IMG/VR virus record: IMGVR_UViG_3300024346_000089
Coordinates: 1-52,634 of that record
Direction: 5' to 3' (one strand)
From: a virus
DNA: 52,634 bases
Made by a program: the position numbers and the translations under genes. A model generated the notes under the pieces. The model had not been told where the DNA came from. It did not search any database and saw nothing but the letters and a program-made list of their open reading frames with translations. Below are positions 1 to 52,634 of the stretch, piece after piece (positions within the stretch are counted from its first letter, which is position 1; each line of letters begins with the position of its first letter).

Positions 1-959
1 CCTCTTAGCATGGTGAAGTATTTTTTAAATTGAGAAAACAGCGTTGAGTTTATTGCGTCAAATTGCCCAGTAACCCCACCAAGGGCAGACAACTTTCCGC
101 TATTCATTGCGGCGATAAACTTTTCTTTTGTATTGATTCCCTGCTTGTCGGCCTGCTTGATTGCCTCAACCATTGCTGGCCCAAGTTCTTTTGCTGAGGC
201 TTTAACCTGAGCGTAAGATTTCTTTGAATCCTGCAATGTGGCTACAAGTTCTGCTGCTTTTTCTACGCCCTGCTCAAGTGGTTGACCTGCCGAAGCAAAG
301 TCCATTAAGCCTTTTAGGTACTTCTGACTTGTTGCATTGAAGGACACATTTTGATTCTTTGAAACCGTGGCAAATGCCTTATTCAGATTTTCCATTCCAA
401 GACTTGCAAGGTCTGCGTCCATCGTCAGGTTGCGCATCACCATTCTGGTTTGGTTTAGTCCACTGCCAAACTCTTTTGCAGTCTTGGTCTTGTATGCGTA
501 CATCGCTGCCTGCTGTTCGCGAACCGCCGCTGATGCGATTGCAACTGCCGTAGTTAATCCAGCAGCCGCTCCAGCCATTCCCTGCATTGCGACTTGATAC
601 GCTTTGACTGCAAATCTTCCAAGAATAAATGCGCCGTGAGTGACAACCATTGCTGCGCCAAGAGCGGCCATTTGCATCGTTGCAATTTTGAGCATTGACA
701 CAAGACCCTTCATGGTCATTGCGCCCATTTTTTGAATTACTTTGTCGGTTGCGTCAAGAACCTTTTTCCATCTGTCGGTCTGCTTGCCAGCACCGCCCAT
801 AGAACTGCCCATCAATTTTGATGCAGCAGCGTTAAGGAGCATGTCCTTGGACAGCCCTTTAATTTCGCGTCTTAGTCCTTTGACGCTACCGATGGTTCTT
901 AGTATCGCCCCAGTATCAGCCCGTGAACTGATTTTTATAGATGGGTTTTGGTCAGCCAT
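1..959 (-). CDS. Tape measure protein, N-terminal part (cut by window edge)
   Basis: The frame is open from an ATG at 959 to the left edge of the window, so only the first ~319 residues are present. The segment is rich in Ala, Met, Lys and Gln, with hydrophobic Ala/Gly/Val stretches around residues 80-140 and helical charged stretches elsewhere. This is typical of tail tape measure proteins, which set tail length and are ejected ahead of the DNA. Position supports the call: it lies directly downstream of the tail assembly chaperone and its frameshifted extension, and of tail tube and sheath genes, all on the same strand. The identity rests on composition and synteny, not on a recognised catalytic motif. 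Confidence 0.8.
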   Translation of the reverse strand, partial: MADQNPSIKISSRADTGAILRTIGSVKGLRREIKGLSKDMLLNAAASKLMGSSMGGAGKQTDRWKKVLDATDKVIQKMGAMTMKGLVSMLKIATMQMAALGAAMVVTHGAFILGRFAVKAYQVAMQGMAGAAAGLTTAVAIASAAVREQQAAMYAYKTKTAKEFGSGLNQTRMVMRNLTMDADLASLGMENLNKAFATVSKNQNVSFNATSQKYLKGLMDFASAGQPLEQGVEKAAELVATLQDSKKSYAQVKASAKELGPAMVEAIKQADKQGINTKEKFIAAMNSGKLSALGGVTGQFDAINSTLFSQFKKYFTMLR

Positions 960-997
960 ATTTAGATTTTCTCTAATAGGGCGGGCCGAGTGGAGTG

Positions 998-1225
998 CTA
1001 CTTTTCTCTTTCGCGCCGTTCTCGCTCGCGGTCGTTAGATATAACTTTAGCACACGCCATCATTATTACCCATTGTTCTTGGGTGTAATCCAATAATTCT
1101 ATTGGACTCGTTCCCCACAATTCGCCGAGCCGAGCGGCATTTACGATTGTGGAATCTTCAACTAGTTCGCTGAAGATTCCTTCGTAGGGTCCACGGTGTC
1201 CACCGTATCCGAATATCCAGCGGCT
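998..1225 (-). CDS. Probable frameshift extension of the tail assembly chaperone (G-T type)
   Basis: The -1 frame relative to the upstream chaperone gene is open from 1225 to a TAG at 998-1000. It contains no ATG until near its end, so separate translation is unlikely. The encoded ~65 residues after the overlap include WGTSPIELLDY, a Trp-rich middle and a very basic/acidic RERERREREK tail, as expected for the T part of a G-T tail chaperone. The overlap available for a -1 shift runs from 1225 to the zero-frame stop at 1162. No classical X-XXY-YYZ heptamer is present. The CCC run in GAC-CCT, where a Pro tRNA could slip from CCT to CCC, is one candidate. Location between chaperone and tape measure matches the conserved arrangement in tailed phages. 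Confidence 0.65.
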   Translation of the reverse strand, partial: SRWIFGYGGHRGPYEGIFSELVEDSTIVNAARLGELWGTSPIELLDYTQEQWVIMMACAKVISNDRERERREREK

Positions 1226-1695
1226 TCAAGAATTGCAAGCGCTGCACCTTCTGTATGCGGGTCAACGCCGAAGAATGCACGAACGCAGTCTGGGTGTGGA
1301 CGAGTTGTTTCTGTCATCTCCATGATTAGGTCTGATGCAAATGTCAAAGGATTTCCTGAATCGTCAAACACTTCTTCGTCGCCAAAGATGATGCCAGTTG
1401 TGGTGTGACCTACTACTGCACACGCAAACTTCAGTGAATCCAAGCCATTCTTGGTGTCTTCACCAGCATTGCGACGCCATGAGCGAAGTTGTTGCTGCGA
1501 GATGTTTGGACTAATAATCAACTTGACGCCAGGTCGTTCTGGAACTTCAAGGTGAACCGTTGGCCGCTCAACTTTTTTCTTAATTGCAGCAGTCAACTGG
1601 TCAAGAACGGTCTGTTCTTTCGCACTCTTTGATGGGACAGCCTTTTTTACTGGCTGCTCTGATGGTTGCTCTGAATAAAGTTCTGAATTTGTCAT
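1162..1695 (-). CDS. Tail assembly chaperone (G-like)
   Basis: A 177-residue acidic, soluble protein with a low-complexity N-terminus rich in Ser, Glu, Gln and Lys. It is followed by a folded region with a TFASDLIMEMTE segment and a C-terminal ADP-rich helix. Chaperones of this type bind the tape measure protein and nucleate tube assembly. Evidence is position (between tail tube and tape measure, same strand) and the overlapping -1 frame at its 3' end. The start chosen is the ATG at 1695. A TTG three codons upstream (1704) is possible, and neither has a convincing Shine-Dalgarno sequence. Confidence 0.7.
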   Translation of the reverse strand: MTNSELYSEQPSEQPVKKAVPSKSAKEQTVLDQLTAAIKKKVERPTVHLEVPERPGVKLIISPNISQQQLRSWRRNAGEDTKNGLDSLKFACAVVGHTTTGIIFGDEEVFDDSGNPLTFASDLIMEMTETTRPHPDCVRAFFGVDPHTEGAALAILEAAGYSDTVDTVDPTKESSAN

Positions 1696-1757
1696 AGCCG
1701 ACAAACTAGCACAGCAGTAATAGTCAACCTGTCAACAATTACGCTAAAAGCGTATAT

Positions 1758-2252
1758 TTATTGGTTGATTTGGCTTGCAACATTTGAGACCGAGAAGGTC
1801 AAAGCAAATGTTGAAGGTGCACCAGATGACGAGTCGCCGTCTGGCTCAGTCAAACCAACAAGGAGTGACTTGGAGTAGATGCGGTCAAGACCAGGAACCT
1901 TGAGGTCGCAGTTGAATACTTCAACCGTGATGTCGTAGTAAGCCTTACCCACCATCGTGCGGAGGATTGCCAACTTCTTGTCAACATAGTTCTTGTCGTC
2001 CGTCAAGACGCCATCGCGCTCAAAGTCGTAGTGAGCGGTGAGTGTGATGTCACCGATATCAAATGGAGCACAAAGAACCGTTGGGGACGAAGCACCACCT
2101 TCGTAGATTTTTTCTACTGAAGCAGTGATTTCTCCACCTGATACCTGAGCGAACTTGAATGCTTCCCACTTTGGTGGTTGCGTTTCAAGGATGTTTGCCG
2201 AAGCGTGTGGAGCAATCCGTGCGATTACTTGCCTTTGGGATACCTTTGCCAT
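1758..2252 (-). CDS. Tail tube protein
   Basis: A 164-residue protein forming the inner tail tube inside the contractile sheath. It follows the sheath gene by 18 bp and has a strong Shine-Dalgarno GGAGG before its ATG. The sequence alternates short beta-strand-like stretches, with a central YDITVEVFNCDLKVPGLDR segment describing the deformation-resistant core and a loop rich in Gly/Ser/Asp near residue 140, as in T4 gp19-like and phage-tail-tube families. Length fits. The assignment depends on synteny with the sheath as well as fold-like composition. Confidence 0.8.
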   Translation of the reverse strand: MAKVSQRQVIARIAPHASANILETQPPKWEAFKFAQVSGGEITASVEKIYEGGASSPTVLCAPFDIGDITLTAHYDFERDGVLTDDKNYVDKKLAILRTMVGKAYYDITVEVFNCDLKVPGLDRIYSKSLLVGLTEPDGDSSSGAPSTFALTFSVSNVASQINQ

Positions 2253-2270
2253 GTCTTATTCCTCCGTGGC

Positions 2271-3746
2271 TCAGACGACTGACTTAGTCAGGTTTGACTT
2301 AATGATGTCAACTTCAATTTTGTCGCCGACACTTGATACACGCAATCCTACGCGAGCCTTAACAAGGCCAGTTGCAAGTTGCGAAGTTGGGTTCAGAGTT
2401 GAGTCACACTTTACGGTGTAACCGAAGTCAATTCGCTTTCCAGTTGCATCAAATGCTTCAAACAAAGCACCACGCACGCGGAGAGGCTCAAGAATTGCGA
2501 ACAGTTTGGATTCAACGCTTGCGAATACGGTGTTACGACCGTCAATCACACCGAAGAGCAAGTCTTCAAGTGAGCGGTTGGCCTCAACAACAACCTGGTT
2601 GACAACATCTTGCGCCGTGATATAGCGGAAGTTATCAATGTCTGACGACATGCTGCGTGCACCATAAATGCGAACAGTGTTGTTGATAATGCGAATCGCA
2701 TTTACATAAGCATCGTCAAGTGCGTCACCATTGGTCTTATCAATGTCGGTTGCAACTCCGTTTACGAAGCGTGCTGCCGAAATCAATCCAGCGCCAGGCT
2801 GATGAGCACCAGTCTGGATGTGCGCAAGAGCACGCTTTGCTGCTGCGTAACCAACTGGTGGAATCAAGCGATTAATTCCATTTGTTGATGTTGGGATATA
2901 GACCCATGGGTAAAAGTAGGCGACATGCTCGCTATTTGCATCTGCTGCGGAAAGGTTGAATCCAGCAGTTTTTGTTTCTGCGATGGTGTCATCAAATGCA
3001 CCGAACAAGTAAGCAAGGCGGCTGTAGGTGTTTGCATGAGTTGCAAGACCAGTCTGGATTGTCGTGTGGCTTGACTCTGGGCAAACAACAACGCCAGTTC
3101 CATAAGAATCTAGGAAGTTGTTCAACGCTGTTACATAGTCGGCAACAACAATCGCTGAACGGTCGTCGTCGCCCGCGCTGAGCGCCGTTGCTGCTGAGAC
3201 TTCTGGCTGCGGTGAACCAGTTGCTTGCAGGTCTTCGGCGGTAACGATTGCTGATGCTGCAGTGCTGCTGTTAATGCGACCTACAGCCTGCGTGACACTG
3301 GAGCAGTTGCCCGTGCTGTACACCAAGTTGCCGTTTTTGCGAATAAGAATGATGAATGTTCCCGCTGCGGTTCCAGCAGTAACCTGAACAGTCACATTGC
3401 TGCTCCATGCGCCAGCGCCATTTGCGGTAATCGTGATTACATCTTCTCCACCAACACCACCTTCGGCGAGGGTGATTGAACCAGTCGTCGGTTCAGGTCC
3501 AACTACGCGAGAAATGTACGCGCGTGTGCCGCCTTCTTCAAAGAAGGTCTGGATGGTTGGATGAAGATAAGCATACGAGACATAGCCTCCGTACACTGCT
3601 TCAAATTCTGCGAGGCTCGTTACGAGCGTCGCTTCGCCCGAAGGGCCACTCTCTGCCAAGCCGACAGCGAACATCTGTGATGTTTCAACCGATGCTGGTG
3701 CTGATGGACCTTGTCTTACTGCTGTTGTGATGTTTACGCCTGGCAT
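2271..3746 (-). CDS. Contractile tail sheath protein
   Basis: A 491-residue protein beginning MPGVNITT, with an early segment (VGLAESGPSGEATLVTSLAE) characteristic of sheath N-termini. The family pattern of YLHPTIQTFFEEGGTRAYISRV follows around residues 60-80. A variable beta-rich insertion lies at ~90-190. The C-terminal half has the conserved FRYITAQDVVNQVVVEANRSLED-type helix and a terminal strand, which in sheath proteins augments the neighbouring subunit's sheet. It polymerises around the tube and contracts during infection, so it fixes the phage as a myovirus morphotype. A Shine-Dalgarno AGGAAGG precedes the ATG. Confidence 0.92.
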   Translation of the reverse strand: MPGVNITTAVRQGPSAPASVETSQMFAVGLAESGPSGEATLVTSLAEFEAVYGGYVSYAYLHPTIQTFFEEGGTRAYISRVVGPEPTTGSITLAEGGVGGEDVITITANGAGAWSSNVTVQVTAGTAAGTFIILIRKNGNLVYSTGNCSSVTQAVGRINSSTAASAIVTAEDLQATGSPQPEVSAATALSAGDDDRSAIVVADYVTALNNFLDSYGTGVVVCPESSHTTIQTGLATHANTYSRLAYLFGAFDDTIAETKTAGFNLSAADANSEHVAYFYPWVYIPTSTNGINRLIPPVGYAAAKRALAHIQTGAHQPGAGLISAARFVNGVATDIDKTNGDALDDAYVNAIRIINNTVRIYGARSMSSDIDNFRYITAQDVVNQVVVEANRSLEDLLFGVIDGRNTVFASVESKLFAILEPLRVRGALFEAFDATGKRIDFGYTVKCDSTLNPTSQLATGLVKARVGLRVSSVGDKIEVDIIKSNLTKSVV

Positions 3747-3805
3747 GACACCTTCCTAAATTCCTCGCGGGAGATAACGCCGTGTTATTTCTCCCATTGT
3801 ACAGA

Positions 3806-4159
3806 CTATTGCTGACTAGTCGGTGCAACTGTCTCTTGAACTTCCTGAACTTCCTCAACTTGTGGAACTACTGGAACTTCTTGTTCAACTACTGGTGCAC
3901 TTACTGTTTCTTTTTCTTTTGGTTTTGACTTTGAAACACTTGCAGTCACCTCGCGGATAACTACAAGTGCCCCAGACTTAATTCCTTCTTCGCAAATTTT
4001 GCAATTCAAATCAACTGCAGCAATCCCACGAGGGTGAATTTGTCGTCCATTCTCGTCAACGGTGAATGGTCCAGCAGTTACATTTTTTACAATCTTGCTT
4101 GGCTTATCAAAACTTTTTTGTTGTTCAGCAGTGTCAAGCAACACGAATAAATGCGTCAT
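3806..4159 (-). CDS. Hypothetical neck/tail-region protein with Pro/Val/Glu-rich tail
   Basis: A 117-residue protein of unknown function. Residues 1-70 look like a small beta-rich domain (VTAGPFTVDENGRQ, HPRGIAAVDL). The last ~45 residues are a low-complexity tail with repeated VPVV, EEVQEVQE and Pro residues, probably unstructured. It sits between the sheath and a probable tail terminator on the same strand, so a minor virion or assembly role is likely. No catalytic motif is visible. Confidence 0.6.
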   Translation of the reverse strand: MTHLFVLLDTAEQQKSFDKPSKIVKNVTAGPFTVDENGRQIHPRGIAAVDLNCKICEEGIKSGALVVIREVTASVSKSKPKEKETVSAPVVEQEVPVVPQVEEVQEVQETVAPTSQQ

Positions 4160-4219
4160 TTTTTACATCCAATCATTAAAACCAGTAGCCAATTGTACCC
4201 AATAAATCCACTACCGAAG

Positions 4220-4849
4220 TCAACTAGGCCATTCAGCGGTTGGGAGCGATGTGTCACTAAGTTTTTGATTCAGAACATCAATTTGCAGTTCGGATAATTC
4301 AGCAATATCTGGACGAGCCTCGACCTCGTTAATGCTCAGTGTGTAGCCAAGATAGGAGCCAGACATGACTCTGTCGCCTTTTAATAGCGTCGTATCGGAA
4401 AACTCTTCGCGCAATGAGCCTTCGTCAATCATTACCTGAAATGATTGTCGTGGGTCCGTTGCCTGAAGGCATGGGTAGTCAAGCAGGGCTGAGCGAACAA
4501 CGGTGGTAAGCCTGTCCCTGGCGATTGTTGCTTCTTCTGAGCCAAGCGCCCTGCACCAGATGTATGTGCGCATCACATAATCAACGCGGTACAGGGGGTC
4601 TGGTCCGTCGTAGGCGATTCTCTCAAACCCAGATGTATTGATTGCCACGGTGATAATTGTTGGCCAGTCATCAAGCGCCAATGGCTCGTATGTTAGATAC
4701 TTCGCTGGAGACGGAAGTTCGGTGTCACTTATGTTCCAGCCGTTGCGGTACCTAACAACCCGTTGCGGTATATCTAATTGTAGATAATTAGAAACATACT
4801 GTTTTGCAAATTGAGCACCATGCATTAACGGATTATCAAAAAGCGCCAT
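4220..4849 (-). CDS. Probable tail terminator / tail completion protein
   Basis: A 209-residue protein located between the Mu gpG-like morphogenesis protein and the sheath gene, the usual place of the tail terminator. The sequence contains YRVDYVMRTYIWCRALGSEEATIARDRL-type alternating strand/helix content, and ends with a polar Asp/Ser-rich tail. The terminator caps the tube and sheath and joins the tail to the neck. No signature motif is conclusive; the call relies on gene order and size. It starts one base after the upstream gene ends, suggesting translational coupling. Confidence 0.5.
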   Translation of the reverse strand: MALFDNPLMHGAQFAKQYVSNYLQLDIPQRVVRYRNGWNISDTELPSPAKYLTYEPLALDDWPTIITVAINTSGFERIAYDGPDPLYRVDYVMRTYIWCRALGSEEATIARDRLTTVVRSALLDYPCLQATDPRQSFQVMIDEGSLREEFSDTTLLKGDRVMSGSYLGYTLSINEVEARPDIAELSELQIDVLNQKLSDTSLPTAEWPS

Positions 4850-4850
4850 A

Positions 4851-5333
4851 TCAGACAGCCCTTCCGCCTATGGTTCCGTTTGCCACGAAGTCAGCAGCCA
4901 TATCGGCAATGTCCTTCGCCCATAGTTCTGGAGCAAAAAGTATTTGCCGTTTCGGCATCTTGGTGGTTCCGTATTGATGGAACTTCGCATACTCAACTCC
5001 CTCAACCGAATAAGTAGCCCATGTGTCATGAGCATCAATCTCAGGTCCAACAACAGCAACTGAATTAAAAAGTCTTCCAGTCCTAATCATTGGTGGAGCG
5101 CCTGGGAATCTCGTTGCTTTCCATGCTGCATATTTTGGAGACAGTGGACTCCAGCCGCCAACTTCAAGACCGTTTGACAAATAGTTGCTTTTTGTATATT
5201 TTCGTAAAGCAAGTCCTGCTTTTTCAAACACTGGTTTTAGGTTACGCGCTCTTTGGCGCATGTCCCTTAGTTCTTCTTCTGTTCCCTCAAGTCCAGATTC
5301 GTCAACATCAAGGCGTAAATCAAAATTGCGCAT
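4851..5333 (-). CDS. Phage virion morphogenesis protein (Mu gpG-like tail completion)
   Basis: A 160-residue protein with the order of motifs typical of this family: a charged N-terminal helix, GGWSPLSPKYAAWKA around residues 60-75, PPMIRTGRLFNSV around 80-92, YAKFHQYGTTKMPKRQILF around 117-135 and a helical end. These proteins complete the head-tail joint. The ATG overlaps the stop of the upstream connector gene (TAATG), so the two are translationally coupled. Confidence 0.75.
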   Translation of the reverse strand: MRNFDLRLDVDESGLEGTEEELRDMRQRARNLKPVFEKAGLALRKYTKSNYLSNGLEVGGWSPLSPKYAAWKATRFPGAPPMIRTGRLFNSVAVVGPEIDAHDTWATYSVEGVEYAKFHQYGTTKMPKRQILFAPELWAKDIADMAADFVANGTIGGRAV

Positions 5334-6205
5334 TAGGCAATCCTATTTCGTCTATACCGTTTCACCATCATTAGTTCTTTTTCCAAGAACCCAGTTTCAG
5401 CAACAGCGACACCACGAGGGTTGAGGTCTTTAACACCGACGACATCGTCGTGCATGTTTTGCATTTCTCTTGTTGCAGCGCGAAGAATCATCAACTTAAA
5501 CATCTTGATATTCTCGCCATCAAGACCAGCGGTATATGTAATGGTTACGCGGTCATTTGCGTATCCACGATAAAAATCAATCCCATAGCGACGAACCGTA
5601 TAGTCTGAACCTCGTGCATCTGCTGTTCCATTTTGAATATATGTACCAGCAGTTAGTCCGCTTTGGGTGACTGTAAATGTTGTTGGTGTAACCGCAGTAA
5701 TCACTTTGAGGTCAAGATTCAAGGCGGCATACGCCATGCCCTGAATGTCAACTGTCTGTCCGACGGTGAAGTCGTTAGCGGATGTATAAACAACGGTTGT
5801 ACCAGTAACAACAGCACGAGTGATTGTTGATGTTCGCTTTATTGCTTCGCCAAGAAGCAGCCCGTCCGTTGAAAGATTTCCAACAATAACGCTCTTAACT
5901 GAAACAACTGGGGAATTTCTTAAATAGATTGTTGGCGGTGGGGTGCTGTAAGTAAGAATCCCATTTGGATTAATGTCCGTTTGCTGATAACCCTCGTTAT
6001 AAAAGGTTGAACCAATTGGCAAGCCAATGTGGTCTGATTCAAGAACATGGACTTCGTCAACAAACTCAACTGGTTCAATCGGACGACGCAGATAGGACTC
6101 AAGTTCGCTTTGGAGCCCACCAAGTATTAAATCGGCAGCGTCTTCCTGTCGCAGGGACAGAGAGATATCCATGTATGTCTTAAGTTCAGCAACTGATACA
6201 AGCAT
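5333..6205 (-). CDS. Head-tail connector (adaptor) protein with inserted domain
   Basis: A 290-residue protein. The N-terminal helices (residues 1-45, ending ESYLRRPIEP) and C-terminal helical part (FKLMILRAATREMQNMHDD) resemble the gp6/gp15-type head-tail adaptor that docks on the portal. Between them, residues ~110-200 look like an inserted Thr/Val-rich beta domain, which makes the protein longer than the ~100-residue minimal adaptors. It heads the neck/tail block on the minus strand. Confidence 0.65.
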   Translation of the reverse strand: MLVSVAELKTYMDISLSLRQEDAADLILGGLQSELESYLRRPIEPVEFVDEVHVLESDHIGLPIGSTFYNEGYQQTDINPNGILTYSTPPPTIYLRNSPVVSVKSVIVGNLSTDGLLLGEAIKRTSTITRAVVTGTTVVYTSANDFTVGQTVDIQGMAYAALNLDLKVITAVTPTTFTVTQSGLTAGTYIQNGTADARGSDYTVRRYGIDFYRGYANDRVTITYTAGLDGENIKMFKLMILRAATREMQNMHDDVVGVKDLNPRGVAVAETGFLEKELMMVKRYRRNRIA

Positions 6206-6246
6206 TTAAAAACCCCCATCCACAAGGTCTGGAGAAGTGGGGATAA

Positions 6247-6477
6247 TTATCCCCGATTGCGCCGAGCGCGCAACCTATCTCGGAGTCGTCGGGCAGCGCG
6301 TGCTGCTGCTGATTCGCTCAAAATCTGAGCAGCAGTTGCAGTACGGGCGCGACCAGTCCGTCGGCGGCCCACGGTTTCTCCAGCAAGGTTGATGAGTCGG
6401 CGAGCGGTACCAGCACGACCTTCGTCGCGACCTTCGTTCTCGTCACCACCAATTTCTGTATCCAGATAGCAAATCAT
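6247..6477 (-). CDS. Small Arg/Ala-rich protein
   Basis: A 76-residue protein with an acidic start (residues 8-20, rich in Asp, Glu, Gly) and a strongly basic, Ala/Arg-rich second half that should form a positively charged helix. A Shine-Dalgarno GAGGAG precedes the ATG. The composition suggests nucleic-acid or virion-interior binding, but no family is recognised. It stands between the ParB-like gene and the connector gene on the same strand. Confidence 0.5.
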   Translation of the reverse strand: MICYLDTEIGGDENEGRDEGRAGTARRLINLAGETVGRRRTGRARTATAAQILSESAAARAARRLRDRLRARRNRG

Positions 6478-6533
6478 TGCAACTCCTCAAAAAAGCGATA
6501 CCAGATTGTAGCACTTTTGGAGAGTTTTGAATT

Positions 6534-7079
6534 TTACCTATCCGAATTTGGAGGAGACTCAATATTGGGTGAGTCAACAGTTCCAGCGGGAGCCTCAATT
6601 GGAACCCAAGCCCTGGAGTACTTGTGTTCAGCAATTTTTTTCCGTTTGAGGATTGTTCCGTCCATGAGAATCTCAAGTTCGTCATATTTCATTGACAGCA
6701 TCCTGTCAAAGTCTTGTTCCTCGTAGGCTCCAGATGCAATCAACTCTCTAACGATGTCGGAAACTTTATGTGCGACAAGGGAGCCTCTGCCACGATTCAG
6801 GCGCATGTGCATCGCCCTGGCTTCAAGTGAATCGCAATCAACATATCTGACTGGAACAAGCCCATCAAACTTTTTGCTCATGTGCTTGTTCTCTTTGACC
6901 AGCATCCATCTGTGGTACCCGTCAATAATCGTATTCGTTGATTTTTGCACGATGATTGGTGACATGAACCCGTAGTCCGCAAGAGAACCAGACAAGACCA
7001 AAAGGTCTGGCCTAAGCACATGCGTGGCGTGCCAAGTTGGTTTGTTGAGCACCGATACATCTACCAATTCAATTTCCAT
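6534..7079 (-). CDS. ParB/Srx-like nuclease-fold protein (second copy)
   Basis: A ~181-residue protein with the ParB N-terminal fold. A strand with PIIV (residues 41-44) is followed by IIDGYHRW (51-58), the conserved D/E-G-x-x-R-W/H box, and a helical C-terminal part. The start is taken as the ATG at 7079, since GAGGA lies at good spacing before it; the in-frame GTG at 7091 lies upstream of that ribosome-binding site. It is immediately downstream of the PAPS-reductase-like gene and, with the ParB-like gene on its other side, forms a trio. The pair resembles the E. coli prophage genes ibrA/ibrB (PAPS-reductase-like plus ParB-like). The biochemical role is not established. Confidence 0.75.
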   Translation of the reverse strand: MEIELVDVSVLNKPTWHATHVLRPDLLVLSGSLADYGFMSPIIVQKSTNTIIDGYHRWMLVKENKHMSKKFDGLVPVRYVDCDSLEARAMHMRLNRGRGSLVAHKVSDIVRELIASGAYEEQDFDRMLSMKYDELEILMDGTILKRKKIAEHKYSRAWVPIEAPAGTVDSPNIESPPNSDR

Positions 7080-7103
7080 AAAATTCCTCACCCTTATCTG
7101 TTT

Positions 7104-8252
7104 TTAATTTCCGTCAATATCTTGACCATCGTCGCCAAGTTCCAATTCACGCATTGTGTGAACTTTTGTTTTTGGTCCTATCGGGCTTGCTGCGACCGAA
7201 GCACCAAGCGAGCCCATCAACATTGTTCTAATTAATTGATAAATCGTGTACGACTTTGGGTCCGCAAGATGCTTTCTCCTGAACTCGGCAACATAGGATT
7301 TTGCACGGCGTTTTTTGTGGTCGCCAATCATGTAGTCGTCAATGAAGTAACTCGCTCCATCAAAGCCAAGTTTTGCATACCTGTTTACAATTAAATCTAT
7401 GTCTACCGAAGACCAGTAAAGTCGTTGGGCATCAATGTACGGGAATACCTCAACAAGCCTGTCATAGAACTCTGGCTCTGTTGCAACAACATCACCGATA
7501 CGGCGGATGGCAACTGAGTGCAGTGGAATACCAACGCGACTATTGCTATCAGTTATCGCCGCAACATCGTAGTATGAGCAATACTCCGCATTATGTTCTT
7601 CAGAAATGAACTTAAACACATCGTTTGTTTGCCAGTCGTAAATTACTTTTGCAAACTTTAGCGGTATCCCTTTTTTGTTTTTATAAGGGGTGACGATGTA
7701 GTTTTCGTGCAACTTCTGCACCAGAGAGCGATAACGAATCATTGACTCGTTTGCCCTAACTCCAGTAATAAAAGCAACGCTTCCCTGCTTGCCCTGCATC
7801 GTGTAGTAGTCAACGGATTCTGGCAATGGCTTTGAAGCATCTAGCCCAAAATGTTCAGCCCTGATTGCCCATGATGGCATTGGCCTGATGAGCCGTCCTT
7901 CTCGTTCGCGTTTTTGACTCCACAAAATTGCTGACTGGCGCCGTCCCAAAACCCAAATTTCTGTTCCGTAAGGGAGGCAATACCACTCCATGTCAACCCA
8001 GTCGTAGTTCCTGACGCGCTCAATATATTCAACCGTTCTCGGGCTAACCATTTCTTCGTCACGGAAAATAACTTTTACTGGACCAAGACCGCGCTCTTCA
8101 TGTACTTCTTTTGCAAGATAAAGAACGGCTGTTGAATCTTTACCACCAGAAAACTGAACACACACAGTGTCAAAGGTGTCGTAGACATGGCGAATGCGGG
8201 CACGCGCTGCTTCAACGCAGTCCATGTCAAGGAACAGTCGTTGGCGTGTCAC
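7104..8252 (-). CDS. PAPS reductase-like (adenine nucleotide alpha hydrolase) family protein, IbrA/DndC-like
   Basis: A 382-residue protein with the PP-loop signature SGGKDST at residues 35-41, which binds the ATP or PAPS pyrophosphate. Further family features are VIFRDEEMV (strand two) and FITGVRANES, plus an extended helical C-terminus. Relatives include PAPS reductases, the phosphorothioation enzyme DndC and the phage protein IbrA. It starts with GTG, overlapping the upstream ParB-like stop codon (TAGTG). There is no obvious DndA, DndD or DndE gene in the window, so a complete phosphorothioation pathway is not supported. Modification of DNA or nucleotides, or a regulatory role, remains possible. 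Confidence 0.85.
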   Translation of the reverse strand: MTRQRLFLDMDCVEAARARIRHVYDTFDTVCVQFSGGKDSTAVLYLAKEVHEERGLGPVKVIFRDEEMVSPRTVEYIERVRNYDWVDMEWYCLPYGTEIWVLGRRQSAILWSQKREREGRLIRPMPSWAIRAEHFGLDASKPLPESVDYYTMQGKQGSVAFITGVRANESMIRYRSLVQKLHENYIVTPYKNKKGIPLKFAKVIYDWQTNDVFKFISEEHNAEYCSYYDVAAITDSNSRVGIPLHSVAIRRIGDVVATEPEFYDRLVEVFPYIDAQRLYWSSVDIDLIVNRYAKLGFDGASYFIDDYMIGDHKKRRAKSYVAEFRRKHLADPKSYTIYQLIRTMLMGSLGASVAASPIGPKTKVHTMRELELGDDGQDIDGN

Positions 8253-9052
8253 TAGACCTCGCAGTGTTCGTCAATGAAATTCATTAAACGCTCAGCAGTT
8301 GTATTCCCATCAATTGATGGATTACTACGCAACCAACGCACAAAGTTGTACCAGCGACTCTGTTGTTCTGGTGTGTCAAACACAATCGTGTACTGAACAA
8401 TCGCCTGTGGAGCAGCATTCGGCATAGCAGCAGCAGCGCCTTTAATTGCGATTTCTTTTTGGTCGTGATTTGGATTAGCAACTATTTTTGAATCTTCATT
8501 TTCATTAACCTCAACCAGTGAGCGCAATTCTTCTTTGTACTCCTCCTGCTGCTGGGTGGTAAGTGGATTCACAATTGTTGGCGCAATATAAGCACCACCA
8601 GTTGCATTTTCAACTTCGCGAATTGTTGCTCGCTCATCAATCGCAGCAATTTCAAATTCGTCCCAACCAAGGTTGTCCCACAGCGTGATGTAGTCATCAG
8701 AGACAGTGGAGAGCAAGTTATTTAACAAGTCGTCATCCGTGTAGCCAAGTTCCATCGTTCTGTTGTCCGCAAGGGCGTAAGCAATTGCGCGCTTATCATC
8801 ACCCTCAAGGAAGATGCAGGCAATCTTGTCCCAGCCCAAACGCTTTGCTGCCTGTAGTTGATGGTTACCAGCAATAACTGTCATTGTTCCATCATCGTTT
8901 TTGCGAGCAACAATTGGCTTGACTTGACCAAACTCTTCGTACGAAGCCGCGATTGCATCAATGTCGCCTTTGCGCGGGTTCCCCTCAAGTTGTTCAAGGC
9001 TATTAATGTCAACGGCCAGGGATTTAAGAGATTCGTGAATTCCGTTTTTCAT
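8252..9052 (-). CDS. ParB-like nuclease-domain protein (first copy)
   Basis: A 266-residue protein with a complete ParB N-terminal domain: GNPRKGD at residues 24-30, a helix with FGQVKPIV at 41-48, and GNHQLQAAKRLG at 62-73. The last of these is the G-x-H-R-x-x-A-like box with Gln replacing Arg. Residues ~150-266 form an extra domain with Asn-rich and hydrophobic segments of unknown role. It is the first gene of the ParB / PAPS-reductase-like / ParB trio, overlaps the preceding coiled-coil gene by 4 bp and the next gene by 3 bp, and is therefore probably cotranslated. Its distance from any partition-like gene argues against plasmid segregation. Confidence 0.8.
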   Translation of the reverse strand: MKNGIHESLKSLAVDINSLEQLEGNPRKGDIDAIAASYEEFGQVKPIVARKNDDGTMTVIAGNHQLQAAKRLGWDKIACIFLEGDDKRAIAYALADNRTMELGYTDDDLLNNLLSTVSDDYITLWDNLGWDEFEIAAIDERATIREVENATGGAYIAPTIVNPLTTQQQEEYKEELRSLVEVNENEDSKIVANPNHDQKEIAIKGAAAAMPNAAPQAIVQYTIVFDTPEQQSRWYNFVRWLRSNPSIDGNTTAERLMNFIDEHCEV

Positions 9053-9387
9053 ACCTGTACTCTCACATTTGCGTTAAGTGTTCGCAGTGAGTCCATTGAA
9101 GTTCTCACTGATAGGAGTTTTTCTCGCTTTGCTTTTACGAGTGCTTCTGCAATTTTGTAGTCATAATCAAAATCGCTCATCTTGTAGTCCGCCCACGCTT
9201 CCCGCTCTTTGATTGAGCCCTTGGCGGCAAGATATTCCTTCGCCCAATTCGCGTTATACAAGGCTTCTTTTTTGGCGGCGTCTTCGGCAAGTTTTTCAAA
9301 CGCTTCAGTCTCTTCCTCAAGCATGTCCATAAACCTAAGAAGTTCGTTTTCAATTTCTATTTGACTGATGGGTCCACTTCTAGCCAT
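9049..9387 (-). CDS. Coiled-coil hypothetical protein
   Basis: A 112-residue, highly charged, helical protein (ELLRFMDMLEEETEAFEKLAEDAAKK) with no transmembrane segment or recognised domain. It overlaps the following ParB-like gene by 4 bp and follows the RuvC-like gene by 1 bp, so it belongs to the same operon. Function unknown; it could be a small DNA-metabolism accessory protein. Confidence 0.6.
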   Translation of the reverse strand: MARSGPISQIEIENELLRFMDMLEEETEAFEKLAEDAAKKEALYNANWAKEYLAAKGSIKEREAWADYKMSDFDYDYKIAEALVKAKREKLLSVRTSMDSLRTLNANVRVQV

Positions 9388-9388
9388 G

Positions 9389-9928
9389 TTAATTACCCTT
9401 TTCTAGTGCACTGAATAGTGGCTCCCAATCTATCTTGGTTAATGCCGAAAGTTGCTCATCGGACCATTTGTATGGAGATTCTCCAAGCCTTGCTAAAACC
9501 ATTTGCTCAAGAACCCATGCGTCACACACATCGTCAGCCGAAGGGCCAGTGAAGTTTATTCCTGATATTGCAAAAACAGAAAACAGGACTTCCTTTTTCC
9601 CAGCATTGCCCTTGCCAGTTGCGAACTTTGCACGGCATGTCGGGGGGACATCAATAATCGGAAATCCATGCTTGACCAGAACAGACTTCACAACTCCACC
9701 CAGTTCCCCAATTGAGTGGGCTCGGCTGAATTTTGAGCCAAATGAATACCCCTCCACCAGAATCGCCGTGGGTCTAGAAGATGATGCAATTTCTAATATT
9801 TTTTCTGAAATCTCAATTAAGCGCGCTGTTCCTCTTTGCTTTGACGCAATTGCCATGTACTCTCCGCCAATGCACACGCCAGTAGATGTAAGGGACAGGT
9901 CAATTCCCATGAATCTTAAATCGCTCAT
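9389..9928 (-). CDS. RuvC-like Holliday junction resolvase
   Basis: A 179-residue RNase H-fold nuclease. Visible catalytic acids are D10 in GIDLSLTSTG, E59 in ILVEGYSFG, and D132/D133/D136 in SADDVCDAW. These match the D-E-D-D arrangement of RuvC-type resolvases that cut branched DNA before packaging. It is the first gene of the leftward block. The ATG lies 51 bp from the terminator-like hairpin at 9979-10016. Only a weak promoter (TTGCCC, then TAGTAG) can be proposed in that gap. Confidence 0.85.
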   Translation of the reverse strand: MSDLRFMGIDLSLTSTGVCIGGEYMAIASKQRGTARLIEISEKILEIASSSRPTAILVEGYSFGSKFSRAHSIGELGGVVKSVLVKHGFPIIDVPPTCRAKFATGKGNAGKKEVLFSVFAISGINFTGPSADDVCDAWVLEQMVLARLGESPYKWSDEQLSALTKIDWEPLFSALEKGN

Positions 9929-9965
9929 ATGGACAGACTACTACGCAAACCCAATAAATACGGGC

Positions 9966-10036
9966 AAAAAATAATAGACGCAAGGACAGGGTAAGTTTCC
10001 CTACCCTGCCCTTGCGCCTATAACGGTCCTAAGGAT
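9966..10036 (-). ncRNA. Candidate leftward small RNA: 17-nt anti-23S-rRNA leader plus terminator hairpin
   Basis: On the minus strand a TATAAA (10048-10043) would place a transcription start near 10036. The next bases (10034-10018) are the exact complement of 17 nt of conserved bacterial 23S rRNA, the helix 69-70 segment CTATAACGGTCCTAAGG, which is also the core of the I-CeuI site. This is followed at once by a 15-position stem with one mismatch (10016-10002 with 9993-9979, 8-nt loop) and then a U-rich tract (9978-9966). The elements are thus ordered as promoter -10, antisense segment, intrinsic terminator, a compact ~70-nt RNA. The -35 is weak (TTCATT, 17-bp spacing). The rRNA match is recalled from the known I-CeuI/23S sequence. 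Function is inference. Confidence 0.45.
9979..10016 (-). terminator. Intrinsic terminator, leftward
   Basis: The stem pairs 9979-9993 with 10002-10016 (CGCAAGG/CCTTGCG, one A-C mismatch, then CAGGGTA/TACCCTG) around an 8-nt loop. On the minus strand it is followed by a tract ending in six U residues. On the plus strand no T-run follows. It would stop leftward transcripts before the RuvC-like gene, either from the adjacent promoter or from read-through of the terminase block. Confidence 0.7.
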
Positions 10037-10136
10037 TACAAGTTTATACCCAATTCAAATCCAGCAATGAAGATTAATTGAGATATGAAAAATATATCTG
10101 TAGTAACATGTCTATCTAATTATCACGGAGGCAATC

Positions 10137-10835
10137 ATGTCTGGAATTACACCCCCATCAGTCATTAACTATGAATGGACTGTCAGAACTGACGACCCTT
10201 CATTCTTGAATGTGTCTTTTCCGTTTCGGGTGAAGATTGAATCAATCTGGTTCACCACTCAACAGAATTATGGCGCAACCAGCGGTCTTTGGGGCACCAC
10301 CGATGGTGGAACTGTAGATATTGAGACAACCGAAAGACAACTGTCTTTGTGTGTGGTAAAGAGCAAGAACTCTAAGACACAGTATTCGCAGTATGACAAC
10401 CCAACAGATTTCATGAATGTTTTTGAAAATATTGTATGGGGCGAAAGTATTGACGAAACCCTGAAACCGACAATGTGGCTAGGAAATCCAGACCTTGCTG
10501 CTGGAAAAATTGGCGCATTTGCCGCATCAAGTGCAGTAGTGGGAAGCCAATTGAGCCTTCGCAGCACCGCTGGAGCACCTATTGACAAGGGATTGGCCTA
10601 CAACAACAGTTGGTCATACGACGAAACTACTTTCAACGAACGGGCTTACCTTGCAGATGTTGCTGTCATGAACACTGACGAATTCCTTCAGATTTTCCCT
10701 TACTCTTCTGATGGTGATTGGACGGGCTACGAAGACGATGCAAAGGTCACAATCTCAATCGCTTACACGGGCATGTCAAATGACGGAGGGGTTTCTGCTT
10801 CAGCAAAACCTTGGACAGCATGGTGGAACGACTAA
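10137..10835 (+). CDS. Hypothetical, probably virion-associated protein
   Basis: A 232-residue soluble protein rich in Ser, Thr, Asp and aromatic residues (many Trp and Tyr), with beta-like segments such as FPFRVKIESIWFT and VTISIAYTGM. There are no Cys pairs, transmembrane helices or catalytic motifs. The composition suits a structural or decoration-type virion protein. A good Shine-Dalgarno (CGGAGG) precedes the ATG. It and the next gene form an isolated rightward pair between two leftward blocks. Confidence 0.6.
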   Translation: MSGITPPSVINYEWTVRTDDPSFLNVSFPFRVKIESIWFTTQQNYGATSGLWGTTDGGTVDIETTERQLSLCVVKSKNSKTQYSQYDNPTDFMNVFENIVWGESIDETLKPTMWLGNPDLAAGKIGAFAASSAVVGSQLSLRSTAGAPIDKGLAYNNSWSYDETTFNERAYLADVAVMNTDEFLQIFPYSSDGDWTGYEDDAKVTISIAYTGMSNDGGVSASAKPWTAWWND

Positions 10836-10844
10836 TATAGCCGA

Positions 10845-11489
10845 ATGGCTAAATTCCCATCAACATTTGCATTTGATACTGGAAACAAATTAAACGACCG
10901 TTTTTTTGACATTCGCTGGCTTTCATACGCACTGGATGCTCAACCACCAAAACGGTGGTACACCTCCAATGAAGAACTGCCCACTGAAGAAATAGTTGAA
11001 TGGGGGCGTGGAGAAGTTGATGCCGAAGGCCGTTTGGTTGTCAAGTATTACCGCGAGGAAGTTTTCGGGCCAGAAAACGAACTGACTAAACTTTGGTTTG
11101 TTCTTCTTGATGGGCGACATGCCCAGCCTGCTCATTTAATTCTTCTCGGGTTTGCAGACGGCAGGTATCCCTGGGGAACTGTTGTAGATGGCTCAGAAGC
11201 ATCAAAGGTTCTTGAAAAGGAATACATGTCCACATGGGCTGGAATGATTAACTGGCGCGCTGGGGACCCAATGATTCAGCAGATTATCACTGCTCCAAAA
11301 TGGAGACGCAAGAGAATCTCGGTCATGATGTTTGGTGTATGTGATGTGGTTAATGCTTGCTATGGATTTAGTCCAGGCAAAATTATTCACGGTGGGGCGA
11401 TTACTACAGCGGACGGTGAGAAACTGAGAGAAATATACCCTGGTGGTAGTGAGCGAATAGATGGGCGAATCGGTTCTGTAGAGAACTAA
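10845..11489 (+). CDS. Hypothetical protein, possible GNAT-like fold
   Basis: A 214-residue protein starting 10 bp after the upstream gene. The C-terminal third (ITAPKWRRKRISVMMFG, then a helix and GGAITTADGEKL) faintly resembles the acetyl-CoA loop and final strand region of GNAT acetyltransferases (a basic R-x-x-R-x-x segment before a helix), but the similarity is not decisive. Its 3' end overlaps the convergent HNH gene by 4 bp. A virion role is equally possible. Confidence 0.5.
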   Translation: MAKFPSTFAFDTGNKLNDRFFDIRWLSYALDAQPPKRWYTSNEELPTEEIVEWGRGEVDAEGRLVVKYYREEVFGPENELTKLWFVLLDGRHAQPAHLILLGFADGRYPWGTVVDGSEASKVLEKEYMSTWAGMINWRAGDPMIQQIITAPKWRRKRISVMMFGVCDVVNACYGFSPGKIIHGGAITTADGEKLREIYPGGSERIDGRIGSVEN

Positions 11490-11791
11490 CGCTCCCAGCC
11501 ATGCTTGGCTAAACCCAAATCAAACGCGAGTTGTGGATAATTGCCAATCCTGTTGTGACAGGGCCTGCATACCGCAAGCAGGTTTTCTTCATCAAGTATT
11601 GAACCGCCCTGTGAACGGCGTACTAACTCGTGTATGTCAACAGAGCGATTCTGATTAAATAATGTTTTCTCGTCATGTTTCGCAAAAACTTTGCAAGCCT
11701 GACAGTAAGGATATTTTTCAAGCAAAGCCTTAACCAGTGGTCGGCGAAGTTCATACTCCGCTTCTTTCTTTTTGCTTCGCTTCCTAATCAC
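11486..11791 (-). CDS. HNH endonuclease
   Basis: A 101-residue protein with a full HNH motif and zinc ligands: C30-x2-C33, D52-I-H54-E as the first H, N70 in EENLLAVC, C75-x2-C78-H79-N. The GTG start overlaps the upstream stop (TAGTG). Phage HNH proteins near terminase genes often nick DNA during packaging at cos sites. Here it lies at the far end of the terminase operon, so a packaging role is plausible; a free-standing homing nuclease is the alternative. Confidence 0.85.
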   Translation of the reverse strand: MIRKRSKKKEAEYELRRPLVKALLEKYPYCQACKVFAKHDEKTLFNQNRSVDIHELVRRSQGGSILDEENLLAVCRPCHNRIGNYPQLAFDLGLAKHGWER

Positions 11792-12315
11792 TAAATGCCG
11801 TCAATTGATTCAAATGTCCAACGGTTGTCAAGAGCATCCCACAGCGCTCTGTCAATCGCGGTTTCCTCAAGGTCATATTCATACAAAAGGTCCTTGTGCT
11901 TCATGATTGCCTTGCGGAAAAATTCCGCTTGAGCAGCATCGTTTTGAGCCATTGCTTGAATATGGTCGTCGCTTCCAGTATCAATTAGTTTCGTCACTTC
12001 GTCAAGACGCCTGTTGACATGGAACATGAACCGTTCAATTTTCGTCTTGCGCAGAGAGTAGGCAAGTTCCGCTTCTTGGGCTAGAACTACACCGTCTTCG
12101 CCTAATGCTTCGTACCGCTCTTTGTCTGCCTCTGCATCAGCATCTATATCGTCAACCTGAGACTGAAGGTTGCCAATTAAAAGCAAAAGAGCCTTTTGCC
12201 ATCTGGCCCAATTTCTGGACTCTAATAAAATTTTACGCTGTTGCGCAGAGATTTTATTCTTCACATCTTCTGAAACAAGACGCGCAAAAGCATCGTCGTT
12301 TAACAATGAACTCAT
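11791..12315 (-). CDS. Helical hypothetical protein of the recombination operon
   Basis: A 174-residue largely helical protein (VDDIDADAEADKERYEALGEDG; FMFHVNRRLDEVTKLIDTG). The start is the ATG at 12315, preceded by AGAAAG. An upstream in-frame ATG at 12453 would overlap the nuclease gene by ~130 bp and is rejected. The gene starts 8 bp after the nuclease stop and ends overlapping the HNH gene start. No known domain is recognised. Confidence 0.6.
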   Translation of the reverse strand: MSSLLNDDAFARLVSEDVKNKISAQQRKILLESRNWARWQKALLLLIGNLQSQVDDIDADAEADKERYEALGEDGVVLAQEAELAYSLRKTKIERFMFHVNRRLDEVTKLIDTGSDDHIQAMAQNDAAQAEFFRKAIMKHKDLLYEYDLEETAIDRALWDALDNRWTFESIDGI

Positions 12316-12322
12316 AAATAAA

Positions 12323-13105
12323 TTACTTTCTACTCCATGCTGGACAAATTGATTTGTAAGAACAATAATCGCACAGTTTTGATTTTGTTGGCTCAAACGA
12401 ACCGCTAACACAGCGTTCATCAATTTGTTCTTTAATTCCGATAACTCTGTCAACTGTGTTTTTTAATGATTCATCAGTTACTTCTTCGGTAAATTTGACT
12501 CCATCTTTCAGGTAGAGCAATTCTAGTTGCGATGCCTTGGCCAAAGAGGTCAGATTCATGAGAGCAGCGTAAATTCGCAACTGCTCAAACTTTCCAGAAA
12601 CCCAATTCTTGTTCGGAGTTCTGCCAGTCTTGTAATCAGAAATCACCAAGCCACCATCGGCGTTATTGCTGAATCTGTCAATAAAACCCTTCAGGGTGAC
12701 GCCACCAAGAGAATCATTGAGTTCATGTTCAATCCCAGTAGGGACAACTTTTGATGGGTCTTCAATGAGCCATAGGTTCTCAATACAGAACCATGATTGC
12801 CAGCGAATCTTTTTTATTTCGTCAGCGCGACGAACAACATCTGCAATCTTGTCTCCCCACTCCTTATTCCAGCACTCGGCAGCCAGGTGTCTAGCGGATT
12901 GAAGAGTTCTGTCAGCGGGCGGGAGTTTGTAAAACAACTCCAAAACATCATGAACAAAATTGCCCATCAGCGCTTCTTTCCCAGACTGGTCTGGGATGTT
13001 GTCTATCTTCCCATACTTGAACTTCAACGGACATTGCTCAAATGTCGCCAAAGATGACGGGGAAAGATGCGGTGGTGGTTTTAGGTCTTTATTTTCCAGG
13101 TTCAA
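12323..13105 (-). CDS. Cas4/RecB-like PD-(D/E)XK exonuclease with Fe-S cysteines
   Basis: A 260-residue nuclease. Catalytic residues are visible as E126 (GIEHEL), D143 (GFIDRF) and D157-Y-K159 (ISDYKTG). Four cysteines, C25 near the N-terminus (FEQCPLKF) and C245-x2-C248-x5-C254 near the C-terminus, form the Cas4/AddB-type 4Fe-4S clasp. Such enzymes resect DNA ends to make single strands for annealing. It starts with TTG inside the end of the Rad52-like gene, after an AAGGG ribosome-binding site, so the nuclease and annealing protein are coupled, as expected for a two-component recombination system. Confidence 0.85.
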   Translation of the reverse strand: MNLENKDLKPPPHLSPSSLATFEQCPLKFKYGKIDNIPDQSGKEALMGNFVHDVLELFYKLPPADRTLQSARHLAAECWNKEWGDKIADVVRRADEIKKIRWQSWFCIENLWLIEDPSKVVPTGIEHELNDSLGGVTLKGFIDRFSNNADGGLVISDYKTGRTPNKNWVSGKFEQLRIYAALMNLTSLAKASQLELLYLKDGVKFTEEVTDESLKNTVDRVIGIKEQIDERCVSGSFEPTKSKLCDYCSYKSICPAWSRK

Positions 13106-13754
13106 CTACTTCGCCCTTCAATTTGATTTGGGCTAATTTTGTGTAGAGGAAGTCAAGAATTTCTTGTGTTGCATCTTTTGCGCTGGTTGGCTTCGGCTTG
13201 TCGCCATACTCCTGCTTCCAGTATTCGCCAAGCCTGTCACGCTCATCTTTCGTCAACTTCTTAGAAGCATCTTTGAAATCTTCCCATCGTTGCTCGTGTT
13301 CTGATAGCGGAGCATTTGATGCGTCAATTACTTGTTCAATCTCAATTGCGTCTTCGCTGCGTGCGAGATAGAGACCAACGCCAAGTGTTTGCGCTGCTTT
13401 CTTGAGAGCGTCAGATATCGCGCCCTTGAACTCATCTCCAAGGTCAACAATTTGATTCTGCTTGGTGCGTTTAATTTTCTGTCCACCAAATCCATCGCGG
13501 GTAACGATATTAAAGTCTTCTCCAACTGTCGGAGTCCACTCAAGGCGAACATGAGCAACAACAAAATCTGGGTCTGATGCGTCGCGTTCACAGCGAACAA
13601 TCTTGAAAGACCACTTGTCAACTCCGAGCACCTTATTCAAGCGAGTGATAACTTCGCTCACTGGAATGTATGTGAGAGCAGTTCCACCCTTATTGAGAAT
13701 CTTTTCCATTTCCCGTGGGAATGGTTCTGTGAGTTGTGGGTAAATGTCGTTCAT
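13089..13754 (-). CDS. Rad52-family single-strand annealing protein
   Basis: A 221-residue protein whose first ~135 residues match the Rad52/22 core: YIPVSEVITRLNKVLGVDKWSFKI around residues 29-52, a central beta-sheet, then GAISDALKKAAQTLGVGLYL around 111-130. It anneals complementary single strands during recombination-dependent replication and repair. The C-terminal charged region (~140-221) probably mediates partner contact. It is coupled to both neighbours: its ATG overlaps the upstream stop (TAATG), and the nuclease gene starts within its 3' end. Confidence 0.85.
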   Translation of the reverse strand: MNDIYPQLTEPFPREMEKILNKGGTALTYIPVSEVITRLNKVLGVDKWSFKIVRCERDASDPDFVVAHVRLEWTPTVGEDFNIVTRDGFGGQKIKRTKQNQIVDLGDEFKGAISDALKKAAQTLGVGLYLARSEDAIEIEQVIDASNAPLSEHEQRWEDFKDASKKLTKDERDRLGEYWKQEYGDKPKPTSAKDATQEILDFLYTKLAQIKLKGEVVEPGK

Positions 13755-14245
13755 TACTTTGCCTCTCTGACGATGATGCTTGTTTTAAAATCTCCCTGTT
13801 CGCAATACGAATCGGGATTAACTCCAATTTCTCCAAGTTTTCCAACTCGCCAGTACGAAACTGCTGCATAATCAAGCAACTTGACAACCATTTCCTGTGC
13901 GCTCATGACGATTTCGCCAGTGTCCATGTCAACTGACATTTCCGAAAGTCGCTCAGCAACGCGAGTCGCAAGTTCAGGGTGACGCCACTTCTTTCTGTCG
14001 GCGGCTGTCTTCTTTTCAATCGTGATTCCACTTGCGGTCTCAATCATTCCGCTAGAACCCATGAGGTTTCCAACACCGTGCGCAAACGAATCGTAGATAA
14101 CAGAAAGTTCACGCTTTGCAAAGTTCAATTTTGCAAGACCCTCTGCCGCTTCGTCAATGTCTGGGTTTGAGTCAATGTACTCAGTGAGTTCTTTGTTTAA
14201 GTTGGATAATGCCGAAGCAAAATCCTCCAGTGATTTAATAGTCAT
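13754..14245 (-). CDS. Hypothetical protein associated with the recombination genes
   Basis: A 163-residue protein with an N-terminal helical, acidic segment, then AADRKKWRHPELATRVAERL and a C-terminal part containing SYWRVGKLGEIGVNPDSYCE. No fold is recognised. Overlap with the Rad52-like start and shared strand suggest a role in replication or recombination, such as a nuclease or annealase regulator. Confidence 0.6.
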   Translation of the reverse strand: MTIKSLEDFASALSNLNKELTEYIDSNPDIDEAAEGLAKLNFAKRELSVIYDSFAHGVGNLMGSSGMIETASGITIEKKTAADRKKWRHPELATRVAERLSEMSVDMDTGEIVMSAQEMVVKLLDYAAVSYWRVGKLGEIGVNPDSYCEQGDFKTSIIVREAK

Positions 14246-14279
14246 ATATGTCCTCGCTTAAGGTATTAGTAATAATTAC

Positions 14280-15599
14280 CTAGACGACGATACTGACTCT
14301 TTTCCTCTGTGGCAACCCCAATCCTGTCAAATGTGTAAACGCTCCAACGGCGGAGTCAACTTGGTCGTCGTGGTTGGTGGATTCTGGGAATGACGAAAGT
14401 TCGTCCATCCAGTCGCTCAGCCATGCTCCACGCACGACCCTGACATTCCCGTTGGCAACGGCTGCCGCAAAAGGTCTGGCCCTAGTCACCTTGTCGCCTG
14501 TGGAGCGAACCGCACCGAAGTCGTAGCCTGGAACCACATATCTGGCGTACTGGTCCATGAGGGCTTTGCCAGATGAGCCTGGCTCCTGCTCCATTCGGAT
14601 TGGCACTAATTTCCCATCCTCGTAGGCGGTCTGGGCGATGAACTGCTCAACCTTTTCGTTCTTGACGCGTGCTTTTTTCACATCAAGGATGTATGCGATT
14701 CCTTGGTCAAACATCATGAGTGTTCCGACTGTCCAGTCAGGGTCTGGTGTGGCGGCATTCGGCTCTGTTGCTGCAAGGTCCCAAAATCTCACGACTCTTG
14801 CCGAAGATGTGATTGGTGGAATTTCTTCATTATCAATAATAACTATTGATGTTCTCTCAAACATGCTTCCAAGGGTGGTTGACCACCAGTCGCCTTCTTC
14901 AAGACGGCGCCGCTCAACAGGGTCAAGGGCTGATAGGGCTTGGCGGTACGAAACAGCGTCAATTCCTGGGTTATCCGTAAGTCGTGAAGGAACGAAGATT
15001 CGCCCTTTTTCTTGTCCTTCAACGATAAATCTTTGACGAACCCAGTTAGGAGCAGGGTTAGATGCGCACCTCATGCGTAGTGGGACTTCGGACAACGGAC
15101 CGCTATTTGGACGGCGGAGACGGGAGAACATGTACCTGTAGTCATTTTCTCGGATTTCCGTAACCTCATCCATTCCGATGAATTGGAATTCAGAACCTTT
15201 GTAACGGAGATAGTCGCCAGTGTTGTTTAGGTAGCCGAATGAGATTCTTGCCCCAGATGGGAATGTCGCAACGAAACTGTTGTTATTCCAGTGAATGTCG
15301 TCGTGTGGACTCACCCATGTCTTAAAGCGGTCCATGAGCGCCCCAGGGAGCGACAAGTCAGCGAATGTGCGACGGAAGAGAATCGCAGAATAGTTGGGCA
15401 CATCTACATACTGAAGCGCAGACATCAGAAGGGCTGAAGACTTTCCACCGCCAGCGGCACCACCGAATAATGCCTCAAGTGAGTAAGTTCTTAAAAAAAC
15501 TCGTTGATTTATTGACGGAGCCTCTGGTACATAGAGGGGCTCCTTCGGCTGCAAATACTCTAAAACTTTCGCCCAATTAGTCACATTCGTCTCCAACAA
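14280..15599 (-). CDS. terL: Terminase large subunit
   Basis: A 439-residue packaging motor ATPase and nuclease. The Walker A motif is GGAAGGGKS (residues 46-54, K53), and Walker B is FIGMDE with D144-E145. The C-terminal RNase H-like nuclease has an acidic strand RFWDLAATE (~residue 270) and the final DDQVDSAVGAF (~415), giving the metal-binding aspartates. The TTG start at 15599 has no Shine-Dalgarno; TACGAT sits 6 bp before it, compatible with a leaderless transcript. It is divergent from the portal operon, which is unusual because terminase and portal are normally co-oriented. No small terminase subunit is recognised in the window. Confidence 0.93.
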   Translation of the reverse strand: MLETNVTNWAKVLEYLQPKEPLYVPEAPSINQRVFLRTYSLEALFGGAAGGGKSSALLMSALQYVDVPNYSAILFRRTFADLSLPGALMDRFKTWVSPHDDIHWNNNSFVATFPSGARISFGYLNNTGDYLRYKGSEFQFIGMDEVTEIRENDYRYMFSRLRRPNSGPLSEVPLRMRCASNPAPNWVRQRFIVEGQEKGRIFVPSRLTDNPGIDAVSYRQALSALDPVERRRLEEGDWWSTTLGSMFERTSIVIIDNEEIPPITSSARVVRFWDLAATEPNAATPDPDWTVGTLMMFDQGIAYILDVKKARVKNEKVEQFIAQTAYEDGKLVPIRMEQEPGSSGKALMDQYARYVVPGYDFGAVRSTGDKVTRARPFAAAVANGNVRVVRGAWLSDWMDELSSFPESTNHDDQVDSAVGAFTHLTGLGLPQRKRVSIVV

Positions 15600-15613
15600 G
15601 TTCTATCGTATGT

Positions 15614-15623
15614 CACAATTGTG
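15614..15623. promoter_or_regulatory. Perfect palindrome in the terminase/portal divergent promoter gap
   Basis: CACAATTGTG is a perfect 10-bp palindrome centred in the 40-bp space between the terminase start (15599) and the start of the rightward small membrane gene (15640). A transcription factor bound here could control both divergent units. No regulator gene adjacent to it is recognised. Confidence 0.35.
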
Positions 15624-15639
15624 CGCTAGGTTGTACACG

Positions 15640-15819
15640 ATGAAAAAAATATTCAAGGCAATTGGTTCAAAGTTGACTAGACCAACCTTCGCGAATTTAC
15701 TGATGGCATCATTTATACTATTTACAGCGATTGGAGGATTTCTCATAGCACCACCAATCGGATTCCTGGTAGCAGGTTTGACATGCGGCATATTCGGATA
15801 CATATTGGGCGCTGAGTAA
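15640..15819 (+). CDS. Small membrane protein
   Basis: A 59-residue protein with a basic start (MKKIFKAIGSKLTRP) and two close hydrophobic segments, at about residues 14-31 and 33-56, separated by Pro-Pro-Ile-Gly. The ATG at 15640 is chosen over one at 15610 because the latter would place a poorly coding extension into the promoter gap. It is the first gene of the rightward virion operon, 5 bp before the portal gene. It might be a holin-like or superinfection-related protein; function is unknown. Confidence 0.55.
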   Translation: MKKIFKAIGSKLTRPTFANLLMASFILFTAIGGFLIAPPIGFLVAGLTCGIFGYILGAE

Positions 15820-15824
15820 GAATT

Positions 15825-17840
15825 ATGGCGTGGAACTCATCAACATCTAATAAGGGCGCGTCCGCGCCCAGTGGCAAGGCTCTAGGTCCTGGCGCACCCA
15901 TAGCAATGAATCCTGGCCTTGCTGGCAAGGCTTACCACGACATGTGGGACATTGAGCGTGCATACCGCGAGGGCATGCAGAAGGTCACTTGGGTTTCAAG
16001 GTGTATTGACGCTATTGCTGGAAACCAAGCGCGACTCCCAATCATTTTGCGAAAAGACAATTCTAGGGACGGTGAAATCCTCACGGGTCGCCGTGCGCTT
16101 CGCTCTCCACTTTTGGAAATTTTGAATACAAAGTCAAACATTGGTGAAAACTCTTTTATTTTCCGATACAGACTTTCTTCGCAATTAATGCTCAGTACGC
16201 GCGGTGCATTTATTGAAAAAGTAAGAGGACGCGACGGGCGGATTATTGGACTCAACCTGCTTCCGCCACAGCACACATCGCCAATTCCAGACCCACGCCG
16301 ATTCGTTTCTGGCTACGAAGTAACGATGCCTCAAGGCGACAAGATAATCCTCAAGCCAGAAGATGTATGTTGGGTTCGTCGCCCGCACCCGCTTGACCCA
16401 TACTTGTCACTGACGCCAATGGAATCTGCTGGTGTAGCAATTGAGATTGAGAACTTGGCAAAAGTTTACAACAGGAACTACCTCTTGAATGATGGTCGTC
16501 CTGGCGGAATCCTTGTCGTTAAAGGCGAAATTGACGATGATGATAAAGATGAATTGCGCAATAGATTCAGAGGCAACCTGACAAGAGTCGGCTCAACGAC
16601 GGTTATTTCCGCGGACGATGGTGTTGACTATGTTGATACATCAGCAAATCCACGAGATGCCGCTTATGTTCAAATGCGACAAATCCAAAAAGAAGAAATT
16701 CTTGCAGCGTTTGGTGTTCCAGAGTCAGTAATTGGAAACGCTTCTGGCAGAACCTTTAGCAACGCAGCAGAAGAACATCGCGTTTTCTGGAACGAGACAA
16801 TGCTTCCGCACCTTGACTTGCTTGGTCGCGCTTTGGACGAATTGGATGAAGTGAACTATGTTGACTTTGATACATCAAATGTCCCAATTCTGATTCTCTA
16901 CAAACAAGAACGCTCGCGTTACCATCTTGATGAATTCAATGCTGGTTTGCTGAGCGCAAATGAATATCGCTCCTCAACTGGCATGAAGACAGTAAAGAGT
17001 GACTTGGCAGATTCTCTTTTGATGAATCCAAACCTAACGCCAATCGCCAACACCGAAAAAGAGATGGAACAAGCAGCACAGGGCGCAATGCCAGGAATGC
17101 CAGGAATGCCACCAGGCGCTCCAGGGATGCCGCCAGAAATGCCAGGAATGCCACCAGGGGCACCAGGCGCTCCAGGAATTGAAGTTGCACCAGATGGAAG
17201 CATGGCAAGCCCTCTTGACCCTAATACCATGGCTGGTTCTCTCGCAGCAGCACAAGCCGCCCCAGCGGGAGCGGCTCCAGAGACAGGAATGGCTCCGCCA
17301 CCAGGCGCGGTCGCGTCGGCTGAACCGTTTGGTGGAATTGAGACAAAACAGGAAAATCTTGAACTTGAGCGCTGGAAGGAAATCCTTGGCCGCAGTTTTG
17401 AACGAGTTATTGAGCGCCAGCAGCGAGTGACAATGGAAAAAGTTAACGGCATGAAGTCAAAGAAGGCTCTTGCCGCTGGAACTCTGGATATTGAGGCAAT
17501 CTTCTCTGTTGAGACATGGGATAAGCAGATGGAAGAAGATATTCGTCCAGTAATTGCAACAATTATCCAAGACTCTCAGGAAACATCAAAGAAATCACTC
17601 AACAAGGTTGATGTCGTTTCCCAGATTGATTCACACATATCTAGATTCAAAAAAGTCAACGCTGATACTCATGAACAACTCGTATCTGCGTACATGGCGG
17701 CACTTCCAGTTCCCAACGAAGACAACAGAAGCACAGTGTTTAGGGCTTCGTGCGTAGGTATTTTCACGAACCTGTTGGCTAAAACGAAATACGAACTTTC
17801 AAGCGCAGAAGCACGACGCGCATGGGGATTTGCAAGTTAA
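15825..17840 (+). CDS. Portal protein with collagen-like linker and C-terminal extension
   Basis: A 671-residue protein. Residues ~30-400 are a typical HK97/SPP1-like portal: VSRCIDAIAGNQARLPI near 57, LNLLPPQHTSPIPDP, PHPLDPYLSLTPM, then GRPGGILVVKGEI and FGVPESVIGN. The portal forms the dodecameric vertex through which DNA passes. Residues ~421-451 are a Pro/Gly/Met repeat, followed by an Ala/Pro-rich linker. The last ~170 residues form a helical extra domain (ERWKEILGRSFERVIERQQ... RRAWGFAS) that vaguely recalls a MuF-type minor head segment. The extension is longer than in minimal portals. Confidence 0.92.
   Translation: MAWNSSTSNKGASAPSGKALGPGAPIAMNPGLAGKAYHDMWDIERAYREGMQKVTWVSRCIDAIAGNQARLPIILRKDNSRDGEILTGRRALRSPLLEILNTKSNIGENSFIFRYRLSSQLMLSTRGAFIEKVRGRDGRIIGLNLLPPQHTSPIPDPRRFVSGYEVTMPQGDKIILKPEDVCWVRRPHPLDPYLSLTPMESAGVAIEIENLAKVYNRNYLLNDGRPGGILVVKGEIDDDDKDELRNRFRGNLTRVGSTTVISADDGVDYVDTSANPRDAAYVQMRQIQKEEILAAFGVPESVIGNASGRTFSNAAEEHRVFWNETMLPHLDLLGRALDELDEVNYVDFDTSNVPILILYKQERSRYHLDEFNAGLLSANEYRSSTGMKTVKSDLADSLLMNPNLTPIANTEKEMEQAAQGAMPGMPGMPPGAPGMPPEMPGMPPGAPGAPGIEVAPDGSMASPLDPNTMAGSLAAAQAAPAGAAPETGMAPPPGAVASAEPFGGIETKQENLELERWKEILGRSFERVIERQQRVTMEKVNGMKSKKALAAGTLDIEAIFSVETWDKQMEEDIRPVIATIIQDSQETSKKSLNKVDVVSQIDSHISRFKKVNADTHEQLVSAYMAALPVPNEDNRSTVFRASCVGIFTNLLAKTKYELSSAEARRAWGFAS
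17081..17182 (+). repeat. Short tandem repeat encoding Pro-Gly-Met-rich linker in the portal
   Basis: Degenerate 9-12-bp units based on CCAGGAATG and CCACCAGGCGCT repeat about ten times, encoding PGM/PGA triplets that resemble collagen. They connect the portal core to its C-terminal extension. Tandem repeats of this kind vary in copy number by slippage. Confidence 0.7.
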
Positions 17841-17868
17841 TTTCAGTAATTAATATAGTTTACTGAAA
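17841..17868. promoter_or_regulatory. 9-bp inverted repeat after the portal gene
   Basis: TTTCAGTAA at 17841-17849 is perfectly repeated in inverse orientation at 17860-17868 across a 10-nt AT-rich loop, directly after the portal stop codon and 70 bp before the protease gene. Neither strand has a clear T-run, so it may be an operator or an RNA processing/stability hairpin rather than an intrinsic terminator. Confidence 0.4.
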
Positions 17869-17937
17869 CTATAAGAAATACTTGCTGCAATTGGTGGTAT
17901 CTGTCGTTTATTATCGTTAGTACGCAAGGACGGCATC

Positions 17938-20900
17938 ATGTACAACGAAATTCAATTCAAAGCAAACTCTGGTCAGGTAAACATTGACCAAGCAGAAGGC
18001 ATTGTTGAATGTTTCGTCGCTGGAATTGGCAATAAAGACTCCGTTGGTGACATTGTTCTTTCGGGAGCATTCACCAAGAGCCTTATGCGCCGTAAGCCGC
18101 GCGTTGTTTGGGGCCACAACTGGAATGACCCAATCGGCAAGGTTTTAGAGATTTACGAAGTCCCATCTAGCGACCCGCGTCTTCCAGCAAAAATGAAAAT
18201 GGCTGGGATTGGTGGCTTGTTCGCAAAAGTACAATTCAATCTCAACTCAGAAAAAGGACGAGAGGCTTTCGCCAATGTTGCGTTCTTCGGCGTAGAGCAA
18301 GAGTGGTCAATTGGATACAAAACGCTTGATGCAATTTTTGATAACACCCGTCAGGCGAATCTACTGCGAGAAGTAGAACTCTACGAAGTGTCTCCAGTTC
18401 TTCACGGAGCGAACCAACTAACTGGAACAATCTCCGTTAAGAGCGACGAAGAGAAGATGCACATGATGGGCGGCATGGGAATGCCTAACACGATTGTTAT
18501 TGCACGACCAGAAGACGAAGGTCCACAAGAGCCTCGCGACCCATTCGCAATGGGTATCGCACAACCACTATCTGATGACCGTCGCGCAGGACTTCAGCAA
18601 GAACTGGTTAGCCGAACTGGCGGACCGATTCATGTACTTAAGGCAACTGAATCATCTGTTGTTTTCATGAAGCCAGGTCGTGGATTATTCAGACTCAGTT
18701 ACTACTTTGACGGCGAGCAGTTCATGTTCGGCAAGCCAGAGCCAATGGGTCAGAAGCCAGTTTCCATAGTCCCAAGCGTTGGACCAAAGCCAATTCAGTC
18801 TGGACCAACATCAATTCCAGGAGTTAGCGGAAAGCCAAATATTCCATCTCCTGCAATGCAGTATGCCTCCCCACCATCAATGGGGGATGCAAGTTTAGTG
18901 TTCGGAGCAGTGCGACCAAAGGGCACCGAGAAATCACTTGAAGAAGAAATTGACATGTTGCTTGAAAAGATTGACAGCGACGAAAACATGTCAATTAAGT
19001 CGGATGCAATTGAAAAACTTAATTCAGTAGTGAGGACCCTTCAGGAAATCATTGGTGTTGAAACAACTGAAAAGTCTGAACTTCTAATTGAATGTGCCCC
19101 AGAGCACGCTTTTGAAGCAAAGCAACTCCTTGACCCAGTTTTTGAATACCACCAAGTTGAAACGCTTGTCACGGAAAACGGAATCTTAATCACATCGGAC
19201 ATTGACCTTGACGCATACCAGGCAATTGAGACTGCAACTAAGTCTTTGTTTGGGCGTATCGGGCGCAGAATAGGGCCTGGTGGTCCAAAAAAAGGTAGGC
19301 GCGCAACGCGCGCTCTCACCCAGATAGACGGAGTCCTAGACCCGAAAAAGCGTCGCGATGTTGATGGCGACGGCATGATTTTTGATGGAACTTGGCGTGA
19401 AATGCCAGCCCCAGCAAAGCCAGCAATGGCATCTGGACTTCAATCTAGAAGGGCAAACACTGTTCCAACTGCTGAGCCGAAGTTGAATGTTCGCCTCACT
19501 CGCACGCAGGCATCAAAAATGCTTGATGGAATTAAAAAACTTTCTGGGAGCGAATCAGAAGGACCATTGAAGAACCTTCTTGATGAGATTGAGCGTCGCA
19601 AATACATTGGCGACCCAAACATTTCGCCAAGCATGCTTGATTCAGCACTTGAAGAAATAAGCAAGCGAAAGTCAAACGGCGAGGCTGTTGATAAATTCCT
19701 TGAAGACGCATTGAACGAAATGAAAACCACTGGTGCGTTTGGACAGAACAATGCTCGCAGTCGCGCAGGCAGGCCGACTGGTGCTGCCGCTCCGAAGAAA
19801 GAGGGACAGCAGAATTTCGCTGGGTACTCGTTTGAGAAAGTAAAGCCAGAAGGCTGGGATTTAATGTCCCTTGAAGATAAAGAAAATTGGCTTGCCACAT
19901 CCTCGTCTACTGCCAATTTGGCCACACGAGACAGAGACAGACTTCTTGCACAGGTGTACGAAGAAATGGACAGGCGTGACCGAAGGACTCAGGCTCGTCA
20001 GCGTGCGGCTGGACGCGCAGCATCTGCTCCAGCAGCAGCAGCAGCAGCACCAAAGCCAGAAGCGAAGCCAAAAGCAAAGCCAGAGCCAAAGGCGTCACCG
20101 CAAAGTGATGACGACCTCACCATAGACCAGGCTCTATTGCGCAAAAATTACGCTTCTCTGACCGATGACGAAAAAGAAGAAGTTGATGCCTACGAGGCTG
20201 GAGTAATTGGCAAATTGACCGAACGCCTTCGCGCCACTAACGCCAAACTTAACGAGACTGGAAAGAACGATGTCGCCGAACTGGTGGACGGAACCCTCTC
20301 CGAGATTGACAATGCCCTTGGTGATGGAGCAACTGAAGAAGCCATAAATGACGCGCAAGACGCCATTGCAAAACTCCTCAAAGAACTGAACACCTCATAC
20401 GGTCCAAAGCCAAAGAAGCCAAAGGCGGAGGAAGAGGGTCAAGAAGTAAAGCCAGACAAGATTTCTAGCGCTGCTGGAAGGTTTAGGAGTTATTTCACGA
20501 CCGTCAACGAGGCCCTGGACAAGATGCTGGCACGCCGTGCATCGTCAGCCGATAGAGGCGACGAAGGAGAACTAGACCTCTCCGAGCGGGCGGTATCTGC
20601 TCGCGTTCGTGGTTTTGATGAAACAGACATACCAAACAGGTTTGAAAACTCGCTCAAGTTTGCTCGCTCATATCAGGATGCTCGTTCACGCCGTAAGACT
20701 TCTGGTGCTGGTATGGTCAGGTCCAATACGACCCCAGGGGGACTGCGTTCCGACAGGGGCAAAGTTGAACCGCGCACTGAAATTATCGCCGAAGCCACAT
20801 GGTGGAAGAAAATTGAAGACTCGCTTCCAAAGGAAATACGAGAAGCAAAAGACAAGGCAACATCTGACGCTCTCACCAGATTGTCCACATTGCTTAAGCG

Positions 20901-21135
20901 TCAAGAGTCTGGAAAAACTGGCTCCCGCAGAACCAATGTTGGAACCTTGAATGTCACTCAAAGCGAAGCGGACTCAATCCTTGATGCTGTAATGACTGTT
21001 CTTGACCGACAGATTGAAAAAGGCGGTTCGCGAGGAGAGATTTTTGCTGAACTTCTGGAGAAGATTGCACAGTCGTCAATGTCTACATTTATAGAAAAAG
21101 CAACTCCATCAGCAGAAAAACCGAAAAGAAACTAG
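17938..21135 (+). CDS. HK97-family prohead protease fused to a very long C-terminal extension
   Basis: A 1065-residue protein. Residues 1-~165 are a complete prohead protease: H60 in WGHNWNDPIG, S124 in EWSIGY, and E150 followed by VSPVLHGAN. Such proteases normally total ~170-250 residues and cut the capsid delta domain or scaffold. Here ~850 residues follow. They include a small domain (IHVLKATESSVVF, GRGLFRLSYYFDGEQF, ~225-255); a basic GRIGRRIG segment with a DVDGDGMIFDGT motif (residues 474-485) shared with three other large proteins; Ala/Pro/Lys linkers; and helical charged regions. GLQS (500-503) and GLRS (935-938) recur in neighbours. The extension may act as internal scaffold or cargo. 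It follows the portal, with AAGGA before the ATG. Confidence 0.85.
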   Translation: MYNEIQFKANSGQVNIDQAEGIVECFVAGIGNKDSVGDIVLSGAFTKSLMRRKPRVVWGHNWNDPIGKVLEIYEVPSSDPRLPAKMKMAGIGGLFAKVQFNLNSEKGREAFANVAFFGVEQEWSIGYKTLDAIFDNTRQANLLREVELYEVSPVLHGANQLTGTISVKSDEEKMHMMGGMGMPNTIVIARPEDEGPQEPRDPFAMGIAQPLSDDRRAGLQQELVSRTGGPIHVLKATESSVVFMKPGRGLFRLSYYFDGEQFMFGKPEPMGQKPVSIVPSVGPKPIQSGPTSIPGVSGKPNIPSPAMQYASPPSMGDASLVFGAVRPKGTEKSLEEEIDMLLEKIDSDENMSIKSDAIEKLNSVVRTLQEIIGVETTEKSELLIECAPEHAFEAKQLLDPVFEYHQVETLVTENGILITSDIDLDAYQAIETATKSLFGRIGRRIGPGGPKKGRRATRALTQIDGVLDPKKRRDVDGDGMIFDGTWREMPAPAKPAMASGLQSRRANTVPTAEPKLNVRLTRTQASKMLDGIKKLSGSESEGPLKNLLDEIERRKYIGDPNISPSMLDSALEEISKRKSNGEAVDKFLEDALNEMKTTGAFGQNNARSRAGRPTGAAAPKKEGQQNFAGYSFEKVKPEGWDLMSLEDKENWLATSSSTANLATRDRDRLLAQVYEEMDRRDRRTQARQRAAGRAASAPAAAAAAPKPEAKPKAKPEPKASPQSDDDLTIDQALLRKNYASLTDDEKEEVDAYEAGVIGKLTERLRATNAKLNETGKNDVAELVDGTLSEIDNALGDGATEEAINDAQDAIAKLLKELNTSYGPKPKKPKAEEEGQEVKPDKISSAAGRFRSYFTTVNEALDKMLARRASSADRGDEGELDLSERAVSARVRGFDETDIPNRFENSLKFARSYQDARSRRKTSGAGMVRSNTTPGGLRSDRGKVEPRTEIIAEATWWKKIEDSLPKEIREAKDKATSDALTRLSTLLKRQESGKTGSRRTNVGTLNVTQSEADSILDAVMTVLDRQIEKGGSRGEIFAELLEKIAQSSMSTFIEKATPSAEKPKRN

Positions 21136-21136
21136 T

Positions 21137-21166
21137 TTGACAAGAAATCGCGATTAAAGCGATAGT
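21137..21166 (+). promoter_or_regulatory. Candidate sigma-70-type promoter before the acidic PepSY protein
   Basis: A perfect TTGACA (21137-21142) is followed after 18 bp by GATAGT (21161-21166). A second, perfect TATAAT at 21191-21196 lacks a good -35. These lie in the 157-bp gap between the protease and the 422-residue gene and could drive the cargo genes separately from the portal operon. Confidence 0.4.
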
Positions 21167-21232
21167 TCCGCCATATAACACGCGGTGAAGTATAATTTGT
21201 CAAATAGAAATTTTCATATAACGAGGTTAGTT

Positions 21233-21274
21233 GTGTTGTCGCGTCAGCGACTTCATTTCTTTCTGCGGCAACAC
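21233..21274 (+). promoter_or_regulatory. 5' leader hairpin upstream of the 422-residue gene
   Basis: GTGTTGTCGC (21233-21242) pairs with GCGGCAACAC (21265-21274) over 10 bp with one G-U, closing a 22-nt loop that itself can form GTCGC/GCGAC. It ends 4 nt before the Shine-Dalgarno AAGGAG (21279-21284). It could modulate translation or stabilise the message. Confidence 0.45.
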
Positions 21275-21292
21275 TTCTAAGGAGTTAGTAAA

Positions 21293-22561
21293 ATGGGCGA
21301 GTACGGCGATAAAGCAGTAGTAAAGATTGATGCTGACGGTTCGGTGCTCAAGTGCGCTAAATCTCTTGGTGGCGATGAGTGTGGATTCACTCCTGGCGCA
21401 AAAGTTTGCGGTAAGTGCGGAGCAATGCCTGTTCAGATGAAGGCAATGATGGAAGAAGACGAAGAAGAAATGCCAGAAGAGGAAATGACTGAGGACATTT
21501 CTTCAGACGAAGAAATGCCTGCTCCAGCGCCAAAGAAGAAGCCTATTATGGCAATGGCCGAAGAAGAGGAAGAAGAAGACGAAGAAGACGAAGAAGAGAT
21601 GCCAGCGTCAAACGACATGGAAGAAATGCGCACTCGTCGTCTCGCTTCAATGGGAATGAAGTCCGCAGATGTTGGTCGCACTGGATACCTCTGCGCCGTT
21701 GACCGCAAGGTTTACCCAGGCGGAACTGGCGTGTGCGACGACTGCCCAGGTGGCTGTGTTTCCGAAAAGGGAATGCCAGGACTGCTTCATGTTGAAGGTC
21801 TTGCAGAAGACATGTTTGAAGGAAAAGTTCTTGACTCTGGCTACTCGGCAGAAGCAGACATGTTCGTCGTTGATGTTCAGGCAAAAGACGGTCGTGCAGT
21901 AGAAGTTTTCGTTGATGGAACAAACGGCGAAGTTCTTGGTTGGCACAAACTTGACCAAGACGCATTTGAGCAAAAGTCACTTCTTGATGAAATGATGCTC
22001 ATTGACTTCAACGAAGCAGCAGAAATTGCGGTCAAGTCAATTGAAGGAAGCGTAGTTGCTGTAGAGCCAGATGTGTTTGAAGGCTACGACGCATACGCTG
22101 TTGAAATTGACGGCATTGATGGCAAGTCTTACGATGTGTTCGTTGCTCTTGACGGTGAAGTGCTTGGATACGACAAGTACGAGCCAGAAGAAGCAGAAGA
22201 CATTGAGGCAGAAGCAGCAGAGATTGCTCTCAAGCGTGCATTCACAGAAGACCAGCGCACTGCAATGGCAAAAGAAGGAAATGCACTGCCAGACGGTTCA
22301 TACCCAATCGCAAGCAAGAGTGATTTGCAAAATGCCATTTCCGCATACGGTCGCGCAAAGGACAAGGAAGCCGCAAAGCGTCACATCATGAAGCGCGCAA
22401 AAGAACTCGGTGCTGAAAGCATGATTCCAGCAAACTGGGTTGCTGGTGGCGCAGAAATGAGCAAAAAGGATGACGACAGCATTGAAGTCGCTGACAACAG
22501 TTTCATGGCATCACTGCTTGAGTTTGAATTGCTCAATGCTGAAGAAGATAACAACCTCTAA
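21293..22561 (+). CDS. Acidic protein with Cys-rich N-terminus, PepSY-like domain and DUF6582-like C-terminus
   Basis: A 422-residue protein. The N-terminus has Cys pairs resembling a zinc ribbon (C25, C31, C40 and C43 in GDECGFTPGAKVCGKCG). Residues ~55-105 are a nearly pure Glu/Asp tract with Met and Pro. A second Cys cluster lies near 140-160 (VCDDCPGGC). Residues ~165-305 contain two PepSY-like alpha/beta units (VEIDGIDGKSYDVFVALDGEVLGYDKYE). Residues ~335-390 match a phage-associated module (SYPIASKSDLQNAISAYGRAK ... KRAKELG ... PANW). Located between protease and cargo genes; acidity and abundance-type features suggest a scaffold, inhibitor or internal head protein, but this is inference. 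Confidence 0.65.
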   Translation: MGEYGDKAVVKIDADGSVLKCAKSLGGDECGFTPGAKVCGKCGAMPVQMKAMMEEDEEEMPEEEMTEDISSDEEMPAPAPKKKPIMAMAEEEEEEDEEDEEEMPASNDMEEMRTRRLASMGMKSADVGRTGYLCAVDRKVYPGGTGVCDDCPGGCVSEKGMPGLLHVEGLAEDMFEGKVLDSGYSAEADMFVVDVQAKDGRAVEVFVDGTNGEVLGWHKLDQDAFEQKSLLDEMMLIDFNEAAEIAVKSIEGSVVAVEPDVFEGYDAYAVEIDGIDGKSYDVFVALDGEVLGYDKYEPEEAEDIEAEAAEIALKRAFTEDQRTAMAKEGNALPDGSYPIASKSDLQNAISAYGRAKDKEAAKRHIMKRAKELGAESMIPANWVAGGAEMSKKDDDSIEVADNSFMASLLEFELLNAEEDNNL

Positions 22562-22599
22562 AAAGAATCAAAAACAGATTCTAGGAATTGGAGCCCGTC

Positions 22600-25500
22600 A
22601 TGACGGGTAAATCACTTCGTCTTACACGCATGCTTGTAAGCAAGAAGTTTGCACCGCCAAAATCAGCAGACGAACGCGCTCTTGAATTCCTTGCATCCAA
22701 AAAAGAGATTGTTTCAAAATCTTTTGACGCCGAACTTTCAGTTAAAGCGCTAGGTAAAAATACTGGCAAGAAGCCGCCATCAGCCGATAACAAAGAAAAA
22801 CGCAAGAAGGGCAAAGGGCCAAATAAAAGATTTGGTCTTGCGGTTTTTGACCCTAATGCAAAAAAGAAAACAGGGCAGATTTTCATTCCTTGGATTGCAC
22901 AGTGGGGACGGACTGGAAGTGACGAGTACCCAAACTTTGGTTGGATAGACCCCATTAAGGAACTAAAGCCAAACCAAACAAATGCCCGAATATTTCAGGC
23001 CAGTGAGAAAAAGAAAAACGGAGTCAGCGTCACATACTCAGATGTTGTGCGCAATCCACGGACTGGCGAGTTTGACACAAAGTCTCTCGGACGAACGATT
23101 GGTCAGTTGGTCCCTGGCGGAGAGATTGCAACAAGAGCGGCTTCTGCCCTTGGTCTTTGGCAGGACTCTGCTGGAAAGTTGCGTTGCCCTCCTGGCGTTC
23201 CTGCCGCCAACCAATTCACTGACTCATCTGGCTCAAACTGCTTTGACATCACAGAAGGAATGGCGAGCCGACTTCTAAGGTCAGCAATAAATAGCAACCT
23301 TTCCTTAATGGATGACATGTCGTTGCTTAACGAAGCAATTTCCTTTGAACGAGTAGTTCCTATAGATGGAAGAACAACAAGATATCCAGAAAAACGATAC
23401 GACAGTTTGTACGACATCGTCCGTGGTCTTGCGAGTTCAAAACCACGCGCAGAATACAGCGATGGAAAACGCACCGTTTGGCTGCCGACTGACGATACGG
23501 ACCTAATTGACGAAGCGGGGGTAGAGGGCTTCAAGCCAACTGGTCGCGTTGATGCACCTGCATCCACTAGACCAATCATAAAAGTTGATGCAGTCCCAGA
23601 GGAGCCAAAGTCGGCAGACGACCTAATTGGTCCTGACTCATTGCCAATTTCACGAATTGATGCCAAGTCTTTTGCCGAGGAAGTTCGCGCTCGCGTCATT
23701 GATGCACACCCAGACATTACGCCAGAAGAACTTGACAGAATAGTCATGCTTGCCGAACAGAAAGCAAGAATGACAGATGCTTTAAACGGGCGAATTGATG
23801 TTGCTCTTCAATTAATGAAAGACCTTGGTATAGATGTTGACCCAAGTAGCCCGCAAAGCGTCAGCGCTGGATTCATGCGGGCAATGGATGAACTTAGCAA
23901 GTCTGGGTGGGATATCAACTTTGAAAACACTCTCTGGACGGATGTTGACAGAACGCTTTCACGAGAAGAACAAGTTGCACAACATCACGCAAATGTGTTG
24001 AACATGATTGTTCAAAACATGGTCAAAGACCCAGAAGGAACACTTGAGGCGCGAGATGCTTCGGTAGTTAAAAGACTGTGGGCTGGCCTAAGTAAAAAGA
24101 AAAAAGAAGAAGCAGTTCGCAATGCAACAATGGCGTACCTCAATGGAGATGCTCCAGAAACACTAAAAACAGACCTGGAAAAAGCACTTCATCGCAACAT
24201 GGCTCACAGAATGAACAACTACCTTGCTGCTGAGCATGGATTTATGTTGGGCATGCTCGCAGAACACAAGATGAATCCAGGGAAAGCGGAATTGCTTAAG
24301 CGTGTAGGCGTGATGGACCCAATGGACCCACGCAACGAGGGTCTTGAGGCAATGGTTATCCCAGACGCTGATGGACAAATATCCATGCTGTGGAACCCAC
24401 TTGGAATGATTCTTGCCGACAATCCACCAGCGCCAAGGAATCCAAAAGCATGGCGTCTATACGGAACCAGTGGCAGCGGTCTTGAAGTATCAAAAATTGC
24501 AGAAGTAAAGAAGGCTGTTGATTCAGCAACAAAGATGGCAATGCTCAACGACATGTTGGGTGGTGATGTTTTTGATGCGATAAAAACTCACGGCTATATG
24601 GGCGATATCGCCAAGAAGCACGGAGGCTCAATCGGTCATGCAATGTTTGTCTTCCAGCATGAATTGACGCATGCCCAGCAATACGCGATGGTCATGTACA
24701 TGATTTCTCATGACAAAAAAGGTCGTCGCATAACCACTCTCTCTAATGTTGAACTTGCAAAACTTGCAGATGACATAATCACGGGGAATTTCCCTGGCTT
24801 GACGATGGAAATGCTTTTCGCTGATGAAAAAGCAATGGCAGCCGTTCATGGAAAAGTTGGCGTGGTCATGGACTCAATGGTCAGAGAGGGGATGTCTGGT
24901 ATCTACCCAAGGATGCACCTTGAGACAATGCACATCCTCAACAAGATAATGGGTCTTAAAGATGATGACCGACCAGGTTTTATCTCTGACCTTGAAGACA
25001 GATTTGCAACCCTTCGCGAGCGGGCTGGATTTGATAAAGACCTAACGCCAGATGAACAGATGGAACTTAAAATCCTTAATCACGCAATCGGCACAATACG
25101 CGGAATTGATGAATTTGATGACGAGCAATTACAAAATTCAGTTAGGACCCAGCGTGCTCTGATGTTTGCAGAGTCGGCAGCAGAGTTGAACGCCGCACGC
25201 GCAATGGGGATAATTGACCCGACTGATGAAAAAGTAACTGCCGCACTTGCTCACCTTGATGCCCCAATGGACAAGGTTGCAAAAGAAGTTGTAGCCGTAA
25301 AAGAATCAAAGAAGCGCAAATGGCTTGAGCGTTTGGTTGGCGCTGTTGAAATGTATGACGAGTTAAAAAACTCAGAGTGGTCACTTGAGCAAGCGTCTTC
25401 TGGGGACGAGCCACTAACAATAAATCTTGTTCGTAGGAAGCGCTGGCGCGAAGGCTCCGAGATGGTCGTATCTGAATCAGTAGCAGAATTGTTTACAGTG

Positions 25501-28323
25501 TCTCTTGAGGAGAGCAGTGGCATACCTCGTGGGTTTTCAAAACTTACACCAGAAGGCGAGTATGAACCATTGCGGGCAGGGGACATGCGCGGCTTTGTTG
25601 AATCAATACTGAGTGCTGGAGTAGAAAAAACCAAACCGTTCAAGGGTCGTGCGTCTGCTCGTAGTCACGGCAAAAAAATGAGAGACGACCTAATGGCAAC
25701 TGCTACGCCAATGGAAATTTCTGCTATGGAAAAGACCATGCCAGAGCGCATGGATGGAAGAATTCTCACGAGTCCTGCACATGTTTCATATTCGGTTGCC
25801 GAAAGCGCAAAAATACGAAAAGGTTTGGCTTCAGGTAAAACATTTGATAAGCGCATTGAGGAAGATATTGCTCCACTTCTTAGCGTTATGGACAGACACA
25901 CGCTTGACGACGACTACACGGTGATGATGGATATGGACATACCAGGCCGTGAGGGGTTGGTTGCTGGCTCTTCGGTTGAAGTATCCAACATGTTCAGGGG
26001 AATTATTGCTGACCAAAAAACTGTGCTAACCCCAACTCGTGAAGAGTCTGGAACGAGGATGGTCCTCATGTTGCCTCGCGGAACCAGCGCAATCCCAGAT
26101 GAAGATTTCATACCTGGAAGAAACAAAGAAAAATCTTATTCAGCGCTACTCATGCCCCCTGGGAAAATTGAAGTCGTTGGTCGTCAGGATGATGGAACCA
26201 TTGTCGCGCGTCTAGTTGAGCAGGCAAGTCCAAACGAAGTGCTTTCTAGCATGCGTGGGCCGTTGGAAGAAATTATTGCAAATCCAAACATTTCCGCATC
26301 ACGCAAGATGGAAGCGCAAAAGGCTATTAATGCAATTGACGCTGCACGCTCAATCAACCTTCCAGTGGGCAAGCGCGGAGATGACCGAGTTGCGCGAATG
26401 TCATCAGTTGGGCTGTCATCTGCAAAAGACCGAATTGGAGCAAAGTCGCATAAGTACTTTGATGACGCATTGAAACAGGTTGAGGAAGCAGCATCAACTT
26501 GGCAAGGCATGAATCCATCAACAAAAAATGCAATCAAGTATGGAACCACAATCGCAATGACCGCTTCGTCTGCATGGCTTGGAAGAAAGAACACAAAAAT
26601 ATCCAACTGGATGGACGATTTTGACGAGCACGAAATTGACTTCGCAGAAGAACTGCTAAATGTCTGGGATGCTGGCGGACCAACTTTGACTGCTCATACA
26701 ATTGCAAGTACGAAAAACATGATTTACCAGGCCCAAGACAGATTTGAGAAATCTGGAATGAGGGGTTCTGATTTCCGCGCACAAGTTGATGACATGTTTA
26801 ACGGAATTAAAAAAGACATTACTGAAAAATTGGCTAACGGCAACCGTCGCTTGGGGGAAATGTCAACCAAACTACGAACCGACTTTATGGAAAAAATAGA
26901 TAGGGCTCTTTCTTCATTGAAAAAAGAAAAAGTTGACGCTGGCGAAGTAGTTGAAATAGAGAGAGACCTTGGTCGCGGGCTCGCCAGTCGTCGTGGGTAT
27001 TCAACAAACACGCCAAGCACAAAACCTCCAACTGGACTGGCTTCGCAAAAACACCCAGGCATCAAGCGACTCGCAAATGTGGTTCCATTGAGGGCTGAAA
27101 AAGAAGGTGCCGCAGATACTGACGAACTTGACACGGTTAAAGTTTCTTCATTATTAAAGGATGAAATACTTACCGACATATTTGATATGGCAGAGGACAC
27201 GGCGCCTCCGACTACCGCCAAATGGATAAAGTTAAGGAAAGAAGCACTCGCAAAACCAGGCGAAAAAATTGGTTATCAGGATAAAGAGGTATTGGCAAGC
27301 GAAGCCAAGCGAATGGTTTCAGCGCATATTGGGGATGCCTTATCGGAACAGTTCACTATTGAAGAACTTTCAGAAGCAGGAAAATATCAAGAAAGTGATA
27401 TGTTGCCAAGTTATGTTGATACAAATATTTTCCAAACTATTTCCGACATTGTTGATTCATACAAGAATGGGAATGGTGAGCCAGTAACTTTTTGGTATGT
27501 TCCAGAAACTGGGACAATTGAGAAAGTGCGGTTCCGCGGAACAGACGGTGAGTACGAACCATACACTTCTGACTACATTGAATTTTCTTACCCAAGCGAT
27601 GAAGGCAATAAAGCACTGTATGACTTTGCAGCATCAACATTGGTAAAACAGTGGCAAATAACATCAAATGATTCAAATGTCACAAGCCTAAGAGTCCAAG
27701 ATGTTGCGCGCGAAATTTTTGAATTAAATGATTCGCTTGGTTGGCGTCTAAGCACTCGTCTCACCAATCGCGAATCGGCAGTTTTAAATCCAGAAGAGCA
27801 TGTTTCTCTTCCGATATCTGATGCTCAAAAGAAATTGCTCACGGTATTCCTAAACGCTCAGTATGCTCAAACTCAAGAGTATTTAAACAAAAAGGGAATT
27901 AAGAAATTGACAGTTTATAGAGGTTTTACTGATGATGCGCTTGAATACTCACTAAGCAATAATGGCAACTTCCCCGAAGATGGTATAACTGACGCAGAAC
28001 TTGAACTTAGGCCACTGTCATCGTTCAGTGTTGACCCAGGCATTGCTTGGGCTTTTGGGCAACTGGTAATTGAATCTGAAATTGACGCCAAAGATATAAT
28101 TGCACTTCCGCTGACGGGAAGTGGATGCTTGAATGAATCCGAAGTTATTGTTCTGGGAAGAAGCGGGTTGACTGGAACAATTAGGGCAAAACAAGATTTT
28201 GCCAAGAGAATGGCTGAGATTCAAGCAGCAAAGACGAGCGCTGCGCAATTAGCCGAACTAGACAAGTTCGCTGAAGATTTGTCTGATATTCCGCCACCAC
28301 CAGATTGGACTACCGATTTCTAA
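22600..28323 (+). CDS. Giant polydomain protein: metallopeptidase-like HELTH motif and C-terminal ADP-ribosyltransferase
   Basis: A 1907-residue protein, started at the ATG at 22600 because GGAG lies 9 nt before it. The in-frame TTG at 22588 lies upstream of that site. A Cys module CPPG(x6)FTD(x3)SNC occupies residues 196-214. HELTH at 687-691 (FQHELTHAQQYA) is an HExxH zinc-peptidase signature. Two GLAS sequences (1460-1463 and 1479-1482) sit in a Pro/Ser/Thr linker. The C-terminal ~400 residues hold an R-S-E ADP-ribosyltransferase: R1774 in VYRGF, S1808-F-S1810, and E1846-S-E1848 before VIVLG. Such enzymes move ADP-ribose from NAD+ to a target protein. The gene lies between protease and capsid; the next gene starts inside its stop codon (TAATG). 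Confidence 0.85.
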   Translation: MTGKSLRLTRMLVSKKFAPPKSADERALEFLASKKEIVSKSFDAELSVKALGKNTGKKPPSADNKEKRKKGKGPNKRFGLAVFDPNAKKKTGQIFIPWIAQWGRTGSDEYPNFGWIDPIKELKPNQTNARIFQASEKKKNGVSVTYSDVVRNPRTGEFDTKSLGRTIGQLVPGGEIATRAASALGLWQDSAGKLRCPPGVPAANQFTDSSGSNCFDITEGMASRLLRSAINSNLSLMDDMSLLNEAISFERVVPIDGRTTRYPEKRYDSLYDIVRGLASSKPRAEYSDGKRTVWLPTDDTDLIDEAGVEGFKPTGRVDAPASTRPIIKVDAVPEEPKSADDLIGPDSLPISRIDAKSFAEEVRARVIDAHPDITPEELDRIVMLAEQKARMTDALNGRIDVALQLMKDLGIDVDPSSPQSVSAGFMRAMDELSKSGWDINFENTLWTDVDRTLSREEQVAQHHANVLNMIVQNMVKDPEGTLEARDASVVKRLWAGLSKKKKEEAVRNATMAYLNGDAPETLKTDLEKALHRNMAHRMNNYLAAEHGFMLGMLAEHKMNPGKAELLKRVGVMDPMDPRNEGLEAMVIPDADGQISMLWNPLGMILADNPPAPRNPKAWRLYGTSGSGLEVSKIAEVKKAVDSATKMAMLNDMLGGDVFDAIKTHGYMGDIAKKHGGSIGHAMFVFQHELTHAQQYAMVMYMISHDKKGRRITTLSNVELAKLADDIITGNFPGLTMEMLFADEKAMAAVHGKVGVVMDSMVREGMSGIYPRMHLETMHILNKIMGLKDDDRPGFISDLEDRFATLRERAGFDKDLTPDEQMELKILNHAIGTIRGIDEFDDEQLQNSVRTQRALMFAESAAELNAARAMGIIDPTDEKVTAALAHLDAPMDKVAKEVVAVKESKKRKWLERLVGAVEMYDELKNSEWSLEQASSGDEPLTINLVRRKRWREGSEMVVSESVAELFTVSLEESSGIPRGFSKLTPEGEYEPLRAGDMRGFVESILSAGVEKTKPFKGRASARSHGKKMRDDLMATATPMEISAMEKTMPERMDGRILTSPAHVSYSVAESAKIRKGLASGKTFDKRIEEDIAPLLSVMDRHTLDDDYTVMMDMDIPGREGLVAGSSVEVSNMFRGIIADQKTVLTPTREESGTRMVLMLPRGTSAIPDEDFIPGRNKEKSYSALLMPPGKIEVVGRQDDGTIVARLVEQASPNEVLSSMRGPLEEIIANPNISASRKMEAQKAINAIDAARSINLPVGKRGDDRVARMSSVGLSSAKDRIGAKSHKYFDDALKQVEEAASTWQGMNPSTKNAIKYGTTIAMTASSAWLGRKNTKISNWMDDFDEHEIDFAEELLNVWDAGGPTLTAHTIASTKNMIYQAQDRFEKSGMRGSDFRAQVDDMFNGIKKDITEKLANGNRRLGEMSTKLRTDFMEKIDRALSSLKKEKVDAGEVVEIERDLGRGLASRRGYSTNTPSTKPPTGLASQKHPGIKRLANVVPLRAEKEGAADTDELDTVKVSSLLKDEILTDIFDMAEDTAPPTTAKWIKLRKEALAKPGEKIGYQDKEVLASEAKRMVSAHIGDALSEQFTIEELSEAGKYQESDMLPSYVDTNIFQTISDIVDSYKNGNGEPVTFWYVPETGTIEKVRFRGTDGEYEPYTSDYIEFSYPSDEGNKALYDFAASTLVKQWQITSNDSNVTSLRVQDVAREIFELNDSLGWRLSTRLTNRESAVLNPEEHVSLPISDAQKKLLTVFLNAQYAQTQEYLNKKGIKKLTVYRGFTDDALEYSLSNNGNFPEDGITDAELELRPLSSFSVDPGIAWAFGQLVIESEIDAKDIIALPLTGSGCLNESEVIVLGRSGLTGTIRAKQDFAKRMAEIQAAKTSAAQLAELDKFAEDLSDIPPPPDWTTDF

Positions 28324-28616
28324 TGAAAATAAGAATTGACAACGGACAAGATAATTCAGACTGGATTAAGGCCAATGCTTTTGATTTCCCTGGAATTAAA
28401 ACGCTTAAACAATTTTACAAGCATTTCAATATTCCAGAAAAAGAACCAGAAAAATCCAAGGCAATGCGACACCTAGCAACCATGAGTTGGGTGAATGTTG
28501 CACCAGACGAGATTCGTCAAGAGTTGATGAAATACGCACCAGGCACGCCAGAGCCGTGGGAAAGCGTGTCAAACTATAGGTTGAGCCGTCGCCTAAAAGA
28601 GCAGGATAAGAAGTGA
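28323..28616 (+). CDS. Small hypothetical partner of the ADP-ribosyltransferase protein
   Basis: A 97-residue protein whose ATG overlaps the stop codon of the giant upstream gene, and whose own stop overlaps the GTG of the next giant gene. It is charged and mostly helical (KTLKQFYKHFNIPEKEPEKS; ESVSNYRLSRRLKEQDKK). Tight coupling to a toxin-like gene suggests a chaperone, adaptor or immunity protein. No family is recognised. Confidence 0.6.
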   Translation: MKIRIDNGQDNSDWIKANAFDFPGIKTLKQFYKHFNIPEKEPEKSKAMRHLATMSWVNVAPDEIRQELMKYAPGTPEPWESVSNYRLSRRLKEQDKK

Positions 28617-31600
28617 AATCCGTACTTGTTGGAAAACTTGACAACAAAAAGTTGTACTACATCATTGACGCTGATGAAACACGCAGCGATGGTGTTCTTG
28701 TTGACGACCTCGGTAAAAAAGAATTGATTAACTTCTGGCAGTTTGTGCGCAACGAGCCACGAGTAAAGCGAATGATGAATAGCGATTTCCACAAATTCTT
28801 GTGGCAGGACTCGCAAAATCAAAGAGAAAAAGCGCTTTGGAACAATGTTTTTATTGCCAAAGCCTTCCTGCCAGATGACGAATTACTGCAAACCGTACCC
28901 ATCAAAGATGACATTCTTGGTCGCAAATCAGTGCTTCACGGGTTGATGAACAGGGCTCTTGACTTTGACATTACAAGGCGCTCAAATACCGTTGAAGAGA
29001 AAGCAGTACGGGGAAGACTCGGTTCAGCGATTGGTCGTGCTTTTAAGCCAAAACGCAGCACGGGGAAAAAGTTCGTCCGTCGCTCAATGGAAGAGATTGA
29101 GGGTGTTCTAGACCCTCGCAAGCGTCGCGACTCCGATGGCGACGGAATGATTTTTGACGGCACATCACGAGAGATGCCAGACCCAGCAAGAGCAGCCAGC
29201 ACGGCACCAACAGGGTTTGCGAATACCTTTACGAGTGCCACCATGGATTCTCAATTGCCAGATGTTGACGCCCCATTAATCAGTGTTGACTCAAGGAAAA
29301 AAAGAGTTGTATCGCAAATGCGTGGAATTTCTGCTGGTACTGGGGTGCCAGCAACTCTAAAAGATATAAGTGATTTTATGCGTGAGAAATTTGCTTCCGC
29401 ATTTGGCTTTAAGAAAATAAAAGAAAAACTAAACGACCATGAGGCAGAGGCATTTGCACATTGGAACAACGGAATTGTTCCAAAAACTGCTGCTGAAGCG
29501 CATGAAATTCTTGCCAAGATTCACCCTACATACATAATGGACAGGCCAGCAAGGCATGACGAGTTAAAAAAACATGTTTCATTTGATTTCCTTCTGGATA
29601 AAGATGCAACAGAAGAATTGAAGTCGTGGGAAATTTCATTACTTGCTTCACATTTACTGTTTATGAAGGAAGCAGAGAATCTTCCGAATTCTCCCATCGG
29701 GCATAATTTTTACTACATGGACCTTGATAGGGCTAAAAAAGTATCGGAAAAAGTTGCAAAAGATTTGATGTCATACTTCAAAGGGGAATCCTCGCTAAAA
29801 CCGCTCCCGATGGGATACTTGGATTTAAAAATAAATTTCAATAACAGAACATACAGAGCGTCTGACCCACAAGACCTTGCAACTTTAAGACAAATTTTTA
29901 CAAGCATGTCAATCCTGACTCAATTGCAGGGTCAATCAGATGATTTTTATAACCAAATTGGTGGCTTGATTGAGTCGCAAACAAAGAGTCATCTTGGATA
30001 TCAAGATGGAGTTAGTGGGTACTGGGGATTTAATCCTGGTGCAAAAATAACCGTTTCTGGGAGTGTAGAAAAACTTTATGCTCCAAGACATATTGTCGCA
30101 TATCAGAGCAAAGACAGAGACTTGAGTGGCATCGGTCTTCCGCCAGAAGAATCCCGTAACCAAAACATTTCAATACTTGACTTACTTCGCAAGCAACAGC
30201 AGAGCGGAGACAGAATAGCGATTACTGCATGGCTTGCTGATGAAGATGAAATAACCAACAAAAAACTAGCAGCAAAAAAAGAACAACTGTCACAAGAACT
30301 TAAAAATTTAGAAAAAAAATTTAAAAATAAAGAACAAGAATTTAAAATTTCCAGCAATTCTGGAGTTTTATCTCCAGAGCAAAACATCAATATGCAAAAA
30401 GACATTATTGAACTGCGTCAAAAAATTGAAAAAATTGTATCAGAAATAGAGGAAATTGAAAAAAATATTGATGTTGACACACCAGAGCGCAGAAAAGAAA
30501 AAGCAAAGGCGCTTTCAGAAATCCTCACACTAAACACCGCCCATCACGAGCATGGCCATGGGCATGAAAACCTAGCAATGTACAACGATGTTGAAAAATC
30601 CGTACTAGCACGAAGAGACGAACGAATTCTTGAACTGAAGGCAAAGGGGAGTGGAATCACTGGCGATGAAAGGCAAGAGTTGAATATCCTGTCATCGGCA
30701 ACCGACCATCGCGAATTATGGAATTGGTATCTTTTTGACCAAATGGAAAATGGTCCAGAAGAAGTTTTTGAGGAAACATTTAATGCTGCATTGCAGGAAA
30801 TCTCTGCATATGGTTTTGCTGAAAGATATGAAACTCTTTTTACGATTGACCCACTTGAGCAGGGCGTAATTGACGGGTTCCAGGGCGCCGTTCGCACCCG
30901 CCTACTATATGCCAAGAGAGACTTGGCTGGCTCCCTCACTTTAACTAGACAAAATATTCTTTTGCTGCAAAGACGAAGCGATTCCCAATCAATTCAAATG
31001 CTTAATGACATGAAGGACACGGAAAAACAACTTGTAGAAGATATTAAAAATATTGATATCGTACTGGGCGATTTTGATAAAGCAACAGATACATTAAAAT
31101 CACAGCCTTTATTTGACCCAAAAACTCGCTCAACCATAAAAGTCTCTGAAGAACAAAAAAATAAATTTAACAAAGTCCTTGAGGGTTACGCACAAATTCT
31201 TGAAGACATGCCAGACAGGGCAATTGATATCAGGCCAGGAACCGAGAGGGGAAAGAAACTTGCCGCCATAATCAGGAGGGCAAAAGTAGAGAACGATGAA
31301 CTCACTGTTGGTGATGTCGTTGAAATAATTAGTGCTGGCCGTGTTCTGGTAACGACAAATGTAGGAAGTGGTGCAAGATTCATAACAATTGGACAAAATA
31401 GAGACTTGGCTCCAACCACCCCAGAGGGCTTTAGTTATTACGGTTCAGCCATAGATGGACTTACGCAAAATATGGGGCAATTAGCAGTAATTAAAGATTT
31501 GATGGACAATGGTCTATCGGAACTACTCGGCGAAGATAGCGAAGAAAATGCAATGCTCAAAAGAGCGGTTCAGTCAATGGGAATGACGGCACGAGGAGGA

Positions 31601-32431
31601 CAATTGCAGACTAGTGCATTTATTCCAAACGACCTCGGCTTTATTCAAGACATGGAGACTGGTGCATCTCGCGCTTCGGAAGACATGGAAGATTTTGACC
31701 CTCACGCAATAGTTTCATATTTAAACAGTCTTTTTGATTTTAATAATGCTTTCCCAGGTGGTAGAAATCCGAGCACATCTCCGCACGATGGTTCAGTTTT
31801 GATGGTTGGAAATGGTCAATATCTTGAACTTGATAATTTTGTTGCAGCCCTATACGGAGATGCCGACTTGCTAGAGAAAGCAAGAACCAAATCGTGGGGT
31901 GAACTATGGGAATCACTTACTCCAGAGCAAAAAATAGTTGTTCGTAAAGCAATTGCAAAAGATTCAAGACGCTATATGGGAATGAGGTTTGACTCATATC
32001 CAACTGAATTCCGTGGACAGGTGCTTTACGAGCGTATTAGTCAGCAATTTAGCCTTGACAACCTGAGCCCAGAAGAAAAATCTTTAATGAAGGCAATAGT
32101 TAGAAAAATGGCTGTTGCTGGTGGAGAATCGTATGTTGAAAAAGGATATCGCACTCCAGTGCCAGTCCCCATTAGCGGGATTGATGTACTTTCATTTTTA
32201 GGGAACTATGGACAAAGAGAACTTGCCTCAGAACTCAACTCGGCTCTTAAATCTGGGATGAATATACTTGGTGGTCAATCGCTTACGCCAGAAGAAAAAT
32301 CAGCGCTAACGAAATATGCCACCTGGCTTCTTCATGGTTCACGAACCGATTTGGAACAATCAGTAAAATCAGAAAATCATATTTTTATTGACAATAAAAG
32401 AACGGTGGTCGGAACAAGATGGACAAGGTAA
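28613..32431 (+). CDS. Giant polydomain protein with DGDG module and HExxH metallopeptidase-like motif
   Basis: A 1272-residue protein starting with GTG. Residues ~1-110 form a small N-terminal domain. Residues ~131-190 carry the shared module: GRLGSAIGRAF, basic residues, EGVLDPRKRRD, then D173-S-D-G-D-G-M-I-F-D-G-T184 and REMPDP. A long coiled coil (KKEQLSQELKNLEKKF ..., ~545-630) precedes H645-E-H-G-H649 in a His-rich stretch, fitting HExxH zinc ligands, with downstream Glu-rich EEVFEETFNAALQE as possible third ligand. The C-terminal ~500 residues are helical and unrecognised. AT-rich, Lys-rich codons in the coiled-coil part differ from the neighbours, which may indicate separate origin. 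Confidence 0.75.
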   Translation: MKSVLVGKLDNKKLYYIIDADETRSDGVLVDDLGKKELINFWQFVRNEPRVKRMMNSDFHKFLWQDSQNQREKALWNNVFIAKAFLPDDELLQTVPIKDDILGRKSVLHGLMNRALDFDITRRSNTVEEKAVRGRLGSAIGRAFKPKRSTGKKFVRRSMEEIEGVLDPRKRRDSDGDGMIFDGTSREMPDPARAASTAPTGFANTFTSATMDSQLPDVDAPLISVDSRKKRVVSQMRGISAGTGVPATLKDISDFMREKFASAFGFKKIKEKLNDHEAEAFAHWNNGIVPKTAAEAHEILAKIHPTYIMDRPARHDELKKHVSFDFLLDKDATEELKSWEISLLASHLLFMKEAENLPNSPIGHNFYYMDLDRAKKVSEKVAKDLMSYFKGESSLKPLPMGYLDLKINFNNRTYRASDPQDLATLRQIFTSMSILTQLQGQSDDFYNQIGGLIESQTKSHLGYQDGVSGYWGFNPGAKITVSGSVEKLYAPRHIVAYQSKDRDLSGIGLPPEESRNQNISILDLLRKQQQSGDRIAITAWLADEDEITNKKLAAKKEQLSQELKNLEKKFKNKEQEFKISSNSGVLSPEQNINMQKDIIELRQKIEKIVSEIEEIEKNIDVDTPERRKEKAKALSEILTLNTAHHEHGHGHENLAMYNDVEKSVLARRDERILELKAKGSGITGDERQELNILSSATDHRELWNWYLFDQMENGPEEVFEETFNAALQEISAYGFAERYETLFTIDPLEQGVIDGFQGAVRTRLLYAKRDLAGSLTLTRQNILLLQRRSDSQSIQMLNDMKDTEKQLVEDIKNIDIVLGDFDKATDTLKSQPLFDPKTRSTIKVSEEQKNKFNKVLEGYAQILEDMPDRAIDIRPGTERGKKLAAIIRRAKVENDELTVGDVVEIISAGRVLVTTNVGSGARFITIGQNRDLAPTTPEGFSYYGSAIDGLTQNMGQLAVIKDLMDNGLSELLGEDSEENAMLKRAVQSMGMTARGGQLQTSAFIPNDLGFIQDMETGASRASEDMEDFDPHAIVSYLNSLFDFNNAFPGGRNPSTSPHDGSVLMVGNGQYLELDNFVAALYGDADLLEKARTKSWGELWESLTPEQKIVVRKAIAKDSRRYMGMRFDSYPTEFRGQVLYERISQQFSLDNLSPEEKSLMKAIVRKMAVAGGESYVEKGYRTPVPVPISGIDVLSFLGNYGQRELASELNSALKSGMNILGGQSLTPEEKSALTKYATWLLHGSRTDLEQSVKSENHIFIDNKRTVVGTRWTR

Positions 32432-32904
32432 ATACCGACAAGATAAAAGGTTATGACGACCTACCAGTATGGCAACAAAAATGGATAAGGATTTTTGGCG
32501 CTCCATGGCCAGCAACAAACAAAGAGAAAGATGGAATGTCAATATTTATTGGCAATCTACGCAAATTTGTTGATGGTTCAGATATCTATGAAGGCAAGAG
32601 GAGGGAGATGCAGGCAGGGGTTGAGACATCTATTCTGCAAAGCGCTCCTAAATCAATAGGTAGAGATGAGGCATTTGCAAAACTGGTATTCTTGGATGAA
32701 AGAGACATTGAGGTTTATGAAATGTGGAATGATGGAAGCATTATTCCAACCAAAGATTTCATGGACTGGATTAGACCAGGTCTTGAAAAGTATGCAAAAG
32801 AAGGACCCCGTAAGCCAAAGCAGGCTCCAACAATGGAACAACTGCGTAAACAGGTTTTAGCCAAAAAGAAAATACGAGAGAAGCAAAAAAACAATGAGCA
32901 ATGA
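32419..32904 (+). CDS. Small hypothetical partner of the second giant protein
   Basis: A 161-residue protein overlapping the previous gene by 13 bp and the next by 11 bp. It contains an aromatic N-terminal segment (DLPVWQQKWIRIFGAPWP) and a basic C-terminal tail rich in Lys and Gln. No known domain. As with the 97-residue gene upstream, its place directly after a giant ORF suggests a dedicated partner. Confidence 0.6.
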   Translation: MDKVNTDKIKGYDDLPVWQQKWIRIFGAPWPATNKEKDGMSIFIGNLRKFVDGSDIYEGKRREMQAGVETSILQSAPKSIGRDEAFAKLVFLDERDIEVYEMWNDGSIIPTKDFMDWIRPGLEKYAKEGPRKPKQAPTMEQLRKQVLAKKKIREKQKNNEQ

Positions 32905-33520
32905 GCAACAAAAGGCAGACCCACTTGGCGGGATAATCCCTCAAGAGCGTGTTACTGGTGACATTCTCAAAGGACGCGGCCCTCGTCGTGGGAACCTTGA
33001 AAGGCTCTTGCGTTATTGGCGCCCAATTATGAAAAAGCCTGGTGGTTTCCGTCGTTGTCGCGTAATACTCGCAGACCATCCAGAACTTTACCCGCTTGAA
33101 AATATTTGCGCATGGCTGCACCACGAAACGACTGGTCTTTGGCCAAACGAGGGTTGCCATCACCCAGACATGAAAAACTGCAAAGGCAAACTGAAGAAGT
33201 TAACCAATTGGAGCGATGCGGACTTTGTTCGCCGTCTTTCAAGGCCAATCAATGCTCCAGGAAAACTTGGCGGCAAGAGCGCGTACGAAGACGATGTTTT
33301 CTTTGCACCAAGCGAGTGGCGCGAATACGAGAGCAAGTCAAATCCAGTAGTAACTCAGGAAGACCTTTCGCATGCAATGAAGGTGCTCGCCGACTTTGTT
33401 GAGATGGAACCAGATTTCTCCGACTATCTTCGTGATAACGACAACTGGGAAACCGAAGGCGAGTCACTGGATGGGAAGATGATGACCGCTCCATACTCTC
33501 CAACAAAGTGCTGCGACTAG
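32894..33520 (+). CDS. Conserved-looking hypothetical protein with His/Cys cluster
   Basis: A 208-residue protein. Its best-ordered region is residues ~28-100: a basic GPRRGNLERLLRYWRPIMKK helix, FRRCRVILADHPEL, and NICAWLHHETTGLWPNEGCHHPDMKNC, which clusters His and Cys residues that could bind metal. Similar proteins are, as I recall, frequent near capsid genes of actinobacterial phages, but no function is known. Compact overlap with the previous gene places it in the same operon. Confidence 0.6.
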   Translation: MSNEQQKADPLGGIIPQERVTGDILKGRGPRRGNLERLLRYWRPIMKKPGGFRRCRVILADHPELYPLENICAWLHHETTGLWPNEGCHHPDMKNCKGKLKKLTNWSDADFVRRLSRPINAPGKLGGKSAYEDDVFFAPSEWREYESKSNPVVTQEDLSHAMKVLADFVEMEPDFSDYLRDNDNWETEGESLDGKMMTAPYSPTKCCD

Positions 33521-33535
33521 ATACGGAATATTTAA

Positions 33536-35584
33536 ATGCATGAACTAATCACGGAAATCAAGACGCTTGAATTTGCAAGTGCTTGCTGCCCAAACTCAAT
33601 GCTCACGAAGGTGCGTGTTGTATTTGCAGCGCAAAAATCAGCACCGAATAATGTGATGCGGTCTTTGCCTGCAAACCGTGGAGAGTTGATTACATTTAAG
33701 GCACTTGCAAAACGCAATGGTCGCATGCGTGAGTACGAAGTGAAGCGAGTCGGTTCAATCGGCTCAAGCAATCCACTCCTGCAGGGCGTACAGGCCGCTG
33801 GCTCAATGGCACTACCTGGCGACTCAAGCATTCTAAGAAGTCCGATACGAAGCACTGTATTTGGCTCGCTCACCCCAGGAATGCCAAGTATTCCAGGAAT
33901 TCCAGGACGAGGACTTGGCGGACGCGACAGGACATATCACTGCCCAGAGGGCTATCAGTACGGTGGTCGTTTTACAGACAAGAAGTTCTCTAACTGTGGA
34001 GCAAAACTATTTGATATTGCGGGTCCTCTTGGTCTTGCAATATCTGCAATACGGGCAGTGAGAAATGCGATTAAGCCAGGACCATCAACACAGGGCGAAA
34101 CGCTTGGCGCTGGTCAGTACCCAGAAAGCATTGTTGATTCTCGCAAACCACAAATTCCAAAAGTGTCTTTGTCTAATCCACAAAAACTGAAACTTGAAGT
34201 TGACAAATTGGTTACTCCGCTTGGAAAGCAATCTGAGCCAGTCGCGAGAATGGTGAGACGAGACGGATTTGTTCTAGAGCCAGTTGTTCCTCCATCGGTT
34301 CTAAGGACCATTCCAGACAACAGGGACATGGAGGGCGCAACATACATTGCAAGCCACCTCAGTCCAGACACAATCGGAAAAGACGAACTAGGTCTTCTTT
34401 CCAATACTGGAATTCAGAGTTTGAAGTATGTTCTTCCTGGTGGCTCAACGCTCACCCTTGAGAAGAAGCGACCACTCACGGTCGGAGAGCGTCGCAAACT
34501 TGGTCGCACCGTAAATGCTGCAATTGCTTCGTCAAATGACAAAGACCCAGCATCACGATTGAAGATGGTTGCCACCGAAACTGGAGACGGAATTGGATAC
34601 AGCGAAAAATTCGTTGGCATCTCAAACCCAAACAGCGTTGGACCAGACGGCAAAGAGCGCTGGGCATCCACGGTGTTTGGCAAGAAGCGCCCAGCACAGC
34701 AAGACGCTCAACAAGAGGCTGCGCCAGTACAGGCTGCTCCAGCAGAACAGCCAGGCATCGGAACTGTTGATGGGGCAATCAACCACATCAAGAACGGCGG
34801 AAGCCTTGCTGATATTGCGCCAGACATTCTTCAAGAAGTACTCAAGAAGATGCGTGAAATCAAGACGCAAAAAATCAACGACCGTCAGTCGCTTGTGTCA
34901 ATGCCTAACGGCGACAAACTGTTGCTCAATTCGTCTGCCAACAATTTTGACCACATCGGACAGCGCTTTGCGTCAGAAATTCAAGAGCACCTTGGAATCA
35001 AGGCTCCAGACATCTTCTTCGTTGGCGTTGGTGATAAGCGAAACTACCTCGCACAAGACGCTGAAACAGCAATTCGTGGAGCGAAGATTGACAGGAACTC
35101 TAAGTTCGCTGACTCCAATCCAATGGATGTAACCAGGCTGATGTTTGCAGACATCCTCACGGACACGAGGAACCGAAACATAGGGACAATCGCGTTGTTG
35201 TCAGCGAAAGACAATAAGTACATCCTTGCAACATCAAATCCTGGCTCTGGGCTTACTGGTCTTGATGAAATATCAATTACAAAACGCACTGAAATGAACA
35301 TTGAGGAATTGCTGACTCCAGGCGAGTTGGCAGTTTATGTAAATTACTTTGAAATCCTTAAAGACCTGCAGCAGGCTCAGTACCAGCAATTTATTGCTAC
35401 ACTTATTCAGAGGGCAAGAGCCTTTAATTTCAGCAACTTTAAGTCAAAACTTTACAACGACGGAAAATTGTCGCAAGGCGAAAAAATTCACTTGAACATT
35501 CTTGACAAATTGTTCAATCAACGCCTTGGTCGTTTGACAAATGCAAGAGATTCAATCTACGAAATTGTGAGCGCTAAGAAATGA
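33536..35584 (+). CDS. Large cargo-type protein with CPxG-FTD-SNC module and C-terminal kinase-like domain
   Basis: A 682-residue protein. Residues 136-154 carry the Cys module CPEG(x6)FTD(x3)SNC with the same spacing as in the 1907-residue protein. A mid domain (~220-340) includes DGFVLEPVVPPSVL and a beta segment KYVLPGGSTLTL. After a Gln/Ala/Pro linker, residues ~410-682 resemble the C-terminal half of the HipA/PI-kinase-like domain seen at the end of the 1966-residue neighbour: ASEIQEHLGI, then TRLMFADILTDTRNRNIGT and a segment with GSGLTGLD. The expected catalytic Asp/Asn pattern is degenerate, so enzymatic activity is uncertain. Confidence 0.65.
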   Translation: MHELITEIKTLEFASACCPNSMLTKVRVVFAAQKSAPNNVMRSLPANRGELITFKALAKRNGRMREYEVKRVGSIGSSNPLLQGVQAAGSMALPGDSSILRSPIRSTVFGSLTPGMPSIPGIPGRGLGGRDRTYHCPEGYQYGGRFTDKKFSNCGAKLFDIAGPLGLAISAIRAVRNAIKPGPSTQGETLGAGQYPESIVDSRKPQIPKVSLSNPQKLKLEVDKLVTPLGKQSEPVARMVRRDGFVLEPVVPPSVLRTIPDNRDMEGATYIASHLSPDTIGKDELGLLSNTGIQSLKYVLPGGSTLTLEKKRPLTVGERRKLGRTVNAAIASSNDKDPASRLKMVATETGDGIGYSEKFVGISNPNSVGPDGKERWASTVFGKKRPAQQDAQQEAAPVQAAPAEQPGIGTVDGAINHIKNGGSLADIAPDILQEVLKKMREIKTQKINDRQSLVSMPNGDKLLLNSSANNFDHIGQRFASEIQEHLGIKAPDIFFVGVGDKRNYLAQDAETAIRGAKIDRNSKFADSNPMDVTRLMFADILTDTRNRNIGTIALLSAKDNKYILATSNPGSGLTGLDEISITKRTEMNIEELLTPGELAVYVNYFEILKDLQQAQYQQFIATLIQRARAFNFSNFKSKLYNDGKLSQGEKIHLNILDKLFNQRLGRLTNARDSIYEIVSAKK

Positions 35585-38500
35585 AGCAATACGCAATCCT
35601 GAAAGACGCAATCCGAAATGAAAACTTCGGGATAGTTGTTAAGTCTGATGAATCAACAAAGTTTTTTGGATTCACCGAGCACGGCTCAGAATGGTCCAAG
35701 TGGGCAAATAGCGTAAAAAGCGCAGAGTCGGTGCTCCCAGATGGAATCACTGTTGGCGAATTCAAGACCCTGACCGAAGATATTTTGGTCAAGTTTGATA
35801 TTGACTCATCTGATATTGAAGTCAAGTCAGAAGTGTTGACTGAATCCCGCAGGTTCAATAAGTTCGTTGAGTCAAAGTCGCTTAACAGCGCTTCAAAGTT
35901 GGTCAGTATTTCCGACAGTCCGATTAGGGCCTGCGGGATACACCATCAAACAGCGATTAACTTCAAGGCTCGCTTGTTCCGTGGTGAACAAACAAGAGGC
36001 GAGTTGGCACTCAAGTCAAGGTTTGGGCAACTTGCGTTCAACCATGAAATCAGTCGTTTTAATCCACGACCAAACTCTGAAACAAAGAGCATTGAATTTG
36101 CAAACATCCGAAAGAAGATTAATTCTGGCGCAGAGCGCCGATTCGGTCAGCAGATTGTCAAGTCAATTAACAACTCAATATCCGAGGTAAAAGTTCAAGA
36201 CGACTGGATGAAGCGTCGCGGAAAAATTGGAATCAACACTTCCGAAATAATTGATTTCCACGAAAAGGGTCTTGGACGAGCAATTGGTCGTGCAATATTT
36301 GGTCGCGGTCGTGGTCGCGGTCGTGGAATGGGCGGGAATGCAAGCAGGTTTATTGCTGGTGTTACGGACCCAAGCAAGCGCCGAGATGTTGACGGCGACG
36401 GAATGATTTTTGATGGCACATGGCGAGAAATGCCAGACCCGACAAGATTCAATCCAAATACTCGCTTACCAAACAGAATGCCTGGTGGCGGAGCACAACG
36501 CCCATACAGGCCTGGCCAGGATACTGGAGCGCCAACAGTGGTTGACGATATTCCAGGGAAAGATGATAATTCGTTAATTGACGAACTTAATTATCTTGAA
36601 AATAGAATCTACCCAATCAATGGAGATGTGACCAGTCCGCGTCAAGATAAAGAACGCGCTGTTGCAATTAGAAGAGAATTACGCAAACGAGGGATTCGTC
36701 AGAGAGACATTGAGGCAAGAGACCCATTTGCCAATGTATTTGAAAGAATGCGCAACGATGAGCGTTCAGGACTTCGCTCGCAGCGCGGTGACAAGAAACC
36801 AAATGTAACGCCAGCAAATAAGCCAACAGAAAAGCCAAAAGACCCTTCAAAGATGACGAAGGAAGAAATTGACGACCTTCTCTATGACTTAAGGGAAGAT
36901 TGGAAGCAGCGTAAGCGCTCAATGGAAGCAGACCTCATGGAGGACATGTTCTATTGGGAGGATGAAGAAATTGCAAAGCGTTTCATGGACGAATATGGAA
37001 TGACGAAGCGCGAAGCAATGAAGGAAGTTGACAACTGGCGCGACCTTTACGATGAATACACGCAGGCTCAGATGGACTACGACGAGCGCCGTGCCGAACT
37101 TCTTGATGCAAAAGAGAAGGCTCCGTTTGCTGATGATGTTGAAGAAACTGGCGACGAACCACAACAAATGCGCGGACTCCGTTCTGCTAAAGACGAAGTT
37201 GGCGACAACATTATTGACGAACTCCTTGATAGGGCCGATGGAGCAAACGATGGAATCACTCCATTGTTGGAAAAACTCAAGAAGAACAAGTTGTCAGATG
37301 ATGAAAAATCTGACCTTCTTGAAATGCTTAACGACGAGTTCAAAAACGGCGACCTTGCTGGCGACGAAAGACTTGACAAGTTAATCAAGAAAATTAAGAA
37401 GCAGAAACAGTCTGATGGCGGACTAGTTGAGCCAGACCTCCAGGGTCTTCGTAACCAGTTCGGTAGTCGTGGATTGAGTTCCCGCCAGCAGCGAGATATT
37501 CAGAAGTTCGGTCGCGCATTCTCGCCTGGCACAGACCCAAGCAACCGAGAAGTTATTGATGAACTTCTTGAAAGTGCTGAGGGAGCAAACGACCCAATTA
37601 CGAACAAACTCCAAAAATTAAAACTGTGGCCTCGCCTTGACGACAATGAAAAAGCAGACATTCTTGAGGACCTCACAAACGAGTACAACAATGGTGAACT
37701 CGCTGGCGATGACCGTTTGAAGAAATTGATTGATGACCTTTCCGACAGTGGAAATGCAACAATCTTCCCAGACCTCTCGTCAAGTCGCTACGACGCTGGA
37801 TACACGCCAGAAGCAGAAAGAGAATTCCTTGATTCGGTAATTGAGGAACTCTCGCAAGATGGTGGACCATTTGAAAGTGGATTCACAAACGAAGACGCGG
37901 AAGCGTTGATGAATGCATTCAGGGAGCCAGGCGATTCCCCTCGTGGACTTGCTTCACGACGCGATAGCAAGCCAGCGAGTACCGCCAAGAAAATCATGTC
38001 TCGCAACTATGACAGTTCTGAGGCTGGTGGTGCAGATTTAGATTCTGGTATTCGTCAAGTTGCCCAGAGTCTTGGCATGGACAAAGAGGCGGAGGACAAA
38101 CTTTCCAAACTGATTTATGACATCGCTGAACCGCGAACAGTTAGCCGACCAGAAACAAGCGACGAGTCAATTGACAAAATAACAAAAGATAAGACACAGC
38201 GAGAAATTCTCAAGGCCGCAGTTGACGAGTTCACGAATCTGACTAATCCAGAGAGAATCACTTCCCCAGATGCAGCAAAGCGAATCATCCGAGATGGATT
38301 CAATAGCACGCAATCAGGTGGTGCCGACTTGGACTCTGGTATTCGCGGTGTTGCTCGTGGATTGGGTCTTGACTTTGACGCACAAAACGAACTCTCAAGT
38401 CTTGTTTACGACATCGCTCAATCAAAGCCAAAAGCAGTAAAGAAGATAGATTCACTTCCTGATGAGTTGACAGACGACGATGCTAAGAGTGAGATTCTTA

Positions 38501-41481
38501 AAGAGTCACTTCGTGAATTCTACAAAGAGACTAGGTCTGCACCAAGTGGACTTGCCTCACGACGCAACGATGTTGAAACATATGGAACCCTCCCTAGTTC
38601 AATGGGTGGACGAGAGACAGACCGCGAAAAGGAACTGCGCGAACTTTCTGAGTCATTGAGGGCTGAAACGCAAAGAGTGATGCAGCAGTTGGATGGGGCT
38701 GGAATACGCGACGGCCGCATTGGGCGCAACACAAGCAGGCAATCAGAAATCGCCGACAGAGTCCGTCGCGCTTCGGAAAACATGCCAGATTCAGCACGCC
38801 GCCAACGCAATGCTGTTCCGCAGAACATGAGTTCACGCCGTGCAACGGCAACGACCGAACGAGCAGCAGCACCACGAGGACTTGCATCTGACCGACCAAA
38901 GCCAAAGGTCAAGAAGAAGACCAGCAACGCAGTACCTGGCGTTGATGCGGTAGATGAAAAAGACGGACGGTTCTGGAGCACGCTGACACCAGAGGAGCAA
39001 CAAAAGGCTCAAGCGGCGCTAGAGAACCATAAGTTAGAAATGGAAAAGAAACTCAAGAGCCGTTACGCAACATGGTGGCGTGGTCAGGTTCGTGGAGCAC
39101 AGAAACAGGGTGTTCGTGGTGGACGATTTGCGCCACGAGACGAAGACGATTCATTGAACTTCGGCGACATCACAGAAATGCAGCGCCAACTTGATATCGC
39201 TATTGCAAATGGAACTGTATCCAGCGTTGCTGTTGATAAAGAAGGAAAGCCAATAATTAACAAAGATGGCACTCCAAAGCAATCAATGGCAGATGTATAC
39301 CAAAAAGAAATTGACACATTAAGCCTTCTTTTGAATATGGAAAAGGCAAAAGATTATTCAAAACTTGAACATCTACATCCAATTCAGAAGAAAATTGTTC
39401 TTGAAGCAATTGGTAAAAAAGGTGGCGACAAGGAATTCAAGGGTGGCACAAAATCCACATACTTTGGACGCGGCGGTGGTGTAACACGCACAGCGGCAGA
39501 TGTGGCAGCAGCAGCAGAAGCAGCAAAAGATAAGAAGAAGGGCGATGCTGGAACAATCAAGTTCCGTCAACGAATTCTTCGCGTCAACCCAGAGCGTGCG
39601 AGAAGGCGTGAACTACGAAAGAACAGAATCTCAAACAAACCTGGACGACGAGGAGAAATCCTTGACCCAACGCTTGCAGCAAAGCAGAAGAAGTTGCGTG
39701 CACAAGCCAAGATTCGCGGAATCAAGAGCAAGTTCAAGGGCAAGCGTGATGCAGCAAAACTGACAAAGCAAGTTGAAGGACAGAGAGCAGAACTGCATCC
39801 GTTGACATTCAACCAAGACGGAAGCATCACGATGACCCCAGCGTTCCCAGACATGCTTGCATTCTTGTCTGGCTCGCTGCATGCAAATAAGAAGAAGGGC
39901 GAAAAAGCCGAACAGCGAGTGTTTGACAGACTTCTTGCCGACCTTTGGGAAAACACTGGTTTTGCGCAAAAGCCGATTCTTATTAGGCCAGAAGAAATTG
40001 ATGAACTCATCAAGGCTGGATGGCAGCCAATTGTTCGCGGAACTGGTGGAGAAAAAGTAAACAGCGAAGGCTATGTTGAACAGTTCTTGACATCTGAAGG
40101 ACGATTCATTCCTGGTCAAGGTGCGCGTGCTTACGGAGTTGGAGAGTACTTCACATTCCCAGGAGAGTCGCGATGGGACAGTGGTTACACTGGAGGAGAG
40201 AATGCAAGGCACACAATCCTTGCGCTAGTTCCTCCTACGGCAAATATTGTTTCGCAATCCGAACTAGGCAGTGAAGTACGCAAACTCAAGGAACACCTAA
40301 ATAAAATCAGCGAACGAGTTGGTGAAGTCGGTGGACGAGATGCTGCTGCAGCCATGTCAACTCCAGAATTGGTAAAGGAATTGCGCGAGGCTACTGGCGA
40401 CATTTCCGACGATACACGAGCATCGCAAATAATCAAGGGCATGATTGACATGCTTGAAGAAAAAGATAACGCTGGAGAAGATACGGCTCAATTGCGAGGT
40501 CAGGTTGTTGACGGCCTTGACTACATGAAGCGAATCGCCGACCATAACGACATCGGACATGTTGCCCCAATGCTTGGAGTTGACGGCCATGAACCAGATG
40601 GAGAGTCTGGTGTGTTCTTGCTCCACAACCGTGGTGCTGTTGCCGCTGTTCAGCGTCCACTCACCCGTAAAGAAGGAAAAGAACTTGGACAGTTCAAGAA
40701 GTCAATCTGGAAGTCGTGGGGACGAGACAAAGTAACAAGCCCTATGCCAGAGTCTGCTCCTGCTGCACCAAAAGCACCAAAGGCGCCAAAGGCACCGAAA
40801 GCAAGTAAGCCAGCAACGACAAACGCATACAGCAAAGTTGATGTGAGCGGATGGGAAAAAGTTGGTGGACAGAGAGGCTCAAACCCTGGTGGAACATTCA
40901 CCGACTCTGCTGGTGTTGAGCACTACATAAAGACGCCAAGCACTCCGCTTCATGCAGAAAACGAAAGCCTTGCGTCAACGCTCTACAACATGCTTGGTGT
41001 AAACGCCGCCGATGTTCAGGTTGGCGATGATAATGGGCAGGTTAAGACTGTTTCAAAAATCGTTCAAGGCGCACGGTCTGCAACATCTAGCGACAAGAAG
41101 CAAATGCAAAGCGCGTTTGTTGCTGACGCATGGCTAGGCAACTGGGACGCTGTTTTGAATGACAACACGCTTATTGACTCGTCTGGGAAACCAGTAAAGA
41201 TTGATGTCGGTGGTTCAATGTTGTTCAGGGCTCGCGGTGGAGCCAAGGGCGCGCAATTCGGCGATACGGTCGGAGAAATAGACACCCTTCGTCAGCGGAA
41301 CTCAGTCTACGCAGATATCACTGACGCTCAGATTAAGGAACAGGTAAAAGCCCTTAAATCAGTGAGCGCAGACATGATTAAAGCCCAAGTCAAGGCGATT
41401 CTTACCGATTCTGCGCAAGCCACAAAACTTGCTGATACCCTTATTGCTCGTCGCCAAGACCTTATTAACAGGTATGGCTGA
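35581..41481 (+). CDS. Giant polydomain protein with DGDG module, internal repeats, ART-like and HipA/PI-kinase-like domains
   Basis: A 1966-residue protein; its ATG overlaps the previous stop (ATGA). Residues ~225-290 hold the shared module: KGLGRAIGRAIF, an Arg-Gly repeat (GRGRGRGRG), and D269-V-D-G-D-G-M-I-F-D-G-T. Two pairs of internal repeats span residues ~540-985. Six G-L-[ARS]-S sequences lie at 397, 532, 631, 789, 990 and 1100. Residues ~1480-1560 (PIVRGTGG, a Glu-Gln-Phe helix, YGVGEYFTF, ILALVPPTANIV) resemble a phage-type ADP-ribosyltransferase. Residues ~1750-1966 resemble a HipA/PI3K-like kinase: GSNPGGTF loop, YIKTP (Lys), FVADAWLGNWDAVLNDN, and KIDVGGSMLFRA as the metal-binding Asp. 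Likely a multi-effector polyprotein packaged in the head. Confidence 0.8.
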   Translation: MKQYAILKDAIRNENFGIVVKSDESTKFFGFTEHGSEWSKWANSVKSAESVLPDGITVGEFKTLTEDILVKFDIDSSDIEVKSEVLTESRRFNKFVESKSLNSASKLVSISDSPIRACGIHHQTAINFKARLFRGEQTRGELALKSRFGQLAFNHEISRFNPRPNSETKSIEFANIRKKINSGAERRFGQQIVKSINNSISEVKVQDDWMKRRGKIGINTSEIIDFHEKGLGRAIGRAIFGRGRGRGRGMGGNASRFIAGVTDPSKRRDVDGDGMIFDGTWREMPDPTRFNPNTRLPNRMPGGGAQRPYRPGQDTGAPTVVDDIPGKDDNSLIDELNYLENRIYPINGDVTSPRQDKERAVAIRRELRKRGIRQRDIEARDPFANVFERMRNDERSGLRSQRGDKKPNVTPANKPTEKPKDPSKMTKEEIDDLLYDLREDWKQRKRSMEADLMEDMFYWEDEEIAKRFMDEYGMTKREAMKEVDNWRDLYDEYTQAQMDYDERRAELLDAKEKAPFADDVEETGDEPQQMRGLRSAKDEVGDNIIDELLDRADGANDGITPLLEKLKKNKLSDDEKSDLLEMLNDEFKNGDLAGDERLDKLIKKIKKQKQSDGGLVEPDLQGLRNQFGSRGLSSRQQRDIQKFGRAFSPGTDPSNREVIDELLESAEGANDPITNKLQKLKLWPRLDDNEKADILEDLTNEYNNGELAGDDRLKKLIDDLSDSGNATIFPDLSSSRYDAGYTPEAEREFLDSVIEELSQDGGPFESGFTNEDAEALMNAFREPGDSPRGLASRRDSKPASTAKKIMSRNYDSSEAGGADLDSGIRQVAQSLGMDKEAEDKLSKLIYDIAEPRTVSRPETSDESIDKITKDKTQREILKAAVDEFTNLTNPERITSPDAAKRIIRDGFNSTQSGGADLDSGIRGVARGLGLDFDAQNELSSLVYDIAQSKPKAVKKIDSLPDELTDDDAKSEILKESLREFYKETRSAPSGLASRRNDVETYGTLPSSMGGRETDREKELRELSESLRAETQRVMQQLDGAGIRDGRIGRNTSRQSEIADRVRRASENMPDSARRQRNAVPQNMSSRRATATTERAAAPRGLASDRPKPKVKKKTSNAVPGVDAVDEKDGRFWSTLTPEEQQKAQAALENHKLEMEKKLKSRYATWWRGQVRGAQKQGVRGGRFAPRDEDDSLNFGDITEMQRQLDIAIANGTVSSVAVDKEGKPIINKDGTPKQSMADVYQKEIDTLSLLLNMEKAKDYSKLEHLHPIQKKIVLEAIGKKGGDKEFKGGTKSTYFGRGGGVTRTAADVAAAAEAAKDKKKGDAGTIKFRQRILRVNPERARRRELRKNRISNKPGRRGEILDPTLAAKQKKLRAQAKIRGIKSKFKGKRDAAKLTKQVEGQRAELHPLTFNQDGSITMTPAFPDMLAFLSGSLHANKKKGEKAEQRVFDRLLADLWENTGFAQKPILIRPEEIDELIKAGWQPIVRGTGGEKVNSEGYVEQFLTSEGRFIPGQGARAYGVGEYFTFPGESRWDSGYTGGENARHTILALVPPTANIVSQSELGSEVRKLKEHLNKISERVGEVGGRDAAAAMSTPELVKELREATGDISDDTRASQIIKGMIDMLEEKDNAGEDTAQLRGQVVDGLDYMKRIADHNDIGHVAPMLGVDGHEPDGESGVFLLHNRGAVAAVQRPLTRKEGKELGQFKKSIWKSWGRDKVTSPMPESAPAAPKAPKAPKAPKASKPATTNAYSKVDVSGWEKVGGQRGSNPGGTFTDSAGVEHYIKTPSTPLHAENESLASTLYNMLGVNAADVQVGDDNGQVKTVSKIVQGARSATSSDKKQMQSAFVADAWLGNWDAVLNDNTLIDSSGKPVKIDVGGSMLFRARGGAKGAQFGDTVGEIDTLRQRNSVYADITDAQIKEQVKALKSVSADMIKAQVKAILTDSAQATKLADTLIARRQDLINRYG
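37201..37740 (+). repeat. Two ~65-residue internal protein repeats (IDELL-type)
   Basis: Residues ~543-606 and ~656-720 of the 1966-residue protein align: IIDELLDRADGANDGIT against VIDELLESAEGANDPIT, then LAGDERLDKLI against LAGDDRLKKLI. The DNA copies have diverged, showing an old duplication under protein-level selection. Confidence 0.8.
37984..38533 (+). repeat. Two ~85-residue internal protein repeats (GGADLDSGIR-type)
   Basis: Residues ~802-885 and ~900-985 align around GGADLDSGIR, followed by LSKLIYDIA versus LSSLVYDIA, then REILKAAVDEF versus SEILKESLREF. Each pair is bordered by a GL[A]S sequence, suggesting repeat-plus-linker units. Confidence 0.8.
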
Positions 41482-41501
41482 GGAAATAGGAGGTAGTTAT
41501 C

Positions 41502-41894
41502 ATGAAGAATCTTTCTGAAGGCGTAAAAGCACACATGGCATACGCGGAGATGCGTGACGAAATGGTTGAACTCAAGGCGTACCCACCATTTAGCACCATG
41601 CCAAAAGACCCAAACGGCGATTTGGTGTTTCCGAGGATGAGTGCCATTGGGGAAAAATTTGACGCAGCAATCAGGAAAGAAATGGACCGCATTCATTCGC
41701 TCTCCAAAGATGCAGAAACAGAAAAAGATTTAACCCCAGAAATGTTTTCGCGCCCATTCTCAACACTGTCAATTGAGTTTGCTGACGACCTGGAAGAGGC
41801 AAGGCTTTACAAAAAGCGCTACAACGACCCAGTCGTTGCGCTTGAGGCTGCACAAGAAATTTACAAGGAGCCAGAAACCGAGCCAAAAAAGTAG
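41502..41894 (+). CDS. Small hypothetical partner of the 1966-residue protein
   Basis: A 130-residue charged protein (FDAAIRKEMDRIHSLSKDAETE, FADDLEEARLYKKRYND) with no recognised domain, following the giant gene by 20 bp with a very strong Shine-Dalgarno (AGGAGG). The strong ribosome-binding site implies higher expression than its neighbours, as expected for a chaperone or immunity partner. Function is unproven. Confidence 0.6.
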   Translation: MKNLSEGVKAHMAYAEMRDEMVELKAYPPFSTMPKDPNGDLVFPRMSAIGEKFDAAIRKEMDRIHSLSKDAETEKDLTPEMFSRPFSTLSIEFADDLEEARLYKKRYNDPVVALEAAQEIYKEPETEPKK

Positions 41895-41903
41895 GTTTAG
41901 GTA

Positions 41904-44501
41904 ATGGCTGATGTAGAAAAATCAGAAACAAACAGCAAAGCGTTTGCTCTTCGTATTGCGCAGAATATTGGTTGTACTGGCGCGCACAAAAAAGACGGCA
42001 AGTGGATGCCATGTTCAACCATGGAAGAATTGCAGGAAATCTCCGCAAGTGCTGAACCAAAAAAGAAAACTGCGCTAGTAGAGGTTGAAGAAAGATTCAA
42101 AAGGCGAAGCCGAAAAGGCAAGAAGCGCCAATGGGAGAATCTTGGGCAAAGAGGGGTCGCTGGAATTGACGCGATGGAGAACGGCGGAATTGTTTCTGCC
42201 CCAATAGTTTCCGTTAAAGCAGGAATACCAGGTCTTGCGCCAAGAGACAGCGATGATGATGTCTATACCGAAATTGAATCTGCAAGAAAGCGCTCTGTTC
42301 GCTTGGGCTGCATTGGCGTAAGACGGCTTGTTTCACAAAGTGGGCGAACGGTATGGATGCCGTGCACAACCAACACTGATTACGCAAGACTTGCTGGAAC
42401 CACAGCCCTTGGCAGAAGACATCAGCGTCAAGCAGCAAACTTGGCAATTAGAAAGATTGTTAGCGAGCAACTCAAGAACCCTCGTCGCAAAAAATCTTTG
42501 TTTGACGAAATGTACGAAGAAAAAGGATTGGGTCGCGCAATCGGTCGCGCTGTTGGTTCTGGCTCAAGGCGAGGAAAAATCCGTCGCGCCATTGAGGTCA
42601 TTGACGGAATACTTGACCCACGACTAAGGCGAGATGTTGACGGAGACGGATTCATCTTTGACGGAACATCAAGAGAAATGCCAGACCCAACTCGCGCAAT
42701 TCCAGATACGGGCGAAGGACTCACATCAATGCGCCGTTCGGAGAACAGACTTTCCGATTACCGAGATAGAGGCGTAGAGGCATACGACCCAACAAAGCCA
42801 AGGAAGCCAAGCAAGCCGACAAGAGTTAATCCATCAGACATTTCTGTTGGCGGAAACTTGAAGGCGAGAGAAATTTTGCGTTCTGACAGACTGCGTAATA
42901 GAAGCCGACAAGACCAGGCGACAATGCTTGGTGTTTCTGTTGATGTTATTGAGCAGATGGAAAAACCAGATGCAACGATTGACCCATACGCAGCAGACAG
43001 ACTTGCAGACGCACTGAACCTTCACCCAACTGCAATTTGGGGCGATGATTGGCTGAAGCCAGATATCACTGAAGAAGCCGCTCCAAAAAGAACACGGAAA
43101 ATGCGCGAACTTGATGACAGGGATAGACAAATCCTCAAAATGCGTGATGAAGGTAAGACGCTTGACGAAATAGGAAAAGAATTAGGGATTACAAAAACTC
43201 GCGTAAACCAACTACTCAAACGAGCAATTGAATCAAACTCGCGCGAATTTGATAAGGGCTCAAGGAAGCCAAATACAATTCCAACTAGAGTTGCAAAATC
43301 ATCTGGAATGGTTAAGCGTGACGCTACTGGAAAAGTAATCATTGAAAAAGATGTGCGAAAAGAAGTTTTTGATAAGACTGTTGAAAGTCTCAAAAAACTA
43401 GGAATGACAGAAGATGAAATCAACATTCTTCTCGGCGGAAAACGGGAAGCAAATGTTACCCCTGAGTCAGCGAACTCCCCGTCAGTGTTAATGCTTGATA
43501 ACCCAATGACTGGTCTAAGAAGCGCTCGCAAGAAGAGCATCCCACCATCTGAATGGCCAGAGAGCGAAAAGAAGCATTACCTCAACTGGGCGAATGCACG
43601 ACCAAGTTTCGTTGTTCCCTACAGCCTTGTCGTCAAGTACAACAAAGACAAGTTTTTGTCCGATAAGGACTGGAGACTTTTGAAGCAGTTTTACGACCGC
43701 TACGGTGCAAACTCTCGTTCACGGAATGTGACCCCAATGGGCCTCCGTTCAACATCAACATACACTGGAACGCCAAATGTTGGTGCGAAGAGAATGGGGC
43801 AAATCATTCTCGGTCGCGTGCAATCCAAGTTCAAGGGCGAAAGACCAGGACAGCGGAAGCATCACGCAATTATTGGTGCTCCAGGAATGGGTAAGACGAG
43901 CCTTTACGACTTCCTTTCGCGAACAGCGATAATTCCTGGTGACTCAGAAGCAGCCCACATTGACCCAGACTTCGTGAAACAAGGAATGGAAGGGTACAAC
44001 GGCGGCGCTGGTGCTGGGAACATCCATAGGGAATCAGCAATGGCGGCAATGCACATTTACAGGGATGCCGTGAAAGAACAGATGGACATTGTGACCGAGG
44101 GAACTGGCAAACGCCTTATGGACTACCTCAATCTGGCTAAAGGGTACGAAATGGTTGGGCATGCGGCATGGATTCCTCCGTCTGGTGCAAAAGAAAGAAT
44201 TCGTAAACGAAAACTGGAAGATGGGCGAGAAATAGCCGAATATATCGTTGACCATATTGCCGATGTTTCATATGACCTGGTCGCTCGCCACCTCCGAAAC
44301 GGTGAAATGAGCAGTTTTTACCTCTGGGATACCGATGTTCCAAAAGGTGCTGCACCAAAACTGATTGCAAAGGTGGAGGGCGGCGTTTTCGTTGTCAACG
44401 ATGAAGACAAATTCAAATCCTGGTCAACTGGTGGTCGCGGTGGCTCAAATGGAGACAAAAATCTGTCCTACTTCAAGAAGAAATACGCTAAATCACAATA
44501 A
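41904..44501 (+). CDS. Polydomain protein: DGDG module, two helix-turn-helix segments and C-terminal zeta-toxin-like kinase
   Basis: An 865-residue protein. Two N-terminal Cys repeats occur (C24...WMPC37 and C136...WMPC154). The shared module follows: GLGRAIGRAV, basic stretch, DGILDPRLRRD, and D244-V-D-G-D-G-F-I-F-D-G-T. Residues ~322-380 look like an XRE helix-turn-helix (RQDQATMLGVSVDVIEQ), and ~402-445 like a sigma-70 region 4 helix-turn-helix (DEIGKELGITKTRVNQLL). GLRS occurs at 537-540 and 613-616. From 658 there is a zeta-toxin/P-loop kinase: GAPGMGKTS with K664, IDPDFVKQGMEGYNGG, HRESA, and VTEGTGK. Zeta toxins phosphorylate UDP-N-acetylglucosamine and block cell-wall synthesis; here the fold and motifs agree, but activity is inferred. 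Confidence 0.82.
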   Translation: MADVEKSETNSKAFALRIAQNIGCTGAHKKDGKWMPCSTMEELQEISASAEPKKKTALVEVEERFKRRSRKGKKRQWENLGQRGVAGIDAMENGGIVSAPIVSVKAGIPGLAPRDSDDDVYTEIESARKRSVRLGCIGVRRLVSQSGRTVWMPCTTNTDYARLAGTTALGRRHQRQAANLAIRKIVSEQLKNPRRKKSLFDEMYEEKGLGRAIGRAVGSGSRRGKIRRAIEVIDGILDPRLRRDVDGDGFIFDGTSREMPDPTRAIPDTGEGLTSMRRSENRLSDYRDRGVEAYDPTKPRKPSKPTRVNPSDISVGGNLKAREILRSDRLRNRSRQDQATMLGVSVDVIEQMEKPDATIDPYAADRLADALNLHPTAIWGDDWLKPDITEEAAPKRTRKMRELDDRDRQILKMRDEGKTLDEIGKELGITKTRVNQLLKRAIESNSREFDKGSRKPNTIPTRVAKSSGMVKRDATGKVIIEKDVRKEVFDKTVESLKKLGMTEDEINILLGGKREANVTPESANSPSVLMLDNPMTGLRSARKKSIPPSEWPESEKKHYLNWANARPSFVVPYSLVVKYNKDKFLSDKDWRLLKQFYDRYGANSRSRNVTPMGLRSTSTYTGTPNVGAKRMGQIILGRVQSKFKGERPGQRKHHAIIGAPGMGKTSLYDFLSRTAIIPGDSEAAHIDPDFVKQGMEGYNGGAGAGNIHRESAMAAMHIYRDAVKEQMDIVTEGTGKRLMDYLNLAKGYEMVGHAAWIPPSGAKERIRKRKLEDGREIAEYIVDHIADVSYDLVARHLRNGEMSSFYLWDTDVPKGAAPKLIAKVEGGVFVVNDEDKFKSWSTGGRGGSNGDKNLSYFKKKYAKSQ

Positions 44502-44583
44502 GCCATTTACACACAGTAGTTTGTGTAATAAAGTATTAGTTCCACTGAAGCATCATGAAACTCGGTTACTCTAGATAACTAAG

Positions 44584-44611
44584 GGCTGGGTGCTTACCTG
44601 AGCCGTAAGTA
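44584..44611 (+). promoter_or_regulatory. Candidate H-type pseudoknot in the capsid mRNA leader
   Basis: GGCT (44584-44587) can pair with AGCC (44601-44604), while TGCTTAC (44591-44597), inside that loop, can pair with GTAAGTA (44605-44611) immediately after it, with one G-U. This is the order of an H-type pseudoknot. It lies 37 nt before the capsid ATG in the 147-bp gap, which otherwise shows only ACACA/TGTGT half-sites near 44511-44526 and an AAGGA ribosome-binding site. Confidence 0.35.
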
Positions 44612-44648
44612 AAAACAATCCATCCTCAATCTCTAAGGAAAAAAAATC

Positions 44649-45977
44649 ATGTCAGAAGACAAGGCAAGACTCAGCGAACTGCAAAGTGCACTTCGCGCAA
44701 AGATGGCAGACAATAAGACCATCGCAGACTCGTTCAAAATTGAAGACGGCAATGTCGTTGTTTCCAGCGCACAGAAGACCGCATTTGACAAGAACATGCA
44801 AGACATCAAGGAAATCAAGAGCCTCATCTCTGGCCTTGAGCAAATGAGCGAAGTTGACTCATGGGGCTCACAGGCAAGTGGTGAATCAGTTGCAGCAGCA
44901 GTAGCAGCAGGTTCGGCATTTTCACACAGCCTCCGCAGCGAGACAATCGGCGAAGCATTCTTGAACTCATCCGAATTCAAGTCGCTCGCAAATGGTCGCA
45001 ACGGTGCAAACATGCCATCACCTTTCCAGTACGGCGGAAGCCTTGCTGGTGTTAGCGGTTTTGGTGTTAAGGATGCATACACGGCAATGCCAAGCGGTTT
45101 CCCAACTCAGTTCGGTACCGTGCAGCGTGACCCAATCGTCATTCAACCAAAGCGCACCAAGCGTGTTCGCGATTTGTTCCCAACTCGCACCACGACTGCT
45201 GCAATCATTGAATACTTCCGTATGACTGGTTTCACCAACAACGCGGCAGCAGTTGCAGAGCGCAACGCAGGCAACACTGCATTCGCAGCGAAGCCACAAT
45301 CCAGCATGTCGTTTGAGGGTGTACAGACTTCGGTCAAGACCCTTGCACACTGGGAAGCAGCACACCGCAATGTTCTCGCTGATGAGCCACAACTGCGCTC
45401 AATCATTGACAACGAGTTGATGTACGGCCTCCGCTTGCAGGAAGATGCACAAATCCTCAATGGTGACGGAACTGGCGAAAACCTTCTTGGTGTTCTTCAG
45501 ACTCCTGGAATCCAGACCTACAACTGGTCAGATGGTGCCTACTCGGCAACTGCTGGTCTCAGCGACTCAAAGGCTGACGCAATCCGTCGTGCCGCAACCC
45601 TTTCGTTCTTGGCTTACTACGAGCCATCGGGCGTCGTGTTGCACCCGAACGACTGGGAAGACCTTGAGTTGACCAAGGACGGCAATGGCCAGTACCTCAT
45701 CGCAGTTTCGGTTGCAATGGGTGGTGAGCCAAAGGTATGGCGTTTGCCAGTCGTAGAGACTCCAGCAATGACAGAAGGCGAAGCACTTGTTGGTTCGTTC
45801 GGTCAGGGCGCACAGTTGTACGACCGTGAGCAGGCTTCAATTCGCATCAGCGAACAGCATGCTGACTTCTTCATCCGCAACGCAATTGTGATTCTTGCAG
45901 AACAGCGCCTCGCGTTGGCTGTAAAGCGTCCAGAGTCGTTCGTGAAGGTGTCGTTTGACGCAGCACCAAGCGCATAA
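44649..45977 (+). CDS. Major capsid protein (HK97 fold)
   Basis: A 442-residue protein. Residues 1-~95 are a charged helical delta domain, the usual HK97-type scaffold, and S94-L-R-S97 sits where the prohead protease would be expected to cut. The mature part shows family patterns: FRMTGFTNNAAAVAE, a WEAAHRNVLADEPQLRSIIDNELMYGLRLQEDAQILNGDGTG segment (E-loop/spine helix), then LGVLQTPGIQT, and FIRNAIVILAEQRLALAVKRPESFV at the C-terminus. It assembles the icosahedral head. Its own leader and a strong terminator directly after it suggest a separately controlled, highly expressed unit. Confidence 0.94.
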   Translation: MSEDKARLSELQSALRAKMADNKTIADSFKIEDGNVVVSSAQKTAFDKNMQDIKEIKSLISGLEQMSEVDSWGSQASGESVAAAVAAGSAFSHSLRSETIGEAFLNSSEFKSLANGRNGANMPSPFQYGGSLAGVSGFGVKDAYTAMPSGFPTQFGTVQRDPIVIQPKRTKRVRDLFPTRTTTAAIIEYFRMTGFTNNAAAVAERNAGNTAFAAKPQSSMSFEGVQTSVKTLAHWEAAHRNVLADEPQLRSIIDNELMYGLRLQEDAQILNGDGTGENLLGVLQTPGIQTYNWSDGAYSATAGLSDSKADAIRRAATLSFLAYYEPSGVVLHPNDWEDLELTKDGNGQYLIAVSVAMGGEPKVWRLPVVETPAMTEGEALVGSFGQGAQLYDREQASIRISEQHADFFIRNAIVILAEQRLALAVKRPESFVKVSFDAAPSA

Positions 45978-45998
45978 CTAACGCTTAGTTAAGCATTT

Positions 45999-46041
45999 AG
46001 CCCCACGCCTCCAGAAATGGAAAGCGTGGGGCTTTTGCTTT
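45999..46041 (+). terminator. Strong intrinsic terminator after the capsid gene
   Basis: AGCCCCACGC (45999-46008) pairs perfectly with GCGTGGGGCT (46024-46033), with a 15-nt loop, followed by TTTGCTTT. It ends the capsid transcript and leaves the downstream small genes to their own promoters. Confidence 0.9.
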
Positions 46042-46063
46042 ATAGGCATCAAACTGTTTGGTC

Positions 46064-46069
46064 TATACT
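46064..46069 (+). promoter_or_regulatory. -10 element placing transcription start at the ATG (leaderless)
   Basis: TATACT ends 6 bp before the ATG at 46076, so the expected start point coincides with the initiation codon. There is no room for, and no sign of, a Shine-Dalgarno sequence. The -35 is not convincing. Confidence 0.45.
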
Positions 46070-46075
46070 TATCTT

Positions 46076-46312
46076 ATGAAAAGCAAGAAGGTTTTTACTG
46101 ATAAAGAAATACAGTTCATGCGCAACGAACTCGTAATCAACTCTGCGCAAGAGCAAATGGAAGACGCTCATCAACTGGCGGTGTTTGCTTCTGATGGAGA
46201 AGAAGATTCAGAAGAAATTTATTTAGCGACTTTGTACCACTATTCGCGTAAAGAGAACCGCAAGGAACTGCAGACCGCAATGAAGCGCCTCTCCAATGGC
46301 GGCAACGCTTAA
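46076..46312 (+). CDS. Small hypothetical protein
   Basis: A 78-residue helical acidic protein (DKEIQFMRNELVINSAQEQMEDA; DGEEDSEEIYLATLYHYSRKENRK). The start is the ATG at 46076, not the in-frame one at 46058, which lies upstream of the -10 element. It is probably leaderless and follows the capsid terminator. Function unknown. Confidence 0.6.
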   Translation: MKSKKVFTDKEIQFMRNELVINSAQEQMEDAHQLAVFASDGEEDSEEIYLATLYHYSRKENRKELQTAMKRLSNGGNA

Positions 46313-46316
46313 GGTA

Positions 46317-46322
46317 TAGAAT
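46317..46322 (+). promoter_or_regulatory. -10 element before a second apparently leaderless gene
   Basis: TAGAAT (46317-46322, overlapping TATAGA at 46315) ends 7 bp before the ATG at 46330. As for the previous gene, transcription would start at the initiation codon and no ribosome-binding site is present. Confidence 0.4.
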
Positions 46323-46329
46323 TGTAATT

Positions 46330-46515
46330 ATGCCAAACAGGCCGAAAGACGAAGATTTTACAAGCGAGTACGCAAAGTTTGCGCTCAACTCACGCGGAGT
46401 ACCCGACGACTTTGACACATGGGTGACGGACATAGGCGGAAGAGCGCTAAGAGAAGTATCTAAAAAGAAAAAGAACCGTGAAGGAAGAAGGATGCGCGAC
46501 AATGGTGACATTTAA
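46330..46515 (+). CDS. Small basic hypothetical protein
   Basis: A 61-residue protein with an acidic first half (KDEDFTSEYAKFALNSRGVPDDFDTWV) and a strongly basic C-terminus (SKKKKNREGRRMRDNGD). It overlaps the next small gene by 14 bp. Function unknown; the bipolar charge suggests protein or nucleic-acid binding. Confidence 0.5.
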   Translation: MPNRPKDEDFTSEYAKFALNSRGVPDDFDTWVTDIGGRALREVSKKKKNREGRRMRDNGDI

Positions 46516-46663
46516 TCCAGAGTGGGCGGCAAAGAATCCAGAAGAGTTAAAAAAGCGAGTAGCGGCTTTCTACGAACGCCAGCAGGAAGCGGAAGAGCGC
46601 AGCATTCAAAACGCAAAGGCTATTGCAAAGAAATACGGAATTGACGAGCGGGAAATTTTGTAA
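46502..46663 (+). CDS. Small helical hypothetical protein
   Basis: A 53-residue, highly charged helical protein (WAAKNPEELKKRVAAFYERQQEAEERS ... KKYGIDEREIL). The ATG at 46502 is chosen because GGAAGAAGG lies at proper spacing; a GTG at 46478 is in frame upstream. Its stop overlaps the next ATG (TAATG). Confidence 0.5.
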   Translation: MVTFNPEWAAKNPEELKKRVAAFYERQQEAEERSIQNAKAIAKKYGIDEREIL

Positions 46664-47277
46664 TGTCTGACTTCGGAATACTAAGAGGCACTACCGCAAC
46701 TGGCGTTGACATGAATGGTCGTCGCAAAAAAGGTACTCGTCGTGCAAAGAACCCACGCGATATAAATAACATCGCGGGCGAATTGGCAAAAGAAAAACAA
46801 ATTGAATCCTGTTGTGAAGAAAATGAATTCACTGAAGAGGACCTAGAACAAAAAACTGCTCCCTGCTGGGAGGGCTACGAACAAATTGGCATGAAAAAAG
46901 GCAAGAACGGGAAAATGGTTCCTAATTGCGTGCCGATTAAAGGAAAATCCGCAAAACCGCTAAGAGACCCAAAGGGTGGATTAACTCCTGCTGGTCGCGC
47001 ACACTTCAAAAGGACTGAAGGAGCAAATCTTAAGCCTGGTGTAAAAGGCGCAGCAGATACTCCTGAGAAAATGCGCCGCAAGGGTTCATTCCTAACACGC
47101 TTCTTCACAAACCCTTCAGGACCAATGAAGGACGACAATGGCAAACCAACGCGATTGGCGCTGTCTGCAGCCGCATGGGGCGAACCAGTGCCGCAAGACG
47201 CATCCGACGCAGCAGCGCTCGCGGCAAAAGGTCGTCGCATGCTTGAGCGCTATCAGAACTCAAAGAAGAAGGACTGA
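46663..47277 (+). CDS. DUF6321-like phage protein
   Basis: A 204-residue basic protein. Residues ~68-92 (CWEGYEQIGMKKGKNGK followed by VPNCVP) form a short Cys-containing motif seen in many phage virion proteins. Residues ~100-180 match the DUF6321 pattern: GGLTPAGRAHFKRTEGANLKPG, MRRKGSFLTRFF, then GKPTRLALSAAAWGEPVP. The family is widespread in large phages, of unknown role, probably structural or internal. It overlaps the following nuclease gene by one base (TGATG). Confidence 0.75.
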   Translation: MSDFGILRGTTATGVDMNGRRKKGTRRAKNPRDINNIAGELAKEKQIESCCEENEFTEEDLEQKTAPCWEGYEQIGMKKGKNGKMVPNCVPIKGKSAKPLRDPKGGLTPAGRAHFKRTEGANLKPGVKGAADTPEKMRRKGSFLTRFFTNPSGPMKDDNGKPTRLALSAAAWGEPVPQDASDAAALAAKGRRMLERYQNSKKKD

Positions 47278-47678
47278 TGCAACGCTTTTGGTATGGAGCA
47301 ACTGTCCTGGGTGTGATTGATGGTGACACTATTGACCTAATGATTGACTTAGGTTTTAATATTCATCACAAAATACGAGTAAGACTTTACGGCGTGAACA
47401 CACCCGAATCGCGCACAAAAGACCTAGCCGAAAAAGAGATGGGCTTAAAGGCAAAAGCATATACGAGCGATTGGCTAACAAAGCATAAGTGGGTATTTGT
47501 CAACACAATTCCAGATAAAAACGACAAGTATGGACGAATCTTGGCAAGAATCTATACTTCAGACAAAATTGACGACCCAACAACAGCCTGTCTAAATAAG
47601 GATATTATCCAGTCTGGCTATGCCAGAGAATACTTTGGCGTCGGTGATAAGACATGGTCAGAGTTCAAAAACAACTAG
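47277..47678 (+). CDS. Staphylococcal nuclease-like (thermonuclease) protein
   Basis: A 133-residue OB-fold nuclease. Key residues are conserved: D15-G-D17 in VIDGDTIDL, R36 and E44 in RLYGVNTPES, and R87 in KYGRILARI, corresponding to Arg35, Glu43 and Arg87 of staphylococcal nuclease. No signal peptide is seen, so it acts inside the cell or virion, where it could degrade host nucleic acid. A complete catalytic set suggests activity. Confidence 0.88.
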   Translation: MQRFWYGATVLGVIDGDTIDLMIDLGFNIHHKIRVRLYGVNTPESRTKDLAEKEMGLKAKAYTSDWLTKHKWVFVNTIPDKNDKYGRILARIYTSDKIDDPTTACLNKDIIQSGYAREYFGVGDKTWSEFKNN

Positions 47679-47734
47679 TTTTGCTATGTTAGAATTGACC
47701 TACAAGTTAAAGTCTCAAAACTCAAGGAGCAGAA

Positions 47735-48151
47735 ATGTCCGCAGCAGCACCAACCGTTATTAACCTCCAGGTCCCTGGAACAATCGCAACTTCAAGCGCA
47801 GTTGCAATGCGTATGCCATTTGGCGGCCGCCTTGTTGGCGTAACCGCAGCAGTTGGAACCGCACCAGTTGGTTCGGCTCTTACGCTTGATGTCAAGACTG
47901 GCTCAACTGTAAAGGCTGCAGTTTCAATCGGAGCAGCAGCAGTTAGCGCAGCAGGAACACTCGTTGCAGCACAAGACATGTTCGCTCAGGGCGATGTTGT
48001 TGAAGTTGATGTGACCGCAGTTGGTTCAGGCACCGCAGGTGCAAACCTTGTTGTAACCCTGGTTGTAGACCAGAGCGCAGACCAGAATGGCCAGAACGAG
48101 TACGACATTGCTGTACTTCGTGGCGACCATGCAGGTGGCGTACAAGCCTAA
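47735..48151 (+). CDS. Probable head decoration or surface protein
   Basis: A 138-residue protein of low complexity: Ala, Val, Gly, Ser and Thr dominate and Trp and Cys are absent. Alternating beta segments (LVGVTAAVGTAPVGSALTLDV, DVVEVDVTAVGSG, LVVTLVVDQ) suggest a beta-sandwich. It has a strong Shine-Dalgarno (CAAGGAGC), a TAGAAT box ~45 bp upstream and its own terminator downstream, so it is probably highly expressed, as expected of a decoration protein. No definite homology is claimed. Confidence 0.6.
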   Translation: MSAAAPTVINLQVPGTIATSSAVAMRMPFGGRLVGVTAAVGTAPVGSALTLDVKTGSTVKAAVSIGAAAVSAAGTLVAAQDMFAQGDVVEVDVTAVGSGTAGANLVVTLVVDQSADQNGQNEYDIAVLRGDHAGGVQA

Positions 48152-48170
48152 TTAAATCCTCCTCGGGTTC

Positions 48171-48208
48171 AAAAGCCGCTGCCGATTAATTTCGGTGGCG
48201 GCTTTTGT
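48171..48208 (+). terminator. Intrinsic terminator after the decoration-like gene
   Basis: AAAAGCCGC-TGCCGA pairs with TCGGTG-GCGGCTTTT through about 15 positions including two G-U pairs, with a 6-nt loop, ending in TTTT and further T-rich sequence. The A-rich 5' arm makes it potentially bidirectional. Confidence 0.88.
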
Positions 48209-48216
48209 GTTTGTGG

Positions 48217-48222
48217 GATAAT
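48217..48222 (+). promoter_or_regulatory. -10 element before the holin-like gene (leaderless)
   Basis: GATAAT ends 6 bp before the ATG at 48229, again predicting a leaderless message, directly after the terminator. An in-frame ATG at 48205 lies within the terminator and is rejected as start. Confidence 0.45.
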
Positions 48223-48228
48223 GGTTGT

Positions 48229-48498
48229 ATGAAAAAAGAATTGCTAGTCAATGTCTCACTTAGAATTCTTGCTACTTTCGCCGCATCTGGTCTTGGTGTT
48301 ATCGGTGCAGGAACTATCGCTGGTGTTCCAGTACTCAAGGCTGTCTTCATGGCTGGAATTGGAGGGGTTGCGGTAGTGATTGAAGGCCTTTCACGCGCAT
48401 TCCTTGAGGACGGAAAACTTTCCGCTTCAGAAATCAACGATGTCTTCAATAAGGTTGATAGGAAGCCGTCAAAAGAAAAGGCTACTGATGTTCGGTAG
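48229..48498 (+). CDS. Holin-like membrane protein
   Basis: An 89-residue protein with two hydrophobic segments (about residues 12-30 and 33-52) and a charged C-terminal tail. The tail contains AFLEDGKLSASEINDVF, a phrase typical of r1t-type and actinophage holins (DGKL-x-x-x-EI-x-x-x-F). Holins open the membrane at the end of infection. No endolysin gene is present in the window. The following genes encode a lipoprotein and another membrane protein, together looking like a lysis/envelope cluster. Confidence 0.65.
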   Translation: MKKELLVNVSLRILATFAASGLGVIGAGTIAGVPVLKAVFMAGIGGVAVVIEGLSRAFLEDGKLSASEINDVFNKVDRKPSKEKATDVR

Positions 48499-48613
48499 AC
48501 ACGAAAAGTCTGAGTGCCAATGTGCACATTGCAGTTGTGAAACTTGGTGCGCGAACGATTGTCCCTGCGCCGAATTAATGGGTGCCAGTGCATGCACAAG
48601 TCAACACGATTAA
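48488..48613 (+). CDS. Metallothionein-like Cys-rich mini-protein
   Basis: A 41-residue protein with eight cysteines (C10, C12, C15, C17, C21, C25, C27, C36) and His at 5, 14 and 40. The C-x-C-x2-C-x-C-x3-C-x3-C-x-C spacing resembles small bacterial metallothioneins. It overlaps the holin-like gene by 11 bp, is preceded by AAGG, and overlaps the start of the lipoprotein gene in another frame. Metal binding or a zinc-finger role is inferred. It is too short to exclude a chance ORF, though the Cys density is remarkable. Confidence 0.5.
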   Translation: MFGRHEKSECQCAHCSCETWCANDCPCAELMGASACTSQHD

Positions 48614-48828
48614 TTAAACTGCTTCCAATCATGCTGATTGCAATTTCAGCCTGCGGATATGACGGCAAGTATCGCTATTCATGCCAAGACCCTGATAATT
48701 GGGGAACAAAGGAATGTGAGCCACCAATATGCGAAGTAGATGGAAACTGCACAGAAACTCTGCTTGGATGGGACCCAACAGAAACAACCGTGGAAACGAT
48801 TCCAGCAGAGGAGACAGTAGCGCCATGA
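48592..48828 (+). CDS. Small lipoprotein
   Basis: A 78-residue protein with a lipoprotein signal: basic MHKSTRLIK, hydrophobic LLPIMLIAI and lipobox SAC (C21). The mature part has four more cysteines and an acidic Thr/Glu-rich end. It would be anchored to the outer face of the membrane, and could act like a spanin-type lysis protein or in superinfection exclusion. It overlaps the following gene by 4 bp (ATGA). Confidence 0.65.
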   Translation: MHKSTRLIKLLPIMLIAISACGYDGKYRYSCQDPDNWGTKECEPPICEVDGNCTETLLGWDPTETTVETIPAEETVAP

Positions 48829-49115
48829 AAAAACGACTTACTCCAGCAGAACTAGATGCTCGTCTGAAGTTCGTAGTTGGTTGCGTTCTTGCAGGAGTCC
48901 TCACGCTTACCACAATTGGAGTGCTCTATGCACTCGTATTCGTCACGCAGCCAATAGGTGCTCAAGCCGAAAACGACAAGATGTTCTTTAGCGTGCTATC
49001 GTCGGTAGCAACATTCATTACTGGTACTCTTGCTGGTCTGATGATTTCAACTGGAAGAAACTCTGACGAAGACAAAGATGGAAACGGAATCCCCGACCAT
49101 CTTGAAGGGAAATAA
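48825..49115 (+). CDS. Two-helix membrane protein with calcium-binding-like tail
   Basis: A 96-residue protein with transmembrane segments at about residues 15-37 and 52-74. Its C-terminus, DEDKDGNGIPDHLEGK, has the D-x-D-x-N-G-I-x-D pattern of thrombospondin type-3 / EF-hand-like calcium loops. Together with the lipoprotein and holin-like genes it forms a compact membrane cluster; it could be a second holin or anti-holin. The ATG overlaps the previous stop. Confidence 0.6.
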   Translation: MKKRLTPAELDARLKFVVGCVLAGVLTLTTIGVLYALVFVTQPIGAQAENDKMFFSVLSSVATFITGTLAGLMISTGRNSDEDKDGNGIPDHLEGK

Positions 49116-49564
49116 TGACAACCTGGGGTGAATACACTGGCAAGGTACTTGGTTTCCGTTTTGAAACAAAGGCTGATGAAGAGGGCGATTCATGCCCAAA
49201 AGCCACTCAGGACATTGCAGTCAACCTTAGAAACCGCGGCAAAGCAATCAAGACGGCAATGTATGGTCCGTTAAATCCAGCGGAGCCAAATGCTGACTAC
49301 TGGAAGAAACTTGCTAACGAGTGGGATGTTGATGTTGACAGTGCAAAAAAACAGCGCTGCGGGAATTGTTCCCTCTTCATTGTTTCACCAAAGATGAAGG
49401 AGTGCATTAACAAAGGCGTAACTGGTGGTGAACGCCAAGATGAATGGGAAGCAATTGATGCTGCTGGACAACTAGGCTATTGCGAAGCCTTTGACTTCAA
49501 ATGCGCATCAAAGAGGACCTGTAGGGCGTGGGTAACTGGTGGACCAATTACTAAGGAAAAATAA
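49115..49564 (+). CDS. Cys-rich, possible iron-sulfur protein
   Basis: A 149-residue protein. Cysteines C82, C85, C97, C123, C130 and C136 cluster in the C-terminal half: RCGNCSLF, MKECINK, LGYCEAFDFKCASKRTCRAWVTGGP. The order C-x2-C ... GYC-x6-C-x5-C-x-x-W ending in GGP recurs in phage proteins that have been likened to high-potential iron-sulfur proteins. It is immediately followed by a ferredoxin gene, which strengthens a redox interpretation. Substrate and partner are unknown. Confidence 0.65.
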   Translation: MTTWGEYTGKVLGFRFETKADEEGDSCPKATQDIAVNLRNRGKAIKTAMYGPLNPAEPNADYWKKLANEWDVDVDSAKKQRCGNCSLFIVSPKMKECINKGVTGGERQDEWEAIDAAGQLGYCEAFDFKCASKRTCRAWVTGGPITKEK

Positions 49565-49896
49565 TGAGAGTTTGGATTGACCAAGACTTATGCACTGGAG
49601 ATGGTCTTTGCGCGGAGATAGCCCCAGATGTTTTTCACATGATGCCAGACGGTCTTGCGTATGTGAAAGAAGGCGACAAGATTTATGCGGCCGCTGTGGG
49701 GAACCCAGAAGGAGCGGCTGGAATGGCTTCCTTCGCAGACGACAGGCTTGAAGATGTTATTGAGTCAGCCGAAGAATGCCCTGGCGAATGTATTTTATTG
49801 AACAATGAAGGACTAGCGCGCAGAATACTTCTTCTCAAACTCGCTCCACTCCATGGCGGCGTGCTTGTTCCCGTAGTTGTCGTAGTCGTCAATTGA
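49564..49896 (+). CDS. Ferredoxin, 3Fe-4S type
   Basis: A 110-residue protein whose first ~80 residues match the actinobacterial 3Fe-4S ferredoxin pattern: VWIDQDLC10-TGDGLC16-AEIAPDVF, then AEEC72-PGEC76. Three Cys (10, 16, 72) in C-x5-C...C-P order hold the cluster; such proteins usually donate electrons to cytochromes P450 or other oxygenases. No P450 is in the window. The last ~28 residues are hydrophobic and odd because they are antisense to a tiny gene on the opposite strand, so the functional protein may end earlier in structural terms. Confidence 0.85.
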   Translation: MRVWIDQDLCTGDGLCAEIAPDVFHMMPDGLAYVKEGDKIYAAAVGNPEGAAGMASFADDRLEDVIESAEECPGECILLNNEGLARRILLLKLAPLHGGVLVPVVVVVVN

Positions 49897-49959
49897 CGAC
49901 ACAACAAGAAGATGAAGAGAGATAATTGCGACAAATGAGAAAAGAACAAAAATAAGCAT
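49813..49959 (-). CDS. Tiny membrane protein antisense to the ferredoxin 3' end
   Basis: A 48-residue ORF on the minus strand. It has an N-terminal transmembrane segment (LIFVLFSFVAIISLHLLVV), then a polar tail DDYDNYGNKHAAMEWSEFEKK. This composition is more protein-like than the sense strand, whose product here ends in a run of Val. It is tail-to-tail with the ferredoxin gene, overlapping it by 84 bp. A single-pass inhibitor or envelope protein is possible. Confidence 0.5.
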   Translation of the reverse strand: MLIFVLFSFVAIISLHLLVVSSIDDYDNYGNKHAAMEWSEFEKKYSAR

Positions 49960-49987
49960 GGCATGAATTATGCCAGCAATCTTTTAC

Positions 49988-50015
49988 AGAGATACAAACT
50001 CATTGAAGTATCTCT
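49988..50015 (-). terminator. Hairpin in the gap after the 93-residue gene
   Basis: AGAGATAC (49988-49995) pairs perfectly with GTATCTCT (50008-50015) across 12 nt. It lies between the leftward 93-residue gene and the leftward tiny membrane gene. No strong T-run follows, so it may be a weak terminator or a processing site. Confidence 0.35.
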
Positions 50016-50035
50016 AAATTAGATGGAGACAATCT

Positions 50036-50317
50036 CTATAGCGGATACCAGTCCTCAAGAAGGTCTATCGGTATGCCGTTCTTATAACACAAGTCCGCAT
50101 ACGCATGGTCTGGACTTATCCCAAGACCAACCGTCTTCTTGTACTCGTCAGTAAACAGGTCAACCGCATCGCAGTCGTCGCCATAGAAGTAATCATTCAT
50201 TGCTTCTGTGAATTCGTCGCATTCAGGGAATGCAATCCACCCTGCGCCCTCGTATATGCCCCCATACCGCGCTTGTCGTATTACGACTGGATATAGGTCA
50301 ATAAGTTTTTTCGTCAT
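50036..50317 (-). CDS. Hypothetical protein downstream of ribonucleotide reductase
   Basis: A 93-residue acidic protein rich in Tyr and Asp (YEGAGWIAFPECDEFTEAMNDYFYGDD). It starts 4 bp after the reductase stop, so it is probably cotranscribed. No known domain is recognised. Confidence 0.6.
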   Translation of the reverse strand: MTKKLIDLYPVVIRQARYGGIYEGAGWIAFPECDEFTEAMNDYFYGDDCDAVDLFTDEYKKTVGLGISPDHAYADLCYKNGIPIDLLEDWYPL

Positions 50318-50321
50318 GCGA

Positions 50322-52241
50322 CTACTTTATCGGGCATGCTCCAGTTGCACAATCGTCCATCTCAATCAAGCCGTCAAATGAGCGCTGTACAAGTGGAATT
50401 GATGTGTCAATCTTTGCAATTGCCTTACGGTATTCCGCCTCTGTGATTTCCTCGTATGGAGGAAGCACGAAGTTGTGCTCGCTATGCAATAGGAACGACA
50501 CGGACTTGACGCTCTTGTCGTAGTTCTTTGAAAGCCAATCTTGAATCGCTGGAAGTTCTTCCTTGCGGTAGTAGACAGTGACCGAAACGGCGTTATCTGC
50601 CCATTCGGTTTGCATCTTCTTCACCCATTCAAGTTGCTCAATGGCGGTCATGCTGGCTGCAAGGACTGAGCCCTCTGGCGACTCACATGGGAAGTCAACG
50701 ACATAGCGCGTGTGGTCCTCTCTGCCGTCAAGACCCATATCCCACTGAACCTTGTACCCACGCTTGCGACAAGCGTCTACAAGCGGGTCAGACGAGCCAA
50801 AGCGAACTCGGCGAGTATAGAAGCGAGCGTACGCTGGGTGGATTCCTGGTGTCACTCCTGGGAGTAGCGACAATGTTCCAGATGGCTGAACCGTTGTTAA
50901 GCGGACAGATACTGGAATGCTGTTCGCAGCAGAGAAGTTTTTGTCAAACTCTTTTAGCGCGACATATCCAGGGCTGAGCCATTCAAGTTTCTGTGAGTCA
51001 CACTGCAGGATTCCAGTTACAGACTGTCCAAGGCGAGCATTCTTGTGCACGATTGAAGTCGTCTTTTCGTATGGATATTCCATGCGGGTGATTTGCTTTT
51101 GGACCTTGTAGAGAAGTGTTGAGATTTCAACAAACTGCTCGTAAGACTCAATGTTTGGCAAAAACAGTGTTGCCAAGTTGCACGACTCTCCATCAGCAAG
51201 AGCGATTTCTGCACACGGATTGAATCCCTCAATAGAGTTGTCAACATTCACTTCTCCAGCGCGTCCATAACGACGAGCGAGGCGACGATTCAGTAAGCCG
51301 TAAGGCTCCCCAGTTCCGTCGTAGCCCTTCCAGAGTTCTGGTTGAATCTCTTCGTAGTAGTCGGCATAGATGCTGTTGTTGGAGTTCGCTCGCCATGCTG
51401 GAACATTTCCAGAACCCCAGTTCTTTGCACGAAGGAAAAGAACATCATCTGGGTCGCCCATTGCGATTTGCGCAGAACGACGCGAAGAACCAGATACGAC
51501 GATTCGGCCGATGATGTTGCAAATATCAAGAACATCAATTGAGCGCAGTTTCTTTCCAACGCGATTATCCATCACTCCGCAAATATCTTTAATTCCGTCA
51601 ATCAATGCACCAGGGCCAGAAGCCGTACCACCGAATGTATTCAATGGTGCACCGTATTCGCGAATCAAAATTGTTGAGTAGGAGAAAGATTTCCCAGTAT
51701 GGAAGTACGACTTCAGTACGGCATGTAGCAGGCGCTTCCATCCCTGTCGCGAATCTGGAACAATTATGTCGGCATCATTTGAACGCTCGTGGGTAATTGT
51801 CACTCCAGTTTTAACCTTTGGCAAATCATGGATTTTTGAACGCTCCACCGAGAAACAAACTCCACCGCCGAGCATCAGGTACTCAAACAGGAGTTCAAAG
51901 TCTTCAATCTTTTCAATGTTCGTGAAGTAGCAGTTGTTTAGGGAAGTTCCGTTGAGTTTCTTTACAAGCGGAGTTCCAAGTTGCCAGAGTGAGCGACCAG
52001 AAAAAGATGCCCGCAAGTTAAAGCAATGGTCAAATAGTTTTTGTGCTTCTTCATCGGTTAACTGAGCGCCAATTTCAATTGCGCCATTGATTACGCGCTG
52101 CAGGGTTTCATGCCAAAGTTCGGTGTCTCCGTTTTCCTTTTTGCGACTGTAGGTACGCAGGAAAACAATCTCGCCAAGGCCGTTAAAGCCCCATGGGGCT
52201 GATTTTAGGGAATACGAATCTACAAATGACTGGTCAAGCAT
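50322..52241 (-). CDS. Class II (adenosylcobalamin-dependent) ribonucleoside-triphosphate reductase
   Basis: A 639-residue monomeric RTPR-type enzyme converting ribonucleoside triphosphates to deoxynucleotides for phage DNA synthesis. Active-site residues are in place: C104 (LNNCYF), C343 and E345 in FNPCAEIA, C354 eleven residues later as in Lactobacillus RTPR C408/C419, and the shuttle pair C631-x4-C636 in the C-terminal CATGACPIK. Length is a little below the ~740-residue Lactobacillus enzyme. It needs host or environmental vitamin B12 rather than oxygen. An AAGGG precedes the ATG. Confidence 0.92.
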   Translation of the reverse strand: MLDQSFVDSYSLKSAPWGFNGLGEIVFLRTYSRKKENGDTELWHETLQRVINGAIEIGAQLTDEEAQKLFDHCFNLRASFSGRSLWQLGTPLVKKLNGTSLNNCYFTNIEKIEDFELLFEYLMLGGGVCFSVERSKIHDLPKVKTGVTITHERSNDADIIVPDSRQGWKRLLHAVLKSYFHTGKSFSYSTILIREYGAPLNTFGGTASGPGALIDGIKDICGVMDNRVGKKLRSIDVLDICNIIGRIVVSGSSRRSAQIAMGDPDDVLFLRAKNWGSGNVPAWRANSNNSIYADYYEEIQPELWKGYDGTGEPYGLLNRRLARRYGRAGEVNVDNSIEGFNPCAEIALADGESCNLATLFLPNIESYEQFVEISTLLYKVQKQITRMEYPYEKTTSIVHKNARLGQSVTGILQCDSQKLEWLSPGYVALKEFDKNFSAANSIPVSVRLTTVQPSGTLSLLPGVTPGIHPAYARFYTRRVRFGSSDPLVDACRKRGYKVQWDMGLDGREDHTRYVVDFPCESPEGSVLAASMTAIEQLEWVKKMQTEWADNAVSVTVYYRKEELPAIQDWLSKNYDKSVKSVSFLLHSEHNFVLPPYEEITEAEYRKAIAKIDTSIPLVQRSFDGLIEMDDCATGACPIK

Positions 52242-52305
52242 GATAGGCCCTTGTCTAATAGCGAGTGGTTAACGAGTTTACACTACCCGAAAATACTGAA
52301 AGGGT

Positions 52306-52617
52306 CTAAATTAATCCTAATTTTTCTGCTTCAGCAATCGGAATCTGTCGGCCCTTTGGATACACAAGAATTTTTGTCTTTGTGAAAGGTGTCAACATTA
52401 TTTCTTCCCAAATATCTTCTTCAACTAAAACCGTTTGATTTAATTTCATTGATTCAATTTGATTGAAGCCTGCAATATGCTCTGGCTTCTTTGATTCACC
52501 AACGCAATCACCAGTTGGGTGCCCGCACACTGGGCATGGTTGCCTGTCGGCTCTTGAGAGTGGTATGTTCCCACCGACAAATGACTGCGAAAAACTATCC
52601 TGTCGGTAAAAGGCCAT
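52306..52617 (-). CDS. Zinc-ribbon-containing hypothetical protein
   Basis: A 103-residue protein with one Cys motif (CPVCGHPTGDC, residues ~28-38). The C-terminal part, WEEIMLTPFTKTKILVYPKGRQIPIAEAEKLGL, resembles small phage proteins of replication or early regions. It precedes the reductase gene on the same strand, with a 64-bp gap. It may bind nucleic acid or regulate; function unknown. Confidence 0.6.
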   Translation of the reverse strand: MAFYRQDSFSQSFVGGNIPLSRADRQPCPVCGHPTGDCVGESKKPEHIAGFNQIESMKLNQTVLVEEDIWEEIMLTPFTKTKILVYPKGRQIPIAEAEKLGLI

Positions 52618-52634
52618 GTCAAAAGTACACGCCC

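Follow-up and report, generated by a model that had tools for sequence, protein, structure and literature searches.

A candidate phage RNA element complementary to the 30S-facing strip of 23S rRNA

Why would a phage carry an exact 17-nt complement of 23S rRNA helices 69 and 70, directly followed by a long hairpin? The question is raised by the window, i.e., the whole stretch of 52,634 nucleotides of viral DNA analysed here, in which an earlier note had pointed to such a match. The explanation that we favour, with a probability of roughly 0.6, is that positions 9964-10034 of the minus strand specify an antisense RNA element of a convergent class: unrelated phages would have convergently evolved RNAs against the bridge-forming, 30S-facing strip of the 23S rRNA, with which free 50S subunits would be captured or blocked in the course of infection. 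Complementarity, the selection that acts on it, its strand, the architecture of the element, its phage-specificity and its recurrence were computed from the sequences and are described below.

The plus strand of the window contains CTATAACGGTCCTAAGG, the exact 23S rRNA sequence that runs from helix 69 into helix 70 (Table 1). We take it to be nucleotides 1914-1930 of the E. coli molecule, numbered by our own count, covering the loop and 3' strand of helix 69 and entering helix 70. This is the only such site in the window even with up to three mismatches allowed (mean in shuffled sequence, 0.02), and comparison of the window with the Salmonella 23S gene gave 17 nt as the longest match and 13 nt as the runner-up. 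The identity ends after the 17-mer, so that the element is unlike a fragment of an rRNA gene, which would continue on both sides. The complementarity that had been noticed is confirmed, and the phenomenon proved larger than first described.

Table 1. Features at and around the element in the window
Feature	Position	Strand	Remarks
Antisense segment CCUUAGGACCGUUAUAG	10018..10034	-	17 nt against 23S rRNA CUAUAACGGUCCUAAGG, Salmonella 1955-1971
Hairpin adjoining the antisense segment on its 3' side	10021-9974	-	22 bp, 4-nt loop
U-tract TATTTTTTGC, intrinsic-terminator-like	9964..9973	-	After the hairpin; absent from some relatives
TATAAA	10043..10048	-	Promoter of the earlier note; unconserved
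RuvC-like Holliday junction resolvase gene	9389..9928	-	Downstream of the element; PHROG 159, E 6e-34
1.43-kb segment between HNH gene and element	10051..11484	+ (genes)	Absent at this place in L116, L003, L072, L089
Two genes of the 1.43-kb segment	10137-10835, 10845-11489	+	Without PHROG match
HNH endonuclease gene	11486..11791	-	PHROG 15522

The hairpin, previously given as 15 positions, is longer than that and very stable (z = -5.95, equalled in 0 of 200 shuffles); in relatives it contains a covarying 18-bp core. Past the hairpin the minus strand reads TATTTTTT, and on this strand the window has a GC-rich hairpin followed by a U-tract, as expected of an intrinsic terminator. The U-tract that had been proposed together with the hairpin is thus real in the window, and is missing in some relatives. 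Rfam covariance models at the gathering score gave no match in the window, and only tRNA and tmRNA in its relatives.

A dedicated promoter, for which the TATAAA had been taken, receives no support: no sigma-70 site is called there, and close relatives read TAGTAAACT at this position, which is the stop codon context of the HNH gene. In these relatives the element lies in an operon just behind that stop codon, from which the antisense segment is about 13 nt away. The window's TATAAA sits at the junction of the 1.43-kb segment, and the element is flanked here by the minus-strand RuvC-like gene and by two plus-strand genes, with the minus-strand HNH gene beyond. Many of the families described below have the position expected of a 3'-UTR-derived small RNA; in the window, 1.43 kb lie between the element and the HNH gene. 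The RuvC-like protein matches those of isolated phages at less than 60% identity only. Elsewhere in the window, positions 7104-8252 hold a phosphoadenosine phosphosulfate reductase-like gene (PHROG 2302, E 9e-76).

The exact 17-mer was found in 117 stretches of viral contigs, as opposed to 4 for a control made of the reversed 17-mer, and the earlier opinion that such a match is very unlikely to arise by chance is upheld. A hairpin abuts the 17-mer in nearly all 117 stretches, and the layout of the window, 17-mer with an abutting long hairpin, is common to more than 80. Among 85k bacterial and archaeal genomes (257 Gb) only 4 matches occur when those with flanking bases as in 23S are left out, all of them inside coding ORFs; this near-absence indicates that the element belongs to phages. 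Contamination with rRNA was considered and discarded, real 23S sequence being present among the viral loci in L092 and L252 only, both of which were set aside. Some phage-labelled records (for example OR844775, PQ800148, MZ092003 and KM209255) contain long stretches of rRNA genes, probably by contamination or mis-assembly.

Within the window's family, 19 distinct sequences could be compared. Stem cells are paired in 99% of cases and 9 of the 18 stem pairs are changed on both sides, with 41 such cells against 12.5 in shuffled data and 0 of 500 shuffles as high, under a null that, like the binomial one used below, ignores phylogeny. Antisense positions 2-17 are invariant with a single exception. 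Conservation in related phages, which had been proposed as a check, is thus observed in the form of a constant 17-mer and a hairpin varying by compensatory change. The opposite case, in which the 17-mer is lost while the hairpin is kept, was sought among RuvC-linked loci, a sample drawn without any pattern. Those that bear the hairpin either keep the antisense segment or shift its register: the L345 group retains the hairpin, has lost CGUUAUAG, and is complementary, through UCGCUACCUGAGGACC, to the next stretch of 23S (UCGCUACCU). Complementarity is down to 13 nt in L395 and 11 nt in L399, and the weakest members, L350, L364 and L407, do not outscore shuffled leaders. Mismatches occur in some lineages (TTACAG; GCTATAG; GGACAATTATAG), and many RuvC-linked loci are without the element, which is therefore dispensable.

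The strand and the mode of substitution both point to an RNA that pairs. By crude ORF calling in 27 intergenic families, 20 have both neighbours running in the antisense direction, 1 has both in the sense direction, and 6 are mixed. Of the same 27 families, 10 have a terminator immediately 3' of the element on the antisense strand, and 2 have one on the sense strand. The arrangement of neighbouring genes and terminators leads us to infer that the antisense strand is the one transcribed. Complementarity is conserved and is kept through substitutions, as expected of an antisense RNA. Counted by eye as types, not as independent events, 13 substitutions keep the pairing with 23S via G-U and 5 break it, with a binomial P of 1e-7 to 3e-4 depending on the assumed transition bias. 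The substitutions come from capsid 3' UTRs, RuvC-linked loci and BLAST matches, samples for which no exact pattern served as the criterion of choice. An argument from wobble direction in a degenerate R/Y pattern was abandoned as circular, and only mismatch-tolerant or pattern-free sets were used.

Searches with seeds overlapping the 17-mer retrieved further families, whose various matches overlap one another and together fall within one strip of about 55 nt in 23S rRNA (E. coli ~1906-1960). The antisense pieces are 16-42 nt long and often form a hairpin loop or stand beside a terminator. Because many of these families were found by pattern, the exact-match count is partly circular, and its independent part consists of the pattern-free samples and of pairing that extends past the seed. 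One very large family lies behind the major capsid gene, in its 3' UTR, in freshwater phages whose capsid protein is 44% identical to that of Bacillus phage KLEB27-3. The order there is stop codon, CCUUAGGGUCGUUAUAGUUAC with its anti-helix-69 part in a hairpin loop, and terminator, and the core is kept in 71 of 71 such 3' UTRs in a pattern-free sample. Two further genes, one for an unrelated capsid protein (L161) and one that is tail-tube-like (L191), are followed by the same arrangement; their names were assigned by eye from the sequences. Pairing reaches beyond the searched seed in L060 (39 nt) and L149 (30 nt), and in L066 and L001, where 23-25 nt are paired and UCGCUA is added to the seed; in L443 and L451 it covers about 40 nt, interrupted by a single gap or mismatch. 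In the Vibrio phages PWH3a-P1, R16F, P018-4 and 10AMN the paired stretch is about 24 nt long and includes two G-U changes; in Staphylococcus Sextaecvirus SpP it measures 17 nt (CCGTAACTATAACGGTC). Other Staphylococcus phages, together with one recorded as an Arcanobacterium phage, pair over 26 nt against helices 70-71, with three G-U changes. A second hairpin loop, UCGCUAC, antisense to the adjoining 23S GUAGCGA, occurs in the Vibrio phages and in L023, L180, L159 and L418.

A 44-nt query spanning helices 69-71 found intergenic antisense pieces in Jilinvirus phages that infect E. coli, Salmonella or Enterobacter, in Guernseyvirinae with Hafnia or Pantoea as host, and in the Pseudomonas phages phiPMW and SYP, where the hairpin TACAATT-ACCCGACAAGG-AATTGTA precedes a terminator. 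In HeidiAbel_Bas97, a Jilinvirus-like phage of E. coli, the element occupies 24561-24577 of the record. Isolated phages of E. coli, Vibrio, Staphylococcus and Pseudomonas are among the carriers. The phages of all these hosts carry an antisense to the helix-71 part, mostly before a terminator. E-values of these matches are individually weak (0.8-9), and their weight comes from the fact that most are intergenic and beside a terminator. Control 44-mers from the sarcin-ricin loop and from another conserved 23S segment gave no intergenic phage matches, only rRNA records and matches inside genes. When 16S rRNA was searched likewise, no comparable set of short intergenic matches appeared, except in two Streptomyces phages, Stella (45557-45596) and Omar (48645-48702), which contain 40-58 nt that are 81-95% identical to 16S rRNA. 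Weak matches in Halocynthia and Aeromonas phages fell inside annotated genes and were left uncounted. Queries with the whole 23S rRNA are insensitive, about 20 nt being needed, and for this reason there may be further antisense targets.

Other phages carry rRNA-like pieces in the sense orientation. The tRNA arrays of L441, L449, L454, L471, L474, L445 and L465, and less clearly those of L463 and L001, contain the 23S piece GGTCCTAAGGTAGCGA in sense orientation, running in the same direction as the tRNAs, of which there are up to 27, in two cases with a tmRNA. The piece is often found in the shared context GAATGC..GGGATTACA..AACGGTCCTAAGGTAGCGA..hairpin..AGCGAC and belongs to no Rfam family; it is possibly a structured RNA that mimics helices 69-70. 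Around locus position 1201 of L411-L415 there are 30-35 nt of the 23S GTPase-associated centre, in sense orientation and with 88-94% identity. The carriers, Cronobacter GAP32, Aeromonas 4_4572, Pseudomonas pf16 and Astolliot, and Erwinia SNUABM_12, are phages of many genera; their pieces are co-directional with the genes, several stand beside tRNAs, and all are unannotated and without Rfam match.

What could an antisense RNA of this kind do? In E. coli the strip at ~1906-1960 forms helices 69-71 and makes bridges B2a and B3 with helix 44 of 16S rRNA. It faces the 30S subunit, and since it is exposed on the free 50S subunit and buried in the 70S ribosome, the partner of the RNA is most likely the helix 69-71 strip of free 50S subunits. 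The element would be the RNA of an operon's intergenic region or transcript end, with its first 17 nt antisense to helices 69-70 and its 3' part acting as stabilising hairpin and terminator; a 50S subunit paired with it would be unable to dock onto the 30S. Transcription of the window copy, its binding to 50S and the consequence of binding are what we infer from the computed features. That the function of the element is pairing with 23S rRNA appears quite probable, and that pairing keeps 50S from joining 30S, whether globally or locally, we rate at somewhat under even odds. In a local variant the RNA would capture a 50S subunit at the end of its own transcript; in a trans variant it would be released as a 3'-UTR small RNA and act as a wider brake on translation. 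Capsid-gene position and nearness to stop codons favour the local role, the layout of antisense plus terminator resembles that of 3'-UTR sRNAs, and we have no preference between the two. Growth of E. coli is inhibited by a PNA oligomer directed at helix 69 (PMC7038079). The m3-pseudouridine 1915 of mature ribosomes would weaken one pair, which counts against pairing.

Other explanations have to be weighed against capture or blocking of free 50S. The element may have a positive role in cis, where the transcript end or intergenic segment would pair with a 50S subunit just released at the nearby upstream stop codon and thereby assist re-initiation at the next gene, recruit 50S for further rounds, or shield the RNA end from exonucleases, a function not unlike that of plant-virus 3' translation elements that bind 60S. 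This is unlikely in our judgement. In its favour, the antisense starts 3-20 nt behind a stop codon in many families, and one mRNA requires just one 50S subunit; moreover, jumbo phages and an unrelated phage have the antisense downstream of their major capsid genes, a place at which global inhibition would be to the phage's own disadvantage. However, compact phage genomes put any 3'-UTR element near a stop codon, several copies follow genes of no expected abundance (HNH, integrase), and a 50S subunit paired at helix 69 is barred from the 30S until released. Less probable still is destruction of rRNA or ribosome precursors, with RNase III cutting the duplex, or a stall of assembly through blocked folding of domain IV, by which nucleotides would be freed or host ribosomes reduced. 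Most duplexes, at 16-22 nt, are short for RNase III, and phages generally need host ribosomes; against this, the longest duplexes, which are nearly perfect and reach ~40 nt in L443 and L451, would be RNase III substrates, and helices 69-71 fold late, which speaks for an assembly stall. The earlier note had proposed pairing during ribosome assembly or with degraded rRNA, and either may occur.

We see very little room for the idea that the sense strand matters and yields a helix 69/70 mimic, a decoy for ribosome-targeting toxins or factors; a plus-strand mimic of helix 69 had been raised in the earlier note. Throughout the class to which the window belongs, neighbouring genes and terminators are co-directional with the antisense strand and run against the sense strand; the piece does not include the 5' half of the helix 69 stem and so cannot fold as that helix, and the substitutions that preserve G-U pairs fit the antisense only. 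What speaks for a mimic is found in other phages, namely the separate class of sense helix 69/70 pieces co-directional with tRNAs in tRNA arrays, and the sense GTPase-centre pieces near tRNAs. An equally slight chance is left to a DNA site (an I-CeuI-like homing target or a recombination site), a captured scrap of an rRNA gene, or a terminator with a fortuitous match, even though the I-CeuI site has the 17-mer as its core and an HNH gene adjoins the element in the window's family. Most families are without HNH and other 23S regions are absent, and site and scrap alike are at odds with orientation bias, hairpin covariation, G-U-tolerant substitutions and shifting registers; the reversed-sequence control scan excludes a chance match. 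A homing-endonuclease target of the I-CeuI type was rejected in view of the strong strand bias and RNA covariation.

Capture or blocking of 50S by an antisense RNA has only partial parallels. Known phage sRNAs, such as c4 of P1/P7, 24B_1 of phi24B, the anti-sRNAs of EHEC and the prophage svsR, are likewise short and act by base-pairing, but their targets are mRNAs or sRNAs, whereas the element described here is directed at rRNA; in a 2025 review of phage-derived sRNAs the term 'rRNA' occurs nowhere in the text (PMC12197685). A search of the open-access literature, with subscription journals and preprints mostly outside its scope, found no description of such RNAs. To our knowledge, no naturally occurring RNA antisense to the ribosome's intersubunit bridges is known. 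Bacterial 3'-UTR-derived sRNAs of the MicL/CpxQ type have their pairing segment just 5' of the intrinsic terminator at the transcript end, a similar layout, with mRNA as the target in place of universal rRNA. Helix 69 was reportedly targeted with an antisense PNA by Kulik et al. in 2017 (cited in PMC7038079); the target is the same, but PNA is synthetic, and the phage element is a natural RNA that appears to have been selected repeatedly. Among plant viruses, 3' cap-independent translation elements (BTE, TCV TSS) are 3'-UTR RNAs that touch the ribosome, BTE by pairing with rRNA; these are eukaryotic, concern 18S/60S, and have no sequence relation to the phage element. The hibernation and anti-association proteins RsfS, which acts through uL14, and YfiA/HPF keep subunits apart or idle, as the element would, though it is RNA and not protein.

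The occurrence of the element in many unrelated phages suggests a hitherto undescribed viral hold on host ribosomes, and the sense pieces within phage tRNA arrays suggest a wider use of rRNA-like RNAs by phages. If our reading is correct, the element would be expected in dozens of phages, including E. coli phages such as HeidiAbel_Bas97, phages would control host ribosomes by RNA pairing with the most conserved surface of rRNA, and helices 69-71 would mark a point of natural weakness in bacterial ribosomes.
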